From Verrucomicrobiota bacterium (GTDB lineage: Bacteria > Verrucomicrobiota > Kiritimatiellia > SS1-B-03-39 > UBA6053), in assembly GCA_020831635.1 (NCBI GenBank), contig JAFIGC010000024.1, positions 1-53,358 of the forward strand: DNA of 53,358 nucleotides, given 5' to 3'. Positions within the stretch are counted from its first letter, which is position 1. Each line of letters begins with the position of its first letter. The translations under genes and the position numbers were made by a program. Below the pieces are notes generated by a model. That model worked only from the letters and a program-made list of their open reading frames with translations, ran no database searches and was not told the origin of the DNA. Positions 1 to 53,358 of this stretch are shown here, piece by piece.

Positions 1-45
1 TCCTTTCCCCCTTCGCCCCTGCCGATGCGGAGATCGGCGCTCCCG
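1..45. repeat. REP-like dispersed hairpin, copy A
   Basis: A stretch at the window edge contains GCCGAT (21-26), loop GCGGAG, ATCGGC (33-38), a perfect 6-bp stem. The flanking C-rich sequence matches a second copy at 10192-10236 almost base for base. The two copies differ at both partners of one stem pair, so base pairing is kept. This suggests a dispersed intergenic element with a structural constraint. It may extend beyond the left edge of the window. Confidence 0.6.
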
Positions 46-127
46 TCTCCCACGAATTCCTTCAAAGCGTATCCCCCGGCGGAAAATGGAATTAGATGGG
101 ACATTCACTTGTGTCCTTGCCGGAGTT

Positions 128-1429
128 ATGTATCTTGTACCTGTGAACACATCCATACGCTTTTTGATTGTCTCGTTTTTGCTGACCTTATCCCTGGGCA
201 TGACCGGCTGTGGCCGTTCGCCCCGCAAACTGGCGTCCCAAGGCTTGGCCGCCTTGGAACGGGGGGAGAACGAAGAGGCTTCGGCTTTGCTGGAACAGGC
301 CCTGGAGGGGCGGGAGTCCGATGTGGAGGCGGCCAGCCTCTGGGGGGCGTTGGGCTTGGCCCGGGCGCGGAATGGTCGGGCCGGTCCGGCGGAGGACGCT
401 TTCCGCATCGCCGCGGAGCTGGCCCCCGAAGATTACCTCATCCAGTATAATCTCGGCGGATTGCTGATGGGGGAGGGGCGGTTTCCGGAAGCCATTGATG
501 CGTTTGACGTTGCCGCCCGGGTTGCCCCCGGACGCACGGAACCCCTGGAAATGATGGCCACGGCGGCCATCAACATGGGGGAGCGTGACCGTGCCTTGAG
601 ATGGTTGACCGAAGCGGCCCAACGCCGGGAGTCCCCACGGGTGCTGACCTCCTTGGCCACCTTGTCCGCCGATCGGGGAAATGTGAATGAGGTTCGGGAA
701 ATCCTCCGCAAAGCTCTCGATCTGGATTCGGGGTACGCGCCCGCCAACTTGAATATCGCCGCCTTTTTGGACCGAAACGAACTCGATCCCTCGCAGGCCA
801 TTCATTATTATCAGCGATACCTCTCTTTGGATCCCGATGGGGCGCCGGCCTCGGATGTGCGGGAGCGCATGCGGGTCCTTTCGGCCCAGGTCACGCGCGA
901 AAACATGGGCGGGGATGATCGGGTGACCCGAGAAGTGAAAGAAATTCTGGACCAGGCGGATGCGGCCGCGCGGGGCGGAAACGTGCAAATGGCGCTCAAT
1001 CATTGTCTCCGCGCCGCCGCGCATGCGTCCAGGCGTGGACGCAATGATTTGGAGGAGCGGGCCCTGCGCATCGGCGTGCACACCGCCCCGGATCAACCGC
1101 GGGCGCATGTGGCCCTGGGTCGGTTTTTCTATGCACAGGCCCGTCCCGCGGAAGCGCTGGCCGCGTATCGGGACGCGGGGCGATTGGCACCCGAGTGGTT
1201 GCCCGCCCTGATGGGTCAGGCGGAATCCGCCATCGCCGCCAACCAATCCGCCGCCGCGCGAACCGCCCTGGAAGCCGCCGCCCGCGTGGCCGCGGATGAT
1301 CCCGACACCCTGATCACCATTGCCGCCCATCATCGCGACGGCCTCAATGACGCCGCCGCCGCCCGACGGATACACGCCGAGTTGCGCCGCCGATTTCCCA
1401 ACCATCCTCGGGCGGACGAATTTCGTTAA
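128..1429 (+). CDS. TPR-repeat lipoprotein
   Basis: A 433-residue exported tetratricopeptide-repeat protein. The first 28 residues form a lipoprotein signal: a basic/hydrophobic stretch (RFLIVSFLLTLSLG) followed by the lipobox-like M-T-G-C, with Cys28 as the probable lipidated residue. Behind it lie about five canonical TPR units (roughly residues 40-220, with repeated alternating A/L/Y/F helix patterns), a charged linker, and two or three further TPRs to the C-terminus (about 275-420). TPR lipoproteins usually act as periplasmic scaffolds, for example in secretion or cell-envelope complexes; no specific partner can be named here. The start at 128 is preferred because it places the signal peptide at the N-terminus. 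An in-frame ATG at 86 would add 14 residues. The function is not recognised beyond the fold. Confidence 0.8.
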   Translation: MYLVPVNTSIRFLIVSFLLTLSLGMTGCGRSPRKLASQGLAALERGENEEASALLEQALEGRESDVEAASLWGALGLARARNGRAGPAEDAFRIAAELAPEDYLIQYNLGGLLMGEGRFPEAIDAFDVAARVAPGRTEPLEMMATAAINMGERDRALRWLTEAAQRRESPRVLTSLATLSADRGNVNEVREILRKALDLDSGYAPANLNIAAFLDRNELDPSQAIHYYQRYLSLDPDGAPASDVRERMRVLSAQVTRENMGGDDRVTREVKEILDQADAAARGGNVQMALNHCLRAAAHASRRGRNDLEERALRIGVHTAPDQPRAHVALGRFFYAQARPAEALAAYRDAGRLAPEWLPALMGQAESAIAANQSAAARTALEAAARVAADDPDTLITIAAHHRDGLNDAAAARRIHAELRRRFPNHPRADEFR

Positions 1430-1453
1430 GGGATGAGGGGGGAGGGGAAACCC

Positions 1454-1590
1454 ACGGATGGCTTTGCCGTCCAACGGATGGGGATTGGGTTTTGGAGGGG
1501 GGACCAACGGATGGCTTCGCCGGACAACGGATGGGGATGCTGGGTTTTGGTAGGGGTGACAAACGGATGGCTTCGCCGGACAACGGATGG
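1454..1590 (+). repeat. Three direct copies of a 28-bp repeat
   Basis: Each copy is two ACGGATGG octamers separated by 12 bp. Copies lie at 1454-1481, 1507-1534 and 1563-1590. The 12-bp core is CTTCGCCGGACA in copies 2 and 3 and differs at two positions in copy 1. Each copy is followed by GGAT, and the spacers share a TGGGTTTTGG-like string, so the real period is about 53-56 bp. An inverted fourth copy is at 1726-1753. Confidence 0.85.
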
Positions 1591-1725
1591 GGATGAGAGT
1601 CTTTGGAGAGGACCGAGCATTGAACGTTGAACGAAGGGTGACAGGAGCGCCAATTGCCGTATTGGCGGGTCGAAGGGGGGATCCCTTTGTCTTTAGCTTT
1701 GTCGAATCCGTTGGATTTCTGCATT

Positions 1726-1753
1726 GCATCCGTTGTCCGGCGAAGCCATCCGT
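1726..1753 (-). repeat. Inverted fourth copy of the 28-bp repeat
   Basis: Reverse complement of the octamer-core-octamer unit found at 1507-1590, with the full 12-bp core intact and one mismatch in an outer octamer. With the direct copies it could fold into a large stem in a transcript or mark an element boundary. Confidence 0.8.
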
Positions 1754-1796
1754 GGGGACCCGTCCATCACGCTGCCTGAAAATCAGCGGCACGCGA

Positions 1797-1825
1797 TTGA
1801 CAATCCGCTTGCATGAACCCATAGA
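1797..1825 (+). promoter_or_regulatory. Probable sigma70-type promoter of the ilvE-mcsAB-clpC operon
   Basis: A consensus -35 box TTGACA (1797-1802), a 17-bp spacer, and a weaker -10 box CATAGA (1820-1825). Predicted transcription would start near 1832, giving a leader of about 70 nt before the ilvE ATG at 1904. That leader contains the hairpin at 1847-1868. No CtsR or HrcA operator was recognised. Confidence 0.45.
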
Positions 1826-1846
1826 TCGGTTAGGGAAGCGTGAGTG

Positions 1847-1868
1847 CGGTCCCGGATGTTCCGGACCG
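1847..1868 (+). promoter_or_regulatory. Leader hairpin upstream of ilvE
   Basis: Arms 1847-1855 and 1861-1868 pair over 8 bp with one bulged C and a 5-nt loop. A short T-run follows about 15 nt later. It could be a transcript-stabilising or attenuating leader structure for the ilvE operon; there is no uninterrupted U-tract directly after the stem. Confidence 0.35.
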
Positions 1869-1903
1869 AGTAACCCAAAGTAATTTTTGCAGGAAAACTT
1901 TTG

Positions 1904-2779
1904 ATGAAAATTTATCTCAGCGGACAAATGGTGGACGAAGCGGATGCGAAGGTCTCCGTTTTTGATCACGGACTTTTATATGGCGATGGTGTGTTCGAGG
2001 GCATCCGCGCCTATCACGGACGGGTGTTTTTGCTCAAGGAACACGTTGAGCGTTTGTATGATTCGGCCAAGGCCATTGCCTTGGAAATCCCCATGACCCG
2101 TGAGGAGATGTCCCAAGCGGTGGTGGACACCTGCATCGCCAACGGCATTTCGTCCGGGTACATTCGCCTGGTGGTCACCCGCGGGGTGGGCACGTTGGGG
2201 TTGAACCCGTATTTGTGCAAAAAACCGGAAGTGATCATCATTGCCGCCGCCATTCAGTTGTATCCGCCCGAATTGTACGAAACCGGCATGAGCGTGGTCA
2301 CCGTCGGCACCGTGCGAAATCATCCCGAGGCCATCAATCCGCGCATCAAAAGCCTGAACTACCTGAACAATGTCATGGCCAAAATCGAGGCCATCAACTC
2401 CGGGGTTTTGGAATGCATCATGTTAAATCCACAGGGACATGTTGCAGAAGCGTCGGGAGACAATATATTTATCATAAAGAACGGTGTGCTGAAAACGCCT
2501 CCGGTTTGGTGCGGCGCCCTCGACGGCATTACCCGTCGGGCGGTCATGGGCATCGCCAGAGACGCCGGGTACACCGTGCGGGAGGAGGTTTTGCAGCGGT
2601 ATGACCTGTTTACCGCCGACGAAATTTTCCTCACCGGCACCGCTGCCGAAGTGATTGCGGTGACCACCGTGGATCGCCGGACCATTGGGGACGGCACCCC
2701 CGGACAGGTCACGCTTGACTTACAGCGGCATTTCAAGGAGTATGTGAAAGTGAATGGAACGCCCATCCAAGCTTTATGA
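1904..2779 (+). CDS. ilvE: Branched-chain amino acid aminotransferase, PLP fold type IV
   Basis: A 291-residue aminotransferase transferring the amino group between glutamate and the 2-oxo acids of leucine, isoleucine and valine in the cytoplasm. It shows the class IV pattern: GVFEGIRAYHGR near residues 29-40, the PLP-binding lysine K149 in PRIKSLNYLNN, and Glu182 in the AEASGDNIFI motif that contacts the pyridine nitrogen. Length fits the family. The ATG at 1904 is preferred over the in-frame TTG at 1901 because AGGA at 1891-1894 is well spaced. It overlaps mcsA by an ATGA junction, so a biosynthetic enzyme is translationally coupled to the arginine kinase system. D-amino acid transaminase or 4-amino-4-deoxychorismate lyase are alternatives, but the motifs favour IlvE. 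Confidence 0.9.
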   Translation: MKIYLSGQMVDEADAKVSVFDHGLLYGDGVFEGIRAYHGRVFLLKEHVERLYDSAKAIALEIPMTREEMSQAVVDTCIANGISSGYIRLVVTRGVGTLGLNPYLCKKPEVIIIAAAIQLYPPELYETGMSVVTVGTVRNHPEAINPRIKSLNYLNNVMAKIEAINSGVLECIMLNPQGHVAEASGDNIFIIKNGVLKTPPVWCGALDGITRRAVMGIARDAGYTVREEVLQRYDLFTADEIFLTGTAAEVIAVTTVDRRTIGDGTPGQVTLDLQRHFKEYVKVNGTPIQAL

Positions 2780-3330
2780 AGTGTGAACACTGCGACAAAC
2801 CCGCGACCGTACATGTGACCCGCGTTGCCCAAGGCAAGGTACACAAGGTCCACTTGTGCGAGGCGTGCGCCCAGAAAATGGGCTTGGGGACTTCTCCGTC
2901 ATCGACGGGGTCCGGTCCCACGGTGGCGGACGCCCTTTTGGGGAGCGGTGGCGGCGTGAGTGCTTTGTCTTCCCACAAGCTGCGGCGTTGTCCGGGCTGC
3001 GGGTTGACGTTGCGCGGTTTGCAAAAAGAAGGTCGTTTGGGTTGTGCACAGTGTTACGAGGTCTTCGGGGAAGAGTTGGACCGCATACTCCGTTCGATAC
3101 ACGATGCCACCGAACACCGGGGACGCACGCCAGGGGAGGGGGTCAAGCGTCAGGATTTGAGCCGGAAAATGGATGTGTTGCAGTCGCGGCTCACCCGGGC
3201 CATCGAAGCGGAAGCCTTTGAAGACGCGGCAAAAATCAGGGATGAACTGCAACACCTGCAAATCGCCATGGAGGCGGATCGGGAGGCAAGCCGTGAAGTC
3301 CCCGGAAAAAAAGAGGTCTATCCGTCATGA
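2776..3330 (+). CDS. mcsA: McsA, zinc-binding activator of protein arginine kinase
   Basis: A 184-residue partner of McsB. Two four-cysteine zinc-binding clusters are visible: C3-C6-C28-C31 and C72-C75-C90-C93. A C-terminal UVR (UvrB/UvrC) motif around residues 140-170 (EDAAKIRDELQHL) is the region that contacts Clp ATPases or McsB in this family. In Firmicutes McsA stimulates McsB autophosphorylation and kinase activity. It starts inside the ilvE stop codon (ATGA) and overlaps mcsB in the same way, so all three are probably translated in a coupled manner. Size and motif order agree with McsA; nothing appears truncated. Confidence 0.92.
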   Translation: MKCEHCDKPATVHVTRVAQGKVHKVHLCEACAQKMGLGTSPSSTGSGPTVADALLGSGGGVSALSSHKLRRCPGCGLTLRGLQKEGRLGCAQCYEVFGEELDRILRSIHDATEHRGRTPGEGVKRQDLSRKMDVLQSRLTRAIEAEAFEDAAKIRDELQHLQIAMEADREASREVPGKKEVYPS

Positions 3331-4394
3331 CCTTGGAAGAACTCCTTGATCATCCCTGCGCTTGGTTTGTGGACCATGAATGCGGAGAGGTGGCCATCAG
3401 TTCCCGCATCCGGCTGGCCCGCAATGTGGCCGGATATCCTTTTCCTTCCAAAGCGGAACCGGCCCAGTTGAGGGAACTCAGGGGCAATATTTTGCAAACG
3501 TTGTCGGAACTCGATCTTTTTGATCAAGGCTGGGTGTCGGAAACCGACGAGGTGAGCCCCGGGGACCGGATGTTGCTCTTTGAGCGCAGTTTGATGAGCC
3601 GCGAACACATGGAAAACGAAGACAGCGGCGCCATCGGCGTCAGTCGGGACGAGCAGGACGTGGTCATGGTCAACGAGGAAGACCATTTGCGCCTTCAGGT
3701 CGTGCGACCGGGCCTCAGCCTGGAATCGGCCTGGGAAGAGATGCAAATCCTCGACAGTTTGCTGGATGCCCATGTGGAATACGCTTTTTCGAGCAAATAC
3801 GGCTATCTGACCTGCTGCCCGTCCAATACCGGCACCGGATTGCGGGCCGGGGTGATGTTGCATCTTCCCGGCCTGGCCCTTCTCGACGAAGTGCGGCCGG
3901 TCATGCGGGGGCTGGCCAAAATGGGTTTGGCGGTGCGCGGGCCGGGGGGCGAGGGGAGCGACGCGGACGGTTTTCTCTATCAGGTGTCCAATCAAGTGAC
4001 CCTGGGTCGATCCGAGCAGGACATCATTGGCGAATTGCACCAAATGGTGGACGAACTCGTGACCCACGAATACAACGCCCGCCTCCGTCTGGAGGAGGTG
4101 CGCCCCAACGGGTTGCGCGACAAAGTGGGGCGGGCTGCGGGCATTTTGCAAAACGCCTGGGAACTCTCCTCCAAAGAAGCCTTGGATCTGCTGGCCATGG
4201 TGCGGTTGGGGCTGGCCATGGACCTGCTTGAAGTGGACGAAGCGCATGTGGTGGAGCGGCTGATGATCGAAGTTCGACCCGCCCATTTGCAAAAATTGGC
4301 TGGAAAAGAGCTGAATCCGGGCGAAAGAGACAGATTTCGCGCACTCCGAGTGCGTTCTAAGCTTGCCGAATTAAGGAAAGGTCCTAAACTGTAA
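3327..4394 (+). CDS. mcsB: McsB, protein arginine kinase
   Basis: A 355-residue guanidino phosphotransferase that phosphorylates arginine residues in proteins, marking them for ClpC. Visible motifs are the nucleotide-binding SSRIRLARN (25-33), NEEDHLRL (116-123), and the CPSNTGTGLR segment (164-173) with adjacent cysteines 163-164. The length is typical of bacterial McsB and shorter than creatine kinases, which carry an N-terminal domain it lacks. It is ATGA-coupled to mcsA and 2 bp upstream of clpC. The order mcsA-mcsB-clpC is the classical arrangement of Firmicutes, but ctsR is not at its usual place in front. Confidence 0.95.
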   Translation: MTLEELLDHPCAWFVDHECGEVAISSRIRLARNVAGYPFPSKAEPAQLRELRGNILQTLSELDLFDQGWVSETDEVSPGDRMLLFERSLMSREHMENEDSGAIGVSRDEQDVVMVNEEDHLRLQVVRPGLSLESAWEEMQILDSLLDAHVEYAFSSKYGYLTCCPSNTGTGLRAGVMLHLPGLALLDEVRPVMRGLAKMGLAVRGPGGEGSDADGFLYQVSNQVTLGRSEQDIIGELHQMVDELVTHEYNARLRLEEVRPNGLRDKVGRAAGILQNAWELSSKEALDLLAMVRLGLAMDLLEVDEAHVVERLMIEVRPAHLQKLAGKELNPGERDRFRALRVRSKLAELRKGPKL

Positions 4395-4396
4395 CC

Positions 4397-6859
4397 ATGA
4401 CGAACTTCACACCACGCGCTCAACAAGTTTTGCAACTCGCCCGCAAAGAGGCCGATCGATTTAACCACGGCTATGTGGGAACCGAACACCTGCTGCTGGG
4501 GCTCATCGCCCTGGGGCAGGGAGTGGCGGTCAACGTGCTTCAACGCATGGGAATCGATCTCGAAACCGTCCGCATGGAGGTTGAAAAAGCAGTGGGCGTC
4601 GGCCCCGAAACCAAAACCATGGGCAACGTGCCCTTCACCCCGCGGGTGAAGAAGGTGCTGGCCTTGGCCGGCAGCGAAGCCCGGGCGCTCAACCATTCCT
4701 ACGTGGGCACGGAACACATTCTGTTGGGCCTGCTTCGAGAAGGCGAGGGCGTGGCCGCCCGGGTTCTGAAAAATCTCCAGGTGGATCTCGAAAAAACCCG
4801 CATTGAGATCATGAAAGAGCTCGATCCCGGCTACGACCCCAGCGCCGAGCCCAAAACCGCCACTGCGGGCAATACCAAGGAATCCGAGGAAAAACAAAAA
4901 ACCCCGGCCTTGAATGCCTTTGGACGTGACCTCACCGAAATGGCCCGCCGCGGCGAACTCGACCCCGTGATTGGCCGCAGCAACGAAATCGAGCGGGTCA
5001 TTCAGATTCTCTGCCGGCGCACCAAAAACAACCCCGTTTTGTTGGGTGAAGCCGGTGTGGGCAAAACCGCGATTGCCGAGGGCTTGGCCCAGTGCATTGT
5101 CACCGGAGATGTGCCCGAATTGTTGGTGGACCGCAAGGTCGTGACCTTGGATCTGGCCCTCATGGTCGCGGGCACTAAATATCGTGGACAATTCGAGGAG
5201 CGCATCAAGGCGGTCATGGATGAAATTCGCAAAGCGAAAAACGTGATTCTCTTCATTGACGAATTGCACACCATCGTCGGCGCCGGAAGCGCGGAAGGGG
5301 CCATGGACGCCTCGAACATCATCAAACCCGCCCTTGCCCGCGGCGAAATGCAATGCATTGGCGCCACCACGCTCAACGAATACCGTCGCTTTATCGAAAA
5401 AGACGCCGCCTTGGAACGTCGGTTCCAGTCCGTGTTGGTGAAAGAACCCAGCGTGGACGAGGCGGTATTGATTCTCAAAGGCCTGAAGCGCAAATACGAG
5501 GACCACCATCACGCCCGGATTTCCGACGAAGCCGTCCGCGAGGCCGTGGAGCTGTCCTCGCGCTATTTGACCGACCGCTTTTTGCCGGACAAGGCGATTG
5601 ACATCATGGACGAGGCCGGTGCCCGCGCCCGGATCGCGGCCATGACCCGTCCCCCCGAACTCAAATCCTTCGAAGAGGAAATCGAAAAGATCAAGGTCGA
5701 GAAAGACAACGCCATTCGCGACCAAAAATTCGAAGAAGCCGCCTCCCTGCGAGACCAAGAGCGCGAGGCCCGGGAAAAACTGGAAACCGCCATGAACGAC
5801 TGGCGCAAGGAGCGCGACGAAAAAGTCGTGGACGTCAACGCCGAAGATATCATTCACGTCGTGTCCAAATGGACCGGGGTGCCGCTTTCCCGCATGGAAG
5901 ATTCGGAAATGTCCCGTTTGTTGGACATGGAAACGGTTCTGGCCAGTCAGGTCGTGGGGCAAAGCGAGGCCGTGGGGGTGATCTCCAAGGCGTTGCGGCG
6001 TTCACGGGCGGACCTCAAGGACCCCAAACGTCCGATCGGCTCCTTTGTATTCCTCGGTCCCACGGGCGTGGGCAAAACCTTGCTGGCCAAGGCCCTCACG
6101 GAATTCATGTTCGACGACTCCGATGCCTTGATTCAGATCGACATGTCCGAGTACATGGAAAAATTCGCCTCCTCGCGGCTGATTGGATCGCCCCCCGGAT
6201 ACGTGGGCCACGAAGAAGGCGGACAATTGACCGAGCAGGTTCGGCGCAAGCCCTACAGCGTGATTTTGTTCGACGAAATCGAAAAAGCCCACCCGGACAC
6301 CATGAACCTGCTCTTGCAGATTCTGGAAGAAGGAAAGTTGACCGATTCCTTGGGACGTACCGTGGATTTTCGCAATACGATCATTATCATGACCAGCAAT
6401 ATCGGCGCGGAATTCACCAAGAAAAACATGGGCCTCGGCTTTGGCAATCTCGGTTCCGCCGGCGGCTCCTACGAGCATCTCAAAGAAAAAATGGTCGAGG
6501 CCGCAAAGCAAATTTACAAGCCCGAGTTGCTCAACCGCATGGATGAGATCATCGTCTTCCATCAGTTGACCCGCGACGACGTGCGCAAGATTCTCGACAT
6601 CGAGCTGACCAAGGTCAAGGGGCGACTGGCGTCCAAACGCATGACCCTCAAGCTGGAAGATTCCGCGGTTGAGTTCCTCATCGACAAAGGATTCGATCCC
6701 GAATACGGCGCCCGCCCCCTGCGGCGTGCCATCGAACGTTTCTTGGAAGATCCTCTGGCCGAAGATTTGCTGCGCGGGCGCTTTAGTCCCGATGAGATCA
6801 TCGACGTGCGTGTTGAGGATGATCACCTCCATTTTGAGCAGCTTGCCGGCGCAAATTGA
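4397..6859 (+). CDS. clpC: ClpC, AAA+ unfoldase of the Clp protease
   Basis: An 820-residue Hsp100 ATPase that unfolds substrates and passes them to ClpP. Order of parts: two Clp_N repeats (about 4-65 and 79-145, both with a YVGTEHxLLGL motif); first AAA domain with GEAGVGKTA near 217-224 and the Walker B LFIDELHT; a UVR-containing middle domain (about 435-465, [10 protein letters not shown]); second AAA domain with [10 protein letters not shown] near 553-562; and a C-terminal ClpB_D2 small domain. The UVR-type middle domain separates ClpC from ClpA and ClpB. Clp_N is where phosphoarginine binds in Bacillus ClpC, and the adjacent mcsAB supports that mode here. No clpP lies nearby. Its stop overlaps the next start. 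Confidence 0.96.
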
Positions 6860-7731
6860 TTCCGTTCCTGAAAAGCCTTGGTTGGATTTGTGGACATTTG
6901 CCTCTGTCCGTGGTTTTGGCCATGGGGCGGGGGATGGGGCGTACGGCCGCATTGTTCGGGCGGCGCCGGAAAGAGGTGCTGGATCGGATTCAGAGCTGTT
7001 TGGGCGTGGGGTTGGCCGAAGCCAAAGCCATTCGCAAAGGCATGTACCTGAATTTGGGCATGACTGCGGTGGAAGTCTTGCGCATGCCTTATATGGACGA
7101 AGCGGAAGTCCGAAGCCGGATTCGGTATGCGGGCACGGAAAAAACGCCCCCGCGGGGTACCCCGTCCATTGGGCTCGTGGCCCACACGGGCAACTGGGAA
7201 TTGCTGGCGGCCACCACCTCCTTCTTCATCGACAATGAGATGAACGTAGTGGTGAAAGCCCAAAAACCCGAGTCATTGAACGAATGGATGATCAAAATCC
7301 GATCCCGCTGGGGGACGAAAATCCACGACCGGCGCGGTTCGGTCCGCGAAATTCTCCGGGTGCTGAAAAACGGGGAGATTTTGGCCTTTATCCTGGATCA
7401 GAACGCCAAGCGGAATTGGGGGATTTTCGTGGATTTTTTTGGAATGCCCGCCTGCACCAGCGATGGTCTTTCCGAAATTGCCGCCCGCACCGGCGTGGAC
7501 ACCTACCCCGTGTTTTGCCGCCGACTGCCGGACCACAATTTGTTGGTTACCGTACATGATCCCATTCCCCCGCCCAAAAGCCGGGAGCCCGAGGAAATTC
7601 GCGCCCACACCCAGGCCTGCACAAAAGCCATCGAAGACTTTGTCCGCGCCCATCCCGACCAATGGATTTGGATGCACCGCCGCTGGCGCACCCAACCCGA
7701 AACCGCCGAAGCCGCCGAAAATCAAGGTTAA
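6856..7731 (+). CDS. LpxL/HtrB-family lipid A acyltransferase
   Basis: A 291-residue membrane-associated acyltransferase of the lysophospholipid/Kdo-lipid A family. The catalytic H(X4)E motif is H110-T-G-N-W-E115, preceded by the hydrophobic GLVA stretch. The N-terminus is hydrophobic, as expected for inner-membrane anchoring. It probably transfers an acyl chain to lipid A during LPS synthesis; which chain cannot be told. The start is a TTG at 6856 that overlaps the clpC stop codon (TTGA), so it appears to be translationally coupled to clpC; no ATG before the conserved region gives a better start. The pairing of an outer-membrane lipid enzyme with the arginine-kinase/ClpC operon is unusual. 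Phosphatidylinositol mannoside acyltransferases share the motif. Confidence 0.8.
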   Translation: MIPFLKSLGWICGHLPLSVVLAMGRGMGRTAALFGRRRKEVLDRIQSCLGVGLAEAKAIRKGMYLNLGMTAVEVLRMPYMDEAEVRSRIRYAGTEKTPPRGTPSIGLVAHTGNWELLAATTSFFIDNEMNVVVKAQKPESLNEWMIKIRSRWGTKIHDRRGSVREILRVLKNGEILAFILDQNAKRNWGIFVDFFGMPACTSDGLSEIAARTGVDTYPVFCRRLPDHNLLVTVHDPIPPPKSREPEEIRAHTQACTKAIEDFVRAHPDQWIWMHRRWRTQPETAEAAENQG

Positions 7732-7845
7732 GCGTAAGCTGTATCCGCTACATGCGACTCATGAAATCATATTCCGCCCTATCTCCCTCCCCCCTTCTCT
7801 CCTTCTTTTCCTTCAATCTCTCACGAAACCTATAAGAGACCCCAT

Positions 7846-8418
7846 ATGAAAATCCTACTCGCCACCCTCTCCCTGCTGCTCCTTCCCTCCCTGTTTGCCG
7901 AAGAGGCGGACACGCCCAAGGCTCTTCAAAAGTCTCTTCACGATTTTACGATGGAAGACATCGAAGGCAATCCCGTTGATCTCGCCCAATACAAAGACAA
8001 GGTCGTCTTGATTGTCAATACCGCCTCCAAGTGCGGGCATACGCCCCAATACGCCGATCTCGTCCAGCTTCAGAAAGATTATGCGGAAAAAGGGGTGGTG
8101 GTTTTGGGCTTTCCCGCCAACAACTTTAATAATCAGGAACCCGGCAGCAATGAACAGATCCTTGAATTTTGTGAGACCAAATTCAATGTGAATTTCCCCA
8201 TGTTTTCCAAGGTGTCGGTGCGGGGTGATGACCAACATCCCTTGTTTGCCTTTCTGACCGAAGCGGAAAATCCCGATTTTACCGGAAACATCAATTGGAA
8301 TTTCGAGAAAGTGCTGGTCGGTCCCGACGGTACCGTGCAACGACGCTTTCGCTCCCGGACCAATCCAAGCAGCCCGGAAATCCGCGAGGCCATTGACGAC
8401 TTGGTTACAGCGAATTGA
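7846..8418 (+). CDS. Exported glutathione peroxidase-family thiol peroxidase
   Basis: A 190-residue peroxidase with a short Sec signal (KILLATLSLLLLPSLFA, cleavage near residue 18-19). The GPx tetrad is visible: peroxidatic Cys63 in NTASKCG, Gln97 in NNFNNQEPGSN, and Trp151-Asn152 in NWNFEK. Cys109 in the EFC...FPMFSK stretch is the likely resolving cysteine, which suggests a thioredoxin-type rather than glutathione-dependent cycle. It would reduce hydrogen peroxide or lipid peroxides in the periplasm. It stands alone 114 bp after the acyltransferase and is followed by a weak hairpin at 8557-8576. Selenocysteine is not used: the codon is TGC. Confidence 0.88.
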   Translation: MKILLATLSLLLLPSLFAEEADTPKALQKSLHDFTMEDIEGNPVDLAQYKDKVVLIVNTASKCGHTPQYADLVQLQKDYAEKGVVVLGFPANNFNNQEPGSNEQILEFCETKFNVNFPMFSKVSVRGDDQHPLFAFLTEAENPDFTGNINWNFEKVLVGPDGTVQRRFRSRTNPSSPEIREAIDDLVTAN

Positions 8419-8556
8419 TGCCAAAGGCCTCTCATTAACCGGATTTATGGACTTTGCGTGTGCCGACCCAACCTGCCCAGTCTGCCGGAACAATTCCGCA
8501 CGATCCCAGGGGAACCCGCAATCTTTGCGATGATTCCGACTACGCCCGGACGCGCC

Positions 8557-8576
8557 GGGGGCTTCAAGACGCCCCC
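8557..8576 (+). terminator. Weak terminator-like hairpin after the peroxidase gene
   Basis: GGGGGC (8557-8562) and GCCCCC (8571-8576) form a perfect 6-bp stem with an 8-nt loop. Only TT follows, so efficiency as an intrinsic terminator is doubtful; Rho-dependent ending is possible. Confidence 0.3.
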
Positions 8577-8611
8577 TTACGTTTGACCCGAAGACGTTTA
8601 GGCGGTAAGTC

Positions 8612-9937
8612 ATGGGTATGAAATATTCTTATCTCCAAGCTTTCGGGTGGCTTTTGCTTTATGTTGTGATGATCCTGTCTCCGCTGTTGCTGGTGGTGGC
8701 GGGGCCGTTGCAGGCGGGTCGCGGATTTTGGATTGAGTTCGGGGTGGCGTTGGGGTTCATTGGTTTGGCGATGATGTGCGCCCAGTTTTTGATTACGGGA
8801 CGTTTTCGGGTGCTGGCTCAGGGCTTTGGCAGTGACAACCTTTTGCATTTTCATACGGCCACCGGGGTGGCGGGGATGTTGTTGGTGTTGGCGCATCCGG
8901 CGATTCTGCTGTGGGCGAACCCGGAATTCCGCGAATACTTGGATCCTTCGGTGAATTTGCCGCGGGTGTTGGCGTTGGTGCCGGCGACGATTTTCACGGT
9001 GTTGATCGTGGTGTTTTCGCTCTGGCGGATCCCATTCCGCCTGATGTATGAATGGTGGCGGGTTTCGCACGGGTTCATGTCGATGTTCGTGGTGTTCGTG
9101 GGCACGGTGCATGTGATGCAGGTGGGGCATCATACCCACTTGTGGTGGCAGAAGGGGTATGTGGTACTGTTTACCTGCGTGGCCTTGGGGGCGATTTTGC
9201 ATGTGCGGGTGATCCGTCCGTTCCGCATGAAAAAACGCGCATGGGAAATCGTGGAGGTTCGCCCGGAGCGGGGCGGGGCGACGACCTTGGTTTTGGAGGC
9301 CAAGGGACACGAGGGCATGGCCATTGAGGCGGGGCAGTACGCCTGGGTCACGGTGGGCGGTTCCCCGCATGGCCTTCAGCAGCATCCTTTTTCCTTTTCC
9401 AGTGGAGAGGCGGACCGCAAGCGCGTTTCTTTCACGGCCAAACCCGCCGGCGATTTCACCCGAACCTGGTCGGAGATGAAAGTGGGCACGCCGGTGTATA
9501 TGGACGGGCCGTACGGCGCCTTTACCCCTGAGAAAAAAAGCGATCGGGGGATGATTTTATTCGCGGGCGGGGTGGGGGTGACCCCGATCATGAGCATCTT
9601 GCGGACGTTGGCGGAGCGGGGCGATTCGCGGGAATGCATCCTCTTTTATGGCAACCGCACCTTTGAGGATGTGATTTTCCGTGAGGAACTCGAGGAACTG
9701 GAAAAGGTCCTGAATCTTCGGGTGATCCACGTGCTTTCGGATGCCGGTGAGGATTGGGAGGGGAACAAAGGCTATTTGGACCATGCCATGATGGAGAAGG
9801 AACTGCCGAAAGATTTGTTGGCCTATGATTATTACATCTGCGGTCCCGAGCCGATGATGAATCTGGTGGAGTCCGAGTTGGCGTCCACGAAAATTCCCTT
9901 GCCGCGTATCAAATCGGAACGTTTTCAAATCGTATAA
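8612..9937 (+). CDS. Ferric reductase-like membrane oxidoreductase (FAD/NAD domains)
   Basis: A 441-residue fusion of a ferric-reductase-like membrane domain (about six helices, residues 5-205) and a cytoplasmic ferredoxin-NADP reductase module. Histidines in HFHTATG, LAHPA, RVSHGF and TVHVMQVGHH are candidates for heme ligands. The reductase part has the FAD-binding QHPFSFSSG, the pyridine-nucleotide loop FAGGVGVTPIMS, and the terminal YYICGPEPMM. It probably moves electrons from NAD(P)H across the inner membrane; the acceptor (ferric iron, a periplasmic methionine-sulfoxide reductase, or another) is unknown. AGGCGG lies 8 bp before the ATG. The gene behind it (9949) is a tiny membrane peptide whose ribosome site overlaps this stop codon. 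Confidence 0.8.
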   Translation: MGMKYSYLQAFGWLLLYVVMILSPLLLVVAGPLQAGRGFWIEFGVALGFIGLAMMCAQFLITGRFRVLAQGFGSDNLLHFHTATGVAGMLLVLAHPAILLWANPEFREYLDPSVNLPRVLALVPATIFTVLIVVFSLWRIPFRLMYEWWRVSHGFMSMFVVFVGTVHVMQVGHHTHLWWQKGYVVLFTCVALGAILHVRVIRPFRMKKRAWEIVEVRPERGGATTLVLEAKGHEGMAIEAGQYAWVTVGGSPHGLQQHPFSFSSGEADRKRVSFTAKPAGDFTRTWSEMKVGTPVYMDGPYGAFTPEKKSDRGMILFAGGVGVTPIMSILRTLAERGDSRECILFYGNRTFEDVIFREELEELEKVLNLRVIHVLSDAGEDWEGNKGYLDHAMMEKELPKDLLAYDYYICGPEPMMNLVESELASTKIPLPRIKSERFQIV

Positions 9938-9948
9938 GGAGGATTCCC

Positions 9949-10056
9949 ATGTTTCACCGCGTGATGTTACATCAATATGTCTATCTGGTCGCCACGCTGC
10001 TGGCGCTGCTTTTTCTGTTGGCGGCGGCCGGGTTTGCATGGCTTCTGAATGGGTGA
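9949..10056 (+). CDS. Small single-span membrane protein, 35 residues
   Basis: A 35-codon frame encoding one membrane span (about residues 11-33, VYLVATLLALLFLLAAAGF) with a short polar/basic N-terminus (MFHRVMLHQY) and the end WLLNG. A near-perfect Shine-Dalgarno AGGAGG (9937-9942) lies 6 nt before the ATG and overlaps the stop of the ferric reductase-like gene, so the two are very likely co-translated. It resembles small accessory subunits of membrane oxidoreductases in layout. No family is recognised and the role as an assembly or stability subunit is inference. Confidence 0.6.
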   Translation: MFHRVMLHQYVYLVATLLALLFLLAAAGFAWLLNG

Positions 10057-10096
10057 GGATAAGGGATAAGGGATAAGGGATATGGGATACGGGATA
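10057..10096 (+). repeat. Tandem heptamer repeat GGATAAG
   Basis: Three perfect GGATAAG units followed by degenerate GGATATG, GGATACG and GGATAC. The repeat begins directly after the stop codon of the 35-residue peptide. It could vary in copy number by slippage. No gene frame crosses it. Confidence 0.85.
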
Positions 10097-10191
10097 CTCC
10101 GCACTCCGCACTTGTCATTGTCTCTCACAGAGGCGCAAAGGCATGGAGGGGAAGTGAGGAAAACCGACAAAGTTTGGGACAAAGGCAAAGG

Positions 10192-10236
10192 CCTTCCCCC
10201 TGCGCCCCTGCCGGTGCGGAGACCGGCGCTCCTGTC
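10192..10236. repeat. REP-like dispersed hairpin, copy B
   Basis: GCCGGT (10210-10215), loop GCGGAG, ACCGGC (10222-10227). It shares the loop and the C-rich flanks with copy A at 1-45. The one stem difference between the copies is compensated on the other arm (G-C here, A-T there). Confidence 0.65.
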
Positions 10237-10309
10237 CCGTTCGCCCCGATAAAGCCAGGCCACCAAACTAACTTCAACTGGGTATCCCGCGCGGGGGCGC
10301 GGGTTTAGC

Positions 10310-10491
10310 TGGGAAAAGCCTTCGGCCACTTTCGCTTCAATCCATCTGGCTTATGGGAGACCGGGCTCTTCAGCTTGCGTCGGATTTTGCGATTTCGGGG
10401 GGCTAACGCATCTTCTGATGGTGCCGTCCCCCCGAAAGCGCGAAAGGCGGCGTGAGATCAAGAGTCCGGTCTCCCCCGAAGGCTTTTCCCC
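10310..10491 (+). ncRNA. Candidate 182-nt rod-shaped structured RNA
   Basis: A closing stem pairs 10310-10325 with 10476-10491 (15 of 16). A one-sided 29-nt bulge (10326-10354) follows. Then 10355-10402 pairs with 10428-10475 over 48 positions: 38 Watson-Crick, 5 G-U if the plus strand is transcribed, 5 mismatches. The apical loop is 25 nt (10403-10427). The non-Watson-Crick positions favouring G-U in plus-strand RNA suggest selection on the RNA rather than on the DNA. Length and rod shape with a bulge recall 6S RNA, but no conserved 6S sequence was recognised and the bulge lacks a 3-prime side. A miniature inverted-repeat element is the main alternative. The structure ends about 180 nt before gatC. 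Confidence 0.45.
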
Positions 10492-10669
10492 ATTTTCTAG
10501 TTCCGCAAACACCTTCTGACTTATATTTTAAAAGCCATGCCAGAAGCAAGAACCCTTCTCCACCAAGTTTTCTTCCATAAAATAGATTTTCGAACTGGCT
10601 CTGGATCTTTGCCATGAATCCGCCATGAATCGCTTGACCTCCCGCGTTTCTCTCTGTACGGAACGCGCC

Positions 10670-10972
10670 ATGAGTGATCCTGATACAGACCATATCGACG
10701 TGCGGTACGTGGCCAATTTGGCGCGCATTGATTTGACGGACGCGGAAATCGAACGCCTGACGGGCGAACTGGACCAGATCCTGTCTTTTGTGCATCAATT
10801 GGACATGCTCGATCTGGCTGGCGTGGAGCCGCTTTCGCATCCGCATCCCATTTCCAATGTGTTTCGCGAGGATGTGCCTGGGGACTGTTTGGACCGGGAG
10901 GATGTGCTCGAAAACGCCCCGGCCACGGTGCAACAGTTGATCCGGGTTCCGCAAATGATGGGGGAATCATGA
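10670..10972 (+). CDS. gatC: GatC, subunit C of Asp/Glu-tRNA amidotransferase
   Basis: A 100-residue small subunit that stabilises GatA on GatB in the GatCAB complex, which converts misacylated Glu-tRNA(Gln) and/or Asp-tRNA(Asn). The conserved start VRYVANLARIDLTD and the C-terminal block around DVPG...VLENAP are present. The ATG at 10670 is chosen because family members start with a few polar residues before the VxxVAxLARI helix. The upstream in-frame ATG at 10625 would add 15 residues with no homologous match. It heads gatC-gatA-gatB, with a 43-bp gap to gatA. Confidence 0.92.
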   Translation: MSDPDTDHIDVRYVANLARIDLTDAEIERLTGELDQILSFVHQLDMLDLAGVEPLSHPHPISNVFREDVPGDCLDREDVLENAPATVQQLIRVPQMMGES

Positions 10973-11015
10973 GGGGATTTCAGGGTGTTTGTCTTCGGAT
11001 TCGGGAGGCTGGACA

Positions 11016-12503
11016 ATGAGTGATTTGTACGCGAAAAGCCTGCGCGAACTCCGGGCCTTGATGGACGCGGGGGATTGTTCCTCCCGGGACATCGTTCAGT
11101 CCCTGCACGAGCGCATCGAGGCGGTGGATGGGGCCGTGGGCGCTTATTTGGAGCGCGATTTGCAAAATGCATTGAAACAGGCGGCGGCGGCGGACGAACG
11201 CCGCGCGGCGGGGGAGAAAGGAGCGATGCTGGGCATTCCGGTGGCCATCAAGGATTTGCTGAACGTCAAGGGTCAGTCCTGCCGCTGCGGGTCCAAATTG
11301 CTGGAGGGCTATGTGTCTCCGTACGACGCCACCTGCATCGCGAAATTGCGGGCGGCGGGGGCGGTGATGTACGGTCGGGTGAACATGGACGAGTTCGCCA
11401 TGGGCGCCTCCACGGAAAATTCCGCATTGGGTCTGACCCGCAATCCGTGGGATTTGCAGCGGGTGCCCGGGGGGTCCAGCGGAGGGAGCGCGGCGGCGGT
11501 GGCGGCGGACGCGGCCATCGTTTCGCTGGGCAGCGATACCGGCGGCAGTGTCCGCCAGCCCGCGTCTTTTTGCGGTTGCGTGGGGTTGAAGCCCGGATAC
11601 GGGCGGGTGAGCCGTTACGGTCTGACCGCCTTCGCCAGTTCGCTGGATCAGGTGGGGGTCTTGTCCAAAACCGTGGCCGACGCCGCCGACACTTTTGGCT
11701 GCATTGGCGGATACGATCCCCGCGACAGCACCTCGGTCCGGCAGGCGTTGCCCGATGTTTCCGGAGCTTTTTCAGGGGAACTCAAGGGCATGAAGGTGGG
11801 GGTGGCGGAAGAATTTTTCGGGGTGGGCGTGGACCCGGAGGTGGAAGCGGCGGTGCGCAAGGCCATTGAGCATGTGGCCGGACTGGGCGCGGAAATCGTG
11901 CCCGTTTCGTTTCCGCATTTGCAGTACGCGGTGGCGGCCTATTACATCATTGCCCCGGCGGAGGCCTCCACCAACCTGGCCCGTTTTGACGGGGTGCGTT
12001 ATGGCGCCCGTGTGGATGCGGATGATCCGGTGGAAATGATGAAACGCACCCGCGAGGCCGGGTTTGGGCCCGAAGTGAAGCGGCGTATCCTCTTGGGGAC
12101 GTACGTGTTGAGTTCCGGGTATTACGATGCCTACTACGTAAAAGCTCTGAAAGCCCGGGCTTTGATCAAACGCGATTTTGATCAGGTGTTTTCCGCCTGT
12201 GACGTGCTGTTGGGTCCGGTTTCCCCCACGCCCGCCTATCGAATTGGTGAGGAGATCAACGATCCGCTGACCATGTACAAGGGCGATATCTGCACCATTC
12301 CCGCCAATTTGGCCGGGGGCAGCGGCATGTCGGTGCCGTGCGGATTCAGTTCCGAGGGGCTGCCCATCGGCTTGCAGATTCTCGCCCCCGCATTTTCCGA
12401 AGACCGCCTGTTCCGGGTGGGCCATGCCTACGAGCAAAGCACGGACTGGCATTTACGCAAACCGCAACTTTCCGCATCCCGCCGCAAAACCGGGGACAAC
12501 TGA
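11016..12503 (+). CDS. gatA: GatA, glutamine amidase subunit of GatCAB
   Basis: A 495-residue amidase-signature enzyme that releases ammonia from glutamine and channels it to GatB. With the start at 11016 the catalytic triad falls at Lys79, Ser154 and Ser178, the same numbers as in Staphylococcus aureus GatA, in the motifs VAIKDLL, GGSSGGSAAA and SDTGGSVRQP. A clear ribosome site GGAGG (11004-11008) supports this ATG over an upstream GTG at 10989. It lies between gatC and gatB, with 18 bp to the latter. Complete and typical. Confidence 0.97.
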   Translation: MSDLYAKSLRELRALMDAGDCSSRDIVQSLHERIEAVDGAVGAYLERDLQNALKQAAAADERRAAGEKGAMLGIPVAIKDLLNVKGQSCRCGSKLLEGYVSPYDATCIAKLRAAGAVMYGRVNMDEFAMGASTENSALGLTRNPWDLQRVPGGSSGGSAAAVAADAAIVSLGSDTGGSVRQPASFCGCVGLKPGYGRVSRYGLTAFASSLDQVGVLSKTVADAADTFGCIGGYDPRDSTSVRQALPDVSGAFSGELKGMKVGVAEEFFGVGVDPEVEAAVRKAIEHVAGLGAEIVPVSFPHLQYAVAAYYIIAPAEASTNLARFDGVRYGARVDADDPVEMMKRTREAGFGPEVKRRILLGTYVLSSGYYDAYYVKALKARALIKRDFDQVFSACDVLLGPVSPTPAYRIGEEINDPLTMYKGDICTIPANLAGGSGMSVPCGFSSEGLPIGLQILAPAFSEDRLFRVGHAYEQSTDWHLRKPQLSASRRKTGDN

Positions 12504-12521
12504 TCACGCGATAAACTCATT

Positions 12522-13952
12522 ATGCCTCTTCAAGCCACCATAGGACTCGAAACCCACGTACAACTGAACACCCGGACCAAAATCTGGTGTTCCTGTCCGG
12601 TGAATGCCGACGCGCCGCCGAATACGGCGGTGTGCCCGGTTTGCCTGGGGTATCCGGGTTCCTTGCCGGTGCTCAACCGGGAAGCTGTGCGCAAAACCGT
12701 GATCACGGGGCTGTTGCTGGGTTGTGAAATCCCGAAGTTCAGCAAACACGACCGCAAGAGCTATTTTTATCCGGACATGCCCAAGGATTATCAGATCACC
12801 CAATACGATCAACCTTTGTGTCTGGGAGGCGGATTGGAAATTGAAGTCGGGGGACGGAAAAAATACGTACGCATCAACCGGATTCACTTGGAGGAGGACG
12901 TGGGCAAATCCACGCATTTGGCCAGTGCGAGCGGCATTGACTACAACCGTGCGGGCACGCCGTTGATGGAAATCGTGACCGAACCGGACTTGGCCAACGA
13001 GGACGAAGCCTTCGCCTATCTGACCGCCCTCAAGCGCATTTTGCAATATGGGGACGTGAGTCACTGCAATTTGGAGCAGGGCAATATCCGTTGCGACATC
13101 AACGTCAGCGTGGCCGAGGCGGGGGCGAAAAAATTGGGGGTCAAGGCCGAAATCAAGAACATGAACACCTTCCGCGGGGTGCACCGGGCCTTGGCGTATG
13201 AGATCAAACGGCAGCTCAAAGCCGTGGGGCAGGGGGAGACCTTGGTGCAGGAGACCCGTCGTTGGGATGACGACCGGGGGGTGACCCAGTCCATGCGGGG
13301 CAAAGAGGACGCGCACGATTACCGCTATTTTCCCGACCCCGATTTGGCGGGCATTGTCCTGACCGTCGAACAGATCGAAGCGTGGCGGTCGGGTTTGCCC
13401 GAGTTGCCCGACCGGCGGCGCGCGCGTTTCGTGGAATCCCTGGGCTTGCCCGAGGGAGACGCGGAAGTGCTGGTGGCGGACAAAGACGTGGCCGATTATT
13501 TCGAGCAGGTCGCGGCCGCGTCCGGGGGAAATGCCAAGGCCGCCGCCAACTGGGTGATGAGCGAAGTGATGCGGGTGTTGTCCGAAAGCGGCGAAAACGT
13601 GACCTCCCTGAAAGTGCGCCCCGGGGATATCGGGGCGCTGATTCGTCTGGTGGACGCCGGGACTTTGAACAGCACCAAGGCCAAGGAAGTGTTTGCCATT
13701 TTGCTTGAGGAAGGGGGCGATCCCCACGAAATCGTCAAAACCCGGGGGCTGGCGCAGGTCAGTGATCAGGGGGCGATAAAAGCTTTTGTTCGACAAGTGG
13801 TTGACGAAAATCCAAAGGTGGTGGAAGATTACTTGGGCGGTAAACCGGCCGCCCTCCAATTTCTCATGGGCCAGGTCATGCGTTTGAGTCGTGGCAAGGC
13901 CAATCCGCCCATGGTGCTCGAACTTTTAAAAGAAATGCTTGCCGAAAGTTAG
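12522..13952 (+). CDS. gatB: GatB, kinase/transamidase subunit of GatCAB
   Basis: A 476-residue subunit that activates the mischarged tRNA with ATP and amidates it. Features: the N-terminal IGLETHVQL signature, a zinc-type cysteine set (CSCP and CPVCLG), the DRKSYFYPDMPKDYQI segment, the LEEDVGKS and YNRAGTPLMEIV motifs of the active site, and the C-terminal helical/YqeY-like tail (about 330-476) that contacts tRNA. Full length for the family. The presence of GatCAB suggests that GlnRS and/or AsnRS may be missing from the genome; this cannot be decided from the window. Confidence 0.97.
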   Translation: MPLQATIGLETHVQLNTRTKIWCSCPVNADAPPNTAVCPVCLGYPGSLPVLNREAVRKTVITGLLLGCEIPKFSKHDRKSYFYPDMPKDYQITQYDQPLCLGGGLEIEVGGRKKYVRINRIHLEEDVGKSTHLASASGIDYNRAGTPLMEIVTEPDLANEDEAFAYLTALKRILQYGDVSHCNLEQGNIRCDINVSVAEAGAKKLGVKAEIKNMNTFRGVHRALAYEIKRQLKAVGQGETLVQETRRWDDDRGVTQSMRGKEDAHDYRYFPDPDLAGIVLTVEQIEAWRSGLPELPDRRRARFVESLGLPEGDAEVLVADKDVADYFEQVAAASGGNAKAAANWVMSEVMRVLSESGENVTSLKVRPGDIGALIRLVDAGTLNSTKAKEVFAILLEEGGDPHEIVKTRGLAQVSDQGAIKAFVRQVVDENPKVVEDYLGGKPAALQFLMGQVMRLSRGKANPPMVLELLKEMLAES

Positions 13953-14008
13953 GTTGATAGGCTAGCGTAGGCCACGAACCGTATCTTCAACTCCCAAAGG
14001 ACGACATT

Positions 14009-15727
14009 TTGACACCCAACGACGAATACACATTGGAGACCCTGCTGCAGGCGGGCATGATTGACGAGGCGATCGCCAGCAAAGCCTCGACGCTTGCCGA
14101 TGAGAAAGGCAAGAGTGTCACCGAAGTGCTGGAGGAATCCGGCATGGTGACCGCCGAGGAAATCATTCAGGTCATGGCCGAGCACTATGGCATGGAAGTG
14201 GTGTCTCTGCGGGAGATTGACGTGGACCAGGAAGTGATTGACTGCGTACCCGCCGATTTGGCGATGCGGCATTTGATTTTACCGGTTTGGAAACGGGGCA
14301 ACGAATTGACGGTGGCGATTTCCGACCCGCAGGATTTGGATACGCTCGACAGTGTGCGGTATTCGCTTCCCTACGATGTGGTGCCCGTGGTGGCCTCCAA
14401 GAAAGAAATCAAATCCGCGGTCAATCTCTTTTACGGCGGCGGCGGCGGCGGGCGGATCGGTTCCGCGCTTCAGGAACTCACCGAAGCCACCATTTCCGGA
14501 ATTGCCACGGACGAAACCCGGGAGTTGTTTGGGGACATGGAAGACGTGACCGAAGAGGACGCGCCCATCATCAAATTGGTGAGTTTGATTATCATTGAGG
14601 CCTTCCGCAAGCGCGCTTCGGACATTCACATCGAGCCCATGGAGAAGAAGCTGCGGGTACGTTATCGCATTGACGGGGTCCTACAAGAAGTGGACAGTCC
14701 GCCCAAACGCCTGCAGTCCGCGATCATTCAGCGACTGAAAATCATGTCCAACATGAAAATCGCCGAAAAGCGGGTTTGTCAGGACGGGCGCATTCAGATC
14801 AACGTCATGGGTCGCGATCTCGACCTCCGCGTGTCCGCGGTGCCCTCCAACCACGGCGAATCCATCGTCATGCGTATTTTGGACAAAGACAGTTTGAAAC
14901 TGGGGCTGCCGGAATTGGGATTCTTCACCGACGACCAGCAAACTTTCCGCCACATGATTGGCTTGGCCGACGGGATTGTGTTGGTGACCGGGCCCACCGG
15001 GTCCGGCAAAACCACGACCCTGTATTCTTGTCTGAACGAAATCAACAAGCCCGACCGCAAAATCATCACCGTGGAAGACCCGGTGGAATACCAGCTCAGC
15101 GGCATCAACCAAGTGCACGTGCGTTCGGACATCGGTCTGTCCTTTTCCGCGGCCCTGCGGTCCATTCTTCGGCAGGCGCCCAACATCATCATGATCGGGG
15201 AAATCCGAGACTTGGAAACCGCCGAAATTGCCGTGAACGCGTCGCTGACCGGTCACTTGGTGTTCAGCACCCTGCACACCAACGACGCCCCCAGCGCCAT
15301 CACCCGTTTGATTGACATTGGGGTGAAGCCCTTTTTGGTGGCCTCGTCGTTGCGGGGCATCATGGCCCAACGTTTGGTGCGGAAAAATTGTTCCAAGTGC
15401 GTGAAGCCCTACAATGCCACGGATCGGGAGTTGCGTTCGCTCGGACAACTGGCCGCCCAAGTGGAAGACATCCAGCTGGCCCGCGGGGAAGGGTGCCCCG
15501 ATTGCAACCACACCGGGTATTCCGGACGGATCGGGATTTTCGAAATTTTCGCCATCACCGAAGAAGTGCAACACATGATCTACGGAGGCGTGGATTCCGG
15601 GGAATTGCGCCGCAAAGCCCGCGAATTGGGCATGCGGACGTTGCGCGAAGACGGGTTGCGGAAAGTGATTGCCGGACAAACCACCTTGGAAGAAGTCTTC
15701 CGGGTTACCATGGGAGATGCTGAATAA
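14009..15727 (+). CDS. pilB: PilB/GspE-type pilus assembly ATPase (first copy)
   Basis: A 572-residue hexameric ATPase powering pilin or pseudopilin polymerisation at the inner membrane. It has an N-terminal MshEN/T2SSE_N domain (about 5-140), a hexaglycine linker encoded by a GGC repeat (14435-14452), then the ATPase: RASDIHIEP, Walker [12 protein letters not shown] near 330-340, Walker [10 protein letters not shown], the His box [13 protein letters not shown], and a zinc tetracysteine CSKC...CPDC. The start is TTG at 14009, with AAAGGA at 13996-14001. The segment before Walker B reads RQAPN instead of the common RQDPD seen in the two neighbouring ATPases. Its stop overlaps the pilT start. 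PilB versus GspE cannot be settled by sequence alone. Confidence 0.9.
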
Positions 15728-16806
15728 TGACCTTATCCGCAAGAGAAGTGAACATGGAGGACCTCCTCACCTTGGTGGTGGAAGAAGGGGCGTCGGATTT
15801 GCACATCGAAGTCGACAGTCCTCCGGTTCTACGCATTCATGGACATCTCAATCCCTTGGAAACCGAACCCCTGCGTCCGGACGACACGGACCGCCTAATG
15901 CGCGCCATCACCAGCGAAGACAATATCGCCCACCTCATGGAATCCGGTGGCGCCGACTTTGGTTTCGGCTTCAAAGACCTCGCCCGTTTCCGCGTGAGTA
16001 TTTTCAAGCAAAAAGGCGCCGTGGGCATGGTTTTGCGTCAAATTCCCAACGATCTTTTGACCTTGGAGCAGATCGGGCTGCCCCCACAGACCAAAGAACT
16101 GTTATACCGCCCCAAAGGATTGATTTTGGTGACCGGCCCCACGGGTTCCGGTAAATCGACCACCCTCGCAAGCATGATCAACATCATCAACGAGGAGCGC
16201 GACACCCACATCATCACCGTGGAAGACCCCATCGAATTTTATCACGAACACAAAACCAGCTTGGTCATCCAGCGGGAGGTTGGTGTGGACGTGGGCTCGT
16301 TCAAGCGGGCTTTGGTCAGTTCCTTGCGCCAGGACCCCGACGTAATTCTGGTGGGGGAAATGCGGGATTTGGATACCATGGAAGCGGCGATTACCGCCGC
16401 CGAAACCGGACACTTGGTGTTTGCCACCTTGCATACCACCGGGGCCGCGCGTACCGTGGACCGGATTGTGGACGCGTTTCCCACCAACCAACAGGAACAA
16501 ATCCGCACCCAGCTCGCTTCCACGCTTCAGGCCGTGATTTCCCAGGTGTTGTTGCCCCGCATCGACAAGGAAGGTCGGGTGGCCGCCTTCGAAATTATGA
16601 TTTCCACGCCCGGCATTCAGGCTTTGATTCGCGACAACAAAACCTTCCGCATCACCTCCGATATTCAAACCGGCGCACGGCATGGCATGGTCACTCTGGA
16701 CACCTCCCTGCTCACCCTGTACCGCAGAGGGGTCATCAGCTTTGAAAACATGATTCTCAAAGCCAATGATCCCGAGTCCCTCGCGCAAAAAGTTCAGGCA
16801 GGCTAA
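15727..16806 (+). CDS. pilT: PilT-type pilus retraction ATPase
   Basis: A 359-residue retraction ATPase of twitching-type pili. It lacks the N-terminal MshEN domain and zinc cluster of PilB. Motifs: GASDLHIEV, Walker [12 protein letters not shown] (about 135-145), the Asp box [11 protein letters not shown], Walker [11 protein letters not shown] with the PilT-typical MRD, and [13 protein letters not shown] followed by the AIRNLIRE-region equivalent ([13 protein letters not shown]). It depolymerises pilin, which argues for a dynamic type IV pilus and not only a type II secretion pseudopilus. It overlaps the preceding ATPase by TAATG. An alternative ATG at 15754 lies nearer the conserved region. 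Confidence 0.92.
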
Positions 16807-16828
16807 CCTTACTTCCCCTTAAAACCTT

Positions 16829-18538
16829 ATGGCCGATCTCACACAATCCGATATTTTACTCGATCACCTTCTCGACAACGGCTACGTCAAGCACGAACAG
16901 GCCGAAGACGTCTTGGACGAACACTCCCGCACCGGGCGTTCCATCCGCAACATCCTGTTGGACATGGAATTGGTGGACGAGGACACGCTGATGGAGCAAC
17001 AGGCCCTGCTCATGGGGGTCCGCGTTCTTGATCTCAGCCGTCACCACATCGACGTCGAAATCGTCAAACAGATCCCCTCCTCCATGGCCCGGATGTACAA
17101 CCTGGTGCCCGTCGATTCCGATCCCATCAGCTTGGAAATGGCCACCTGCGAGTTTATCACCCCTGAAATTGTGGACGAGCTTCGTTTTGTGCTGGGCAAA
17201 GACGTCACCTTCGTGATTTCCAAAGAACGGGATATCAAGGAACACTTGCTCAAATATTTCGGAGACGACGCCACGGATTCCGTGGGGAACATGATCACCG
17301 AATTGGAGAGCGAGTTGGAGGATGCCGGGGACATTGGAGAGGGCACCAACCTGACGGAAGAGGATTTGGCCAGCTCGGCCAACGCCGCCCCGGTGATTCG
17401 ATTTGTGAACCTGGTGCTGTATCAGGCGGTGCAGGACCGGGCCTCGGACATTCACTTCGAGCCTTTCGAACATGAATTCAAGATCCGTTACCGCGTGGAC
17501 GGCGCCCTGTATGAGATGGCGCCCCCACCCAAGCATTTGGCCTTGCCGGTGATTTCCCGCATCAAGGTGATGTCCGGTTTGGACATCTCCGAGCGCCGGT
17601 TGCCCCAAGACGGTCGCATTCAGCTCAACATCGCCGGACGTCCCGTGGACTTCCGCGTGTCCTCCCTGCCCACCCAATTCGGCGAAAGCGTGGTGCTCCG
17701 CGTGTTGGACCAAAGCGCGGTCGGATTGGAACTCGAACGCCTTGGCATGCCCGACGACGTGTATGAGAATTTCACCCAGGACATCAACATGCCCAACGGG
17801 ATTATTCTCGTGACCGGACCCACCGGTTCGGGCAAAACCACCACTCTGTACGCCGCCTTGGGCCGGCGCAACGAGGTGGGCGTGAAAATTCTAACCGCCG
17901 AAGAACCGGTGGAATACGACATTGACGGCATCGTGCAGGTAAATGCCAATCACCGCATCGGCTTGACCTTCGCGAGCATTCTCCGCGCCTATTTGCGGCA
18001 GGACCCCGACGTGATTCTCGTGGGGGAAATCCGCGACATTGAGACCGCTCAAATTTCGGTGCAGGCCTCGCTCACGGGGCACTTGGTCTTCAGTACCCTG
18101 CACACCAACGACAGCGCCGGGGCCGTGACCCGTCTGATCGACATGGGGGTGGAGCCCTTTTTGATCGCCTCCACCATCCAGTCCGTGATGGGCACCCGAC
18201 TGGTGCGCACGATTTGCAATGAGTGCCGCACCTCCTTCCAACCCGACGATCTGCAAATCACCGGGTTGGGTCTCAGCCGGGAAATCATTGGTGACAGCCC
18301 TTTCTATTATGGTTCCGGGTGCCCGAACTGCAACGATACCGGGTATCACGGGCGGCGGGGCATCTACGAATATTTGAAGGTCAGCGATCCCATTCGAACG
18401 TTGATCGCAGAGCGTCGTCCGACGGTGGTCATGCGCGACCGGGCCCGGGAACTGGGCATGCGCACCTTGAGGGAAGACGGGATCCGCTGTATTCTGGATG
18501 GCCTCACCACCTTCGAAGAGATCATCAAATACACTTAA
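16829..18538 (+). CDS. gspE: GspE/PilB-type assembly ATPase (second copy)
   Basis: A 569-residue second assembly ATPase with the same architecture as the 14009 gene: N-terminal MshEN domain (about 5-140), an acidic linker (150-185), then RASDIHFEP, Walker [12 protein letters not shown] (about 330-340), [27 protein letters not shown], and the zinc cysteines CNEC...CPNC. The two copies are clearly divergent, so this is not a recent duplication. It sits 22 bp after pilT and about 100 bp before the single PilC/GspF gene, so the two ATPases may share one platform or work at different times. Confidence 0.88.
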   Translation: MADLTQSDILLDHLLDNGYVKHEQAEDVLDEHSRTGRSIRNILLDMELVDEDTLMEQQALLMGVRVLDLSRHHIDVEIVKQIPSSMARMYNLVPVDSDPISLEMATCEFITPEIVDELRFVLGKDVTFVISKERDIKEHLLKYFGDDATDSVGNMITELESELEDAGDIGEGTNLTEEDLASSANAAPVIRFVNLVLYQAVQDRASDIHFEPFEHEFKIRYRVDGALYEMAPPPKHLALPVISRIKVMSGLDISERRLPQDGRIQLNIAGRPVDFRVSSLPTQFGESVVLRVLDQSAVGLELERLGMPDDVYENFTQDINMPNGIILVTGPTGSGKTTTLYAALGRRNEVGVKILTAEEPVEYDIDGIVQVNANHRIGLTFASILRAYLRQDPDVILVGEIRDIETAQISVQASLTGHLVFSTLHTNDSAGAVTRLIDMGVEPFLIASTIQSVMGTRLVRTICNECRTSFQPDDLQITGLGLSREIIGDSPFYYGSGCPNCNDTGYHGRRGIYEYLKVSDPIRTLIAERRPTVVMRDRARELGMRTLREDGIRCILDGLTTFEEIIKYT

Positions 18539-18636
18539 CAAAAATTCAACTTCTCAAGCTTCCTGCTTGCAGAAGCGCGTATCATTCGTGTAGAGTCCAA
18601 AAATGAAAGACCAATTCAGGTTGCCAGGAGACGCCA

Positions 18637-19947
18637 ATGCCAAAATTTAGATTTGAAGCCGTAAACCAAAAAGGGGAACCTTTTTCCGGAAACGTGGAAG
18701 CCGCCGATGCTTCCGCGGCCACGTCCTTGATTCGTGAAAAGGGACTGATCCCCACCAATGTTACGCCCGCGGACGGCGGTGGTGCGGGCAAATCCGCGAA
18801 AGGCAAACCCGGAGCGAAAGGGGCGGGCAAGGGCAAGGCAAAGGCCGCCGGGTCCGGCAAAAACAAAGACATCGCCATGCCCGCCTTTATGCAGAAGGTC
18901 AAGGCCAAGGAACTCATGGCCTTTACCCGACAACTCGCAACCTTGGTGAATGCGGGGCTCCCTTTGGTGCGCGGCCTCAAAGTTTTGGGCCGTCAGGAAA
19001 AAAATCCCATGCTGAAAAAAGCGGTTTCGGAAATGACCGATGCCATTGAGAGCGGCAGCAACTTTGCCGAGGCCTTGGTGCAACATCCCCGGATTTTTGA
19101 CAAGCTTTTCGTGAACATGGTCAAGGCCGGCGAAGTCGGCGGCGTGCTCGACAAAGTGCTCTTGAGTTTGGCCGAGTTCATGGAGAAAATCGAGAAAATC
19201 AAAAACAAAGTCAAAGGCGCGATGGTGTATCCGATCGTGGTGTTGACCTTGGCCGGCGGTATTCTCGCGTTCCTCATGGTGTTCATTATTCCCAAGTTCG
19301 AAGAAATTTTCGAAGATGTCATGCAGGGGGCGCCATTGCCGTGGTTGACCAACCAAGTGGTGGCCTTGTCTCGCAACTTCATCACCATCGGCCCCTTGAT
19401 CATCGGTTTGATTTTCCTCATGAGCGTGGGAATGAAAATGGCGCGCAAGACCGACAAAGGCGCCTACACCCTCGATTACATGAAGTTGCACATGCCCTTG
19501 TTCGGCACCCTCTTCATGAAAGGGGCCATCGCCCGTTTCACCCGCACCCTCGGGGAACTGATGGATTCCGGGGTTCCGGTGCTCCAGGCCCTGACCATCG
19601 TGGGGGAAACCTCCGGCAATGCCGTGGTCGAGCAAGCCGTACACGTGGTGCATGACGCCGTGAAAGAAGGGGAAAACATCGCCCCCACCCTGGCTTCCAC
19701 CAACATTTTCCCGCCCATGGTCGTCTCCATGGTGGAAGTGGGCGAAGAAACCGGCGAATTGCCCGCCATGCTCCGTCGCATTGCCGACAACTTCGACGAT
19801 GAAGTGGACAATGCCGTGGCCGGTCTGACTTCGGTCATCGAGCCCTTGCTGATCGTCTTCCTCGCCCTCATCGTGGGTGCGATCGTGATTGCGCTTTTTC
19901 TTCCCCTGATCGGCATCATCGACGGACTCAATACCCAGGGCGGTTGA
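18637..19947 (+). CDS. pilC: PilC/GspF inner-membrane platform protein
   Basis: A 436-residue platform protein that links the assembly ATPase to pilin subunits. The N-terminal domain (1-45) has the usual FRFEAVNQKGEPFSG start and the IREKGLIPTNV end. Two T2SSF domains follow (about 85-205 and 290-415), with membrane segments near 200-225, 245-270 and 405-430. Between domain N and the first T2SSF domain lies a Lys/Gly/Ala-rich spacer (about 48-78, for example KGKPGAKGAGKGKAKAAG), longer and more basic than usual. AGGAGA lies about 5 nt before the ATG. It is the only platform gene in the window. Confidence 0.92.
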   Translation: MPKFRFEAVNQKGEPFSGNVEAADASAATSLIREKGLIPTNVTPADGGGAGKSAKGKPGAKGAGKGKAKAAGSGKNKDIAMPAFMQKVKAKELMAFTRQLATLVNAGLPLVRGLKVLGRQEKNPMLKKAVSEMTDAIESGSNFAEALVQHPRIFDKLFVNMVKAGEVGGVLDKVLLSLAEFMEKIEKIKNKVKGAMVYPIVVLTLAGGILAFLMVFIIPKFEEIFEDVMQGAPLPWLTNQVVALSRNFITIGPLIIGLIFLMSVGMKMARKTDKGAYTLDYMKLHMPLFGTLFMKGAIARFTRTLGELMDSGVPVLQALTIVGETSGNAVVEQAVHVVHDAVKEGENIAPTLASTNIFPPMVVSMVEVGEETGELPAMLRRIADNFDDEVDNAVAGLTSVIEPLLIVFLALIVGAIVIALFLPLIGIIDGLNTQGG

Positions 19948-19957
19948 TTCCGCCCCC

Positions 19958-19987
19958 TTGACCCGGATCATGATCGATCCGGGTCAA
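19958..19987. terminator. Perfect 12-bp inverted repeat after pilC
   Basis: TTGACCCGGATC and GATCCGGGTCAA enclose the loop ATGATC. The stem is fully complementary and lies 11 bp after the pilC stop. It is strong enough to stop or stabilise a transcript but has no U-tract; a bidirectional element or a protein-binding palindrome is also possible. Confidence 0.45.
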
Positions 19988-20022
19988 TTGAGGTCCGCTC
20001 GCGATGGCCCTTCCGCGGATTG

Positions 20023-20049
20023 CCGGCGATTTCCGAAAGGGATCGCCGG
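20023..20049 (+). terminator. Second hairpin, 8-bp stem
   Basis: CCGGCGAT (20023-20030) and ATCGCCGG (20042-20049) with an 11-nt loop, followed by AAATTTT. This is a weak terminator candidate lying in tandem with the stronger palindrome upstream. Confidence 0.35.
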
Positions 20050-20141
20050 AAATTTTCCATGTGGCACGGCTCTCGGGGGCCGGACCCAACTTCCCGCGCT
20101 CGCGTGGGCACCCCATTTTGTTTTGATCTGATTAGTCTCTC

Positions 20142-20822
20142 ATGTGCCCCAAAAAACGGAATTCCGGATTCACAGTCGTTGAACTGTTGGTGGTAATCGC
20201 GATTCTCGTGATTATCGCCGGTCTTACCGTGGGCGCGATGCGCGGAGCCCGCAATCATCAAGTGCTCGAACAGGCCGCCTCCCAGCTTTCCATGGTGTTG
20301 GAGTACGCAAAGGCCCATGCCGTTTCCGGCGGGGAATCCGTCTATCTCGTGGTTTCCGACCATGGAACCGAGCCGGAACTCGCGGCATTGCGCACCTATA
20401 CCCTGATGCGAGACCGGGTGGGCCAGGACCCCGAGATGTTGCGGGAATGGATCATCCTTCCACGGGACATTGTGTTTGCGGAGGATCCATACCCTGCGCA
20501 AGGACTTTCCCGTGATTTGATTGCCATGGACCCGATTGAAACCCGCGAATCGCCATTTGGCGGTCAGCAGGATCTGGTGACGGGTCCGGTGCGACTGCTG
20601 GTGGAGATTCGGCCCGATGGGCGATTTTACACGGGGGAAGTCCCGAAACCAGAGCCCGCCCATTTGGTACTTCAAAAGGGGGAATGGTATCGGCCGGCTG
20701 CGGGGCCTGTTTTTCTTCAGGCTCACCCTCTGGACGCGGTGCGAGTGCACTTGCGTCCGCGCACCGGGGTCACCCGTACGGAGAGAATTCTGTTGGAAGC
20801 GGAAGCGGAGGAGGTTGAATGA
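20142..20822 (+). CDS. GspH-like minor pseudopilin
   Basis: A 226-residue pilin-like protein. The class III signal reads KKRNSG|FTVVELLVVIAIL, with cleavage expected after Gly9, methylatable Phe at mature +1 and Glu at +5. The rest is a globular beta-rich domain with a long spacer, as in GspH. It opens a block of four ATGA/GTGA-coupled genes resembling GspH-I-J-K in order, and probably forms the tip of a pseudopilus. The block also recalls the four-gene Verru_Chthon cassette known from Verrucomicrobia; that relation is from memory and unproven. Confidence 0.75.
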   Translation: MCPKKRNSGFTVVELLVVIAILVIIAGLTVGAMRGARNHQVLEQAASQLSMVLEYAKAHAVSGGESVYLVVSDHGTEPELAALRTYTLMRDRVGQDPEMLREWIILPRDIVFAEDPYPAQGLSRDLIAMDPIETRESPFGGQQDLVTGPVRLLVEIRPDGRFYTGEVPKPEPAHLVLQKGEWYRPAAGPVFLQAHPLDAVRVHLRPRTGVTRTERILLEAEAEEVE

Positions 20823-21307
20823 ATGCCTCGAAATCCGGTTTTACTTTGGTGGAGTTGTTGCTCACCCTGGGTGTATTGGTGGTGGGGATGACCAGCACCA
20901 TCGCCATGGTCGTGGCCTCGACCAATTACAGCCGCGCCAACCGCAACCTGCGGGAGATGGACGCCTTTGCCGAATCGGTGTTCACGGCCATTCACGCCAG
21001 TGCCCGGGGGGCGGCGGACGAGGAGGCTTGGCAGGATCTGACAGTGAAAATCCGAGGTCCCGGAGGGCTACAGCCGATCACTTCAAATGGCGAAAATGAC
21101 TGGTGGCCGGAAGATCCGAGGTTTGGGAACCTCGGCCAAATCGCGGGCATGTTGCACTTTGAGTATACCTTGGAACTCCGCTTGGATCCGCCCGGATATG
21201 CGCCCGAAGACGAAACCCTGGAGGCGGTGCTCACCACCTATCTTCCCGGGGAAATCACCCCGCGCGTTTACCGTCGGCTCATCCGCTGGCAAAGGAGGGC
21301 GTGGTGA
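20819..21307 (+). CDS. GspI-like minor pseudopilin
   Basis: A 162-residue pilin-like protein with signal NASKSG|FTLVELLLTLGVLVVGM, Glu at +5, followed by a small globular domain. Size and the short leader fit GspI, which pairs with GspJ and GspK at the pseudopilus tip. It starts within the preceding stop (ATGA) with a strong purine run GGAGGAGG just upstream. The GspI name rests on order and size rather than on a distinct motif. Confidence 0.72.
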   Translation: MNASKSGFTLVELLLTLGVLVVGMTSTIAMVVASTNYSRANRNLREMDAFAESVFTAIHASARGAADEEAWQDLTVKIRGPGGLQPITSNGENDWWPEDPRFGNLGQIAGMLHFEYTLELRLDPPGYAPEDETLEAVLTTYLPGEITPRVYRRLIRWQRRAW

Positions 21308-22077
21308 AGGCCCGCCGCAATTCGTCCCGGGCCGGGTTTTCATTGGTGGAACTGCTCGCCACCCTGGTGCTGATGACCCTGGTGCTTTTGTTGCTATTTC
21401 GCGGATTTCAGGCGGTTTCCGATGCCGTGATTCGCGGCGGGCGGCAATCCGGACTCGACCGCGAACTGCACACGGGCCTGAACCTGCTGCGCGAAGATCT
21501 GGAACAAATGCGGGTGACGGAGCAGACCCCGTTTGTGGCCGAAATCAGGAATGATGAAGACGAGAATGGAAATGCATACGCCATCCTTTCGTTTTTGCGC
21601 GTTCAAAATCAAGCGTCTCCCCTGTACGACCGGGAATACGTGCAATATTGGATCGAACCCCATGTTGACCGTGATTATTTAAAGCAATTGGTTCGATATG
21701 CCGGTTATCCCGATCCCGAATCCCATGAAGGGGAGGACGAGTCCCCCATGACCGATCCCCCGGTAAACTTTCGTGAGCAATCCTGGGTGACGTCCGAAAT
21801 CATCATTGACCATCTCATTAAATTTCAACTTCATTTCCCGACACCTTCCGAGGACGACGAGTCAGAGCCGTCTATGCCGCAGGTCTGGTCCGTGGCCCCG
21901 GGTTATTTTGACATTGCGTTGGGACTCTGTCGGGAACCACTCCCGCCGTTGATTGCAAATATAAGCCTGACGGGAAACCTTTATAAGGATGTGGATACCT
22001 TGGATGGCACTTGGGGGCGCATTCGAACACACCCCCGCGTGCAGGGGCCGCCCGACGCTTGGGAGGAAACGCCATGA
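21304..22077 (+). CDS. GspJ-like minor pseudopilin
   Basis: A 257-residue pilin-like protein with signal RNSSRAG|FSLVELLATLVLMTLVLLLLF, Glu at +5. The mature part is larger and beta-rich, consistent with GspJ. Two adjacent GTG codons are possible starts. GTG at 21304 is preferred since AGGAGG (21293-21298) is 5 nt away and the codon overlaps the previous stop as GTGA; GTG at 21301 would be too near the ribosome site. It is coupled to the next gene by ATGA. Confidence 0.75.
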   Translation: MKARRNSSRAGFSLVELLATLVLMTLVLLLLFRGFQAVSDAVIRGGRQSGLDRELHTGLNLLREDLEQMRVTEQTPFVAEIRNDEDENGNAYAILSFLRVQNQASPLYDREYVQYWIEPHVDRDYLKQLVRYAGYPDPESHEGEDESPMTDPPVNFREQSWVTSEIIIDHLIKFQLHFPTPSEDDESEPSMPQVWSVAPGYFDIALGLCREPLPPLIANISLTGNLYKDVDTLDGTWGRIRTHPRVQGPPDAWEETP

Positions 22078-24125
22078 TCCGTTCCGCAAAGTCGGGGTCC
22101 GCATTGGTGGCCACCATTTTGATGTTGGCGATTCTGTTGGTCTTGTCCCTGCTCTACACCGTGCAGGTGCGCTTGGAGGGGCGGATCACCGAATTCCAAC
22201 AGGCCGGCACTTTGGCCCGGGGCGGACTGCACAGTGCCCAGGCCGAAGCCATGCGCGACATCGCCGCCACCTACACGAACCGTGTGTACGCCGTACCCGG
22301 TCAAGAACGGACCTGGCATTCCAAGGGGACCGTCGCCTCTGGCGCCGAATGGCTCACCCCCGACACCGCCACCGAACTGGGTTGGCCCGACCGTCTGCGG
22401 GAGACCGGACCCAACAGCTTGTATGAACGCGCGCAAAAAGCCGGATGGACCGAGCATGGCGATCCCAATGATTGGCATCTCGCCACCGCCTGGGTGGCCG
22501 CCGACCTCACCGGACTCCTGGACCCCAATGTCGTGGGGCGGAGCGATGCCCTGGACCCCGAACCCGCCGGGATTCAGATGAGGGGGTTCATGGCGGCACC
22601 GTCCGTTTGGGACAGGGACTACCTGACCCCCGGTGAATTCATTGCCGCCAACTCCGCGACCGAAGCCTTGTTTTTCCCGGACACTTGGAGCGTAGACCGG
22701 GGATGGTACGAGAAAACTTCAGAAACTTCAGGAGCTTGGCGGACCGAAGTCGAGGTCAACGCCCAAACCCTGAACATGTTTTCCATGACTTGGGATGAAG
22801 ATCAGGTGCGGGAGGTGATGGCGGCATTGTATCCCGATCAGGACGCCGAGGAACTGACCAATGCCTTTTTCGACTTTCGGGACTGGGAAGTTGCTTTGGT
22901 GCCCCGTCAGGTCGACGGCCTCACCGCCATTCCCATCCCCATGTTCAACGAAGTGTTCGTGGAAGTCAAAGTGACCCGAAATGAAGAGCGGACGGATGTC
23001 GAGGTGCAGTTGGACATCGAACTCTGGCTTCCGAGCGTCGGAAACGTGGTGGAGGGGTCCTTCCGAGTCTCGGAAACCCCGGAAATTGAAGTTGAAAATT
23101 TCGTTTTGCAGCCACAAGAGACTTTGGAGGATTGGGCATTCGCCGATCCAAGTCCCTTTACAACGTTAAGCATGAGTTTTTCATTACAGGGTGCTCCCAT
23201 GGAGGAGCCTGGCCCCTTGAGCGTGAAAGCATTGTTAGGGACGTTGCGCCTTGAGAGGGAGATCGGAGGGAGTTGGGTGGTCATTGACCGCATGCCTGAA
23301 AATTTGGAATTAGAAATCCTTGTTACCGAGGAAGGGTATGAAAGTGGGAGAGGCGGGCTGGAAGTGGTGGATCCGAGATTAAATCATCGCCTTGACCTTT
23401 GGGAACCCACCGATGCGCACAGTTTGGGAGAGATCAATGTCGTAACCAAAACTTTTATAGATGCGGATCCGGACCTCGACCCGCCCTATACCCACATGCC
23501 CGCGGAATCGCTGGAAGTAGCGAGCAACATCCGCTTTTTTCCGGTGGGGGAACCCTGGCGGAGCGTGGATCTGTTTGGACCGGACGGGCGGTGGTGGCTG
23601 CGGCATACCCGCGATACCGGATGGGAACCGGGTCGATGGCGACGCGGGGTGGTGAACCCCAACAGTATGGAACCCAAGGTGTTGGAGAGCGTTTTTCTGG
23701 ATGTACCCATTCCTGTGAGTCCCTTGGATACCGAACCGCCGGGTCCGCTGGGTTTTGAAGATGTCGCATCCATTGCGGAGGACATGGTCTTGGCCATGGG
23801 GTGGGAAATTGAAGAGGATTTCCCCGAGGATTTGAGTGAAGGCGGCACCGTACAACGTGGGGATTGGACCTGGGCCTTGCGGGACAACCCGGAGTTACTC
23901 AATGACATGGATCGTCATCAGGCCGAGGCCGTAGTGGCCTTCGTGCAGCCGCGTTTCGAGTCCGCCTCGCAGGTATGGGGGATGATTTTGGTGAGTGAAT
24001 GGCGGTCCCCGCAGGGGGTGGCCCGCGCTCGCGCCCGGGCGGTGAGCGTGATCTGGCGGGACCCGTATGCGGATGAAAACGGACGACATGCCTGGAGTCA
24101 GATGCATTGGATACCCCTTCCATGA
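22074..24125 (+). CDS. gspK: GspK-like large pseudopilin
   Basis: A 683-residue protein with a basic start (MIRSAKSG) and a hydrophobic helix SALVATILMLAILLVLSLL. The +5 glutamate found in ordinary pilins is absent, a hallmark of GspK and PilX-type tip subunits. The large domain follows; it contains LNMFSMTWDEDQVREVMAAL and FDFRDW-like stretches reminiscent of the GspK alpha-domain. It is about twice the length of proteobacterial GspK, and the extra C-terminal half (about 350-683) is unassigned. GGAGG (22062-22066) lies before the ATG at 22074, which overlaps the previous stop. The large size also fits the A protein of the Verru_Chthon cassette. Confidence 0.68.
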   Translation: MIRSAKSGSALVATILMLAILLVLSLLYTVQVRLEGRITEFQQAGTLARGGLHSAQAEAMRDIAATYTNRVYAVPGQERTWHSKGTVASGAEWLTPDTATELGWPDRLRETGPNSLYERAQKAGWTEHGDPNDWHLATAWVAADLTGLLDPNVVGRSDALDPEPAGIQMRGFMAAPSVWDRDYLTPGEFIAANSATEALFFPDTWSVDRGWYEKTSETSGAWRTEVEVNAQTLNMFSMTWDEDQVREVMAALYPDQDAEELTNAFFDFRDWEVALVPRQVDGLTAIPIPMFNEVFVEVKVTRNEERTDVEVQLDIELWLPSVGNVVEGSFRVSETPEIEVENFVLQPQETLEDWAFADPSPFTTLSMSFSLQGAPMEEPGPLSVKALLGTLRLEREIGGSWVVIDRMPENLELEILVTEEGYESGRGGLEVVDPRLNHRLDLWEPTDAHSLGEINVVTKTFIDADPDLDPPYTHMPAESLEVASNIRFFPVGEPWRSVDLFGPDGRWWLRHTRDTGWEPGRWRRGVVNPNSMEPKVLESVFLDVPIPVSPLDTEPPGPLGFEDVASIAEDMVLAMGWEIEEDFPEDLSEGGTVQRGDWTWALRDNPELLNDMDRHQAEAVVAFVQPRFESASQVWGMILVSEWRSPQGVARARARAVSVIWRDPYADENGRHAWSQMHWIPLP

Positions 24126-24179
24126 GAAAAAAAACGCGTTTCGTTGCGAAAACTTCTTGCAATCCTTTCGATAAGAAGG

Positions 24180-24209
24180 TTGACCTATGCGGTGTATTTG
24201 GAGTACATT
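24180..24209 (+). promoter_or_regulatory. Possible promoter of the Amuc_1102-like to secretin operon
   Basis: TTGACC (24180-24185), an 18-bp spacer, and TACATT (24204-24209). The start codon at 24257 would lie about 40 nt downstream of the predicted transcript start. A small hairpin (around 24148-24181) precedes it. The evidence is consensus similarity only. Confidence 0.35.
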
Positions 24210-24256
24210 TCACCTTACCCATGAACAGCCACAAAATGAAACCCAAGGGGACGCCC

Positions 24257-24880
24257 ATGAAAAAAACCGCGATCAGCTTCACCACTCTGTTAGCCGCCTT
24301 TTTTCTTGTGCCCCTGTCCGCCCAACAACGGCCACAACCCCGTCCCCCCGGACAAGCGGAGGCCACTGCCGCCAACATGATCAACATTCGGGGGGTGAGC
24401 ATGGATTCCGTGTTCACGCCGGAATACAGTTACAACCTTCGCGGCCAGTCCACGCGCCGGGATGGTCGTGCCTCTTGGTTGCAGGTTTCCATGGAGTTCG
24501 ACACCGCCCCCAATTGGATCGACGAGATGACCTTCACCTTTTACGTGGTTTTGCGCGGCAACGCCCGCGATTTGCCGGAAGGCTCCCCCGAGGTGAATAT
24601 GTTCAGCGGTTCGGTGACTTATATGAACGTCAAGCAGGGCCGTCATACCGCCACCATGTTTTTGGATCCCAACACCTTTGAACGGTACGGTTCTCCGGAA
24701 GGGCTTGCGGTGACCGTACAGATCGACGGCAACGCCGCCGGGGGCCGGGTGGAGCCGCAACGCACGGCGGAGTCCCGCTGGTGGACCACGCAAACCCCTT
24801 TACCCATTTCCCTGATGCGTCGCGACGAAACACCCTTTGTTTTCGTGGAAATCGAGCAAAACCCGACCATCAAGCCCTGA
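24257..24880 (+). CDS. Amuc_1102-like exported protein of the pilus locus
   Basis: A 207-residue exported protein with a classical signal peptide (KKTAISFTTLLAAFFLVPLSA, then QQ). The mature part is a beta-rich domain with an aromatic C-terminal portion. Its place directly before a PilM-like gene and the 1100/1099/1098-like genes matches the Akkermansia muciniphila pilus locus, where Amuc_1102 has an immunoglobulin-like fold. Assignment rests on order, size and signal, not on a recognised motif. The ATG at 24257 gives the signal peptide at the N-terminus, with AAGGGG (24245-24250). An ATG at 24107 would add 50 residues of no coding character. Confidence 0.6.
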   Translation: MKKTAISFTTLLAAFFLVPLSAQQRPQPRPPGQAEATAANMINIRGVSMDSVFTPEYSYNLRGQSTRRDGRASWLQVSMEFDTAPNWIDEMTFTFYVVLRGNARDLPEGSPEVNMFSGSVTYMNVKQGRHTATMFLDPNTFERYGSPEGLAVTVQIDGNAAGGRVEPQRTAESRWWTTQTPLPISLMRRDETPFVFVEIEQNPTIKP

Positions 24881-24899
24881 ACCCCAGAAGTCGCGACAC

Positions 24900-26561
24900 A
24901 TGTCAAAACGCATACTCACCTTGGACATCGGCGCGAGCACCATCAAGCTCGCGGAATTTCAACTGACAAAAGATCATGAAATCGTGTTGGTCAACTACGG
25001 AACCCGGGCCATCGGTCTGGACCCGCAGGATGAAGCCAACCGCATGGTCTACACGGGGACGGCGGTGGATGAACTCGTCCAAGAGATGCGCATCAAGCCG
25101 GGACCGGTCTTGCTTTCGCTTTCCGGCCAACATGTGTTTTCGCGGTACGTGAAATTGCCGCCGGTTTCCGGCGACAAAATCGCCCAAATCGTCGAGTACG
25201 AAGCCCAGCAAAACATCCCCAACCTCAGCGAAGTGGTTTGGGACCGGCAGATCCTCCCCGGCGCCGAAGGCGACATGGATGTGCTTCTGGCCGCCGTCAA
25301 ACAGGACGTGGTCGAAAACTTGGCCGAAACCGTGCACGAGTGCGGGTTGGACACCGAGATGGTGGACATTTCCATTGCCGCCCTCTACAACGCCTACTAC
25401 CGCGCCTATCCCGAGCACGAAGGGTGCACCATGATCCTCGACATGGGCGCGAAGACCACCAGCGTCATCTTCGCGGAAAACGAACGGGTTTGGAGCCGCA
25501 GCTTCCCCGTCTCCGGCAACACCATCACCCAAAGCATTTCCAACGATTTCAAAATTCCCTTCGGCGAAGCGGAAATGTTAAAAGAAAACGTGTCCATGGT
25601 GGCATTGGGCGGCGCCTACGAACCCTTGGAAGATCCCGAAGCCGATCAAGTGTCCAAGTGTATCCGCAGTTCCATGACCCGCCTGCACGCGGAAATCGTT
25701 CGCTCCATCAACACCTATCGCGGCCAACAGAATGGTCAGGCCCCGACCCGGGTGTTGCTGACGGGCGGCACTTCGGTGATGCAGTATCTGGATGTGTTTC
25801 TCCAAGAGAAACTCAACATTGAGGTCGAGTATTTCAACCCCTTGCAGGCGATACAGGTTGCCGAAACCGTGGACGAAGAACGCATCGCCTCCGACTGGCA
25901 CTTGCTTGCCGAAGTCATCGGCCTTGCCCTGCGGAAAGGCGGAGAGGTGCCGATCAATTTGAATCTTTTGCCCCCCTCGGTGGTCCGTGAACGAACCTTC
26001 CGCAAAAAACAAGGCATGTTGGTGGCAAGTTTGGTGCTGTTCACCGCTACGCTCTTGGTCTGGGGTTGGTTCAACTCCCGTGAAGCCCAGAATGAAGGCA
26101 TGTTGCGTGGGGAATTGCAAAGCCAAGTCGATGAACTCAACCGATGGAACACGCAGATCCAAGGGGTGAAACGCAATTTGTCCGAATTGGAAAATGAAAC
26201 CAATGTCTTGGCCGGGGTGGTGGAAAACCGCGTCAAATGGATGGCCCTTTTGGAGGAAATCCGGGAACACTTGCCCGAAGACGTCTGGATTACCCAGCTC
26301 CGCCCCGAGGAACAGGACGGCGATCGGAAACTGATCCTGATCGGTTCCTTCTTCAAGGACAAGCTCTATGAGGATGTGAACCGTCCGGACAACGCCCCGA
26401 TCCTGGAATTTGTCGAAAACCTCAGGAATTCCGAGCTGTTTAGTCAGGACACCCAATTGGGCTTGAGCATCGTGGATTTGGTGACCAATCCCTCGGATTA
26501 TCGGTTCAGCATCGCCACGTTTAGAATTGATCTCGTACTCAGTGAGGCGTTGACCCTATGA
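24900..26561 (+). CDS. pilM: PilM-PilN fusion, pilus alignment complex (Amuc_1101-like)
   Basis: A 553-residue protein. Residues 1-350 form an actin-like PilM domain: phosphate-binding loop LTLDIGASTIKLAEF near the N-terminus, the LDMGAKTTSVIF second loop (about 180-191), and TGGTSVMQYL (about 285-295). A linker leads to one transmembrane span (about 373-392) followed by a coiled coil and a periplasmic domain ending WITQLRPEE..., which match PilN (GspL C-terminus). In most bacteria pilM and pilN are separate genes, so this single chain joins the cytoplasmic ring to the membrane protein. It starts 20 nt after the previous stop and overlaps the next gene by ATGA. An upstream ATG at 24837 is less likely. 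Confidence 0.8.
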   Translation: MSKRILTLDIGASTIKLAEFQLTKDHEIVLVNYGTRAIGLDPQDEANRMVYTGTAVDELVQEMRIKPGPVLLSLSGQHVFSRYVKLPPVSGDKIAQIVEYEAQQNIPNLSEVVWDRQILPGAEGDMDVLLAAVKQDVVENLAETVHECGLDTEMVDISIAALYNAYYRAYPEHEGCTMILDMGAKTTSVIFAENERVWSRSFPVSGNTITQSISNDFKIPFGEAEMLKENVSMVALGGAYEPLEDPEADQVSKCIRSSMTRLHAEIVRSINTYRGQQNGQAPTRVLLTGGTSVMQYLDVFLQEKLNIEVEYFNPLQAIQVAETVDEERIASDWHLLAEVIGLALRKGGEVPINLNLLPPSVVRERTFRKKQGMLVASLVLFTATLLVWGWFNSREAQNEGMLRGELQSQVDELNRWNTQIQGVKRNLSELENETNVLAGVVENRVKWMALLEEIREHLPEDVWITQLRPEEQDGDRKLILIGSFFKDKLYEDVNRPDNAPILEFVENLRNSELFSQDTQLGLSIVDLVTNPSDYRFSIATFRIDLVLSEALTL

Positions 26562-27646
26562 ATTGGAAAAAATACAAACTCTTGATTGTTGTCGGCGCCA
26601 TTTGCGTCTTGGTTTCCGGCGGACTGATTTATTGGATCCTCCGCTCGCGGGGACAAACCTCCCAACATCGGGACGAAGTCACCCGCTTGCAAAATGAAAA
26701 AGACCGCCTGACGCGTGGGGAAATTTACCCCTCTCCGGAAAATTACGGAACCCTTCGCGAGGATTTCGAATTGCTCATCGAACGGCGAAACGCACTTCGG
26801 GAAGTCATTTTGGGCGGCCAAATCACGCCGCCCCAGATGAGCCGGGCGCGGTTTGGCGATTATGTGCGCACCGATCTCTTGCCCGCCATTCGTGATGGCG
26901 CCCTTGCCGCGACTTTGGGCGGGGAACACGGGGTGACGCTGCGGGAACCCACCTTCGGTCTGCAGCGATTCATCGACGGGGATTTGCCCGAACCCGGTGA
27001 ATTGCCCGAGTTAATGTTGCGGCTTGAGCTGACGCGTCAAATCACTTTGGATTTGTTTGAATCCGGCATCAGTGAACTGATCGCTTTCGCGCCCAAGGCA
27101 CCGGCAACCGAAACCCGCAGGCCTGGTACGGCCCGGCCCGCGGCGGATGCCATGTTTGCCACGCGTCAAACGCAACGCACGACCGTTCGTCAAGAGCCGG
27201 CGGAAGAGCCCGAGCCGGCAGTCAGCAAAGAGGCCTTGTTTGATCAAGTGACGTTTACAGTTAGTCTGCGGGTATATGAAGACTTTTTCTGGAACATGCT
27301 CAATACCCTTGCCGCCAATGAAAACCAATTGGTGGTCAGCAACCTGCGCATGACCAATGGCAACCGTGAATTATGGCCCGCCTATCTGCGCCCCCCCGCT
27401 GCCGCGGGCACCGGGGAAAGAGAGCGCCCCGCCACCCCACGCCCCCGCGATGCCCAAGACCGTTTGGGCTTGTTGGAAGCCTTGGAGAGATCCGAGCGCG
27501 TGGACAGAACGACCACACCCACGGAATCGCGCGTGCCCTTGGTTGGCCTTGACGAACGCCGTCTGAAAACCACGGGTGGAGAATTGCTGTTCGTGACTTT
27601 TGATTTGATCGTGTATCGTCTGAAACCCGCAGCCCAAGGTTCATGA
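26558..27646 (+). CDS. Amuc_1100-like (PilO-like) inner-membrane protein
   Basis: A 362-residue protein with one N-terminal transmembrane span (YKLLIVVGAICVLVSGGLIYWIL), a coiled-coil stretch (about 35-60, HRDEVTRLQNEKDRL), and a periplasmic alpha/beta region interrupted by a Pro/Glu/Arg-rich linker (about 180-220). This layout matches Amuc_1100 and PilO, which dimerise through ferredoxin-like domains and align the secretin with the inner membrane. Gene order (after PilM-N, before the 1099-like gene) supports the call. Two low-complexity Pro/Arg linkers make it longer than Amuc_1100. The relation to the immunomodulatory Akkermansia protein is positional and should not be read as function. Confidence 0.65.
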   Translation: MNWKKYKLLIVVGAICVLVSGGLIYWILRSRGQTSQHRDEVTRLQNEKDRLTRGEIYPSPENYGTLREDFELLIERRNALREVILGGQITPPQMSRARFGDYVRTDLLPAIRDGALAATLGGEHGVTLREPTFGLQRFIDGDLPEPGELPELMLRLELTRQITLDLFESGISELIAFAPKAPATETRRPGTARPAADAMFATRQTQRTTVRQEPAEEPEPAVSKEALFDQVTFTVSLRVYEDFFWNMLNTLAANENQLVVSNLRMTNGNRELWPAYLRPPAAAGTGERERPATPRPRDAQDRLGLLEALERSERVDRTTTPTESRVPLVGLDERRLKTTGGELLFVTFDLIVYRLKPAAQGS

Positions 27647-27647
27647 A

Positions 27648-28751
27648 ATGGGATTCCTGAAACAACATGTCGAAAAAGTCCTTTTCCTGGTACTGGCCGT
27701 TGCGCTGGGGGCTTCGATTTTGCTCGCCTTGACCTTGCAGTCCGACTTTGCCGGAGTGGAAAGCGTGCGTGCGGGCTCCGGGAATGTGGACATCGGTCTG
27801 GATTTCGAGAAATATGATCGCGTGCTGAATCGCCTCATCGAGCAACCGCCTTCCACCGAGTTGGCCATGGGTGTCTTTACGCTGCCTCCGCGCCGGAGAT
27901 CCATCAACCCGGATGCTCCGATTCTGATCCCCATTGACGCGGAATTTTGCCCCTACACTGGCTATGAGCAAACTGAAACAACCAACGGGACGCCTTGCGT
28001 GGGCGTCGTGCCCGACGATGTCCTGCGAAGGTTGGATTTGGATCCATGTGACATCGCCTCCGAGTTCAGGGTCGTGGATGGCACGGGGTTCACCGTGCGG
28101 GAACAGTACCTACGCGGGCATGATCCCTCGGACCCCAATGATTATCCGCCTCATATCGAGTTCCTGCGGGTGGAGGAAATCCAGTCGCGGAGCGTCACCT
28201 TTGAACTCCGCGGCATCGCCCAACCCGCGGCCGGCGTTTATATGCTGCAACTGCGTTGGCGCTATCCCGATTCGGAAAGATGGGAGTCCGGGTTTGTGCG
28301 GACGGGGAACACCTTTGGTCGCAACGACGAGTTTACCGCCGTATCCTTTACCGAGAACCGTGTTTTGGAGGAAAACCGTTACGTGGACCGCTCCTATGCC
28401 GTGATCCGCACCGGCAGGCATGAGGTGCGGTTGATGCGGGAAGGGGACGGTCGGACCGGCCAAATTTCCGAGCGATCGGCGCGGCTCCACTTGTACACGG
28501 GCCCGGAATGGTCCGAAAGTGTCCGAGTTGACCAGACTTTTGATTTGGACAATAAAACGTACAACGTCGTTGACATCCATTCCGATTCTGTCGTAATACG
28601 GGAGGAAGGATCGGAAGAGACGTTGACCATTCGGCGGGCGACCTCCAGAGAATTGGAAGAAACCGAGCCGCCGGAAACTGAAACGAGAAGGGGTGACCCC
28701 TCGATCATCGATGATGAATTGGGATTTGACCCCCTGATGATTCCCTTTTAA
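27648..28751 (+). CDS. Amuc_1099-like inner-membrane protein
   Basis: A 367-residue protein with a single N-terminal membrane span (VEKVLFLVLAVALGASILLALTL) and a large, acidic periplasmic domain of mostly beta character. It sits 1 nt after the 1100-like stop and 66 nt before the secretin start, which is the place of Amuc_1099 in the Akkermansia locus. It may act like PilP or GspC, contacting the secretin N-domains. No sequence motif of PilP or an HR domain was recognised, so the role is inferred from position. Confidence 0.55.
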   Translation: MGFLKQHVEKVLFLVLAVALGASILLALTLQSDFAGVESVRAGSGNVDIGLDFEKYDRVLNRLIEQPPSTELAMGVFTLPPRRRSINPDAPILIPIDAEFCPYTGYEQTETTNGTPCVGVVPDDVLRRLDLDPCDIASEFRVVDGTGFTVREQYLRGHDPSDPNDYPPHIEFLRVEEIQSRSVTFELRGIAQPAAGVYMLQLRWRYPDSERWESGFVRTGNTFGRNDEFTAVSFTENRVLEENRYVDRSYAVIRTGRHEVRLMREGDGRTGQISERSARLHLYTGPEWSESVRVDQTFDLDNKTYNVVDIHSDSVVIREEGSEETLTIRRATSRELEETEPPETETRRGDPSIIDDELGFDPLMIPF

Positions 28752-28817
28752 CCCTGAAATTTGATGAATATGAAACCAACCCAAACCCGAGTGAGTCGAC
28801 CGAAGGAGTACTTACGT

Positions 28818-31544
28818 ATGAAGCGTTTTCAAGAAACTATGTTTGTGGCCAGCCTGATCCTCTGCATGATGACAGGCATAACCTACGCCCAGGATGATTT
28901 TAATGGGTTTGACGATTTGTTTGGGGAGGCCGGGAACGGGAACGATGCGCCCCAAGAACCCGTCGAACCCGTCGAGCCGGAACCCGTGGCCCCGGCCCAG
29001 CCGCCCCAAGAGCAGGACTTTGGCTTTGGCGAGCGCGTCGAAGCCGTGGCACCGGAAGTCGGGGACGTGCCCCGGGAACAGCGGGAACGGGAGGCGGCCG
29101 AACAGGAACGGCAGGAACGTCTGCGGATCGTCGCCCGGGTCGAGGAAGGCCGCAGGGACTTTCGGGACGGGGAACGCGCCATGTCCGCCAATCAGTGGGC
29201 GCTTGCCGTGGATTTCTTTGAAGCCGCATTGAGCAAGTTCAAAGATGTTCCCGATCTCGCCGACATTCGCTCCCAAGCGCAACGCAACAAATCCGATGCC
29301 TATTATAACATGGCCCGCTCTCTGTATGAGCGTCGCCGCGAGGGCACGGATTTGGATCGCGCCCTGGACTTTCTCCGTCAATCGGATGCCGCTCATCCCG
29401 GCATGGATCGCGTGGGCATCATGCGGCAGGATATTGAAACCTATCGCACGCGGGTTGCTGACGGACGCGAAGAACAACGCATCGAAGATGAGGACAGATA
29501 TCGCGACAGGCGCAACAATATCAGACGCCTGTTGGAACGTGGCCGCCAGGAAATGGAAATCGGCGATTACGATCAAGCCAAACGGACCTTTGACGAGGTG
29601 TTGGGATACGACCGCTACAACCGAGAAGCCTTGCGCTTCCTGGAGCGGGTCGCGGAATTGCGTTGGGAAGCCATTCGCATTGAGCGCCGGACCTCGGTTC
29701 GTGAAACCATGGCCGATGGCGAAAGAGCCTGGAACCGCCCCCGCACCGTGGATCGTCGCGGATATCAGGATATGCGCCCCGGAGACGCCGCACCCATTGA
29801 CCGTGCCGCCACCGAGTTGGAAAACAGAATGGCAAACATTCGCATTCCCGAAATTCGTTTTCAAGGCGCGCATATCAGCGACGTGATCAGTTTCTTGGTC
29901 CAAGCCAGTCGGGAGGCCGATGAACTGGGCGTGAACATCATTTTCATGGATCCGGAATTGACCGCACGGAACGGCGCCCCGACCGCAGCGGCTCCCGCAG
30001 CCCCCAGAGGAGGCGGGGGGGATCCTTTTGCCGATTTCATGACGCCCGCCGCTCCTGCCCGCGGCGCTGCCGCCGCGCCGACCCGCGCGGGCCCCATCCC
30101 GCCCATTAGCTTGGAAGTTCGGGATGTGACCCTCTTGGACGCCTTGCAATTGGTGACGGAAATCGCCGGTCTCTACTATCGCATTGAACGCAATGTGGTG
30201 ATTATCGACCGCAAAGGCCGCGGTCGTTTGGTCACCCGTTTTTATTCCGTTGACCCCACCTTGTTTACCGCGCGAACCGGTGCCATCGGCGGCGGCGGCG
30301 GCGGTGCGCGTGGAGGCGGAGGTGACGATTTCTTCGGGGGGGGGGGATTTGGTGGCGGTGGCGGTGCCACTGCTTCCGAAGAACCGGATCTCCGTGCCAT
30401 TTTCGAACGCTACGGGGTGCAAATTCCCGAAAACGGCGAAATTGCGTATGACCCCTTGGTGGCCCAATTGGTGGTGACCTTGACCCCCGACCAATTCGAC
30501 CAGTTCGAAGAAGTCCTGCGGGTGATCAACGTCACCCCGCGCCAAGTTCAAATCGAAGCCCGCTTTGTCGAAGTGCTCCAACGCGATCTGGAACAACTGG
30601 GTTTTGAGTGGATTCTGAGGGATAATTATGAATTGTTGGTGCAGGATGGTCCCGGCCCGGTCGCTGGACGCCAGCGGATTCAAATGGACCGGAATCCCAC
30701 TGGGATTACCGGTGGATTGCGGTTCTTTGACTTTGATCCCGTCAGTAACCAAACCTCCCCCAATGCCCGCACCAGCGATCAATTCAACCCCTTGGGTGAC
30801 ATCATGTCGCTCCGCGGGGTGCTAACGAACCCGGAATTGCAGATGGTGGTGCATGCCATTGACCAGCGCGGTAACTCCGATCTGCTGTCCGCTCCCCGGG
30901 TGACCACCATCAATGGCGTCAACGCAATCATTGAAGTCGTCAATGAAATCATTTACCCCACCGAATTCGATGTCACCCAAAACGACATTCAGGTTCAAGG
31001 GGGCGCGGGCGCCGAACCGGGCGCCGCACCGGTTTTCATTCCGCCCACGGTGATTCCCGGTGGTTTCGAAACACGTCAAGTGGGTGTGATCCTCAACGTG
31101 ACCCCCACGGTCTCTGCTGACAACTATACCATCAATCTGACCATGCTTCCCGAAATCGCGGAACTGGTGGACTGGGTCCAGTACGGCACCCAGGTGCCGA
31201 TCGGCGATCAGATCTTCACCGTGAACATGCCGCAGCCCATCTTTGCATCCCGCAATGTGACGACCTCGATGATCGTATGGGACGGACACACCGTGGTGAT
31301 GGGTGGATTGATCCGCGAGGATCTGACCACCTTTTCCGACAAAGTTCCGCTTTTGGGTGACATTCCCTTGATCGGACGTCTGTTCCGCAGCGAGGGCAAG
31401 CGCTCTGAAAAACGGAACCTGCTGATTTTCGTCACCGCAAGCTTGGTGGATCCCTCAGGGAACCCCGTGAATGCGGGTCGCGGCAGCGAACTGGTGACCG
31501 GTGGTTCCAGCATCCAGCAGTCCGGCGGGACCATCGGCAACTAA
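28818..31544 (+). CDS. TPR-containing secretin (Amuc_1098-like PilQ/GspD)
   Basis: A 908-residue outer-membrane channel. Signal peptide KRFQETMFVASLILCMMTGITYAQ, a Pro/Glu-rich spacer (25-75), a charged helical/TPR region (about 90-300), an STN-like/N0 domain (about 345-480), a Gly-rich segment (about 490-520), an N-domain ending VQIEARFVEV (about 577-586), and the secretin beta-barrel to the C-terminus with VPLLGDIPLIGRLFRS (about 844-859). Start 28818 is chosen because AAGGAG (28803-28808) precedes it and the signal peptide then begins properly. An uninterrupted run of 11 G residues (30336-30346) encodes four glycines at codons 507-510, a slippage-prone site. Two terminators follow. It is probably the exit port for the pilus or secretion machine encoded upstream. 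Confidence 0.88.
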   Translation: MKRFQETMFVASLILCMMTGITYAQDDFNGFDDLFGEAGNGNDAPQEPVEPVEPEPVAPAQPPQEQDFGFGERVEAVAPEVGDVPREQREREAAEQERQERLRIVARVEEGRRDFRDGERAMSANQWALAVDFFEAALSKFKDVPDLADIRSQAQRNKSDAYYNMARSLYERRREGTDLDRALDFLRQSDAAHPGMDRVGIMRQDIETYRTRVADGREEQRIEDEDRYRDRRNNIRRLLERGRQEMEIGDYDQAKRTFDEVLGYDRYNREALRFLERVAELRWEAIRIERRTSVRETMADGERAWNRPRTVDRRGYQDMRPGDAAPIDRAATELENRMANIRIPEIRFQGAHISDVISFLVQASREADELGVNIIFMDPELTARNGAPTAAAPAAPRGGGGDPFADFMTPAAPARGAAAAPTRAGPIPPISLEVRDVTLLDALQLVTEIAGLYYRIERNVVIIDRKGRGRLVTRFYSVDPTLFTARTGAIGGGGGGARGGGGDDFFGGGGFGGGGGATASEEPDLRAIFERYGVQIPENGEIAYDPLVAQLVVTLTPDQFDQFEEVLRVINVTPRQVQIEARFVEVLQRDLEQLGFEWILRDNYELLVQDGPGPVAGRQRIQMDRNPTGITGGLRFFDFDPVSNQTSPNARTSDQFNPLGDIMSLRGVLTNPELQMVVHAIDQRGNSDLLSAPRVTTINGVNAIIEVVNEIIYPTEFDVTQNDIQVQGGAGAEPGAAPVFIPPTVIPGGFETRQVGVILNVTPTVSADNYTINLTMLPEIAELVDWVQYGTQVPIGDQIFTVNMPQPIFASRNVTTSMIVWDGHTVVMGGLIREDLTTFSDKVPLLGDIPLIGRLFRSEGKRSEKRNLLIFVTASLVDPSGNPVNAGRGSELVTGGSSIQQSGGTIGN
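30336..30346 (+). repeat. G11 homopolymer within the secretin gene
   Basis: Eleven consecutive G bases in the reading frame, coding for Gly-Gly-Gly-Gly before Phe. A gain or loss of one base would truncate the protein before the secretin barrel. Neighbouring GGC/GGT repeats lie at 30289-30303 and 30351-30363. Confidence 0.9.
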
Positions 31545-31559
31545 CCCTTCCGGGTTTTT
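31543..31559 (+). terminator. Short intrinsic terminator overlapping the secretin stop
   Basis: AACCC-TTCC-GGGTT followed by TTT; the 5-bp stem begins within the TAA stop codon. A stronger second terminator follows directly. Confidence 0.5.
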
Positions 31560-31569
31560 CCATTCCATA

Positions 31570-31611
31570 AAGCAGCTCAGCGGCCCTGTCGTTGCGCTGC
31601 TTTCCTTTTTT
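31570..31611 (+). terminator. Intrinsic terminator after the secretin gene
   Basis: AAGCAGC (31570-31576) pairs with GCTGCTT (31596-31602), with extra pairing inside the loop, followed by a run of six T (31606-31611). It separates the secretin operon from the GT-C gene that starts at 31617, so that gene needs its own promoter or depends on read-through. Confidence 0.7.
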
Positions 31612-31616
31612 ACCCA

Positions 31617-33713
31617 ATGTCTTTTATGCGGTTACTCCGTTACTTTTTTTTGTTTGTAGGATGCGTTTCTTTGTGGGGCGGCTCCATGGCCATTCGACGG
31701 GCCGTGCTCGCACAGCAAACCCGAACCTTGCAAGGGGAAGAGGCTCCTTTTATACTTGAAGCGGCATTGCAATACCGCATGACACGCATTGTGTATGAAA
31801 ACGGTAACCTGCCCGCCCATGAACCCGCGGTGCAATATCCCGAGGGAGTGTCCCCTTGGCGGACCTATTCCATTGGCGCGGAATTTATTTATGCGGGATT
31901 GGCGCGAATCTGGCCCGGGGACACCTCGTTGGTCTCGAAACTGCGTTGGATTTCCACGGGGCTGTTTTGCCTGTCCATTCCCCTTTTGGCCGTTTGGGTG
32001 GGCCTGATGTGGAAATCGGTGTGGGCAGCCGCGGCCGCCGGACTGGTGTTGATGATTAGTCCCGCGTTTGCGGTTCGTTCCAGTGGGTTGACTTTGTCTC
32101 GCGAGAATCTGGCATTCCCATTTCTGTCTCTCTTTTTATTGTCCATTTCTCTCGCCAAGGGGAATTTGAAAGAAAAACCGCTTTGGGGTTGGTGTGTGGT
32201 TGCGGGCATTTCAGCGGGCTTGTCCCAAGTGTTTTGGGATTTCAGTCAGTACTTGCTGGGGTTGTGGATTGTCTGGCATTGGGTTGTGTATCTGCGCCAC
32301 GGAAAGGAACTGCAAAATGATTCGCGTCTTCTGGGGTCCATGGCCATTGGATTGAGCGTTGCCGCGCTTGCGCACCCTTATCTGCGTGGCCAAGGGTTTG
32401 TGTTTTCTCCGGTCATGACCTTGCTGTATTTGCGGATTGGAATGGAAATTCCATGGTTGCGGGCGCGGCCTCCCGCCGTACGGGCCGCCACTGTTTTGGT
32501 TTCCGCTTTGATTTGGAGGGTGGCGGGAGGTTTGTTCGTGACGAATTACGGGCATTTCGGCGAGTTGTTCTGGGCCAAAATCCGCTTTCTCAATCAGAAA
32601 CCCTCCGATCCGTCCTTGTTGACCTATGCCCAAAGGATCATGTGGACCCCGGCCCTCAATTCTTCAACTTGGGAGTTGACAAAAGCATATTTTCCGGTCA
32701 CATTGCCCTTACTGTTGGTTGTGGTGGCGATACTTTTTTGGAAAGTCCGACAGTACCCCGTAAATTCCAGCGTGCGATTTTTGCTGTTTGCCGCCGGGTT
32801 TACACTCCCGATGTACGTGCTCTTTTTTCGCATGCATGTGTTTTTAATTGTGTTTGCGGCGGCTTGCATCGGAGGTTTTGTCACTTGGATGGCGCGTTTT
32901 TCCCGGCGATGGTTGCGAATTACGGCCCCCATTCTCTTTCTACTTTTTCTCACCGGCATTGAATTTTACCGGTTATTGTTCTTTGAACCCTCTACAAACA
33001 GACATCAGGATCCCGAGCGTGCCGCGCTGATGAGTCAATTGGAAAAACTCGGCATGGTGACCACCATTCGCGGGAACCGTTGGGGGCATCCCGGCCAGTC
33101 CTATACCATGATCAACGGGCTAACCACCGCCTTGAACCGGTTGGAAGAACCCGGACCGGTTTTGGCCGGATTTGGCATCAGCGGCTCGATTCTCACCGAT
33201 ACGGGCATGCCCATTCTCTTGCATCCCAAATTCGAGAACCCGGAGATCCGGGAGCGGGTGCGCGAATTCTATACCCACCTCTTTCTGGAAGATGAAAAAA
33301 CGTTCCGCGATTGGGCCGTGGCCATGGGTGCGCGTTATTATGTGCACGGCATGGGCAGCCTGGCCGAGGGAGACACCCGCGAGGCTCCCCGTTACATGGT
33401 GGATGCCCTGCATCCTCCGAATGATGCGGCCGTGCGCACCTTGGAATTGAAACCCAACGAAGCCGTCTGGTTTCAACCCATCGGTGGCAATGAACGGTAC
33501 CGTATTTTCAAAATCATCGGCCTCGAAGACGAAGAATTCGCCGCTCAGTTTACCCGAATGGCTTATCACGCCGCCGAAATTGGCGACTTGGAGACCGCGC
33601 GTGAATATGCCTGGCGGGTTTTGCAGTCCTATCATTGGAAATATCCCCGGGCCAAACACCTGATTGAAATTCTCGGGCGACCCCGATCCGCATTTTCCAC
33701 GAACGGAGATTGA
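31617..33713 (+). CDS. GT-C fold (STT3/PglB-like) membrane protein
   Basis: A 698-residue polytopic membrane protein with about 11-13 transmembrane helices (residues 1-440) and a soluble C-terminal domain of about 230 residues. The first loop, APFILEAALQYRM...NGNLPAHEPAVQYPEGVSP, and the later RSSGLTLSRENLAFP resemble the acidic loops of STT3/AglB oligosaccharyltransferases, where Asp/Glu bind metal and lipid-linked sugar. A WWDYG motif was not found in the C-terminal domain, so oligosaccharyl transfer is uncertain; a GT-C sugar or phosphosugar transferase is the broad call. The C-terminal 40 residues look TPR-like. It directly follows the secretin gene, making pilin glycosylation a tempting but untested idea. 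The start could also be ATG at 31626. Confidence 0.5.
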   Translation: MSFMRLLRYFFLFVGCVSLWGGSMAIRRAVLAQQTRTLQGEEAPFILEAALQYRMTRIVYENGNLPAHEPAVQYPEGVSPWRTYSIGAEFIYAGLARIWPGDTSLVSKLRWISTGLFCLSIPLLAVWVGLMWKSVWAAAAAGLVLMISPAFAVRSSGLTLSRENLAFPFLSLFLLSISLAKGNLKEKPLWGWCVVAGISAGLSQVFWDFSQYLLGLWIVWHWVVYLRHGKELQNDSRLLGSMAIGLSVAALAHPYLRGQGFVFSPVMTLLYLRIGMEIPWLRARPPAVRAATVLVSALIWRVAGGLFVTNYGHFGELFWAKIRFLNQKPSDPSLLTYAQRIMWTPALNSSTWELTKAYFPVTLPLLLVVVAILFWKVRQYPVNSSVRFLLFAAGFTLPMYVLFFRMHVFLIVFAAACIGGFVTWMARFSRRWLRITAPILFLLFLTGIEFYRLLFFEPSTNRHQDPERAALMSQLEKLGMVTTIRGNRWGHPGQSYTMINGLTTALNRLEEPGPVLAGFGISGSILTDTGMPILLHPKFENPEIRERVREFYTHLFLEDEKTFRDWAVAMGARYYVHGMGSLAEGDTREAPRYMVDALHPPNDAAVRTLELKPNEAVWFQPIGGNERYRIFKIIGLEDEEFAAQFTRMAYHAAEIGDLETAREYAWRVLQSYHWKYPRAKHLIEILGRPRSAFSTNGD

Positions 33714-33716
33714 CCC

Positions 33717-34310
33717 ATGCAATGCATTGGCTTGACGGGCGGCATTGCCGCCGGAAAAAGCGAAGTCGGAAAAATTCTCGTTTCCCAAGGAATTCCCGTG
33801 TTGGACACCGACAAGGTGGCCCATGAAGTCATGGAACCGGGTACCACGGTCTATGAACAAGTGGTTCGCGAATTTGGCGAAGAGATTCTTGAAACGTCCG
33901 GTGAGATCAATCGCTCCAAGTTGGGACGCCTGGTTTTTTCGGACCCGGCGTCCCTGCTTCGGCTGAACGCCATCGTGCATCCCGAGGTGGGACGCCGTTG
34001 GCGGGCCTGGGTCCGGGATCAAAAAATCCAAGCGAAAGGCCCTTTGGTCGTGGTGGCGATCCCTTTGTTGTTTGAATGTGGGTTGGAGAAAGAATTTGAT
34101 GGCGTCCTCTGCGTGTGGGCGCCGGAAGAACTGATGAAAACACGCCTGTACAATCGCGGACTGGACGACAAGCAGGCCAAGCTACGTATCCAGTCCCAAT
34201 GGCCCGTGGACCAAAAAGCCCAACATTCCACATGGATTTTAAAAAATGATCGCGATCTAAACCACCTGCACGCGCAAGTGAAAGATTGGTTGCGAAGATT
34301 CAACCTTTAG
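33717..34310 (+). CDS. coaE: Dephospho-CoA kinase
   Basis: A 197-residue P-loop kinase performing the last step of coenzyme A synthesis (ATP-dependent phosphorylation of the 3-prime hydroxyl of dephospho-CoA). Walker [12 protein letters not shown] lies at the N-terminus, followed by [11 protein letters not shown] (the DxD substrate region), IVHPEV, and PLLFECGL with the conserved Leu-Phe-Glu. Length is typical. It starts 3 nt after the GT-C gene and its stop overlaps the ribosome site of rho, so coaE and rho are likely in one transcript. Confidence 0.93.
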
Positions 34311-34323
34311 GAGAACTCCCATT

Positions 34324-36267
34324 ATGTCCGAAGACACCCCCCAAAAAAACGATGCCACCGAAGAAAAGGCCAAACCGAAACGCCGCACCCGCACGGTAAA
34401 GCCCAAGGAAAAAGAGGACACGGACAGCACCGCCAGTGAGCCCAAAACGCGGCGTGTTCGAAAATCTCCCGCCTCCAAATCAACCGAAGGGGACTCGAAA
34501 TCGGAGCCCGCGCCGAATCCCATCCCCGAAACCGCAGTCAAACCGGCAAGGCAACCCTCCGGGAATTCGACCCGTGGCAATGATCAACAGGATTCCGGTT
34601 CCCGGGATAGGTCTGACCATGATTCGGATGGGCGGGACGGGAGTTCCGGCAGGCATCAGGCCCGGAATGCCACCGCTTCCAGGCACCATCGGGACGAGGA
34701 TGACGGGGCCAACCGCTCCAGTGATCACCGATCCAGTGACAATCGTTCCGGCGACAATCGTTCGAATGACAACCGCTCCAACAATGCCAACGCCAATGAT
34801 CGCGGCAACGATCGGGATGATCGTCTGAATCGCAAGCGCCGTCGCCGTGGTCGGACGGGCGGGCCTCCACCGCCGCCGCCCCGCGGGAACCGTTCCTCCG
34901 GACCCGGCGGAGGAAACCCCCGACGTGCCGCCGGTGGCGGCGGCGGGTCGAACCGATATGGGATGATGGACAACGAGCCGGACGACGGCCCCAAGGACGG
35001 CCCGGAATTGAAGCTTTTCGCTCTCCAGGAAATGTCGGTGCCCGATCTGGTGGTCAAGGCAAGCGAATTGGAAATTCAGGATCCCGCCGGTCTCCGCAAA
35101 AGCGAGTTGATCACTGAAATCGTCCGCGCGAATTCCCAATTGAACGGAGCCGTGTTTGCCCAAGGGATTCTGGAAGTAATGCAGGATGGATGCGGGTTCT
35201 TACGCTCCCCACTGTACAACTACCTGGCCACGCCCGAGGACATCTTCGTGGCCCCCAACCAGATCCGCCGTTATGGCATGAGAGCCGGAGATTTTGTCGA
35301 GGGCGAATTGAGAACCCCCCGTCCCAAGGAACGGTTTTTCGGGTTGGGCCGTATCGACAAAATCAATGGAGAAACCCCTACCCGCGGACGTCGGACGACC
35401 ATTCCTTTTGAAGACTTGACCCCGCTTTTTCCCGATCAGCGTCTGGTCATGGAGCGAATGAAGGACAACCCGTCCATTTCCATGCGGATCATCGACTTGG
35501 TGGCCCCGATTGGCAAAGGACAACGCGGTTTGATCGTGGCCCCGCCCCGCACGGGCAAAACCGTGCTGCTGCAGGATATCGCCAATTCCATTTCCGTGAA
35601 CAACCCCGAGGTCGAACTGTTTATCCTTTTGATTGACGAACGACCCGAGGAAGTGACCGACATGCAACGGAATACCAAGGCGCAAGTTTTGAGTTCCACC
35701 TTTGACGAGCCGCCGGACCGGCACGTCCAAGTCGCGGAAATCGTCACCGAAATGGCGAAACGCAAGGTGGAGCACGGCAAGGACGTGGTGATTCTGCTCG
35801 ACAGCATCACCCGCCTCGCCCGCGCGTACAACACCGTGCAGCCCCACAGCGGCAAGATTCTTTCCGGCGGGGTGGATGCAAATGCCCTGCAAAAGCCCAA
35901 GCGCTTTTTCGGCGCGGCCCGGAACATCGAAAATGGCGGCAGCCTGACCATTCTGGCCACGGCGCTGGTGGACACCGGATCCCGGATGGATGAAGTCATT
36001 TTCGAAGAATTCAAAGGCACCGGCAACATGGAGTTGGCCTTGGACCGTTCCTTGGTCGAAAAACGCGTGTACCCGGCCATCAACATCGGCCAGTCCGGCA
36101 CCCGCAAGGAAGACCTGCTCATGCATCCCGACGAGCTCCAACGCACGTGGGTGCTGCGGAAAGCGGTGAACAGCGTGCCGCCCGTGGAAGCCATGGAAGT
36201 GTTGATCAGCCGCCTGAAGAAAACCAAAACCAATGCGGAGTTCCTGTTGGCCCTCCAAAATGCCTGA
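34324..36267 (+). CDS. rho: Transcription termination factor Rho with long disordered N-terminus
   Basis: A 647-residue RNA helicase that ends transcription. The canonical Rho core is about 420 residues; here it occupies the C-terminal part. Rho_N helices start near residue 235 ([20 protein letters not shown]), the cold-shock RNA-binding fold follows (GCGFLRSP...[12 protein letters not shown]), Walker A APPRTGKT lies at about 407-414, and the Q/R-loop region follows. The first 225 residues are low-complexity: Lys/Glu/Pro-rich, then Arg/Ser/Asp/Asn-rich with four tandem R-S-x-D-N units (34714-34773), an RKRRRRGR patch and a six-proline run. Such insertions are known in Rho of some high-GC bacteria. 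AGGAGA overlaps the coaE stop. Confidence 0.95.
34714..34773 (+). repeat. Four 15-nt in-frame repeats in rho
   Basis: Units start at 34714, 34729, 34744 and 34759 and encode [15 protein letters not shown] and RSNDN. They lie in the disordered N-terminal extension. The units differ by third-base and codon changes, so the repeat is old rather than a fresh slippage product. Confidence 0.8.
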
Positions 36268-36331
36268 TGAAAGTGTTTCCGCACCTGTTTTTACAGGCTT
36301 TCGCTTGCACCCGGGCGTTCTTTTCGATTGA

Positions 36332-38122
36332 ATGACCTCCATGAGTGCCGGATTCAATACTTGGAAACACTTCCCTTTGCTGGCGGGCACGCTGGCTCTG
36401 GCGGGGTCCGTATTGCTTCATGCCGGCCTGGTCCGCTTGAATCCCGACTTGTTTTTCGGGGGCGGGCGGGTGATCCGCATGGAACGCGCGCCTGGAAAGC
36501 CCGCCACACAATTGGATGAAGTCCGCTTGGTGGAGGTTCGCCGGGAGATGTCCCGCCTGGTGGACCGTTTTGGATTGGCCTCGGATTTGGAAATGCCGGA
36601 ATTGGAACCGGACACGGTCGAGACGGACACCGAGGCGTTTCCGGATGCCGAGGAGGAGATGCTCGCCGGAGATGTGGAGGGGGCTTCCCCCGACACGACC
36701 CTGCCCGAATTTCCCGACACCGACTCCGATTGGCAGCCCATGCAGGAAGTGCTGTCCATCGCCGAGGATCGGATGCGGGAAGAAATCGCCGCTCTCCCCA
36801 GAGCCGTTCGTTCCAGCGAATACCAAGTGCCCGACGCGCCGGACATTGCCTTGCCTGCCGATTTTTCGGATGATCCCGACCTGAATCTGGCCGCGCCCAT
36901 GTTCCGGGAATGGGGGGATGAGCCCGGAGACGGGCCGGAAAACCTGAGTCGCCGCAGCGGTCGCCCCGACGGTCCTGAAAAATTACCCGTTTCCGTGGAA
37001 TTGGGCGCGGAACTGATAGAATTGGCCCCGCTTGACACAGACATTGCCCTTCGGGCCACGGAAGATGCCGGGGAAATCACGACACTGGAGGCCGTGGAGA
37101 ATTTGCTGCACTTGGAAACGCGCACGTTTGTGGATCCCGCCGACCCGCAATACCGCTATTTTAAGATTCAGTTGGTCCGGGCGGGCATCGAGGACCTGCC
37201 GGTGATGTCCCGACAGGTGGTGTTTATGATCGATTGTTCGGCGAGCATGACCCATGCGATGCTGCGCGAGGCCGTGGAAGGGGTGCGACAGGCCTTGGAC
37301 ACCCTTTCTCCGGGCGATACCTTCAACATCATCGCGTTTCGGGATGATGTGGATGTTTTGTTCCCGCAAAGCCGTCCGGTGAATGCGGTGAACCTTGCCC
37401 GGGCACGTGCTTTCCTGGCGCAATTAAACGCCTTTGGCAGCACGGATGTGTTCGCTTCCCTGGAGGCTTTGCGCGCCATGGAGGTGCAACCGGGACAACC
37501 GCTGATCAGCTTCCTGATCACCGACGGCATTCCCACCATGGGGCTCACGGACAGCAGCGACATCATCGAAACCTTCACCCGAAAAAACAAAGGGGAAATT
37601 TCCATTTTCAGCGTGGGAGGCGGAAGGCAGGTCAATCGGTATCTCATCGATTTTCTCAGCTATCGCAACCGGGGAGAGTCGGTGATCACGGAGCGAAATC
37701 GGCAATTGCCCGAGTCGATTGTCCTCATGGCCAAACAGGTCGCCAATCCGGTGTTGTCTCACTTGGATTATCGTTTCACGGGTGCCGAAGACATGGAGGT
37801 TTATCCAAAAACGCCCACCCATTTGTATTTGGACCGTTCTTTGATTTTGGTGGGGCGGTTGCCCGCGGACCGAACCCGGGTGGCGTTTCAGGTTGTGGGG
37901 CAATCCGCGCGCGAGTCCCGGGATATGATTTACACGGTGGATTTGAGCCGGGCGCCGCGCGGTTCCTGGGATTTGCGTCAGGAATGGGCGTGGCAGGCGC
38001 TTTTGCATCATGTCGGGGAATATTTGGGGGACAGCTCGGAAGCGCGGTTGCAAGTCATTCGCGATCTTTCGAAAAAATACGGGTTGCAGGTGCCTTACAG
38101 CGACAGATTGCCGGGCGAATGA
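36332..38122 (+). CDS. VWA-domain membrane-anchored protein
   Basis: A 596-residue protein with one N-terminal membrane helix (FPLLAGTLALAGSVLLHAGLV), a long acidic, Pro/Glu-rich linker (about 50-280), and a von Willebrand factor A domain (about 290-480). The MIDAS metal site is intact: D301-x-S303-x-S305 (IDCSASM) and the later LITDGIPT. The C-terminal 110 residues resemble the extra beta domain of VIT/VWA proteins. It may mediate metal-dependent protein contacts at the inner membrane; no AAA/MoxR partner is next to it. It ends 1 bp from the converging glycosyltransferase gene. The ATG at 36341 is an alternative start. Confidence 0.78.
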   Translation: MTSMSAGFNTWKHFPLLAGTLALAGSVLLHAGLVRLNPDLFFGGGRVIRMERAPGKPATQLDEVRLVEVRREMSRLVDRFGLASDLEMPELEPDTVETDTEAFPDAEEEMLAGDVEGASPDTTLPEFPDTDSDWQPMQEVLSIAEDRMREEIAALPRAVRSSEYQVPDAPDIALPADFSDDPDLNLAAPMFREWGDEPGDGPENLSRRSGRPDGPEKLPVSVELGAELIELAPLDTDIALRATEDAGEITTLEAVENLLHLETRTFVDPADPQYRYFKIQLVRAGIEDLPVMSRQVVFMIDCSASMTHAMLREAVEGVRQALDTLSPGDTFNIIAFRDDVDVLFPQSRPVNAVNLARARAFLAQLNAFGSTDVFASLEALRAMEVQPGQPLISFLITDGIPTMGLTDSSDIIETFTRKNKGEISIFSVGGGRQVNRYLIDFLSYRNRGESVITERNRQLPESIVLMAKQVANPVLSHLDYRFTGAEDMEVYPKTPTHLYLDRSLILVGRLPADRTRVAFQVVGQSARESRDMIYTVDLSRAPRGSWDLRQEWAWQALLHHVGEYLGDSSEARLQVIRDLSKKYGLQVPYSDRLPGE

Positions 38123-38123
38123 T

Positions 38124-39362
38124 TCAAGTCAGAATCCAGTCCGCCCAGCGCGGGTAAATGTGGTTCCTGTCAAATTCCGCCGCAAACAAGGCCAATGCCG
38201 CTTCCCGTGCCTTGGCGTGGCCTTCCGGGTTGTCCGCGTAAGCGGCCACCGCCTTGTACAGGGTTTCAGGGCTGCGATGGGGAACGGTGGCGCCCGCGCC
38301 ATATGCCGTCAACAGGGCGGACAGTTCTCCGGGGAGGGTGTTGACCACGGGCAGCCCGGCGGCCAGATAGTGGCAGGCTTTGTAGGGAACCGCCACCCCG
38401 CTGCGGGGGTCCATGGGCACCAGCCCCACATCGGCTTGGGTCAATACGTCCCACAAGGCCCGCTCCGACACATACCCGGGGAAGGTCACGTCTGACGAGA
38501 GACCCAGTTGTTCGGCACGGGTTTGCCAACTTTGCCCCGGGTCGGAGCCCGCCAGCACCCATTTCCACGGTTTCCCTTGTTCTTTGGCCCATTTCGCGGC
38601 CCGCAGGACCGATTCCAAGTCGTAAATTCGGCCCATGGCGCCCAAGTACAATACCGTGAACATTTCGGGGGCCGGTTGTGGTTTCGACAAGCCGGGCAGG
38701 GGACGTTCACCCAAATAGCAAACGTGCACGTCACCCGGATGTCCCAATTCCACGGCGCGCCGGGCGAAGAATTCGGACTGGGCGCTGACCGTGTCAGCGG
38801 TTTGCATGATGCGCGTGGCGGCCCGTTGCCAGGGCGAAAGGGCGATGCGCCCCAAGCTTTGAATGACGCGCCGCGCCGGGAGGGCTTGCAGCCACGTGCG
38901 GGGCCAGTCATCCATGAAATCGACGGTAACCTTTGCCCCGAACTTTTTCCCGAGTCGGATGGCGGCTTCCGCGCCTTCCAAGGGCGGGGTGCTGGCAATG
39001 ATCCGGTCGGGAGGGGTCAAGGCGCCCGCGGCGACTTTTTGGCCAAGCTCCCGGACGATCCGTTTGCCCCAGCATCGGTGCGACCAAAGGCGTTGCGGGG
39101 TCAGATTTCCTCCATAGCCGGGGGCGGCGACCAGGCAAACGGACAACCGTGCGGCAGAAGGGGGCGTTTCAGACATCCCTTTGGGCAATTCGCGACTTTG
39201 GAGTCCCGCATCCGCGTGTTGCTTGGTCCGGTGGCGAAAGGCGCAACTGACCCAGAGCACCTCGTGTCCCTGTTCGAGAAACACCCGGGCCAGGGCCGCG
39301 TAGCGTTGTTCCGGACCTTCTCCGGGGAGTTCATCGAAAGGATTGATCAGCCAAATTTGCAT
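38124..39362 (-). CDS. Family-4-type glycosyltransferase
   Basis: A 412-residue GT-B fold glycosyltransferase. The N-terminal half starts IWLINPFDELPGEGPEQRY; the donor-binding half has the VLYLGAMGRIYDLE strand-turn, the KWVLAGSDPG and VTFPGYV motifs, and the acidic region ADVGLVPMDPRSGVAVPYK leading into a glycine-rich LAAGLPVV. Donor and acceptor sugars cannot be assigned; a surface-polysaccharide role is the usual one. The start at 39362 follows a CAAGGG-type ribosome site on the minus strand and matches the typical GT4 N-terminus. The frame is open far upstream, but that part is antisense to the aldolase-like gene and has no coding character. It converges with the VWA gene with a 1-bp gap. 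Confidence 0.85.
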   Translation of the reverse strand: MQIWLINPFDELPGEGPEQRYAALARVFLEQGHEVLWVSCAFRHRTKQHADAGLQSRELPKGMSETPPSAARLSVCLVAAPGYGGNLTPQRLWSHRCWGKRIVRELGQKVAAGALTPPDRIIASTPPLEGAEAAIRLGKKFGAKVTVDFMDDWPRTWLQALPARRVIQSLGRIALSPWQRAATRIMQTADTVSAQSEFFARRAVELGHPGDVHVCYLGERPLPGLSKPQPAPEMFTVLYLGAMGRIYDLESVLRAAKWAKEQGKPWKWVLAGSDPGQSWQTRAEQLGLSSDVTFPGYVSERALWDVLTQADVGLVPMDPRSGVAVPYKACHYLAAGLPVVNTLPGELSALLTAYGAGATVPHRSPETLYKAVAAYADNPEGHAKAREAALALFAAEFDRNHIYPRWADWILT

Positions 39363-39427
39363 TTGTCCAACCCTTGACGAAAAATTTTCCCGCTGGCAAC
39401 TTGGAAACGAAAACATGGAGGATATTT

Positions 39428-39472
39428 CCAGACCTTTCCCCGTTTCTGCTTGCGGGAACGGGTTCGGTCTGG
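39428..39472 (+). promoter_or_regulatory. Two-step hairpin before the aldolase/lyxose isomerase operon
   Basis: CCAGACC (39428-39434) pairs with GGTCTGG (39466-39472). After a 3-4-nt internal loop, CCCGTTTC (39439-39446) pairs with GGAACGGG (39455-39462) around an 8-nt loop. It ends 16 nt before the start codon at 39489, close to the ribosome site AAGAAGAG. It could act as an operator palindrome for a regulator of the sugar operon or as a translational control hairpin. Confidence 0.55.
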
Positions 39473-39488
39473 CAATAAGAAGAGCCTC

Positions 39489-40541
39489 ATGATCCCCCAA
39501 AAACGACTCGATCAAAAACTCGCCGCCATCCATGCCGACCCCCATGGATGCAAGGAATTCATCATTGCGGACGCCAAGGACGCCGACATGGCCTTTGGCA
39601 TTACCGCGCCCGGTCCACACCGGGGCGCCTGCCGTCATGGATTCAATGAATCCGAGGGCTGTTACAAAACCCTGACGGATTACCGGCAGCAAATCCGCGA
39701 GGTGATCCGGCAGGATATCGTGGACATCGTCCTCTTGTCCGCCTCCAATCTGGAAATCCTGGGCATGCGGGAAAAGCTGTTCGAAAACAGCGACATTACC
39801 CCGGCTGCCCGTGCGAACGACACCTCGGACATTTGGGTGGTTCGTGGCGGCAAATATCCGACCGACTATCCGTCCCGCACCTTTCGCAGCGCCACTTTGG
39901 ATCACATCAAATACGGGAAAATCACCGAGGACCATTCCCAACCGCACATTGGCGCGGATCTGGGCTTGTATTCGATCACCTTCACCAACAATTTGGACTA
40001 CGATCACCAGGCGTTGATGGCCTTTCAGGACTTCCGGATTGAGGCGGAAAAAAAGAAATTCCGCTATTTCCTCGAACTCTTCAATCCCAACGTGGATCCG
40101 GGAATTCCCAACAAAAAGGTGGCCGGTTTTTTGAACGACCACATCGTGCGCACCCTGGCGGGGGTCACCGAGGCCGGGCGCCCCGTCTTTCTGAAGATCC
40201 CCTACAACGGTCCCGGTCCCCTGGAAGAGCTGGTCTCCTACGATCCGCAGTTGATCGTGGGCATTCTCGGCGGCAGCAGCGGCACCACTTTGGATGCGTT
40301 CCAGTTGATCCACGACGCCAAAAAATACGGCGCCCGCGTGGCGCTCTTCGGGCGAAAAATCAATCTTTCCGAACATCCGCTGGCGTTCATTGAATTGCTG
40401 CGGCGGATTGTCGATGGCGAGGTGTCCCCCGTGGAGGCTGTGAAAGCGTATCACGGGGTGTTGCAAACCCTCGGCATTCAACCTTTGAGGAGCCTGCAAC
40501 AGGATTTGCAGCTCACCACCAACAAACAAAGCTATAAATAA
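39489..40541 (+). CDS. Aldolase-like protein of the lyxose isomerase operon
   Basis: A 350-residue soluble protein with a TIM-barrel-like pattern and class I aldolase-like elements: lysines in IPYNGPG-adjacent VFLKIPYNG (about residue 234) and KYGARVALFGRKINLSEHP near 280-300, and a glycine-rich phosphate-binding IVGILGGSSGTT (about 254-265). These recall DeoC/LacD-type aldolases, but I do not recognise a characterised family. It is directly followed by D-lyxose isomerase in the same operon, so it may cleave or convert the sugar phosphate derived from that route. The ATG at 39489 is chosen for its AAGAAGAG ribosome site; an upstream ATG at 39450 lies in the leader hairpin. Confidence 0.55.
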   Translation: MIPQKRLDQKLAAIHADPHGCKEFIIADAKDADMAFGITAPGPHRGACRHGFNESEGCYKTLTDYRQQIREVIRQDIVDIVLLSASNLEILGMREKLFENSDITPAARANDTSDIWVVRGGKYPTDYPSRTFRSATLDHIKYGKITEDHSQPHIGADLGLYSITFTNNLDYDHQALMAFQDFRIEAEKKKFRYFLELFNPNVDPGIPNKKVAGFLNDHIVRTLAGVTEAGRPVFLKIPYNGPGPLEELVSYDPQLIVGILGGSSGTTLDAFQLIHDAKKYGARVALFGRKINLSEHPLAFIELLRRIVDGEVSPVEAVKAYHGVLQTLGIQPLRSLQQDLQLTTNKQSYK

Positions 40542-40553
40542 TTGGACTCCCAG

Positions 40554-41126
40554 ATGAAACGTTCTGAAATCAACCAAGTGATTCGTGATGCCAAGGCCTG
40601 TTTTTCCGCCCATGGCTGGACCTTGCCCCCCAAACCGAAGTGGGACGTGACTGACTTTGGACTGGGGGATTTTCAGGCCTTCGGGCTGACCCTCATCAAT
40701 CTGGCGGAAGAGCGGGAATACTGCGAAAAGCTCATGTATGGCCGCAAGGATCAGGTCACGCCCGCCCATACCCACGCGCAGAAAAAAGAAGACATCATCG
40801 TGCGCTGGGGCGAGCTGACCTTGCGACTGTGGGATGGCAAACCCGGAGAAGTGGACGGCAAGCCCTGTACCGTGAATGTCTGCGGCGAACCGATCACCAT
40901 GACCTCCGGGGAAACTTTGACCCTGAAAGCCGGCGAACGCGTGACCCTCTGTCCGGGCAACTGGCACGAGTTTTGGGTATCTTCCGAGGAAGGCATCGTC
41001 GGGGAAGTGAGCACCGCCAACGACGATGCCAATGACAACTTCTTCGCGAACCCCGATATCGGGCGTTTCCCGGATGTGGAAGAGGACGAACCCGCGATCT
41101 TGAAGCTGATCAGCGACAAGTCCTAA
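40554..41126 (+). CDS. D-lyxose/D-mannose ketol-isomerase (cupin)
   Basis: A 190-residue cupin-fold sugar isomerase that interconverts D-lyxose and D-xylulose (and often D-mannose and D-fructose). The metal site is visible in HTHAQKKEDIIV (two His and a Glu) and the later His of NWHEFW. The length matches bacterial lyxose isomerases. It follows the aldolase-like gene by 12 nt. The ATG at 40554 is preferred over the in-frame TTG at 40542. The pair defines a small catabolic or salvage operon for a C5/C6 sugar. Confidence 0.8.
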   Translation: MKRSEINQVIRDAKACFSAHGWTLPPKPKWDVTDFGLGDFQAFGLTLINLAEEREYCEKLMYGRKDQVTPAHTHAQKKEDIIVRWGELTLRLWDGKPGEVDGKPCTVNVCGEPITMTSGETLTLKAGERVTLCPGNWHEFWVSSEEGIVGEVSTANDDANDNFFANPDIGRFPDVEEDEPAILKLISDKS

Positions 41127-41153
41127 GACGGGCTTCGTCCGATTCCGCTTCCG

Positions 41154-42314
41154 TTATTCCGCTTCCCCGAGGGCCACCTGCAGGGCGATGAGCGTATACG
41201 CGGTCACCAACGTGGGGTCGCCTTCCCAGTAACGGTTGTTTTCATTGACCCAATATCCGTTGCCGTTTTCATCAATGCGTTGCAGGTTGGTGAGGCGGTT
41301 GATGACTTCCAGCCGCCAATTGATTTCGCTGCCGTCCTCGCGCCGCAGGATGTCCTGCCCGAATGCGGCCAGGCTTTTGGTGAGCACATTCATGAAATAG
41401 TAGTAACCTTCCTGGCCGAACCCGGGGTTTTCTTCCACCGTCCAGTGCCGGACGGACCATTCCGCGGCGGAGCGGACCCGCGGATCATTGCGGTCCACGT
41501 CCGCATAAATCAGGGACAACATGCCCGCATAAGTCATGCTGCCGAAAGAGCGGAAGGTGACTTTGCCGTCCTCGTCCACGCGGGTCAGTCCGCGGGAAGA
41601 TTCAGGATGGTAGGCGAAGCCGCCCACGTCATCCGGGTGGTCGGAGACCCAATCGGCGTTGTTGGACTCGGGACGGTTTTGGGTGCGGCTGACGAAATCG
41701 GCCAAGGCGGCGCGGTTGAAATCGACGCGCTCGCCTTCGGTGCGGAAATCCTCCACGTCTTCGGTGAGGCGCATGGCTTCGGCGGCGATGTAGGTGTTGG
41801 AGAGGTCGGCGTAGTCGCGGTCGGTTTCCGCATCATAGCCAAAGCCGCCGAAGAAAACATCCCCGTCGAGATGCTGGGTGTTGGCGATGTACTGTCGGGC
41901 GCGCATCACTTGGGGGCGGGCGTCTTCGCGTCCGCTGAGATGCAGGGCGACCATGGCGATGGCGGTATTGTAATTGGGTTTGCCGCCTCCGCGAACCTCC
42001 TCGCGGGGTGGAACGTAAATGGCACCGTTTTCCTTGGCGTGGGATAAAATGTAGTCCACGCCTTTTTGGACGGCCTCGGACTCCCGTCTGGGCGAGAGAC
42101 TCAGGGCCCAGACCGGCAGGGCCGTAAGCGCGGGCCAGTCCGGGCTGCTCCAGTGGCCTTTTTCGTTTTGTCGGGCGATCAGCCAGTCCATGCCGCGGTT
42201 CAAGGCGGCTTCGCCTTCTTTGCGGACACTCAGGGGAATTTCCGCATGCAGATGCGGGGTGGCGGTCAGCGCGATCAGAAAACAGAGCAGATGGGATTGA
42301 AATTTGGACTTCAT
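41154..42314 (-). CDS. Exported prenyltransferase/squalene-cyclase-type toroid protein
   Basis: A 386-residue protein with a Sec signal (KSKFQSHLLCFLIALTATPHLHA) and repeated alpha-helix pairs of the terpene cyclase/prenyltransferase toroid fold. At least three repeats with a GHW or GGF core are visible: QNEKGHWSSPDWPAL, GGFGYDAE and DDVGGFAYHPES. The catalytic DXDD of squalene-hopene cyclases is absent, so terpene cyclisation is unlikely; it is probably a periplasmic sugar- or protein-binding scaffold of the kind frequent in PVC bacteria. It converges with the lyxose isomerase gene and diverges from rlmN. Confidence 0.72.
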   Translation of the reverse strand: MKSKFQSHLLCFLIALTATPHLHAEIPLSVRKEGEAALNRGMDWLIARQNEKGHWSSPDWPALTALPVWALSLSPRRESEAVQKGVDYILSHAKENGAIYVPPREEVRGGGKPNYNTAIAMVALHLSGREDARPQVMRARQYIANTQHLDGDVFFGGFGYDAETDRDYADLSNTYIAAEAMRLTEDVEDFRTEGERVDFNRAALADFVSRTQNRPESNNADWVSDHPDDVGGFAYHPESSRGLTRVDEDGKVTFRSFGSMTYAGMLSLIYADVDRNDPRVRSAAEWSVRHWTVEENPGFGQEGYYYFMNVLTKSLAAFGQDILRREDGSEINWRLEVINRLTNLQRIDENGNGYWVNENNRYWEGDPTLVTAYTLIALQVALGEAE

Positions 42315-42373
42315 CGTGAGATCCTGTGGGATTGGGGATTAAGGGTAAGTACTCACATTTAACGACGGAAATA

Positions 42374-42401
42374 TTGATCCGGTTCATTAAATCTGTAAAA
42401 C
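42374..42401 (+). promoter_or_regulatory. Possible promoter of rlmN
   Basis: TTGATC (42374-42379), a 16-bp spacer, and TAAAAC (42396-42401). Initiation would fall near 42408, the rlmN start codon itself. No Shine-Dalgarno is seen before that ATG, consistent with a leaderless transcript. Consensus match only. Confidence 0.35.
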
Positions 42402-42407
42402 ATCGCC

Positions 42408-43556
42408 ATGAATATGAAAAAAGTCAACTTATTGGACCTGGATTTGGACGCGCTGACCACACAAGTGAAGGCGTGGGGGTATCCCGCGTTCCGGGCCAAG
42501 CAGTTGTATCGCCAGCTTTGGGTGAATGCGGTGGCTCGCTTTGAGGACATGTCGGATCTGCCCGCGGCGTTTCGGGATTTTTTGAATGAGCACGCCTGTA
42601 TTTCCAATTTGCGGCTGATGCTGGAGCGGGAAGGGGACGGCGGCCTCACTCGCAAGGCGGTGTTCGCGTTGCCGGGCAATGAAACCGTGGAGGCGGTGCT
42701 GATGGTGTATCCGGGGCGGGCCACCGTATGCGTGAGCAGTCAGGCGGGATGCCCCATGGGCTGTGTGTTTTGCGCCACGGCCAAGCTGGGGTTTTTGCAG
42801 GATCTTTCCCCCGGCGACATTGCCCATCAAGTGTTGTGGGCGCAACGGGCCTTGGCCGAAGTGCCGGGGCGCATCGAACCCGAAGGCGCGGCCCGTCACC
42901 GGGTGCATGGGCCGGAGGACGTGCCCGCCCGGCTCACCAATGCGGTGTTCATGGGGATGGGGGAGCCCTTCAACAACTACACCAATTGGCGGGCATCGGT
43001 CGAACGCTTGCATGATCCTGGCGGCTTTAATTTCGGGGCCCGGAATTTCACCGTCTCCACCGTCGGTTTGGTGCCGGGGATTCGAAAACTCATGGACGAT
43101 CCCCTGCAAATCAATTTGGCCATCAGTCTGCACGCGGCGGACGATGAGATTCGTTCGGCCATGATGCCGGTGAACAAACGCTACCCCATCGCCGAACTCA
43201 TTGCGTCGGTGCGGGATTATACCGAAAAAACGCATCGGCGGGTTTCCTTCGAATACGTGCTGATCGAAGGAAAAAACGATGACCTTGAGGAAGCCCGCAA
43301 GCTGGCGGATTTATTGTTGATGGGCGGAAAATTCCCCATGCACGTCAATTTGATCCCCTTGAATCCCGTGGACGACATCGGCATGAGCCGCAGCAGTCGC
43401 GAACGGGTGAGTGCGTTTCGGGACTATTTGGAATCCCGGGGCGTGCCCGCCACGGTGCGGATTCAACGGGGGATGGATATCGACGCCGCCTGCGGTCAGT
43501 TGGCCGGGGATTTGGCCCGCGATTTGCAGCAGGCCGCCGCCGGAACGAAGGGTTGA
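42408..43556 (+). CDS. rlmN: RlmN, 23S rRNA/tRNA adenine-2 methyltransferase
   Basis: A 382-residue radical-SAM enzyme that methylates C2 of A2503 in 23S rRNA and A37 in some tRNAs. The 4Fe-4S cluster motif CX3CX2C is C115-C119-C122 in QAGCPMGCVFCAT. The second catalytic cysteine lies in the C-terminal AACGQLAGDLA. The N-terminal helical domain for RNA binding is present, and the whole length is normal. Two ATGs (42408 and 42414) are near each other without a clear ribosome site. Confidence 0.95.
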   Translation: MNMKKVNLLDLDLDALTTQVKAWGYPAFRAKQLYRQLWVNAVARFEDMSDLPAAFRDFLNEHACISNLRLMLEREGDGGLTRKAVFALPGNETVEAVLMVYPGRATVCVSSQAGCPMGCVFCATAKLGFLQDLSPGDIAHQVLWAQRALAEVPGRIEPEGAARHRVHGPEDVPARLTNAVFMGMGEPFNNYTNWRASVERLHDPGGFNFGARNFTVSTVGLVPGIRKLMDDPLQINLAISLHAADDEIRSAMMPVNKRYPIAELIASVRDYTEKTHRRVSFEYVLIEGKNDDLEEARKLADLLLMGGKFPMHVNLIPLNPVDDIGMSRSSRERVSAFRDYLESRGVPATVRIQRGMDIDAACGQLAGDLARDLQQAAAGTKG

Positions 43557-43562
43557 TCGGAC

Positions 43563-44195
43563 TTACCCAATGATTTCGCTCATGGACCGGGCGGTTGAGG
43601 CGGCCAGCTCATACTTGGCGCTGCGAAGGGATTTGTGAATGGCGACGGGGGATTTGCCCAGTTCCGAGGCCACGTGCTTTTGCAATCCGAAGGTCTTCGA
43701 TTCCATGGGGTTCTTGTACTTTCCGTATTGGAGCTTGCGCAGGCTCGACAACACTTCCGACTCCACTTTGGTGAGGGATTGCAGAATATCCAGATACAGC
43801 AGGCCCAGGGCGTTGAGGCAAATATCAATTCGGGGACCGAATCCCCTGAATGAGATGCGCGATTCCTTTTGTGGAGCCGGACCGATGCTCGTCAGCAATT
43901 CATCGATCAATCCCTGGCTCTTGTCCAAGGGTTCCTGTTGCATTCTGAAGTCCATCAAATCGTTGCTGAAAATGAATTGACAGGGCGTTTGCCGCAAATG
44001 AATCATGAAATCGAACACCAGATACGAGACCATCCCCGCATGAAGGGGTTTTACGGTGGTGGCCCAGCAAAGTGGCGACATCTCCTGCAGGTCATGGGCA
44101 AGCAGGGGCCTGTACCGTTCTTCCAGGGTTTGATGCACGTCCTCAAAGGCTCTTTGGGCCTTGGGGGATTCTAATTTGATTAATGCCAATATCAT
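43563..44195 (-). CDS. Hypothetical protein with C-terminal HTH-like segment
   Basis: A 210-residue soluble protein of unknown family. The C-terminal 45 residues (GLQKHVASELGKSPVAIHKSLRSA) have the spacing of a helix-turn-helix, similar in pattern to SatD-type and other small regulators. The N-terminal 150 residues are a helical/alpha-beta domain with conserved-looking FDFMIHLRQTP and FRGFGPRIDICLNALG stretches. A strong ribosome site AAGGAG (44203-44208, minus strand) sits 7 nt before the start. It is divergent from the 44363 gene, so it could regulate that neighbour. Function is not known. Confidence 0.6.
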   Translation of the reverse strand: MILALIKLESPKAQRAFEDVHQTLEERYRPLLAHDLQEMSPLCWATTVKPLHAGMVSYLVFDFMIHLRQTPCQFIFSNDLMDFRMQQEPLDKSQGLIDELLTSIGPAPQKESRISFRGFGPRIDICLNALGLLYLDILQSLTKVESEVLSSLRKLQYGKYKNPMESKTFGLQKHVASELGKSPVAIHKSLRSAKYELAASTARSMSEIIG

Positions 44196-44328
44196 GGTTA
44201 CGCTCCTTGATTCTTATGCCATGTTGAATCTTAGGCACGAATCGTGTGAAAGAAAATGGATTATTTGTTAAAAGTCTATTTTGAAATCTTATTTTACAAA
44301 AATGTATCGCCAGTGACGAAAAAGAAGT

Positions 44329-44356
44329 TTGACAGGGTCTTTTTTGTGTTCATGAT
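44329..44356 (+). promoter_or_regulatory. Possible promoter of the 44363 gene
   Basis: A consensus TTGACA (44329-44334), a 16-bp spacer with a T-rich run, and CATGAT (44351-44356). It lies in the 167-bp space between two divergent genes. The predicted transcript start falls at or just before the first ATG. Confidence 0.4.
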
Positions 44357-44362
44357 CAAGGA

Positions 44363-45301
44363 ATGAAAATGATTCTGATTTTGGGAGTTTTATTGAACGC
44401 AAGCCTTTTGCTGCCCGGTCTCCATGCCGGGGAAAATCCCACAAACCTCAAGGCCACCCTGCAAGGGGAGTTGGATCAGTTTGAACTGGAAAAGGAATTG
44501 CGTATCCTTCAGATGCGCCCCCACTATTTGGGTCAACTGGAGGTTTTGTATGAGCGGGCCAGGGCCGCGGGGGATTTGCAGGCCTTGCAAGCCGTAATGG
44601 CGGAACAGGAGCGTTTCGAAAAAGATTCCGGTTTGCCGGACCCTTTGTCAGAGGACCCCGGACTTCAGGATCTCCAGAAAAAATACGGGGAACTCATGCG
44701 CCAATATGAACGGGATCGACGCGAGAAGGAATTATCGGCGCTGCGGAAGTACGATCAGGCTTTGTTGCGGGTGGAGCGAAAGCTTACTTCGGAAGACCAA
44801 ATTGAAAAAGCCCTGGCCGTTCGGGAAATCCGGAATGGACTCAAGGACCGAATGAAACCCTTGGAGGCGCAAAAAGAGCCGACCCGAACCGCCGGTCATT
44901 TTTCCGATGTCCCGGAGTCCACCGGACTATTCCGCAACGTGGAAAGCTCCACTCCGAAAGGCGAGGTCTTTGAGGGACATTTCATGCACCATGCCTTTGA
45001 TGGCAATCCCCGCACCCGCTGGCAGGGCAACAAATTGGAAGGGGAGTGGATCAGCGCTTCCTTCCGCAGTCCCCAACACGTTCGGAAAATTCAAGTGGTT
45101 TGGGAGGTGGCCCATGCCAAATCCTACGATGTGTACCTGCAAATTGACGGACGCTGGATCAAAGTGGCCGAGGAACGCGATGGGAAAATTGGCGCCATGG
45201 AGTACCCGGTGAATCACCACGGCGCCACGGGCATCAAAATCGAAAACATCAAATCGGCCACCCACTGGCCGCCCTCGATTTTCAATGTGTTCGTGGAATA
45301 A
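44363..45301 (+). CDS. Exported protein with F5/8 type C (discoidin-like) domain
   Basis: A 312-residue exported protein. Signal peptide (MILILGVLLNASLLLPGLHA), a charged coiled-coil region (about 30-175) rich in Glu, Lys, Arg and Leu, and a C-terminal carbohydrate-binding-like F5/8C jelly-roll domain (about 190-312) with AFDGNPRTRWQG and the closing IKIENIKS strand. F5/8C domains bind glycans or lipids. ATG at 44369 is an alternative start that would be better spaced from AAGGA (44358-44362), whereas 44363 directly abuts it. Confidence 0.7.
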   Translation: MKMILILGVLLNASLLLPGLHAGENPTNLKATLQGELDQFELEKELRILQMRPHYLGQLEVLYERARAAGDLQALQAVMAEQERFEKDSGLPDPLSEDPGLQDLQKKYGELMRQYERDRREKELSALRKYDQALLRVERKLTSEDQIEKALAVREIRNGLKDRMKPLEAQKEPTRTAGHFSDVPESTGLFRNVESSTPKGEVFEGHFMHHAFDGNPRTRWQGNKLEGEWISASFRSPQHVRKIQVVWEVAHAKSYDVYLQIDGRWIKVAEERDGKIGAMEYPVNHHGATGIKIENIKSATHWPPSIFNVFVE

Positions 45302-45306
45302 CGCGC

Positions 45307-46503
45307 TTATTTCACCTGCAAAAACCGCCGCTTGCCGACTTTGATCACGACCGATTGACCGGGGGTCAAGGTGTGAAAGGGGTCCGTGACCGCCTCGTCA
45401 TCGATTTTCACCGCGTTTTGTTTGAGCAGCCGGCGTCCCTCGCCCTTGCTGGCCACCAGATCTTGTTCCGCAAGCAGATCCAGGAGCTGAATCTCCTCTT
45501 CGAGCACGACCTCGGGGATGTCGTCGGGGAGCGCCCCCTTGGAAAACACCCGGGCAAACTCCTCCGAGGCCGCCAAGGCTTCTTCGGCGGGGTGAAAGAG
45601 GGTGATGATCGCCCGGGCCAACTCGTCTTTGACTTCACGGGGGTTGCGGGTTCCCGCGGCGACTTCCGCTTTGAGGGCGGCCACCCGGTCATCCGGCCAG
45701 CCCAGCACCAGGCTGAAGTAGCGCCACATCAGCTCGTCACTGACGGACATCATTTTCCCGAACATGTCTTTGGCGGGTTCGGAAATGCCCACGTAATTGT
45801 GCAGGCTTTTGGACATTTTCTGCACCCCGTCGAGCCCTTCCAAGAGGGGAAGGGTCATGACCACCTGTGGCTCCTGACCGGCTTGCTTTTGCAGTTCCCG
45901 GCCCAGAAGGAGGTTGAACAACTGATCGGTTCCGCCCAATTCCACGTCCGCCTCCACCACCACCGAGTCGTGGCCCTGAACGAGGGGATAGAGGAACTCA
46001 ACCAGGGAGATGGGTTGGTTGGCCGCGTGCCGCTTGGCGAAATCGTCCCGTTGCAGCATTTGCGCCACCGTGACCTGGGCGCTGAGTCGGATGACCTCGT
46101 CAAAGGTCATGGGCGTAAACCACTCTCCGTTGAACCGCAGTTCGGTCCGGTCGGGGTCCAGGACTTTAAAAACCTGCTCCTGGTAGGATTTCGCGTTTTC
46201 GGCGACTTCGGCTTTGGAGAGGGCCTTGCGGGTTTTGGATTTTCCGCTGGGGTCACCAATCATCCCGGTGAAATCGCCGATAATAAACACCACCGTGTGG
46301 CCGAGGTCCTGAAACTCGCGCAGCTTGCGCAGGCCGACGGTGTGACCCAAATGAATGTCCGGCGCCGAGGGGTCGGCGCCGTATTTGATACGAAGGGGCT
46401 TGCCCGTTTCATGGGCGCGGACGAGTTTTTTTTCCAGTTCCGCGCGGCTGTGCAGGTCCACGCATCGGGCGGTCAGGAGATCAAGTTGTGCTTCGATATT
46501 CAT
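45307..46503 (-). CDS. tyrS: Tyrosyl-tRNA synthetase
   Basis: A 398-residue class Ic aminoacyl-tRNA synthetase that charges tRNA-Tyr. HIGH-type motif HLGH at residues 51-54, GADPSAPDIHLGH context, and the KMSKS loop (VQKMSKSLHNYVG, about 230). The C-terminal S4 RNA-binding domain (about 335-398) is present. It agrees with the long bacterial TyrRS type. The stop lies 5 bp from the converging 44363 gene. The start lies 41 bp from the end of the phosphofructokinase gene, so the two may be cotranscribed on the minus strand. Confidence 0.93.
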   Translation of the reverse strand: MNIEAQLDLLTARCVDLHSRAELEKKLVRAHETGKPLRIKYGADPSAPDIHLGHTVGLRKLREFQDLGHTVVFIIGDFTGMIGDPSGKSKTRKALSKAEVAENAKSYQEQVFKVLDPDRTELRFNGEWFTPMTFDEVIRLSAQVTVAQMLQRDDFAKRHAANQPISLVEFLYPLVQGHDSVVVEADVELGGTDQLFNLLLGRELQKQAGQEPQVVMTLPLLEGLDGVQKMSKSLHNYVGISEPAKDMFGKMMSVSDELMWRYFSLVLGWPDDRVAALKAEVAAGTRNPREVKDELARAIITLFHPAEEALAASEEFARVFSKGALPDDIPEVVLEEEIQLLDLLAEQDLVASKGEGRRLLKQNAVKIDDEAVTDPFHTLTPGQSVVIKVGKRRFLQVK

Positions 46504-46544
46504 TTGGTGGGTCCTGCGGTGTGGAGGGGCCGGCGGGGCGTGGG

Positions 46545-47774
46545 TTAATGGGCCACTTGGACCCGACGCCCCTTGGCCTGACCAATGGCTTGAAGCATGT
46601 CGTTGAACCAGGGCGCGTCAATATCGAAGGCTTTGCCGCCCTTGATGCGGGAGAATTCGATGGCGCGGAGTTCGTCGCCCTGTTCTTCGTCTTCGCCCAC
46701 GACACCGGTTTCACGGCGTATGGCGCATTCCGCGGCCAGATTCGCGCAGCGTTTGATCAGTTCGATGTCGGCGGAATTGCTGGGCGCGGCCCGGCTGTAA
46801 TATCCGCTCTTTTGTACCAAAACCTTTTCCGCGTCCAGCATTTCCGCAAACTGCTTGCCGAACCAGGAACCCGGATTCACCGCATCCAGCTTGATGTGTC
46901 CAAAGGCGTCGCGGGGAACGGTTTGCCCCTTGGCCTCCATTTGGGCGACGATGGTTTCCACGCCCGCGCCCTCGGACACAAACAGATTCACGCAGTCGTG
47001 CTCGTCCATGATTTTCTTAAGCCGCGCGGCTTCCGCTTCCACATCGAAATCCATTTCCGGGATGAAGACCCCGTGCACTTCCTTGCGTTCCCGGCTGAGT
47101 CCGATTTCGGGCACGAAGTCCATGCCGTCGAGAAATTTGCGGTATTCCACCGCCGTGGCGGCCGTGAGCCAGCCGCAATTGCGTCCCATGACCTCGTGGA
47201 TGATGAGCATGCGTGGATTGGCATTGTGTTCGGCGACCACATTGGCAAAAAATTTCGCACCTTCCTCGGCGGCGGTCCAGGCCCCCAGGGACTGGCGGAT
47301 GGGAATCACGTCATTGTCGATGGTTTTGGGAAGGCCCACCACCGTCAGTTCGTAATCGTTAGCCGCCAGAAATGCGGCCAGATCGGCGGCAGTGGTGTTG
47401 GTGTCGTCCCCGCCAATGGTATGCAGCACATCCACGCCATCCTTCGTCAGTCGATTGGCAGCCACTTCCAAGGGATTTTCGCCCTCTTTGACCAATCCGC
47501 GTTTCACACAATCCTTCACATTGGTCAGCTTCACCCGGCTGTTGCCGATGGGACTGCCTCCGTGTTCGTAGAGCGTGGAAGCGTGTTTGCGCACCGCGTC
47601 GGTGATCTGAATGGATTCACCCAACAGCAGGCCTTTGTAACCACTCGTGTAGGCGATGAGTTCGATTTCAGGGGCGATTTCCGTGTAGTGTTCAATCAGG
47701 GCCGCCAAGGCGGACGATAAACAGGGGGCCAAGCCACCTGCGGTAAGAAATGCGACTTTTTTGACTTCTGCCAT
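46545..47774 (-). CDS. 6-phosphofructokinase, pyrophosphate-type signature
   Basis: A 409-residue phosphofructokinase that converts fructose 6-phosphate to fructose 1,6-bisphosphate. The phosphoryl-donor site reads GGDDTNT (121-127) and PKTIDND (149-155). In ATP-dependent enzymes these are GGDGS and PGTIDND, so Asp124 and Lys150 indicate a PPi donor and a reversible reaction. The catalytic TIDND aspartates are intact. The N-terminus TAGGLAPCLSSAL has Cys18 where many relatives have Gly, and the glycine-rich loop is slightly unusual. The start at 47774 lies in a 168-bp divergent region with a repeated palindrome (47835-47874). Confidence 0.88.
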   Translation of the reverse strand: MAEVKKVAFLTAGGLAPCLSSALAALIEHYTEIAPEIELIAYTSGYKGLLLGESIQITDAVRKHASTLYEHGGSPIGNSRVKLTNVKDCVKRGLVKEGENPLEVAANRLTKDGVDVLHTIGGDDTNTTAADLAAFLAANDYELTVVGLPKTIDNDVIPIRQSLGAWTAAEEGAKFFANVVAEHNANPRMLIIHEVMGRNCGWLTAATAVEYRKFLDGMDFVPEIGLSRERKEVHGVFIPEMDFDVEAEAARLKKIMDEHDCVNLFVSEGAGVETIVAQMEAKGQTVPRDAFGHIKLDAVNPGSWFGKQFAEMLDAEKVLVQKSGYYSRAAPSNSADIELIKRCANLAAECAIRRETGVVGEDEEQGDELRAIEFSRIKGGKAFDIDAPWFNDMLQAIGQAKGRRVQVAH

Positions 47775-47834
47775 GATGAGGTTCCAAAAGGTTGGGGGTT
47801 GTAAAACGCTTGAAAAGTGCGATACCCGCTATCG

Positions 47835-47874
47835 GAATTCCCATCGACTGGCAAGGGAATTCACCCAAATTCCC
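47835..47874. promoter_or_regulatory. Three-arm alternative hairpin in the divergent region
   Basis: Arms A (GAATTCCC, 47835-47842), B (GGGAATTC, 47855-47862) and C (AATTCCC, 47868-47874). B can pair perfectly with A (12-nt loop) or with C (7-bp, 6-nt loop; more if a G is bulged). Only one pairing can form at a time. This may be a regulatory switch in either leader, or several half-sites for a dimeric regulator. Confidence 0.5.
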
Positions 47875-47911
47875 CTTGCTTTTCCCGTTTGGATGGTGCA
47901 GTTTTTTCCTC

Positions 47912-47920
47912 TGCGATAAT
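47912..47920 (+). promoter_or_regulatory. Extended -10 promoter of the beta-helix gene
   Basis: TGC-GATAAT is an extended -10 element (TG at 47912-47913; GATAAT at 47915-47920), about 23 nt before the start codon at 47943. No good -35 box lies 17 bp upstream. GGAG at 47934-47937 is the ribosome site. Confidence 0.45.
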
Positions 47921-47942
47921 TTACCCGAATTGATGGAGACCT

Positions 47943-50774
47943 ATGAGAAAATTTGAATGGATGATTTGCATTGGCATTCTGTACGGCGCCGCTTCGACGG
48001 ATGTCTTGGACTGGAAAGGTGGTGATGGCACTTGGAGCCTTGCCAATGAGGCGTGGTCTTCTGACGGTGGGCCCCATCAAGCCTGGCCGGCTTCCGGCGA
48101 GGCCACGGCACGATTCGGCGGTACGGCGGGCATGGTTTCCGTTCAAGGGGATGTGCAGGCGGAAGGACTCGTTTTTACGGAACCGGGGTATGTGATTGGC
48201 TTGAATCATGATGGCGATCACCGTCTCATACTCACCGGAAATCTGAGCGGAGAAGGCAATATCCGTTTTTCCGGAGGAAGCATATCCAACCATCGGTATT
48301 CGAATACTTTGATGGCCAAGGGCGTGCGCTTCCTCGGCGGGGCAGATATTGCCTTTGCGGTTGATTTGACGGGTGTAAACCTGAATTCCTCGCAAATTCT
48401 GACCGTGACCGGCGCGGACACGGTGGTGACTTACGCGGGAAATTGGCAGGGGGATGGGGGGAGTGCCTTTCCTCACTTGTTCTTGCGTGACGGAGGCCGT
48501 TTTGTGATCGGGGAGGATGCTGTCTTGGATTTCGTGAACGACGCATACTTTACCCGGCAACTTTGGGTTTCCGGCGACGGCACCGGAGAAAACGCGGGGG
48601 CGATTGAATTTGCGGAAGGCTTTGTCGCCGATTTGTCCGAAGGCGGCACCGTCGATAGCGGGCTGGGATCCATCCGCTTGAACAATGCCACCGTGATCAC
48701 GCGCCACACCCAGAGCATCCCCGTTAACTTTCGACCGCGCCCCGGTAACCCCGAAGGACCGCAAACCAACGGGCATTTCGTCTTTGAAAACCATCCCGGA
48801 AAATGGATTGTGGCCACCCATCCCCAAAGCTATGCCGGGGGCGTTTGGATTCGGGCCAATGTTGAGATTCACACCGAAACGGATTTGACCCATGTGGGCG
48901 TGACCGAGGATGACAAAGACTCTTCCCAACACTACCGGGCGGGCAACGCTTTCCAGACCAATGAAAATGATTTAATCATCACCAAAACCGGATCGGGGGC
49001 TTTGATTTTAGCTGGCGAGCAGGCGTATCGACCCGGCACTGAAATGCGGGTCCAGGCGGGAACGGTGCGCTTTGAAACCGATCCATCCGCAGGATATTTT
49101 CACAATCCCATCAGCCAGGCGCTTTCGCCCGCCGGACCCGACTTGCAGTTGGTCATTGAAGAAAACGGCGGCGCGGTGTTCACAGCGTCCGCATCCCAAA
49201 TCCAGTCTTTGCAGACCGAAGGAACGATGGAAATCGTCCTGGGCGAAGGACCCGGCGCCGTGGTGGCGGCACAGGGCGTTGTGACTCTGGGCGGAACCCT
49301 GCATCTGTCTCTGGCCGAAGGCCATGCCCCGGCTCCTGGCACCGTATTTACGCTGCTGACCGCCGACGAAGTCAACGGGGAGTTCGACAACGTTACCTTC
49401 GGTCCCGGCGCACACTTTGACGTGGAGATTTTCGAAGACCGCGTGGAAGCCAAGGTTCTGGAACCCCAAGGTAACATTCAGGAATTGCTCTACGACGACT
49501 TTGCCAACCTCGACAATTGGCTCGACCTGAGCCGCGCCGTCTCTTGGACCAGCACGCCTTCGGCGGAGACGGTTTTCCAAACCACCCCGGATGGCGATGC
49601 CGACCATGTGCTGAATCTCAACGATGCCTCACGGAGCGTGCCTGGCTGGGGCTCGGACGGGATTCGCACCTTTTCATCTCTGGATTACGTTTTCCCGGAA
49701 GCCATTCCACATCGTACCACTGAACTGACCATTGAATTCCGGGCCCGCTGGGATCATTTGAACTCCACTGAAGGCAACCGTATCGGATTCACGCTGGTTC
49801 ACGATTATCCGGCGGGCGGTATGGATTTGACCCAAGATGAAAAGTTCAACGATTTCTCCCAGGCATGGTGGGGGCGTCCCGCTTATCAGCTTCGGATACG
49901 ATCCGGAAGTCGAACCGTTCCCGGTAGCTTTCCGATTCTCATGTACGGGGGCGGGAACGACATCGAAGGTGAGTTTGAGTTCGATGATGTCCATTGGATG
50001 CCTGGTTTTTCTTCCGCTCCCGGGGGAACGGCCCCCGGCACTGGCGCCCCTTATCCGGATAACGGCTGGGTCACGGGAATTTTCTCGCCCGCCTCCATCA
50101 CTTATAAACGCTACCGTTACATCATTAAACCAAACGCGCAAGAGTTGTGGGTGAATGAAGCGGATGACGGGGAGGTCTGGACTTTAGTGGCTCAGATGCC
50201 GTTGCCTTTAGAAGAGGACGCGCCTTCCAGTGCACCTTATTATCGCTATTTCGAACACTTCGAGGGTCTTCGCATCTATTTTCGATCTGCGGGGGGAGGC
50301 AGCAATGCCAGCAATGTCTATCTCGATTACGTCCGCATCACCGTCGAATCCTTGGACGATCCCGCTCCTCCGGGATATTCCGACTGGGCCGCGGCCAATC
50401 TGGCCGGGATTGACGAGGATGGTCCGCTGGATGACCCCTTTGGCCATGGCATCACCAATTTGCAACGATATGCCTTGGGATATCCGATTGATTCGATACC
50501 TGAATCCGGGCACCGTCCCCGACTCATGCCCTCCGCCCAACCCGGACAGGTGGTGTTCCGCTTTCAGCGTCCCGAAGGGGGGCGGGGGGATGTCACCTAC
50601 CTCGTGTACATCTCCGCCGATCTGATGGCGAATGACTGGGAAATTATCGATCCTGTTTTTTGGACCCTGATTCCGGCGGACTCCGGCCTTGAATCCGTGG
50701 AAATTGAGATTGACCCGGGCGACGACCCCCTGTTTGCGGCCTTGGAAGTGGTGCTGGAGGACGAGAAGCCATAA
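47943..50774 (+). CDS. Large exported beta-helix/LamG-type surface protein
   Basis: A 943-residue exported protein with a signal (RKFEWMICIGILYGAAS). The N-terminal part (about 20-500) is a repeat-rich beta-helix of the autotransporter passenger type, with recurring G-N/D and V-T strands (LTGNLSGEGNIRFSGGS). The middle (about 510-800) resembles a LamG/concanavalin fold (YDDFANLDNW). The C-terminal 140 residues (DPFGHGITNLQRYALGYP...VVFRFQRP) match the terminal domain common to exported Verrucomicrobia proteins, probably a surface-sorting or carbohydrate-associated domain. No catalytic residues are recognised; no beta-barrel translocator is present. The gene stands alone between the divergent pfk and the tRNA. 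Confidence 0.75.
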   Translation: MRKFEWMICIGILYGAASTDVLDWKGGDGTWSLANEAWSSDGGPHQAWPASGEATARFGGTAGMVSVQGDVQAEGLVFTEPGYVIGLNHDGDHRLILTGNLSGEGNIRFSGGSISNHRYSNTLMAKGVRFLGGADIAFAVDLTGVNLNSSQILTVTGADTVVTYAGNWQGDGGSAFPHLFLRDGGRFVIGEDAVLDFVNDAYFTRQLWVSGDGTGENAGAIEFAEGFVADLSEGGTVDSGLGSIRLNNATVITRHTQSIPVNFRPRPGNPEGPQTNGHFVFENHPGKWIVATHPQSYAGGVWIRANVEIHTETDLTHVGVTEDDKDSSQHYRAGNAFQTNENDLIITKTGSGALILAGEQAYRPGTEMRVQAGTVRFETDPSAGYFHNPISQALSPAGPDLQLVIEENGGAVFTASASQIQSLQTEGTMEIVLGEGPGAVVAAQGVVTLGGTLHLSLAEGHAPAPGTVFTLLTADEVNGEFDNVTFGPGAHFDVEIFEDRVEAKVLEPQGNIQELLYDDFANLDNWLDLSRAVSWTSTPSAETVFQTTPDGDADHVLNLNDASRSVPGWGSDGIRTFSSLDYVFPEAIPHRTTELTIEFRARWDHLNSTEGNRIGFTLVHDYPAGGMDLTQDEKFNDFSQAWWGRPAYQLRIRSGSRTVPGSFPILMYGGGNDIEGEFEFDDVHWMPGFSSAPGGTAPGTGAPYPDNGWVTGIFSPASITYKRYRYIIKPNAQELWVNEADDGEVWTLVAQMPLPLEEDAPSSAPYYRYFEHFEGLRIYFRSAGGGSNASNVYLDYVRITVESLDDPAPPGYSDWAAANLAGIDEDGPLDDPFGHGITNLQRYALGYPIDSIPESGHRPRLMPSAQPGQVVFRFQRPEGGRGDVTYLVYISADLMANDWEIIDPVFWTLIPADSGLESVEIEIDPGDDPLFAALEVVLEDEKP

Positions 50775-50791
50775 TTTTCTCAATTTTCCCC

Positions 50792-50821
50792 TTGCGCTAC
50801 CTCCGTCATTCGGTGTATAAG
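50792..50821 (+). promoter_or_regulatory. Promoter of tRNA-Arg
   Basis: TTGCGC (50792-50797), an 18-bp spacer, and TATAAG (50816-50821). Transcription would start about 6-7 nt before the tRNA 5-prime end. This is a good match for a strong housekeeping promoter. Confidence 0.6.
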
Positions 50822-50833
50822 GGCGTCTCGCGT

Positions 50834-50910
50834 GTACCAGTAGCTCAATTGGATAGAGCATCTGACTACGGATCAGAAGGTTGAGGGTTCAAATCCTTCC
50901 TGGTACGCCA
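50834..50910 (+). tRNA. tRNA-Arg(ACG)
   Basis: A 77-nt tRNA with a perfect 7-bp acceptor stem (GTACCAG/CTGGTAC), discriminator G, and an encoded CCA end. The anticodon stem TCTGA/TCAGA closes the loop CTACGGA, giving anticodon ACG; A34 would be deaminated to inosine by TadA. The T-arm GAGGG/CCTTC has one G-U pair, with the TTCAAAT loop. A promoter lies 13 bp upstream and a strong terminator follows 9 bp after CCA. Confidence 0.95.
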
Positions 50911-50919
50911 CTTTTTCAC

Positions 50920-50951
50920 CCTGCGAACATTCGTGTTCGCAGGTTTTTTTT
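50920..50951 (+). terminator. Intrinsic terminator of tRNA-Arg
   Basis: A 9-bp perfect stem CCTGCGAAC/GTTCGCAGG (50920-50928 and 50935-50943) with loop ATTCGT, followed by eight T. Strong Rho-independent terminator. Confidence 0.9.
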
Positions 50952-50958
50952 GTTTTCA

Positions 50959-51045
50959 GGGGGGCGCTGCTTGTTTGGGATCAGGCGGGTCTTGGGGACT
51001 TTTTTCAAAAAATCTGGGGGGGAGCCAGTCTCTGTCAGGGGGGGG
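50959..51045 (+). other. G-tract-rich leader before the tandem AAA gene
   Basis: Runs of G lie at 50959-50964 (6), 51016-51022 (7) and 51038-51045 (8), with shorter runs of 3-4 between. A T6-C-A6 palindrome is at 51000-51012. The density of G-runs on the coding strand could form a G-quadruplex or allow slippage-based length variation in the promoter region. No other promoter is evident. Confidence 0.5.
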
Positions 51046-51094
51046 ATGAGACAATGCTTTTCAACATTGACCCCGGCAAAGCAAGGAGTTCCAT

Positions 51095-53260
51095 ATGAGA
51101 GGTTTTCACCCATTCAGGCAATCGTATAAATCGAGTTTTCCCTGTTCTGAACAAGACAGGATCCCGATTTCCGCTTTGAGGATGCGTTTTGTACGTAACC
51201 TTTTGGCTGTCAGCCCCTATAACGAGGCCTTCTTGTACATGTTGACCGAACAAATCGACGGTACCGCGTTTCGGGAGCTTTTTCTTGAGGCTTTTCAGGA
51301 AATCTCCAACGAGAAGATGGTGTTGATCGTCGAGAATGAAGAATTCGGGGGGGAAGGGCTGATGAATTTCGTCCTGTCCACGTTGCAGACCCATTCGGGA
51401 AGCCCCGTGGATAAGCGATTTCGGGCGCTTTTTCAGAAGGAGCTGGATCGGAAAATCCAGGAAACGCCTTTGTCCGAGAACTATTTGGATCGAAGCCGCC
51501 AGCTTCAACGCATGCTCGATCTGGATGAGATTTCGTTTCATATTATCGAATGTTGCAACCAGTATCGTAGCGATGAAGCGTTTGAAGCCTACGTTGACCG
51601 ATTCAACAGCATTGACTGGCCCTCCATGATCGCCGAGGCGGTGGGGTACCCTTTCCGCGAAGTCCAACAAAGGATTTCAGGCAGAAAGGGGTTGCTCGCG
51701 CGTGGCTTGATCGACATCGATTCCCGCTGTATCGGGGTGAATCGTTTGGTGAGCAATTATCTGCTGGGCGTTTCGGATTCGCCCTTGGGGGATGACGACA
51801 TCTCGCGTCAGCCGGACTCTCCGTACCCCCTCGACAGTTTTCCGGTGAAAGCGTTTCAGCGGGAATTCATTCGCGAACTGGTCGAGAAGCCCGGGCCATG
51901 CCATCTGTTGTTTTACGGGAAACCCGGAACCGGAAAAACCGAATTGGCCAAAGCCTTGGCGACGGTGACGGGAAGAAAAGCCTTTCTGGTCCGCTATGGA
52001 ACCACCGGAAATATGCGGGATCGCCACAGTGCGATCACGGCCGCTTTCACCCTGGTCTCCAAAGACGATTTGCTGATCGTGGATGAAGCGGACGGTTTCT
52101 TGAATACCGGGCCCGTTTTTCTCAAGAGTGCGGTCGACAAAGGGTGGATCAATAATTTTCTGGATGAATGTGCGCACAAGGTCATTTGGATCGCAAACGA
52201 GACGGATATGATCGACAGCTCCGTCTTTCGGCGGTTTTCATACAGTTTGGAATTCAAGAACTTCAGTGAAGATCAACGCCGCAGGGCTTGGGAGCATCAA
52301 CTGCGGCAAAATGCCCTGCAGAAGGGGATTGATCCGGAGATGATCCGTCATTTTGCCAAGAATTACGAGGTGGATGCCGGGGGGATTTCAACCGCATTTC
52401 AAGCCTTGAATGTCGTCGCGCACAACAGCAATCCCAACCCGGAGAAAATTCGGCAAGTCATCGAAACGGTTCTCGAGCATCAGGAGAAACTCGCCGGGAT
52501 CGTGAAAACGCCCAAAAAGATGATGCCGGTGGGCGAAGTCTACAGCTTGGAGGCGCTGCATACCGACGTCCCGGCGGAAGAGGTGATTACCGCCTTGACC
52601 GCTTGGCAAAAACGTCAGGAGTCGAAGCAGCCTCCGCTTCCCGCCAATTTGCTTTTCTGGGGCAATCCCGGAACCGGGAAAACCGAATTCGCCAAACATC
52701 TCGCGGCCTTGCTCGGCAAAACGCTGGACGTGCATCGGATGTCGGACCTGCAAAGCATGTATGTGGGGCAAACCGAGAAAAACATTGCCAGGGTGTTTCA
52801 GGAGGCCGCCGTCCATAACGCCATCCTTTTTCTGGACGAGGTCGATTCTTTGATTTTGGACCGTCGTACTGCGGTCAGGTCCTGGGAGGGCAGTCAGACC
52901 AATGAAGTGTTAACGCAAATGGAAAATTTCCGCGGGATTTGCATCTGCTGCACCAATCTTTTGGATCGACTTGACGAGGCGGTGCTTCGCCGTTTTACCT
53001 GGAAGGTGAAGTTTCTTCCGCTCACCGATGACGGCAAGGTGCTGCTTTTCCGCCGCTATTTTCAGCCAAGGGGGCGTTTGTCGGCCAAGGTCCTCAAAGC
53101 CCTCGCCGAGATCAAGGGGTTGACCCCCGGGGATTTCAAGACCGTCTGGCAACGTCAGCAATACATGGGACAAAAGTCCACGCGGCTTGAAAGTGTGGAG
53201 GCGCTCGCGAAAGAAGTCTCCTATAAACGGTGCCCCGGATCGAAGGCCATTGGGTTTTGA
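51095..53260 (+). CDS. Tandem AAA-domain ATPase
   Basis: A 721-residue protein with two AAA modules. N-terminal helical domain (about 1-255) with no recognised fold. AAA1 has Walker A YGKPGTGKTELAK (about 273-285), Walker B LLIVDEAD (about 325-332) and VFRRFSYSLEF with an arginine-finger candidate. AAA2 has Walker A WGNPGTGKTEFAK (about 522-534), Walker B ILFLDEVDS (about 576-584), and VLRRFTWKVKF. Both ATPase sites look active. It resembles COG0464-type ATPases; no protease or partner is adjacent within the window. The ribosome site AAGGAG (51083-51088) is 6 nt before the ATG. It stands directly after the tRNA terminator. Substrate and function are unknown; it may belong to a larger system beyond the right edge. 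Confidence 0.8.
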   Translation: MRGFHPFRQSYKSSFPCSEQDRIPISALRMRFVRNLLAVSPYNEAFLYMLTEQIDGTAFRELFLEAFQEISNEKMVLIVENEEFGGEGLMNFVLSTLQTHSGSPVDKRFRALFQKELDRKIQETPLSENYLDRSRQLQRMLDLDEISFHIIECCNQYRSDEAFEAYVDRFNSIDWPSMIAEAVGYPFREVQQRISGRKGLLARGLIDIDSRCIGVNRLVSNYLLGVSDSPLGDDDISRQPDSPYPLDSFPVKAFQREFIRELVEKPGPCHLLFYGKPGTGKTELAKALATVTGRKAFLVRYGTTGNMRDRHSAITAAFTLVSKDDLLIVDEADGFLNTGPVFLKSAVDKGWINNFLDECAHKVIWIANETDMIDSSVFRRFSYSLEFKNFSEDQRRRAWEHQLRQNALQKGIDPEMIRHFAKNYEVDAGGISTAFQALNVVAHNSNPNPEKIRQVIETVLEHQEKLAGIVKTPKKMMPVGEVYSLEALHTDVPAEEVITALTAWQKRQESKQPPLPANLLFWGNPGTGKTEFAKHLAALLGKTLDVHRMSDLQSMYVGQTEKNIARVFQEAAVHNAILFLDEVDSLILDRRTAVRSWEGSQTNEVLTQMENFRGICICCTNLLDRLDEAVLRRFTWKVKFLPLTDDGKVLLFRRYFQPRGRLSAKVLKALAEIKGLTPGDFKTVWQRQQYMGQKSTRLESVEALAKEVSYKRCPGSKAIGF

Positions 53261-53358
53261 GGTGGAGGGTGTTAACTTAAGAACTGTTCCGAGAGGATTC
53301 CCAGTGATTTCGGTTCCATTTTCGGGCCGAAGGTCCGAGCAAATACCAGCCCAGTCCG
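53261..53358. other. Right end of the window, non-coding
   Basis: 98 bp after the AAA gene. No start codon, terminator or repeat could be recognised here; the next gene would lie beyond the window. Confidence 0.4.

Follow-up and report, generated by a model that had tools for sequence, protein, structure and literature searches.

A conserved rod-shaped RNA fold carried by short transposon-like elements in the class Kiritimatiellia

The window analyzed here is a stretch of 53,358 nucleotides from a Verrucomicrobiota bacterium (assembly GCA_020831635.1, contig JAFIGC010000024.1), in which a rod-like structure lies upstream of gatC, with a ferric-reductase-like gene on its other side. Folding of positions 10310 to 10491 reproduced the 182-nt rod of the original prediction, including its 15-bp closing stem, one-sided 29-nt bulge, and long arm pair with several G-U pairs. 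On the plus strand, the minimum free energy was -110.5 kcal/mol (z = -9.8), and none of 200 shuffled sequences folded as well; the minus strand folded more weakly (-94.6 kcal/mol, z = -7.35). The folding program pairs part of the predicted 25-nt loop. The RNA unit proved to be longer than 182 nt, since it includes a 5' hairpin (P1), and the surrounding element ends on the right in a degenerate terminal inverted repeat (Table 1). No promoter or terminator was found near the element in the window.

Table 1. Features of the RNA and its surrounding element in the window
Feature	Position	Strand	Basis or remark
Left module	10166..10285	+	BLAST among copies: common to many copies of the window genome (G000), absent from G001 and G002 copies
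P1, 5' hairpin (CCCGCGC-GGGG-GCGCGGG)	10286..10303	+	Two-sided stem changes between copies; hairpin at equivalent place in distant lineages
Linker P1-P2	10304..10310	+	TTTAGCT in window copy; read from aligned copies
P2 closing stem, 5' strand	10311..10325	+	Fold; one pair shows a G-C / G-U / A-U series across copies
One-sided 29-nt bulge (P3 position)	10326..10354	+	Fold; 27% mean difference between window-genome copies
P4 rod, conserved family core	10355..10475	+	Matched by models R1, R2, and R3; arms differ by 2-3% between copies
Internal loop I	5' side CAG, 10371..10373; 3' side AUC, 10457-10459	+	Column counts over representatives of 29 genomes
Internal loop II	5' side GA, 10383..10384; 3' side GG, 10446-10447	+	Column counts; most lineages have tandem G.A
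P2 closing stem, 3' strand	10476..10490	+	Fold and pair counts
Right subterminal part of mobile element, weakly conserved	10492..10583	+	~84% shared with other copies (L002); 40% mean difference just right of rod
Degenerate right terminal inverted repeat	~10584..10605	-	AGATTTTCGAACTGGCTCTGGA; consensus AGCTTTTCGAACGGGSTCTAGC

Both sides of the P1 stem are altered among copies (GAGC/GCTC, GCCC/GGGC, GCTC/GAGC, and GCCA/TGGC). The linker that follows reads GUGUGAC in most copies, while in distant lineages GGCAAAC and GUGAAAC are frequent. In several other lineages (L154, L162, L164, and L253), a hairpin replaces the bulge at the P3 position. The P4 rod of the window copy was matched by three covariance models, R1, R2, and R3, with values of 1.9e-29, 5.2e-29, and 3.1e-26, respectively. 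To the left, the module preceding P1 also occurs as copies without the rod, and neither a left terminal repeat nor a target duplication was recognizable when looked for in the window copy. Because its linker deviates and its left end is not recognizable, this is probably a worn copy of the element. Two further repeats occupy the same region. One, at 10166-10260 (GACAAAG..., CCGGTGCGGAGACCGGCGCTCC), recurs at many places in the genome, sometimes accompanied by the RNA and sometimes not; the other is a short tandem repeat with a GGGATA-like unit (gggataagggataagggatatgggatacgggatac) at ~10057-10097, in the interval that separates the ferric-reductase-like gene from the element.

Scanned against Rfam at gathering scores, the window yielded one tRNA, elsewhere in the window, and no 6S match. 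At permissive settings, the element again failed to match 6S or any credible family, the sub-threshold matches being only to animal and plant microRNAs and other palindromes; there was likewise no Rfam match to a group I or group II intron core. The proposed resemblance to 6S RNA was thus not sustained: the 6S model did not match, and the sequence is a dispersed multicopy repeat, not a syntenic single gene. The RNA family is previously uncatalogued and is missing from Rfam release 15, and no description of it turned up in the open-access literature searched.

The window genome (6.0 Mb, 308 contigs) holds 10 full-length copies with 92 to 100% identity and at least 14 partial ones. Counting halves at contig ends once, the total is at least 24 places, with several copies cut by contig ends, the usual effect of a repeat on an assembly. 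Among 57 relatives, BLAST matches were confined to members of the window's genus and of a single other genus in the family; the sister genome G002 contained ~15 copies, G001 contained 1, and G003 contained 0. Copies elsewhere are intergenic and lie between unrelated genes, and no common neighboring gene was found across them. A UTR role was rejected because neighboring genes are of mixed orientation. At the site upstream of gatC, G002 carries two tandem copies, one of them truncated, in the orientation opposite to that of the window copy (L082, G002:C439), which suggests a hotspot of repeated insertion, while G001 and G003 hold other sequence and no copy. Regulation of gatC was rejected on these same grounds, and from the comparison of these sites the link to gatC is judged accidental. 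The many copies and the lack of a conserved position upstream of gatC refute a single-gene reading of the predicted stable noncoding RNA; they do not refute the RNA itself, which the covariation described below supports.

Copies in the window's genus lie within longer elements with inverted ends (consensus GCTAGASCCCGTTCGAAAAGC). The right terminal repeat, degenerate in the window, is intact in the C38 copy of the window genome, in the C430 copy of G001, and at many further sites. The G001 copy occupies a 367-bp element with near-identical inverted ends (22 of 24 end bases match). At C38, the window genome carries a 621-bp insertion, complete with both ends, that has no counterpart at the matching place in G002; the insertion at C14 is likewise missing from its matching G002 site. 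Target duplications were sought in the window's genus and could not be resolved. Eight copies of a 393-bp element were read in G152, which belongs to the class but is distant from the window genome. Most of these copies have CAGGGCAGACGCATCTT at one end and its complement at the other, giving a 17-bp inverted repeat, and four of them (L224-L227) are flanked by perfect 10-bp direct target duplications. Direct repeats of 10 bp flanking an element are a mark of DDE transposition. The elements of G170 (~425 bp) have a third set of inverted ends, unrelated to the others. Outside the rod, similarity between the G001, G152, and G170 elements is limited to short matches at chance level. Taken together, these comparisons show the fold sitting in short transposon-like elements that have unrelated ends in different genomes. 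Inverted ends were not recognized in the G037, G331, and G325 lineages, and a search by inverted ends for an autonomous partner with matching ends gave no transposon; contigs break at the repeats.

A degenerate MITE, which had been offered as an alternative to a noncoding RNA, is upheld by these elements. They comprise many dispersed copies without a transposase gene, with terminal inverted repeats in G001, G152, and G170 (in the window copy, at the right end only and degenerate), target site duplications in one genome (the four G152 copies), and empty orthologous sites in G002 (C38 and C14). Target-primed reverse transcription was rejected: 5'-truncated copies are common, yet 3' truncations and internal deletions occur, and the inverted ends favor DNA transposition. 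No reverse transcriptase was recognized beside the copies when a retron msr-msd arrangement was considered, and a link to reverse transcriptases was dismissed for want of a clear association, with RVT_1 found in 10 of 13 carriers versus 6 of 13 genomes first classed as noncarriers, one of which (G023) later proved to be a carrier.

Several irregular copies were also observed. Nine are broken inside the rod (L012, L016, L027, L013, L017, L024, L094, L119, and L122). The breaks are 5' truncations and internal deletions that extend to the right inverted end, a pattern to be expected of an unstable long palindrome or of incomplete transfer. In G170, L235 and L237 have a common left flank, and because the two flanks of L235 are inverted copies of each other, a larger palindromic repeat surrounds that element. 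In G009, two inverted ends of the window-genus type stand back to back at C173 (L035/L151; GGGTCTAGCTAGACCC), and after them comes a fragment that resembles the P2/bulge portion; a similar fragment lies at C19 (L033/L150), and the intact RNA copies of this genome have different closing stems.

Within the window genome, the mean difference between copies is 2 to 3% in the rod arms, compared with 27% in the bulge, 26% in the left flank, and 40% in the right flank. Double (compensatory) changes in paired positions exceeded the shuffled counts in each alignment: 28 versus 9.4 cells within the genus (A1), 57 versus 14.8 in A4, 188 versus 59 in A5, and 360 versus 112 in A6 (29 genomes), where 40 of 42 pairs are affected. 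In each case, 0 of 500 shuffles reached the observed count. Only sequence was used to align A1, A4, and A5; A6, by contrast, was fitted to the model, which biases it in that direction. A3, likewise fitted to the model, was left out because it mixed strands, and RNAalifold was misled by truncated rows in A1. When partners were slid by 1 to 3 columns, pairing fell from 89-97% to 36-56%. These results bear on the simplest account of the elements, in which the rod is an ordinary MITE palindrome whose fold has no RNA function and whose similarity reflects recent copying. Such an origin would suit short, multicopy, often truncated sequences with inverted ends and no transposase. It would not explain why the rod arms are about 10 times more conserved than adjoining parts of the same element, why compensatory changes occur across genera at 40 of 42 pairs, or why loop bases are conserved among elements with unrelated ends; already disfavored by the covariation, it is in our judgment distinctly improbable.

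The earlier suggestion that G-U pairs are biased towards the plus strand also held, and the RNA-level selection at which it hinted is strongly supported by the covariation. In the paired positions of A4 (13 diverse copies), 62 G-U cells stand against a single A-C cell, and in A5 (20 more divergent copies), 94 against 23. At loci matched on both strands, the strand equivalent to the window plus strand scores higher. Among representatives of 29 genomes, AG occupies one side of internal loop I in 28 and AU the opposite side in 28; in internal loop II, GA mostly stands opposite GA. The G-U bias, the strand scores, and the loop bases are asymmetric under reverse complementation, so it is the plus strand that works, either as RNA or as single-stranded DNA. 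Judged from the aligned copies, the fold is under selection on this strand.

Selection at the protein level offers a poorer account. A 48-codon frame at 10309-10455 (+), with a CTG or ATG start and ending in ...PPKARKAA*, is open in 12 of 14 genus copies (ATG in some G002 copies), and differences in the bulge show a slight excess at third codon positions (206 versus 131 and 119). The rest of the frame varies most at the second position (188 versus 101 and 158), and the rod has no coding signature. Differences between lineages are mostly amino-acid changing and compensatory, Pfam was not matched, and the position of the stop relative to the fold is not kept in other families. That a small protein is encoded here is accordingly very hard to credit. 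One copy (L114) has a 12-nt insertion that keeps this frame.

A strand-specific hairpin of single-stranded DNA would produce much of the same covariation, and the rod might then serve a Y1 transposase (IS200/IS605 or REP-associated), as in palindrome-associated elements. The strand specificity of the structure and the subterminal hairpins at both ends are consistent with this idea, and Y1 transposases are common, being present in 23 of 26 genomes searched. Their numbers do not track the RNA: G002 has 1 Y1 match and ~15 RNA copies, while G008 and G010 have 12 and 16 Y1 matches, respectively, and no RNA match, so that copy number does not follow Y1 count as a REP/REPIN-RAYT relationship would have it. 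The inverted repeats and 10-bp target duplications of G152 are marks of DDE transposition, and a 121-nt rod with conserved internal loops is larger than the known end hairpins of Y1 elements. We therefore regard this alternative as unlikely.

Covariance models built stepwise from copies detected the fold in 5 (R1), 13 (R2), and then 51 (R3) of the 346 genomes of the class. Matches to R3 span 37 of its 121 genera, and many carrier genomes have at least 10 copies, where scoring stopped at 10 per genome and most assemblies are fragmented. When 388 genomes sampled from the phylum were searched with R2, matches were confined to this class. In a pattern scan of genome contigs, matches came only from two "PVC group bacterium" metagenome-assembled genomes, T3Sed10_216 and T3Sed10_339R1; T3Sed10 denotes sediment from Tanatar-3, a soda lake of the Kulunda Steppe (PMC13274419). 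A viral or plasmid origin was discarded after viral contigs (pattern scan) and plasmids (BLAST) gave nothing. The fold is high-copy and patchily distributed across the class. A host trans-acting noncoding RNA that became multicopy, whether 6S-like or a protein sponge, might be expected to have a rod shape, conserved loops, and intergenic copies like those seen. Most of the class, along with the close relatives G003, G004, G006 to G008, and G010, has no match; synteny is lacking, insertion elements surround the RNA, and 6S was not matched. A host RNA of this kind is improbable on such a distribution.

In our favored interpretation, which we consider fairly likely, the window contains a slightly worn copy of a mobile element built around a conserved structured RNA, a passenger of non-autonomous DNA transposons that works as RNA. 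In order, this RNA comprises a 5' hairpin, a short linker, a closing stem, either a bulge or a small hairpin, and a long rod interrupted by two conserved noncanonical internal loops. We infer that ordinary (DDE) transposases act in trans to move the elements, which would be non-autonomous DNA transposons, and that the RNA is a passenger retained for an RNA-level function. In its likeliest role, a read-through transcript or the element's own transcript would fold into a rod that binds a protein, our best guess being that binding occurs through the conserved loops. By analogy with IStrons, the two likeliest benefits would be that insertions become tolerable to the host or that the RNA helps the element's own transposition and spread. 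A broader proposal, which we advance tentatively and hold somewhat short of an even chance, is that one fold spread through the whole class by hopping between unrelated DNA transposons and acts as a transposition cofactor or protector or as a decoy binding a host factor.

These results add a structured RNA family that has good support (covariation at 40 of 42 pairs) and occurs in 37 genera, and they provide a case of a single RNA fold common to otherwise unrelated short transposons. They raise the testable question of whether RNA helps non-autonomous bacterial transposons to spread or to be tolerated. Intergenic repeats that are usually dismissed as MITEs can evidently conceal conserved RNAs.

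The bcr repeats and IStrons are the nearest precedents for how the element may work. The repeats bcr1 to bcr18 of the Bacillus cereus group are short, interspersed, and intergenic; bcr1 to bcr3 have been described as MITE-like, bcr10 and bcr18 have a conserved secondary structure with a predicted function at the RNA level, roughly half of the copies are transcribed, and a TTTAT motif has been connected with the idea of their mobility (PMC6542083, PMC3446304). They belong to a different host phylum and to that TTTAT-motif idea, in contrast to the single fold described here, which extends over 37 genera on several elements with unrelated ends. IStrons combine a group I intron with an insertion sequence (PMC4227781). 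They share with the present element the joining of a structured RNA to a DNA transposon and differ from it in that our element has no Rfam intron core and no transposase gene inside. Likeness to 6S RNA is confined to rod shape and size; the RNA described here is multicopy and mobile and matches 6S in neither sequence nor model. REP/REPIN sequences with RAYT are also dispersed intergenic palindromes, in genomes with Y1 transposases, but our element is much longer, has DDE-type ends and duplications (in G152), and does not follow Y1 in copy number. Like MITEs, the elements are short and noncoding, with inverted ends, many copies, and target duplications (in G152); what sets them apart is that they contain a conserved RNA fold, the same one in MITEs that are otherwise unrelated.
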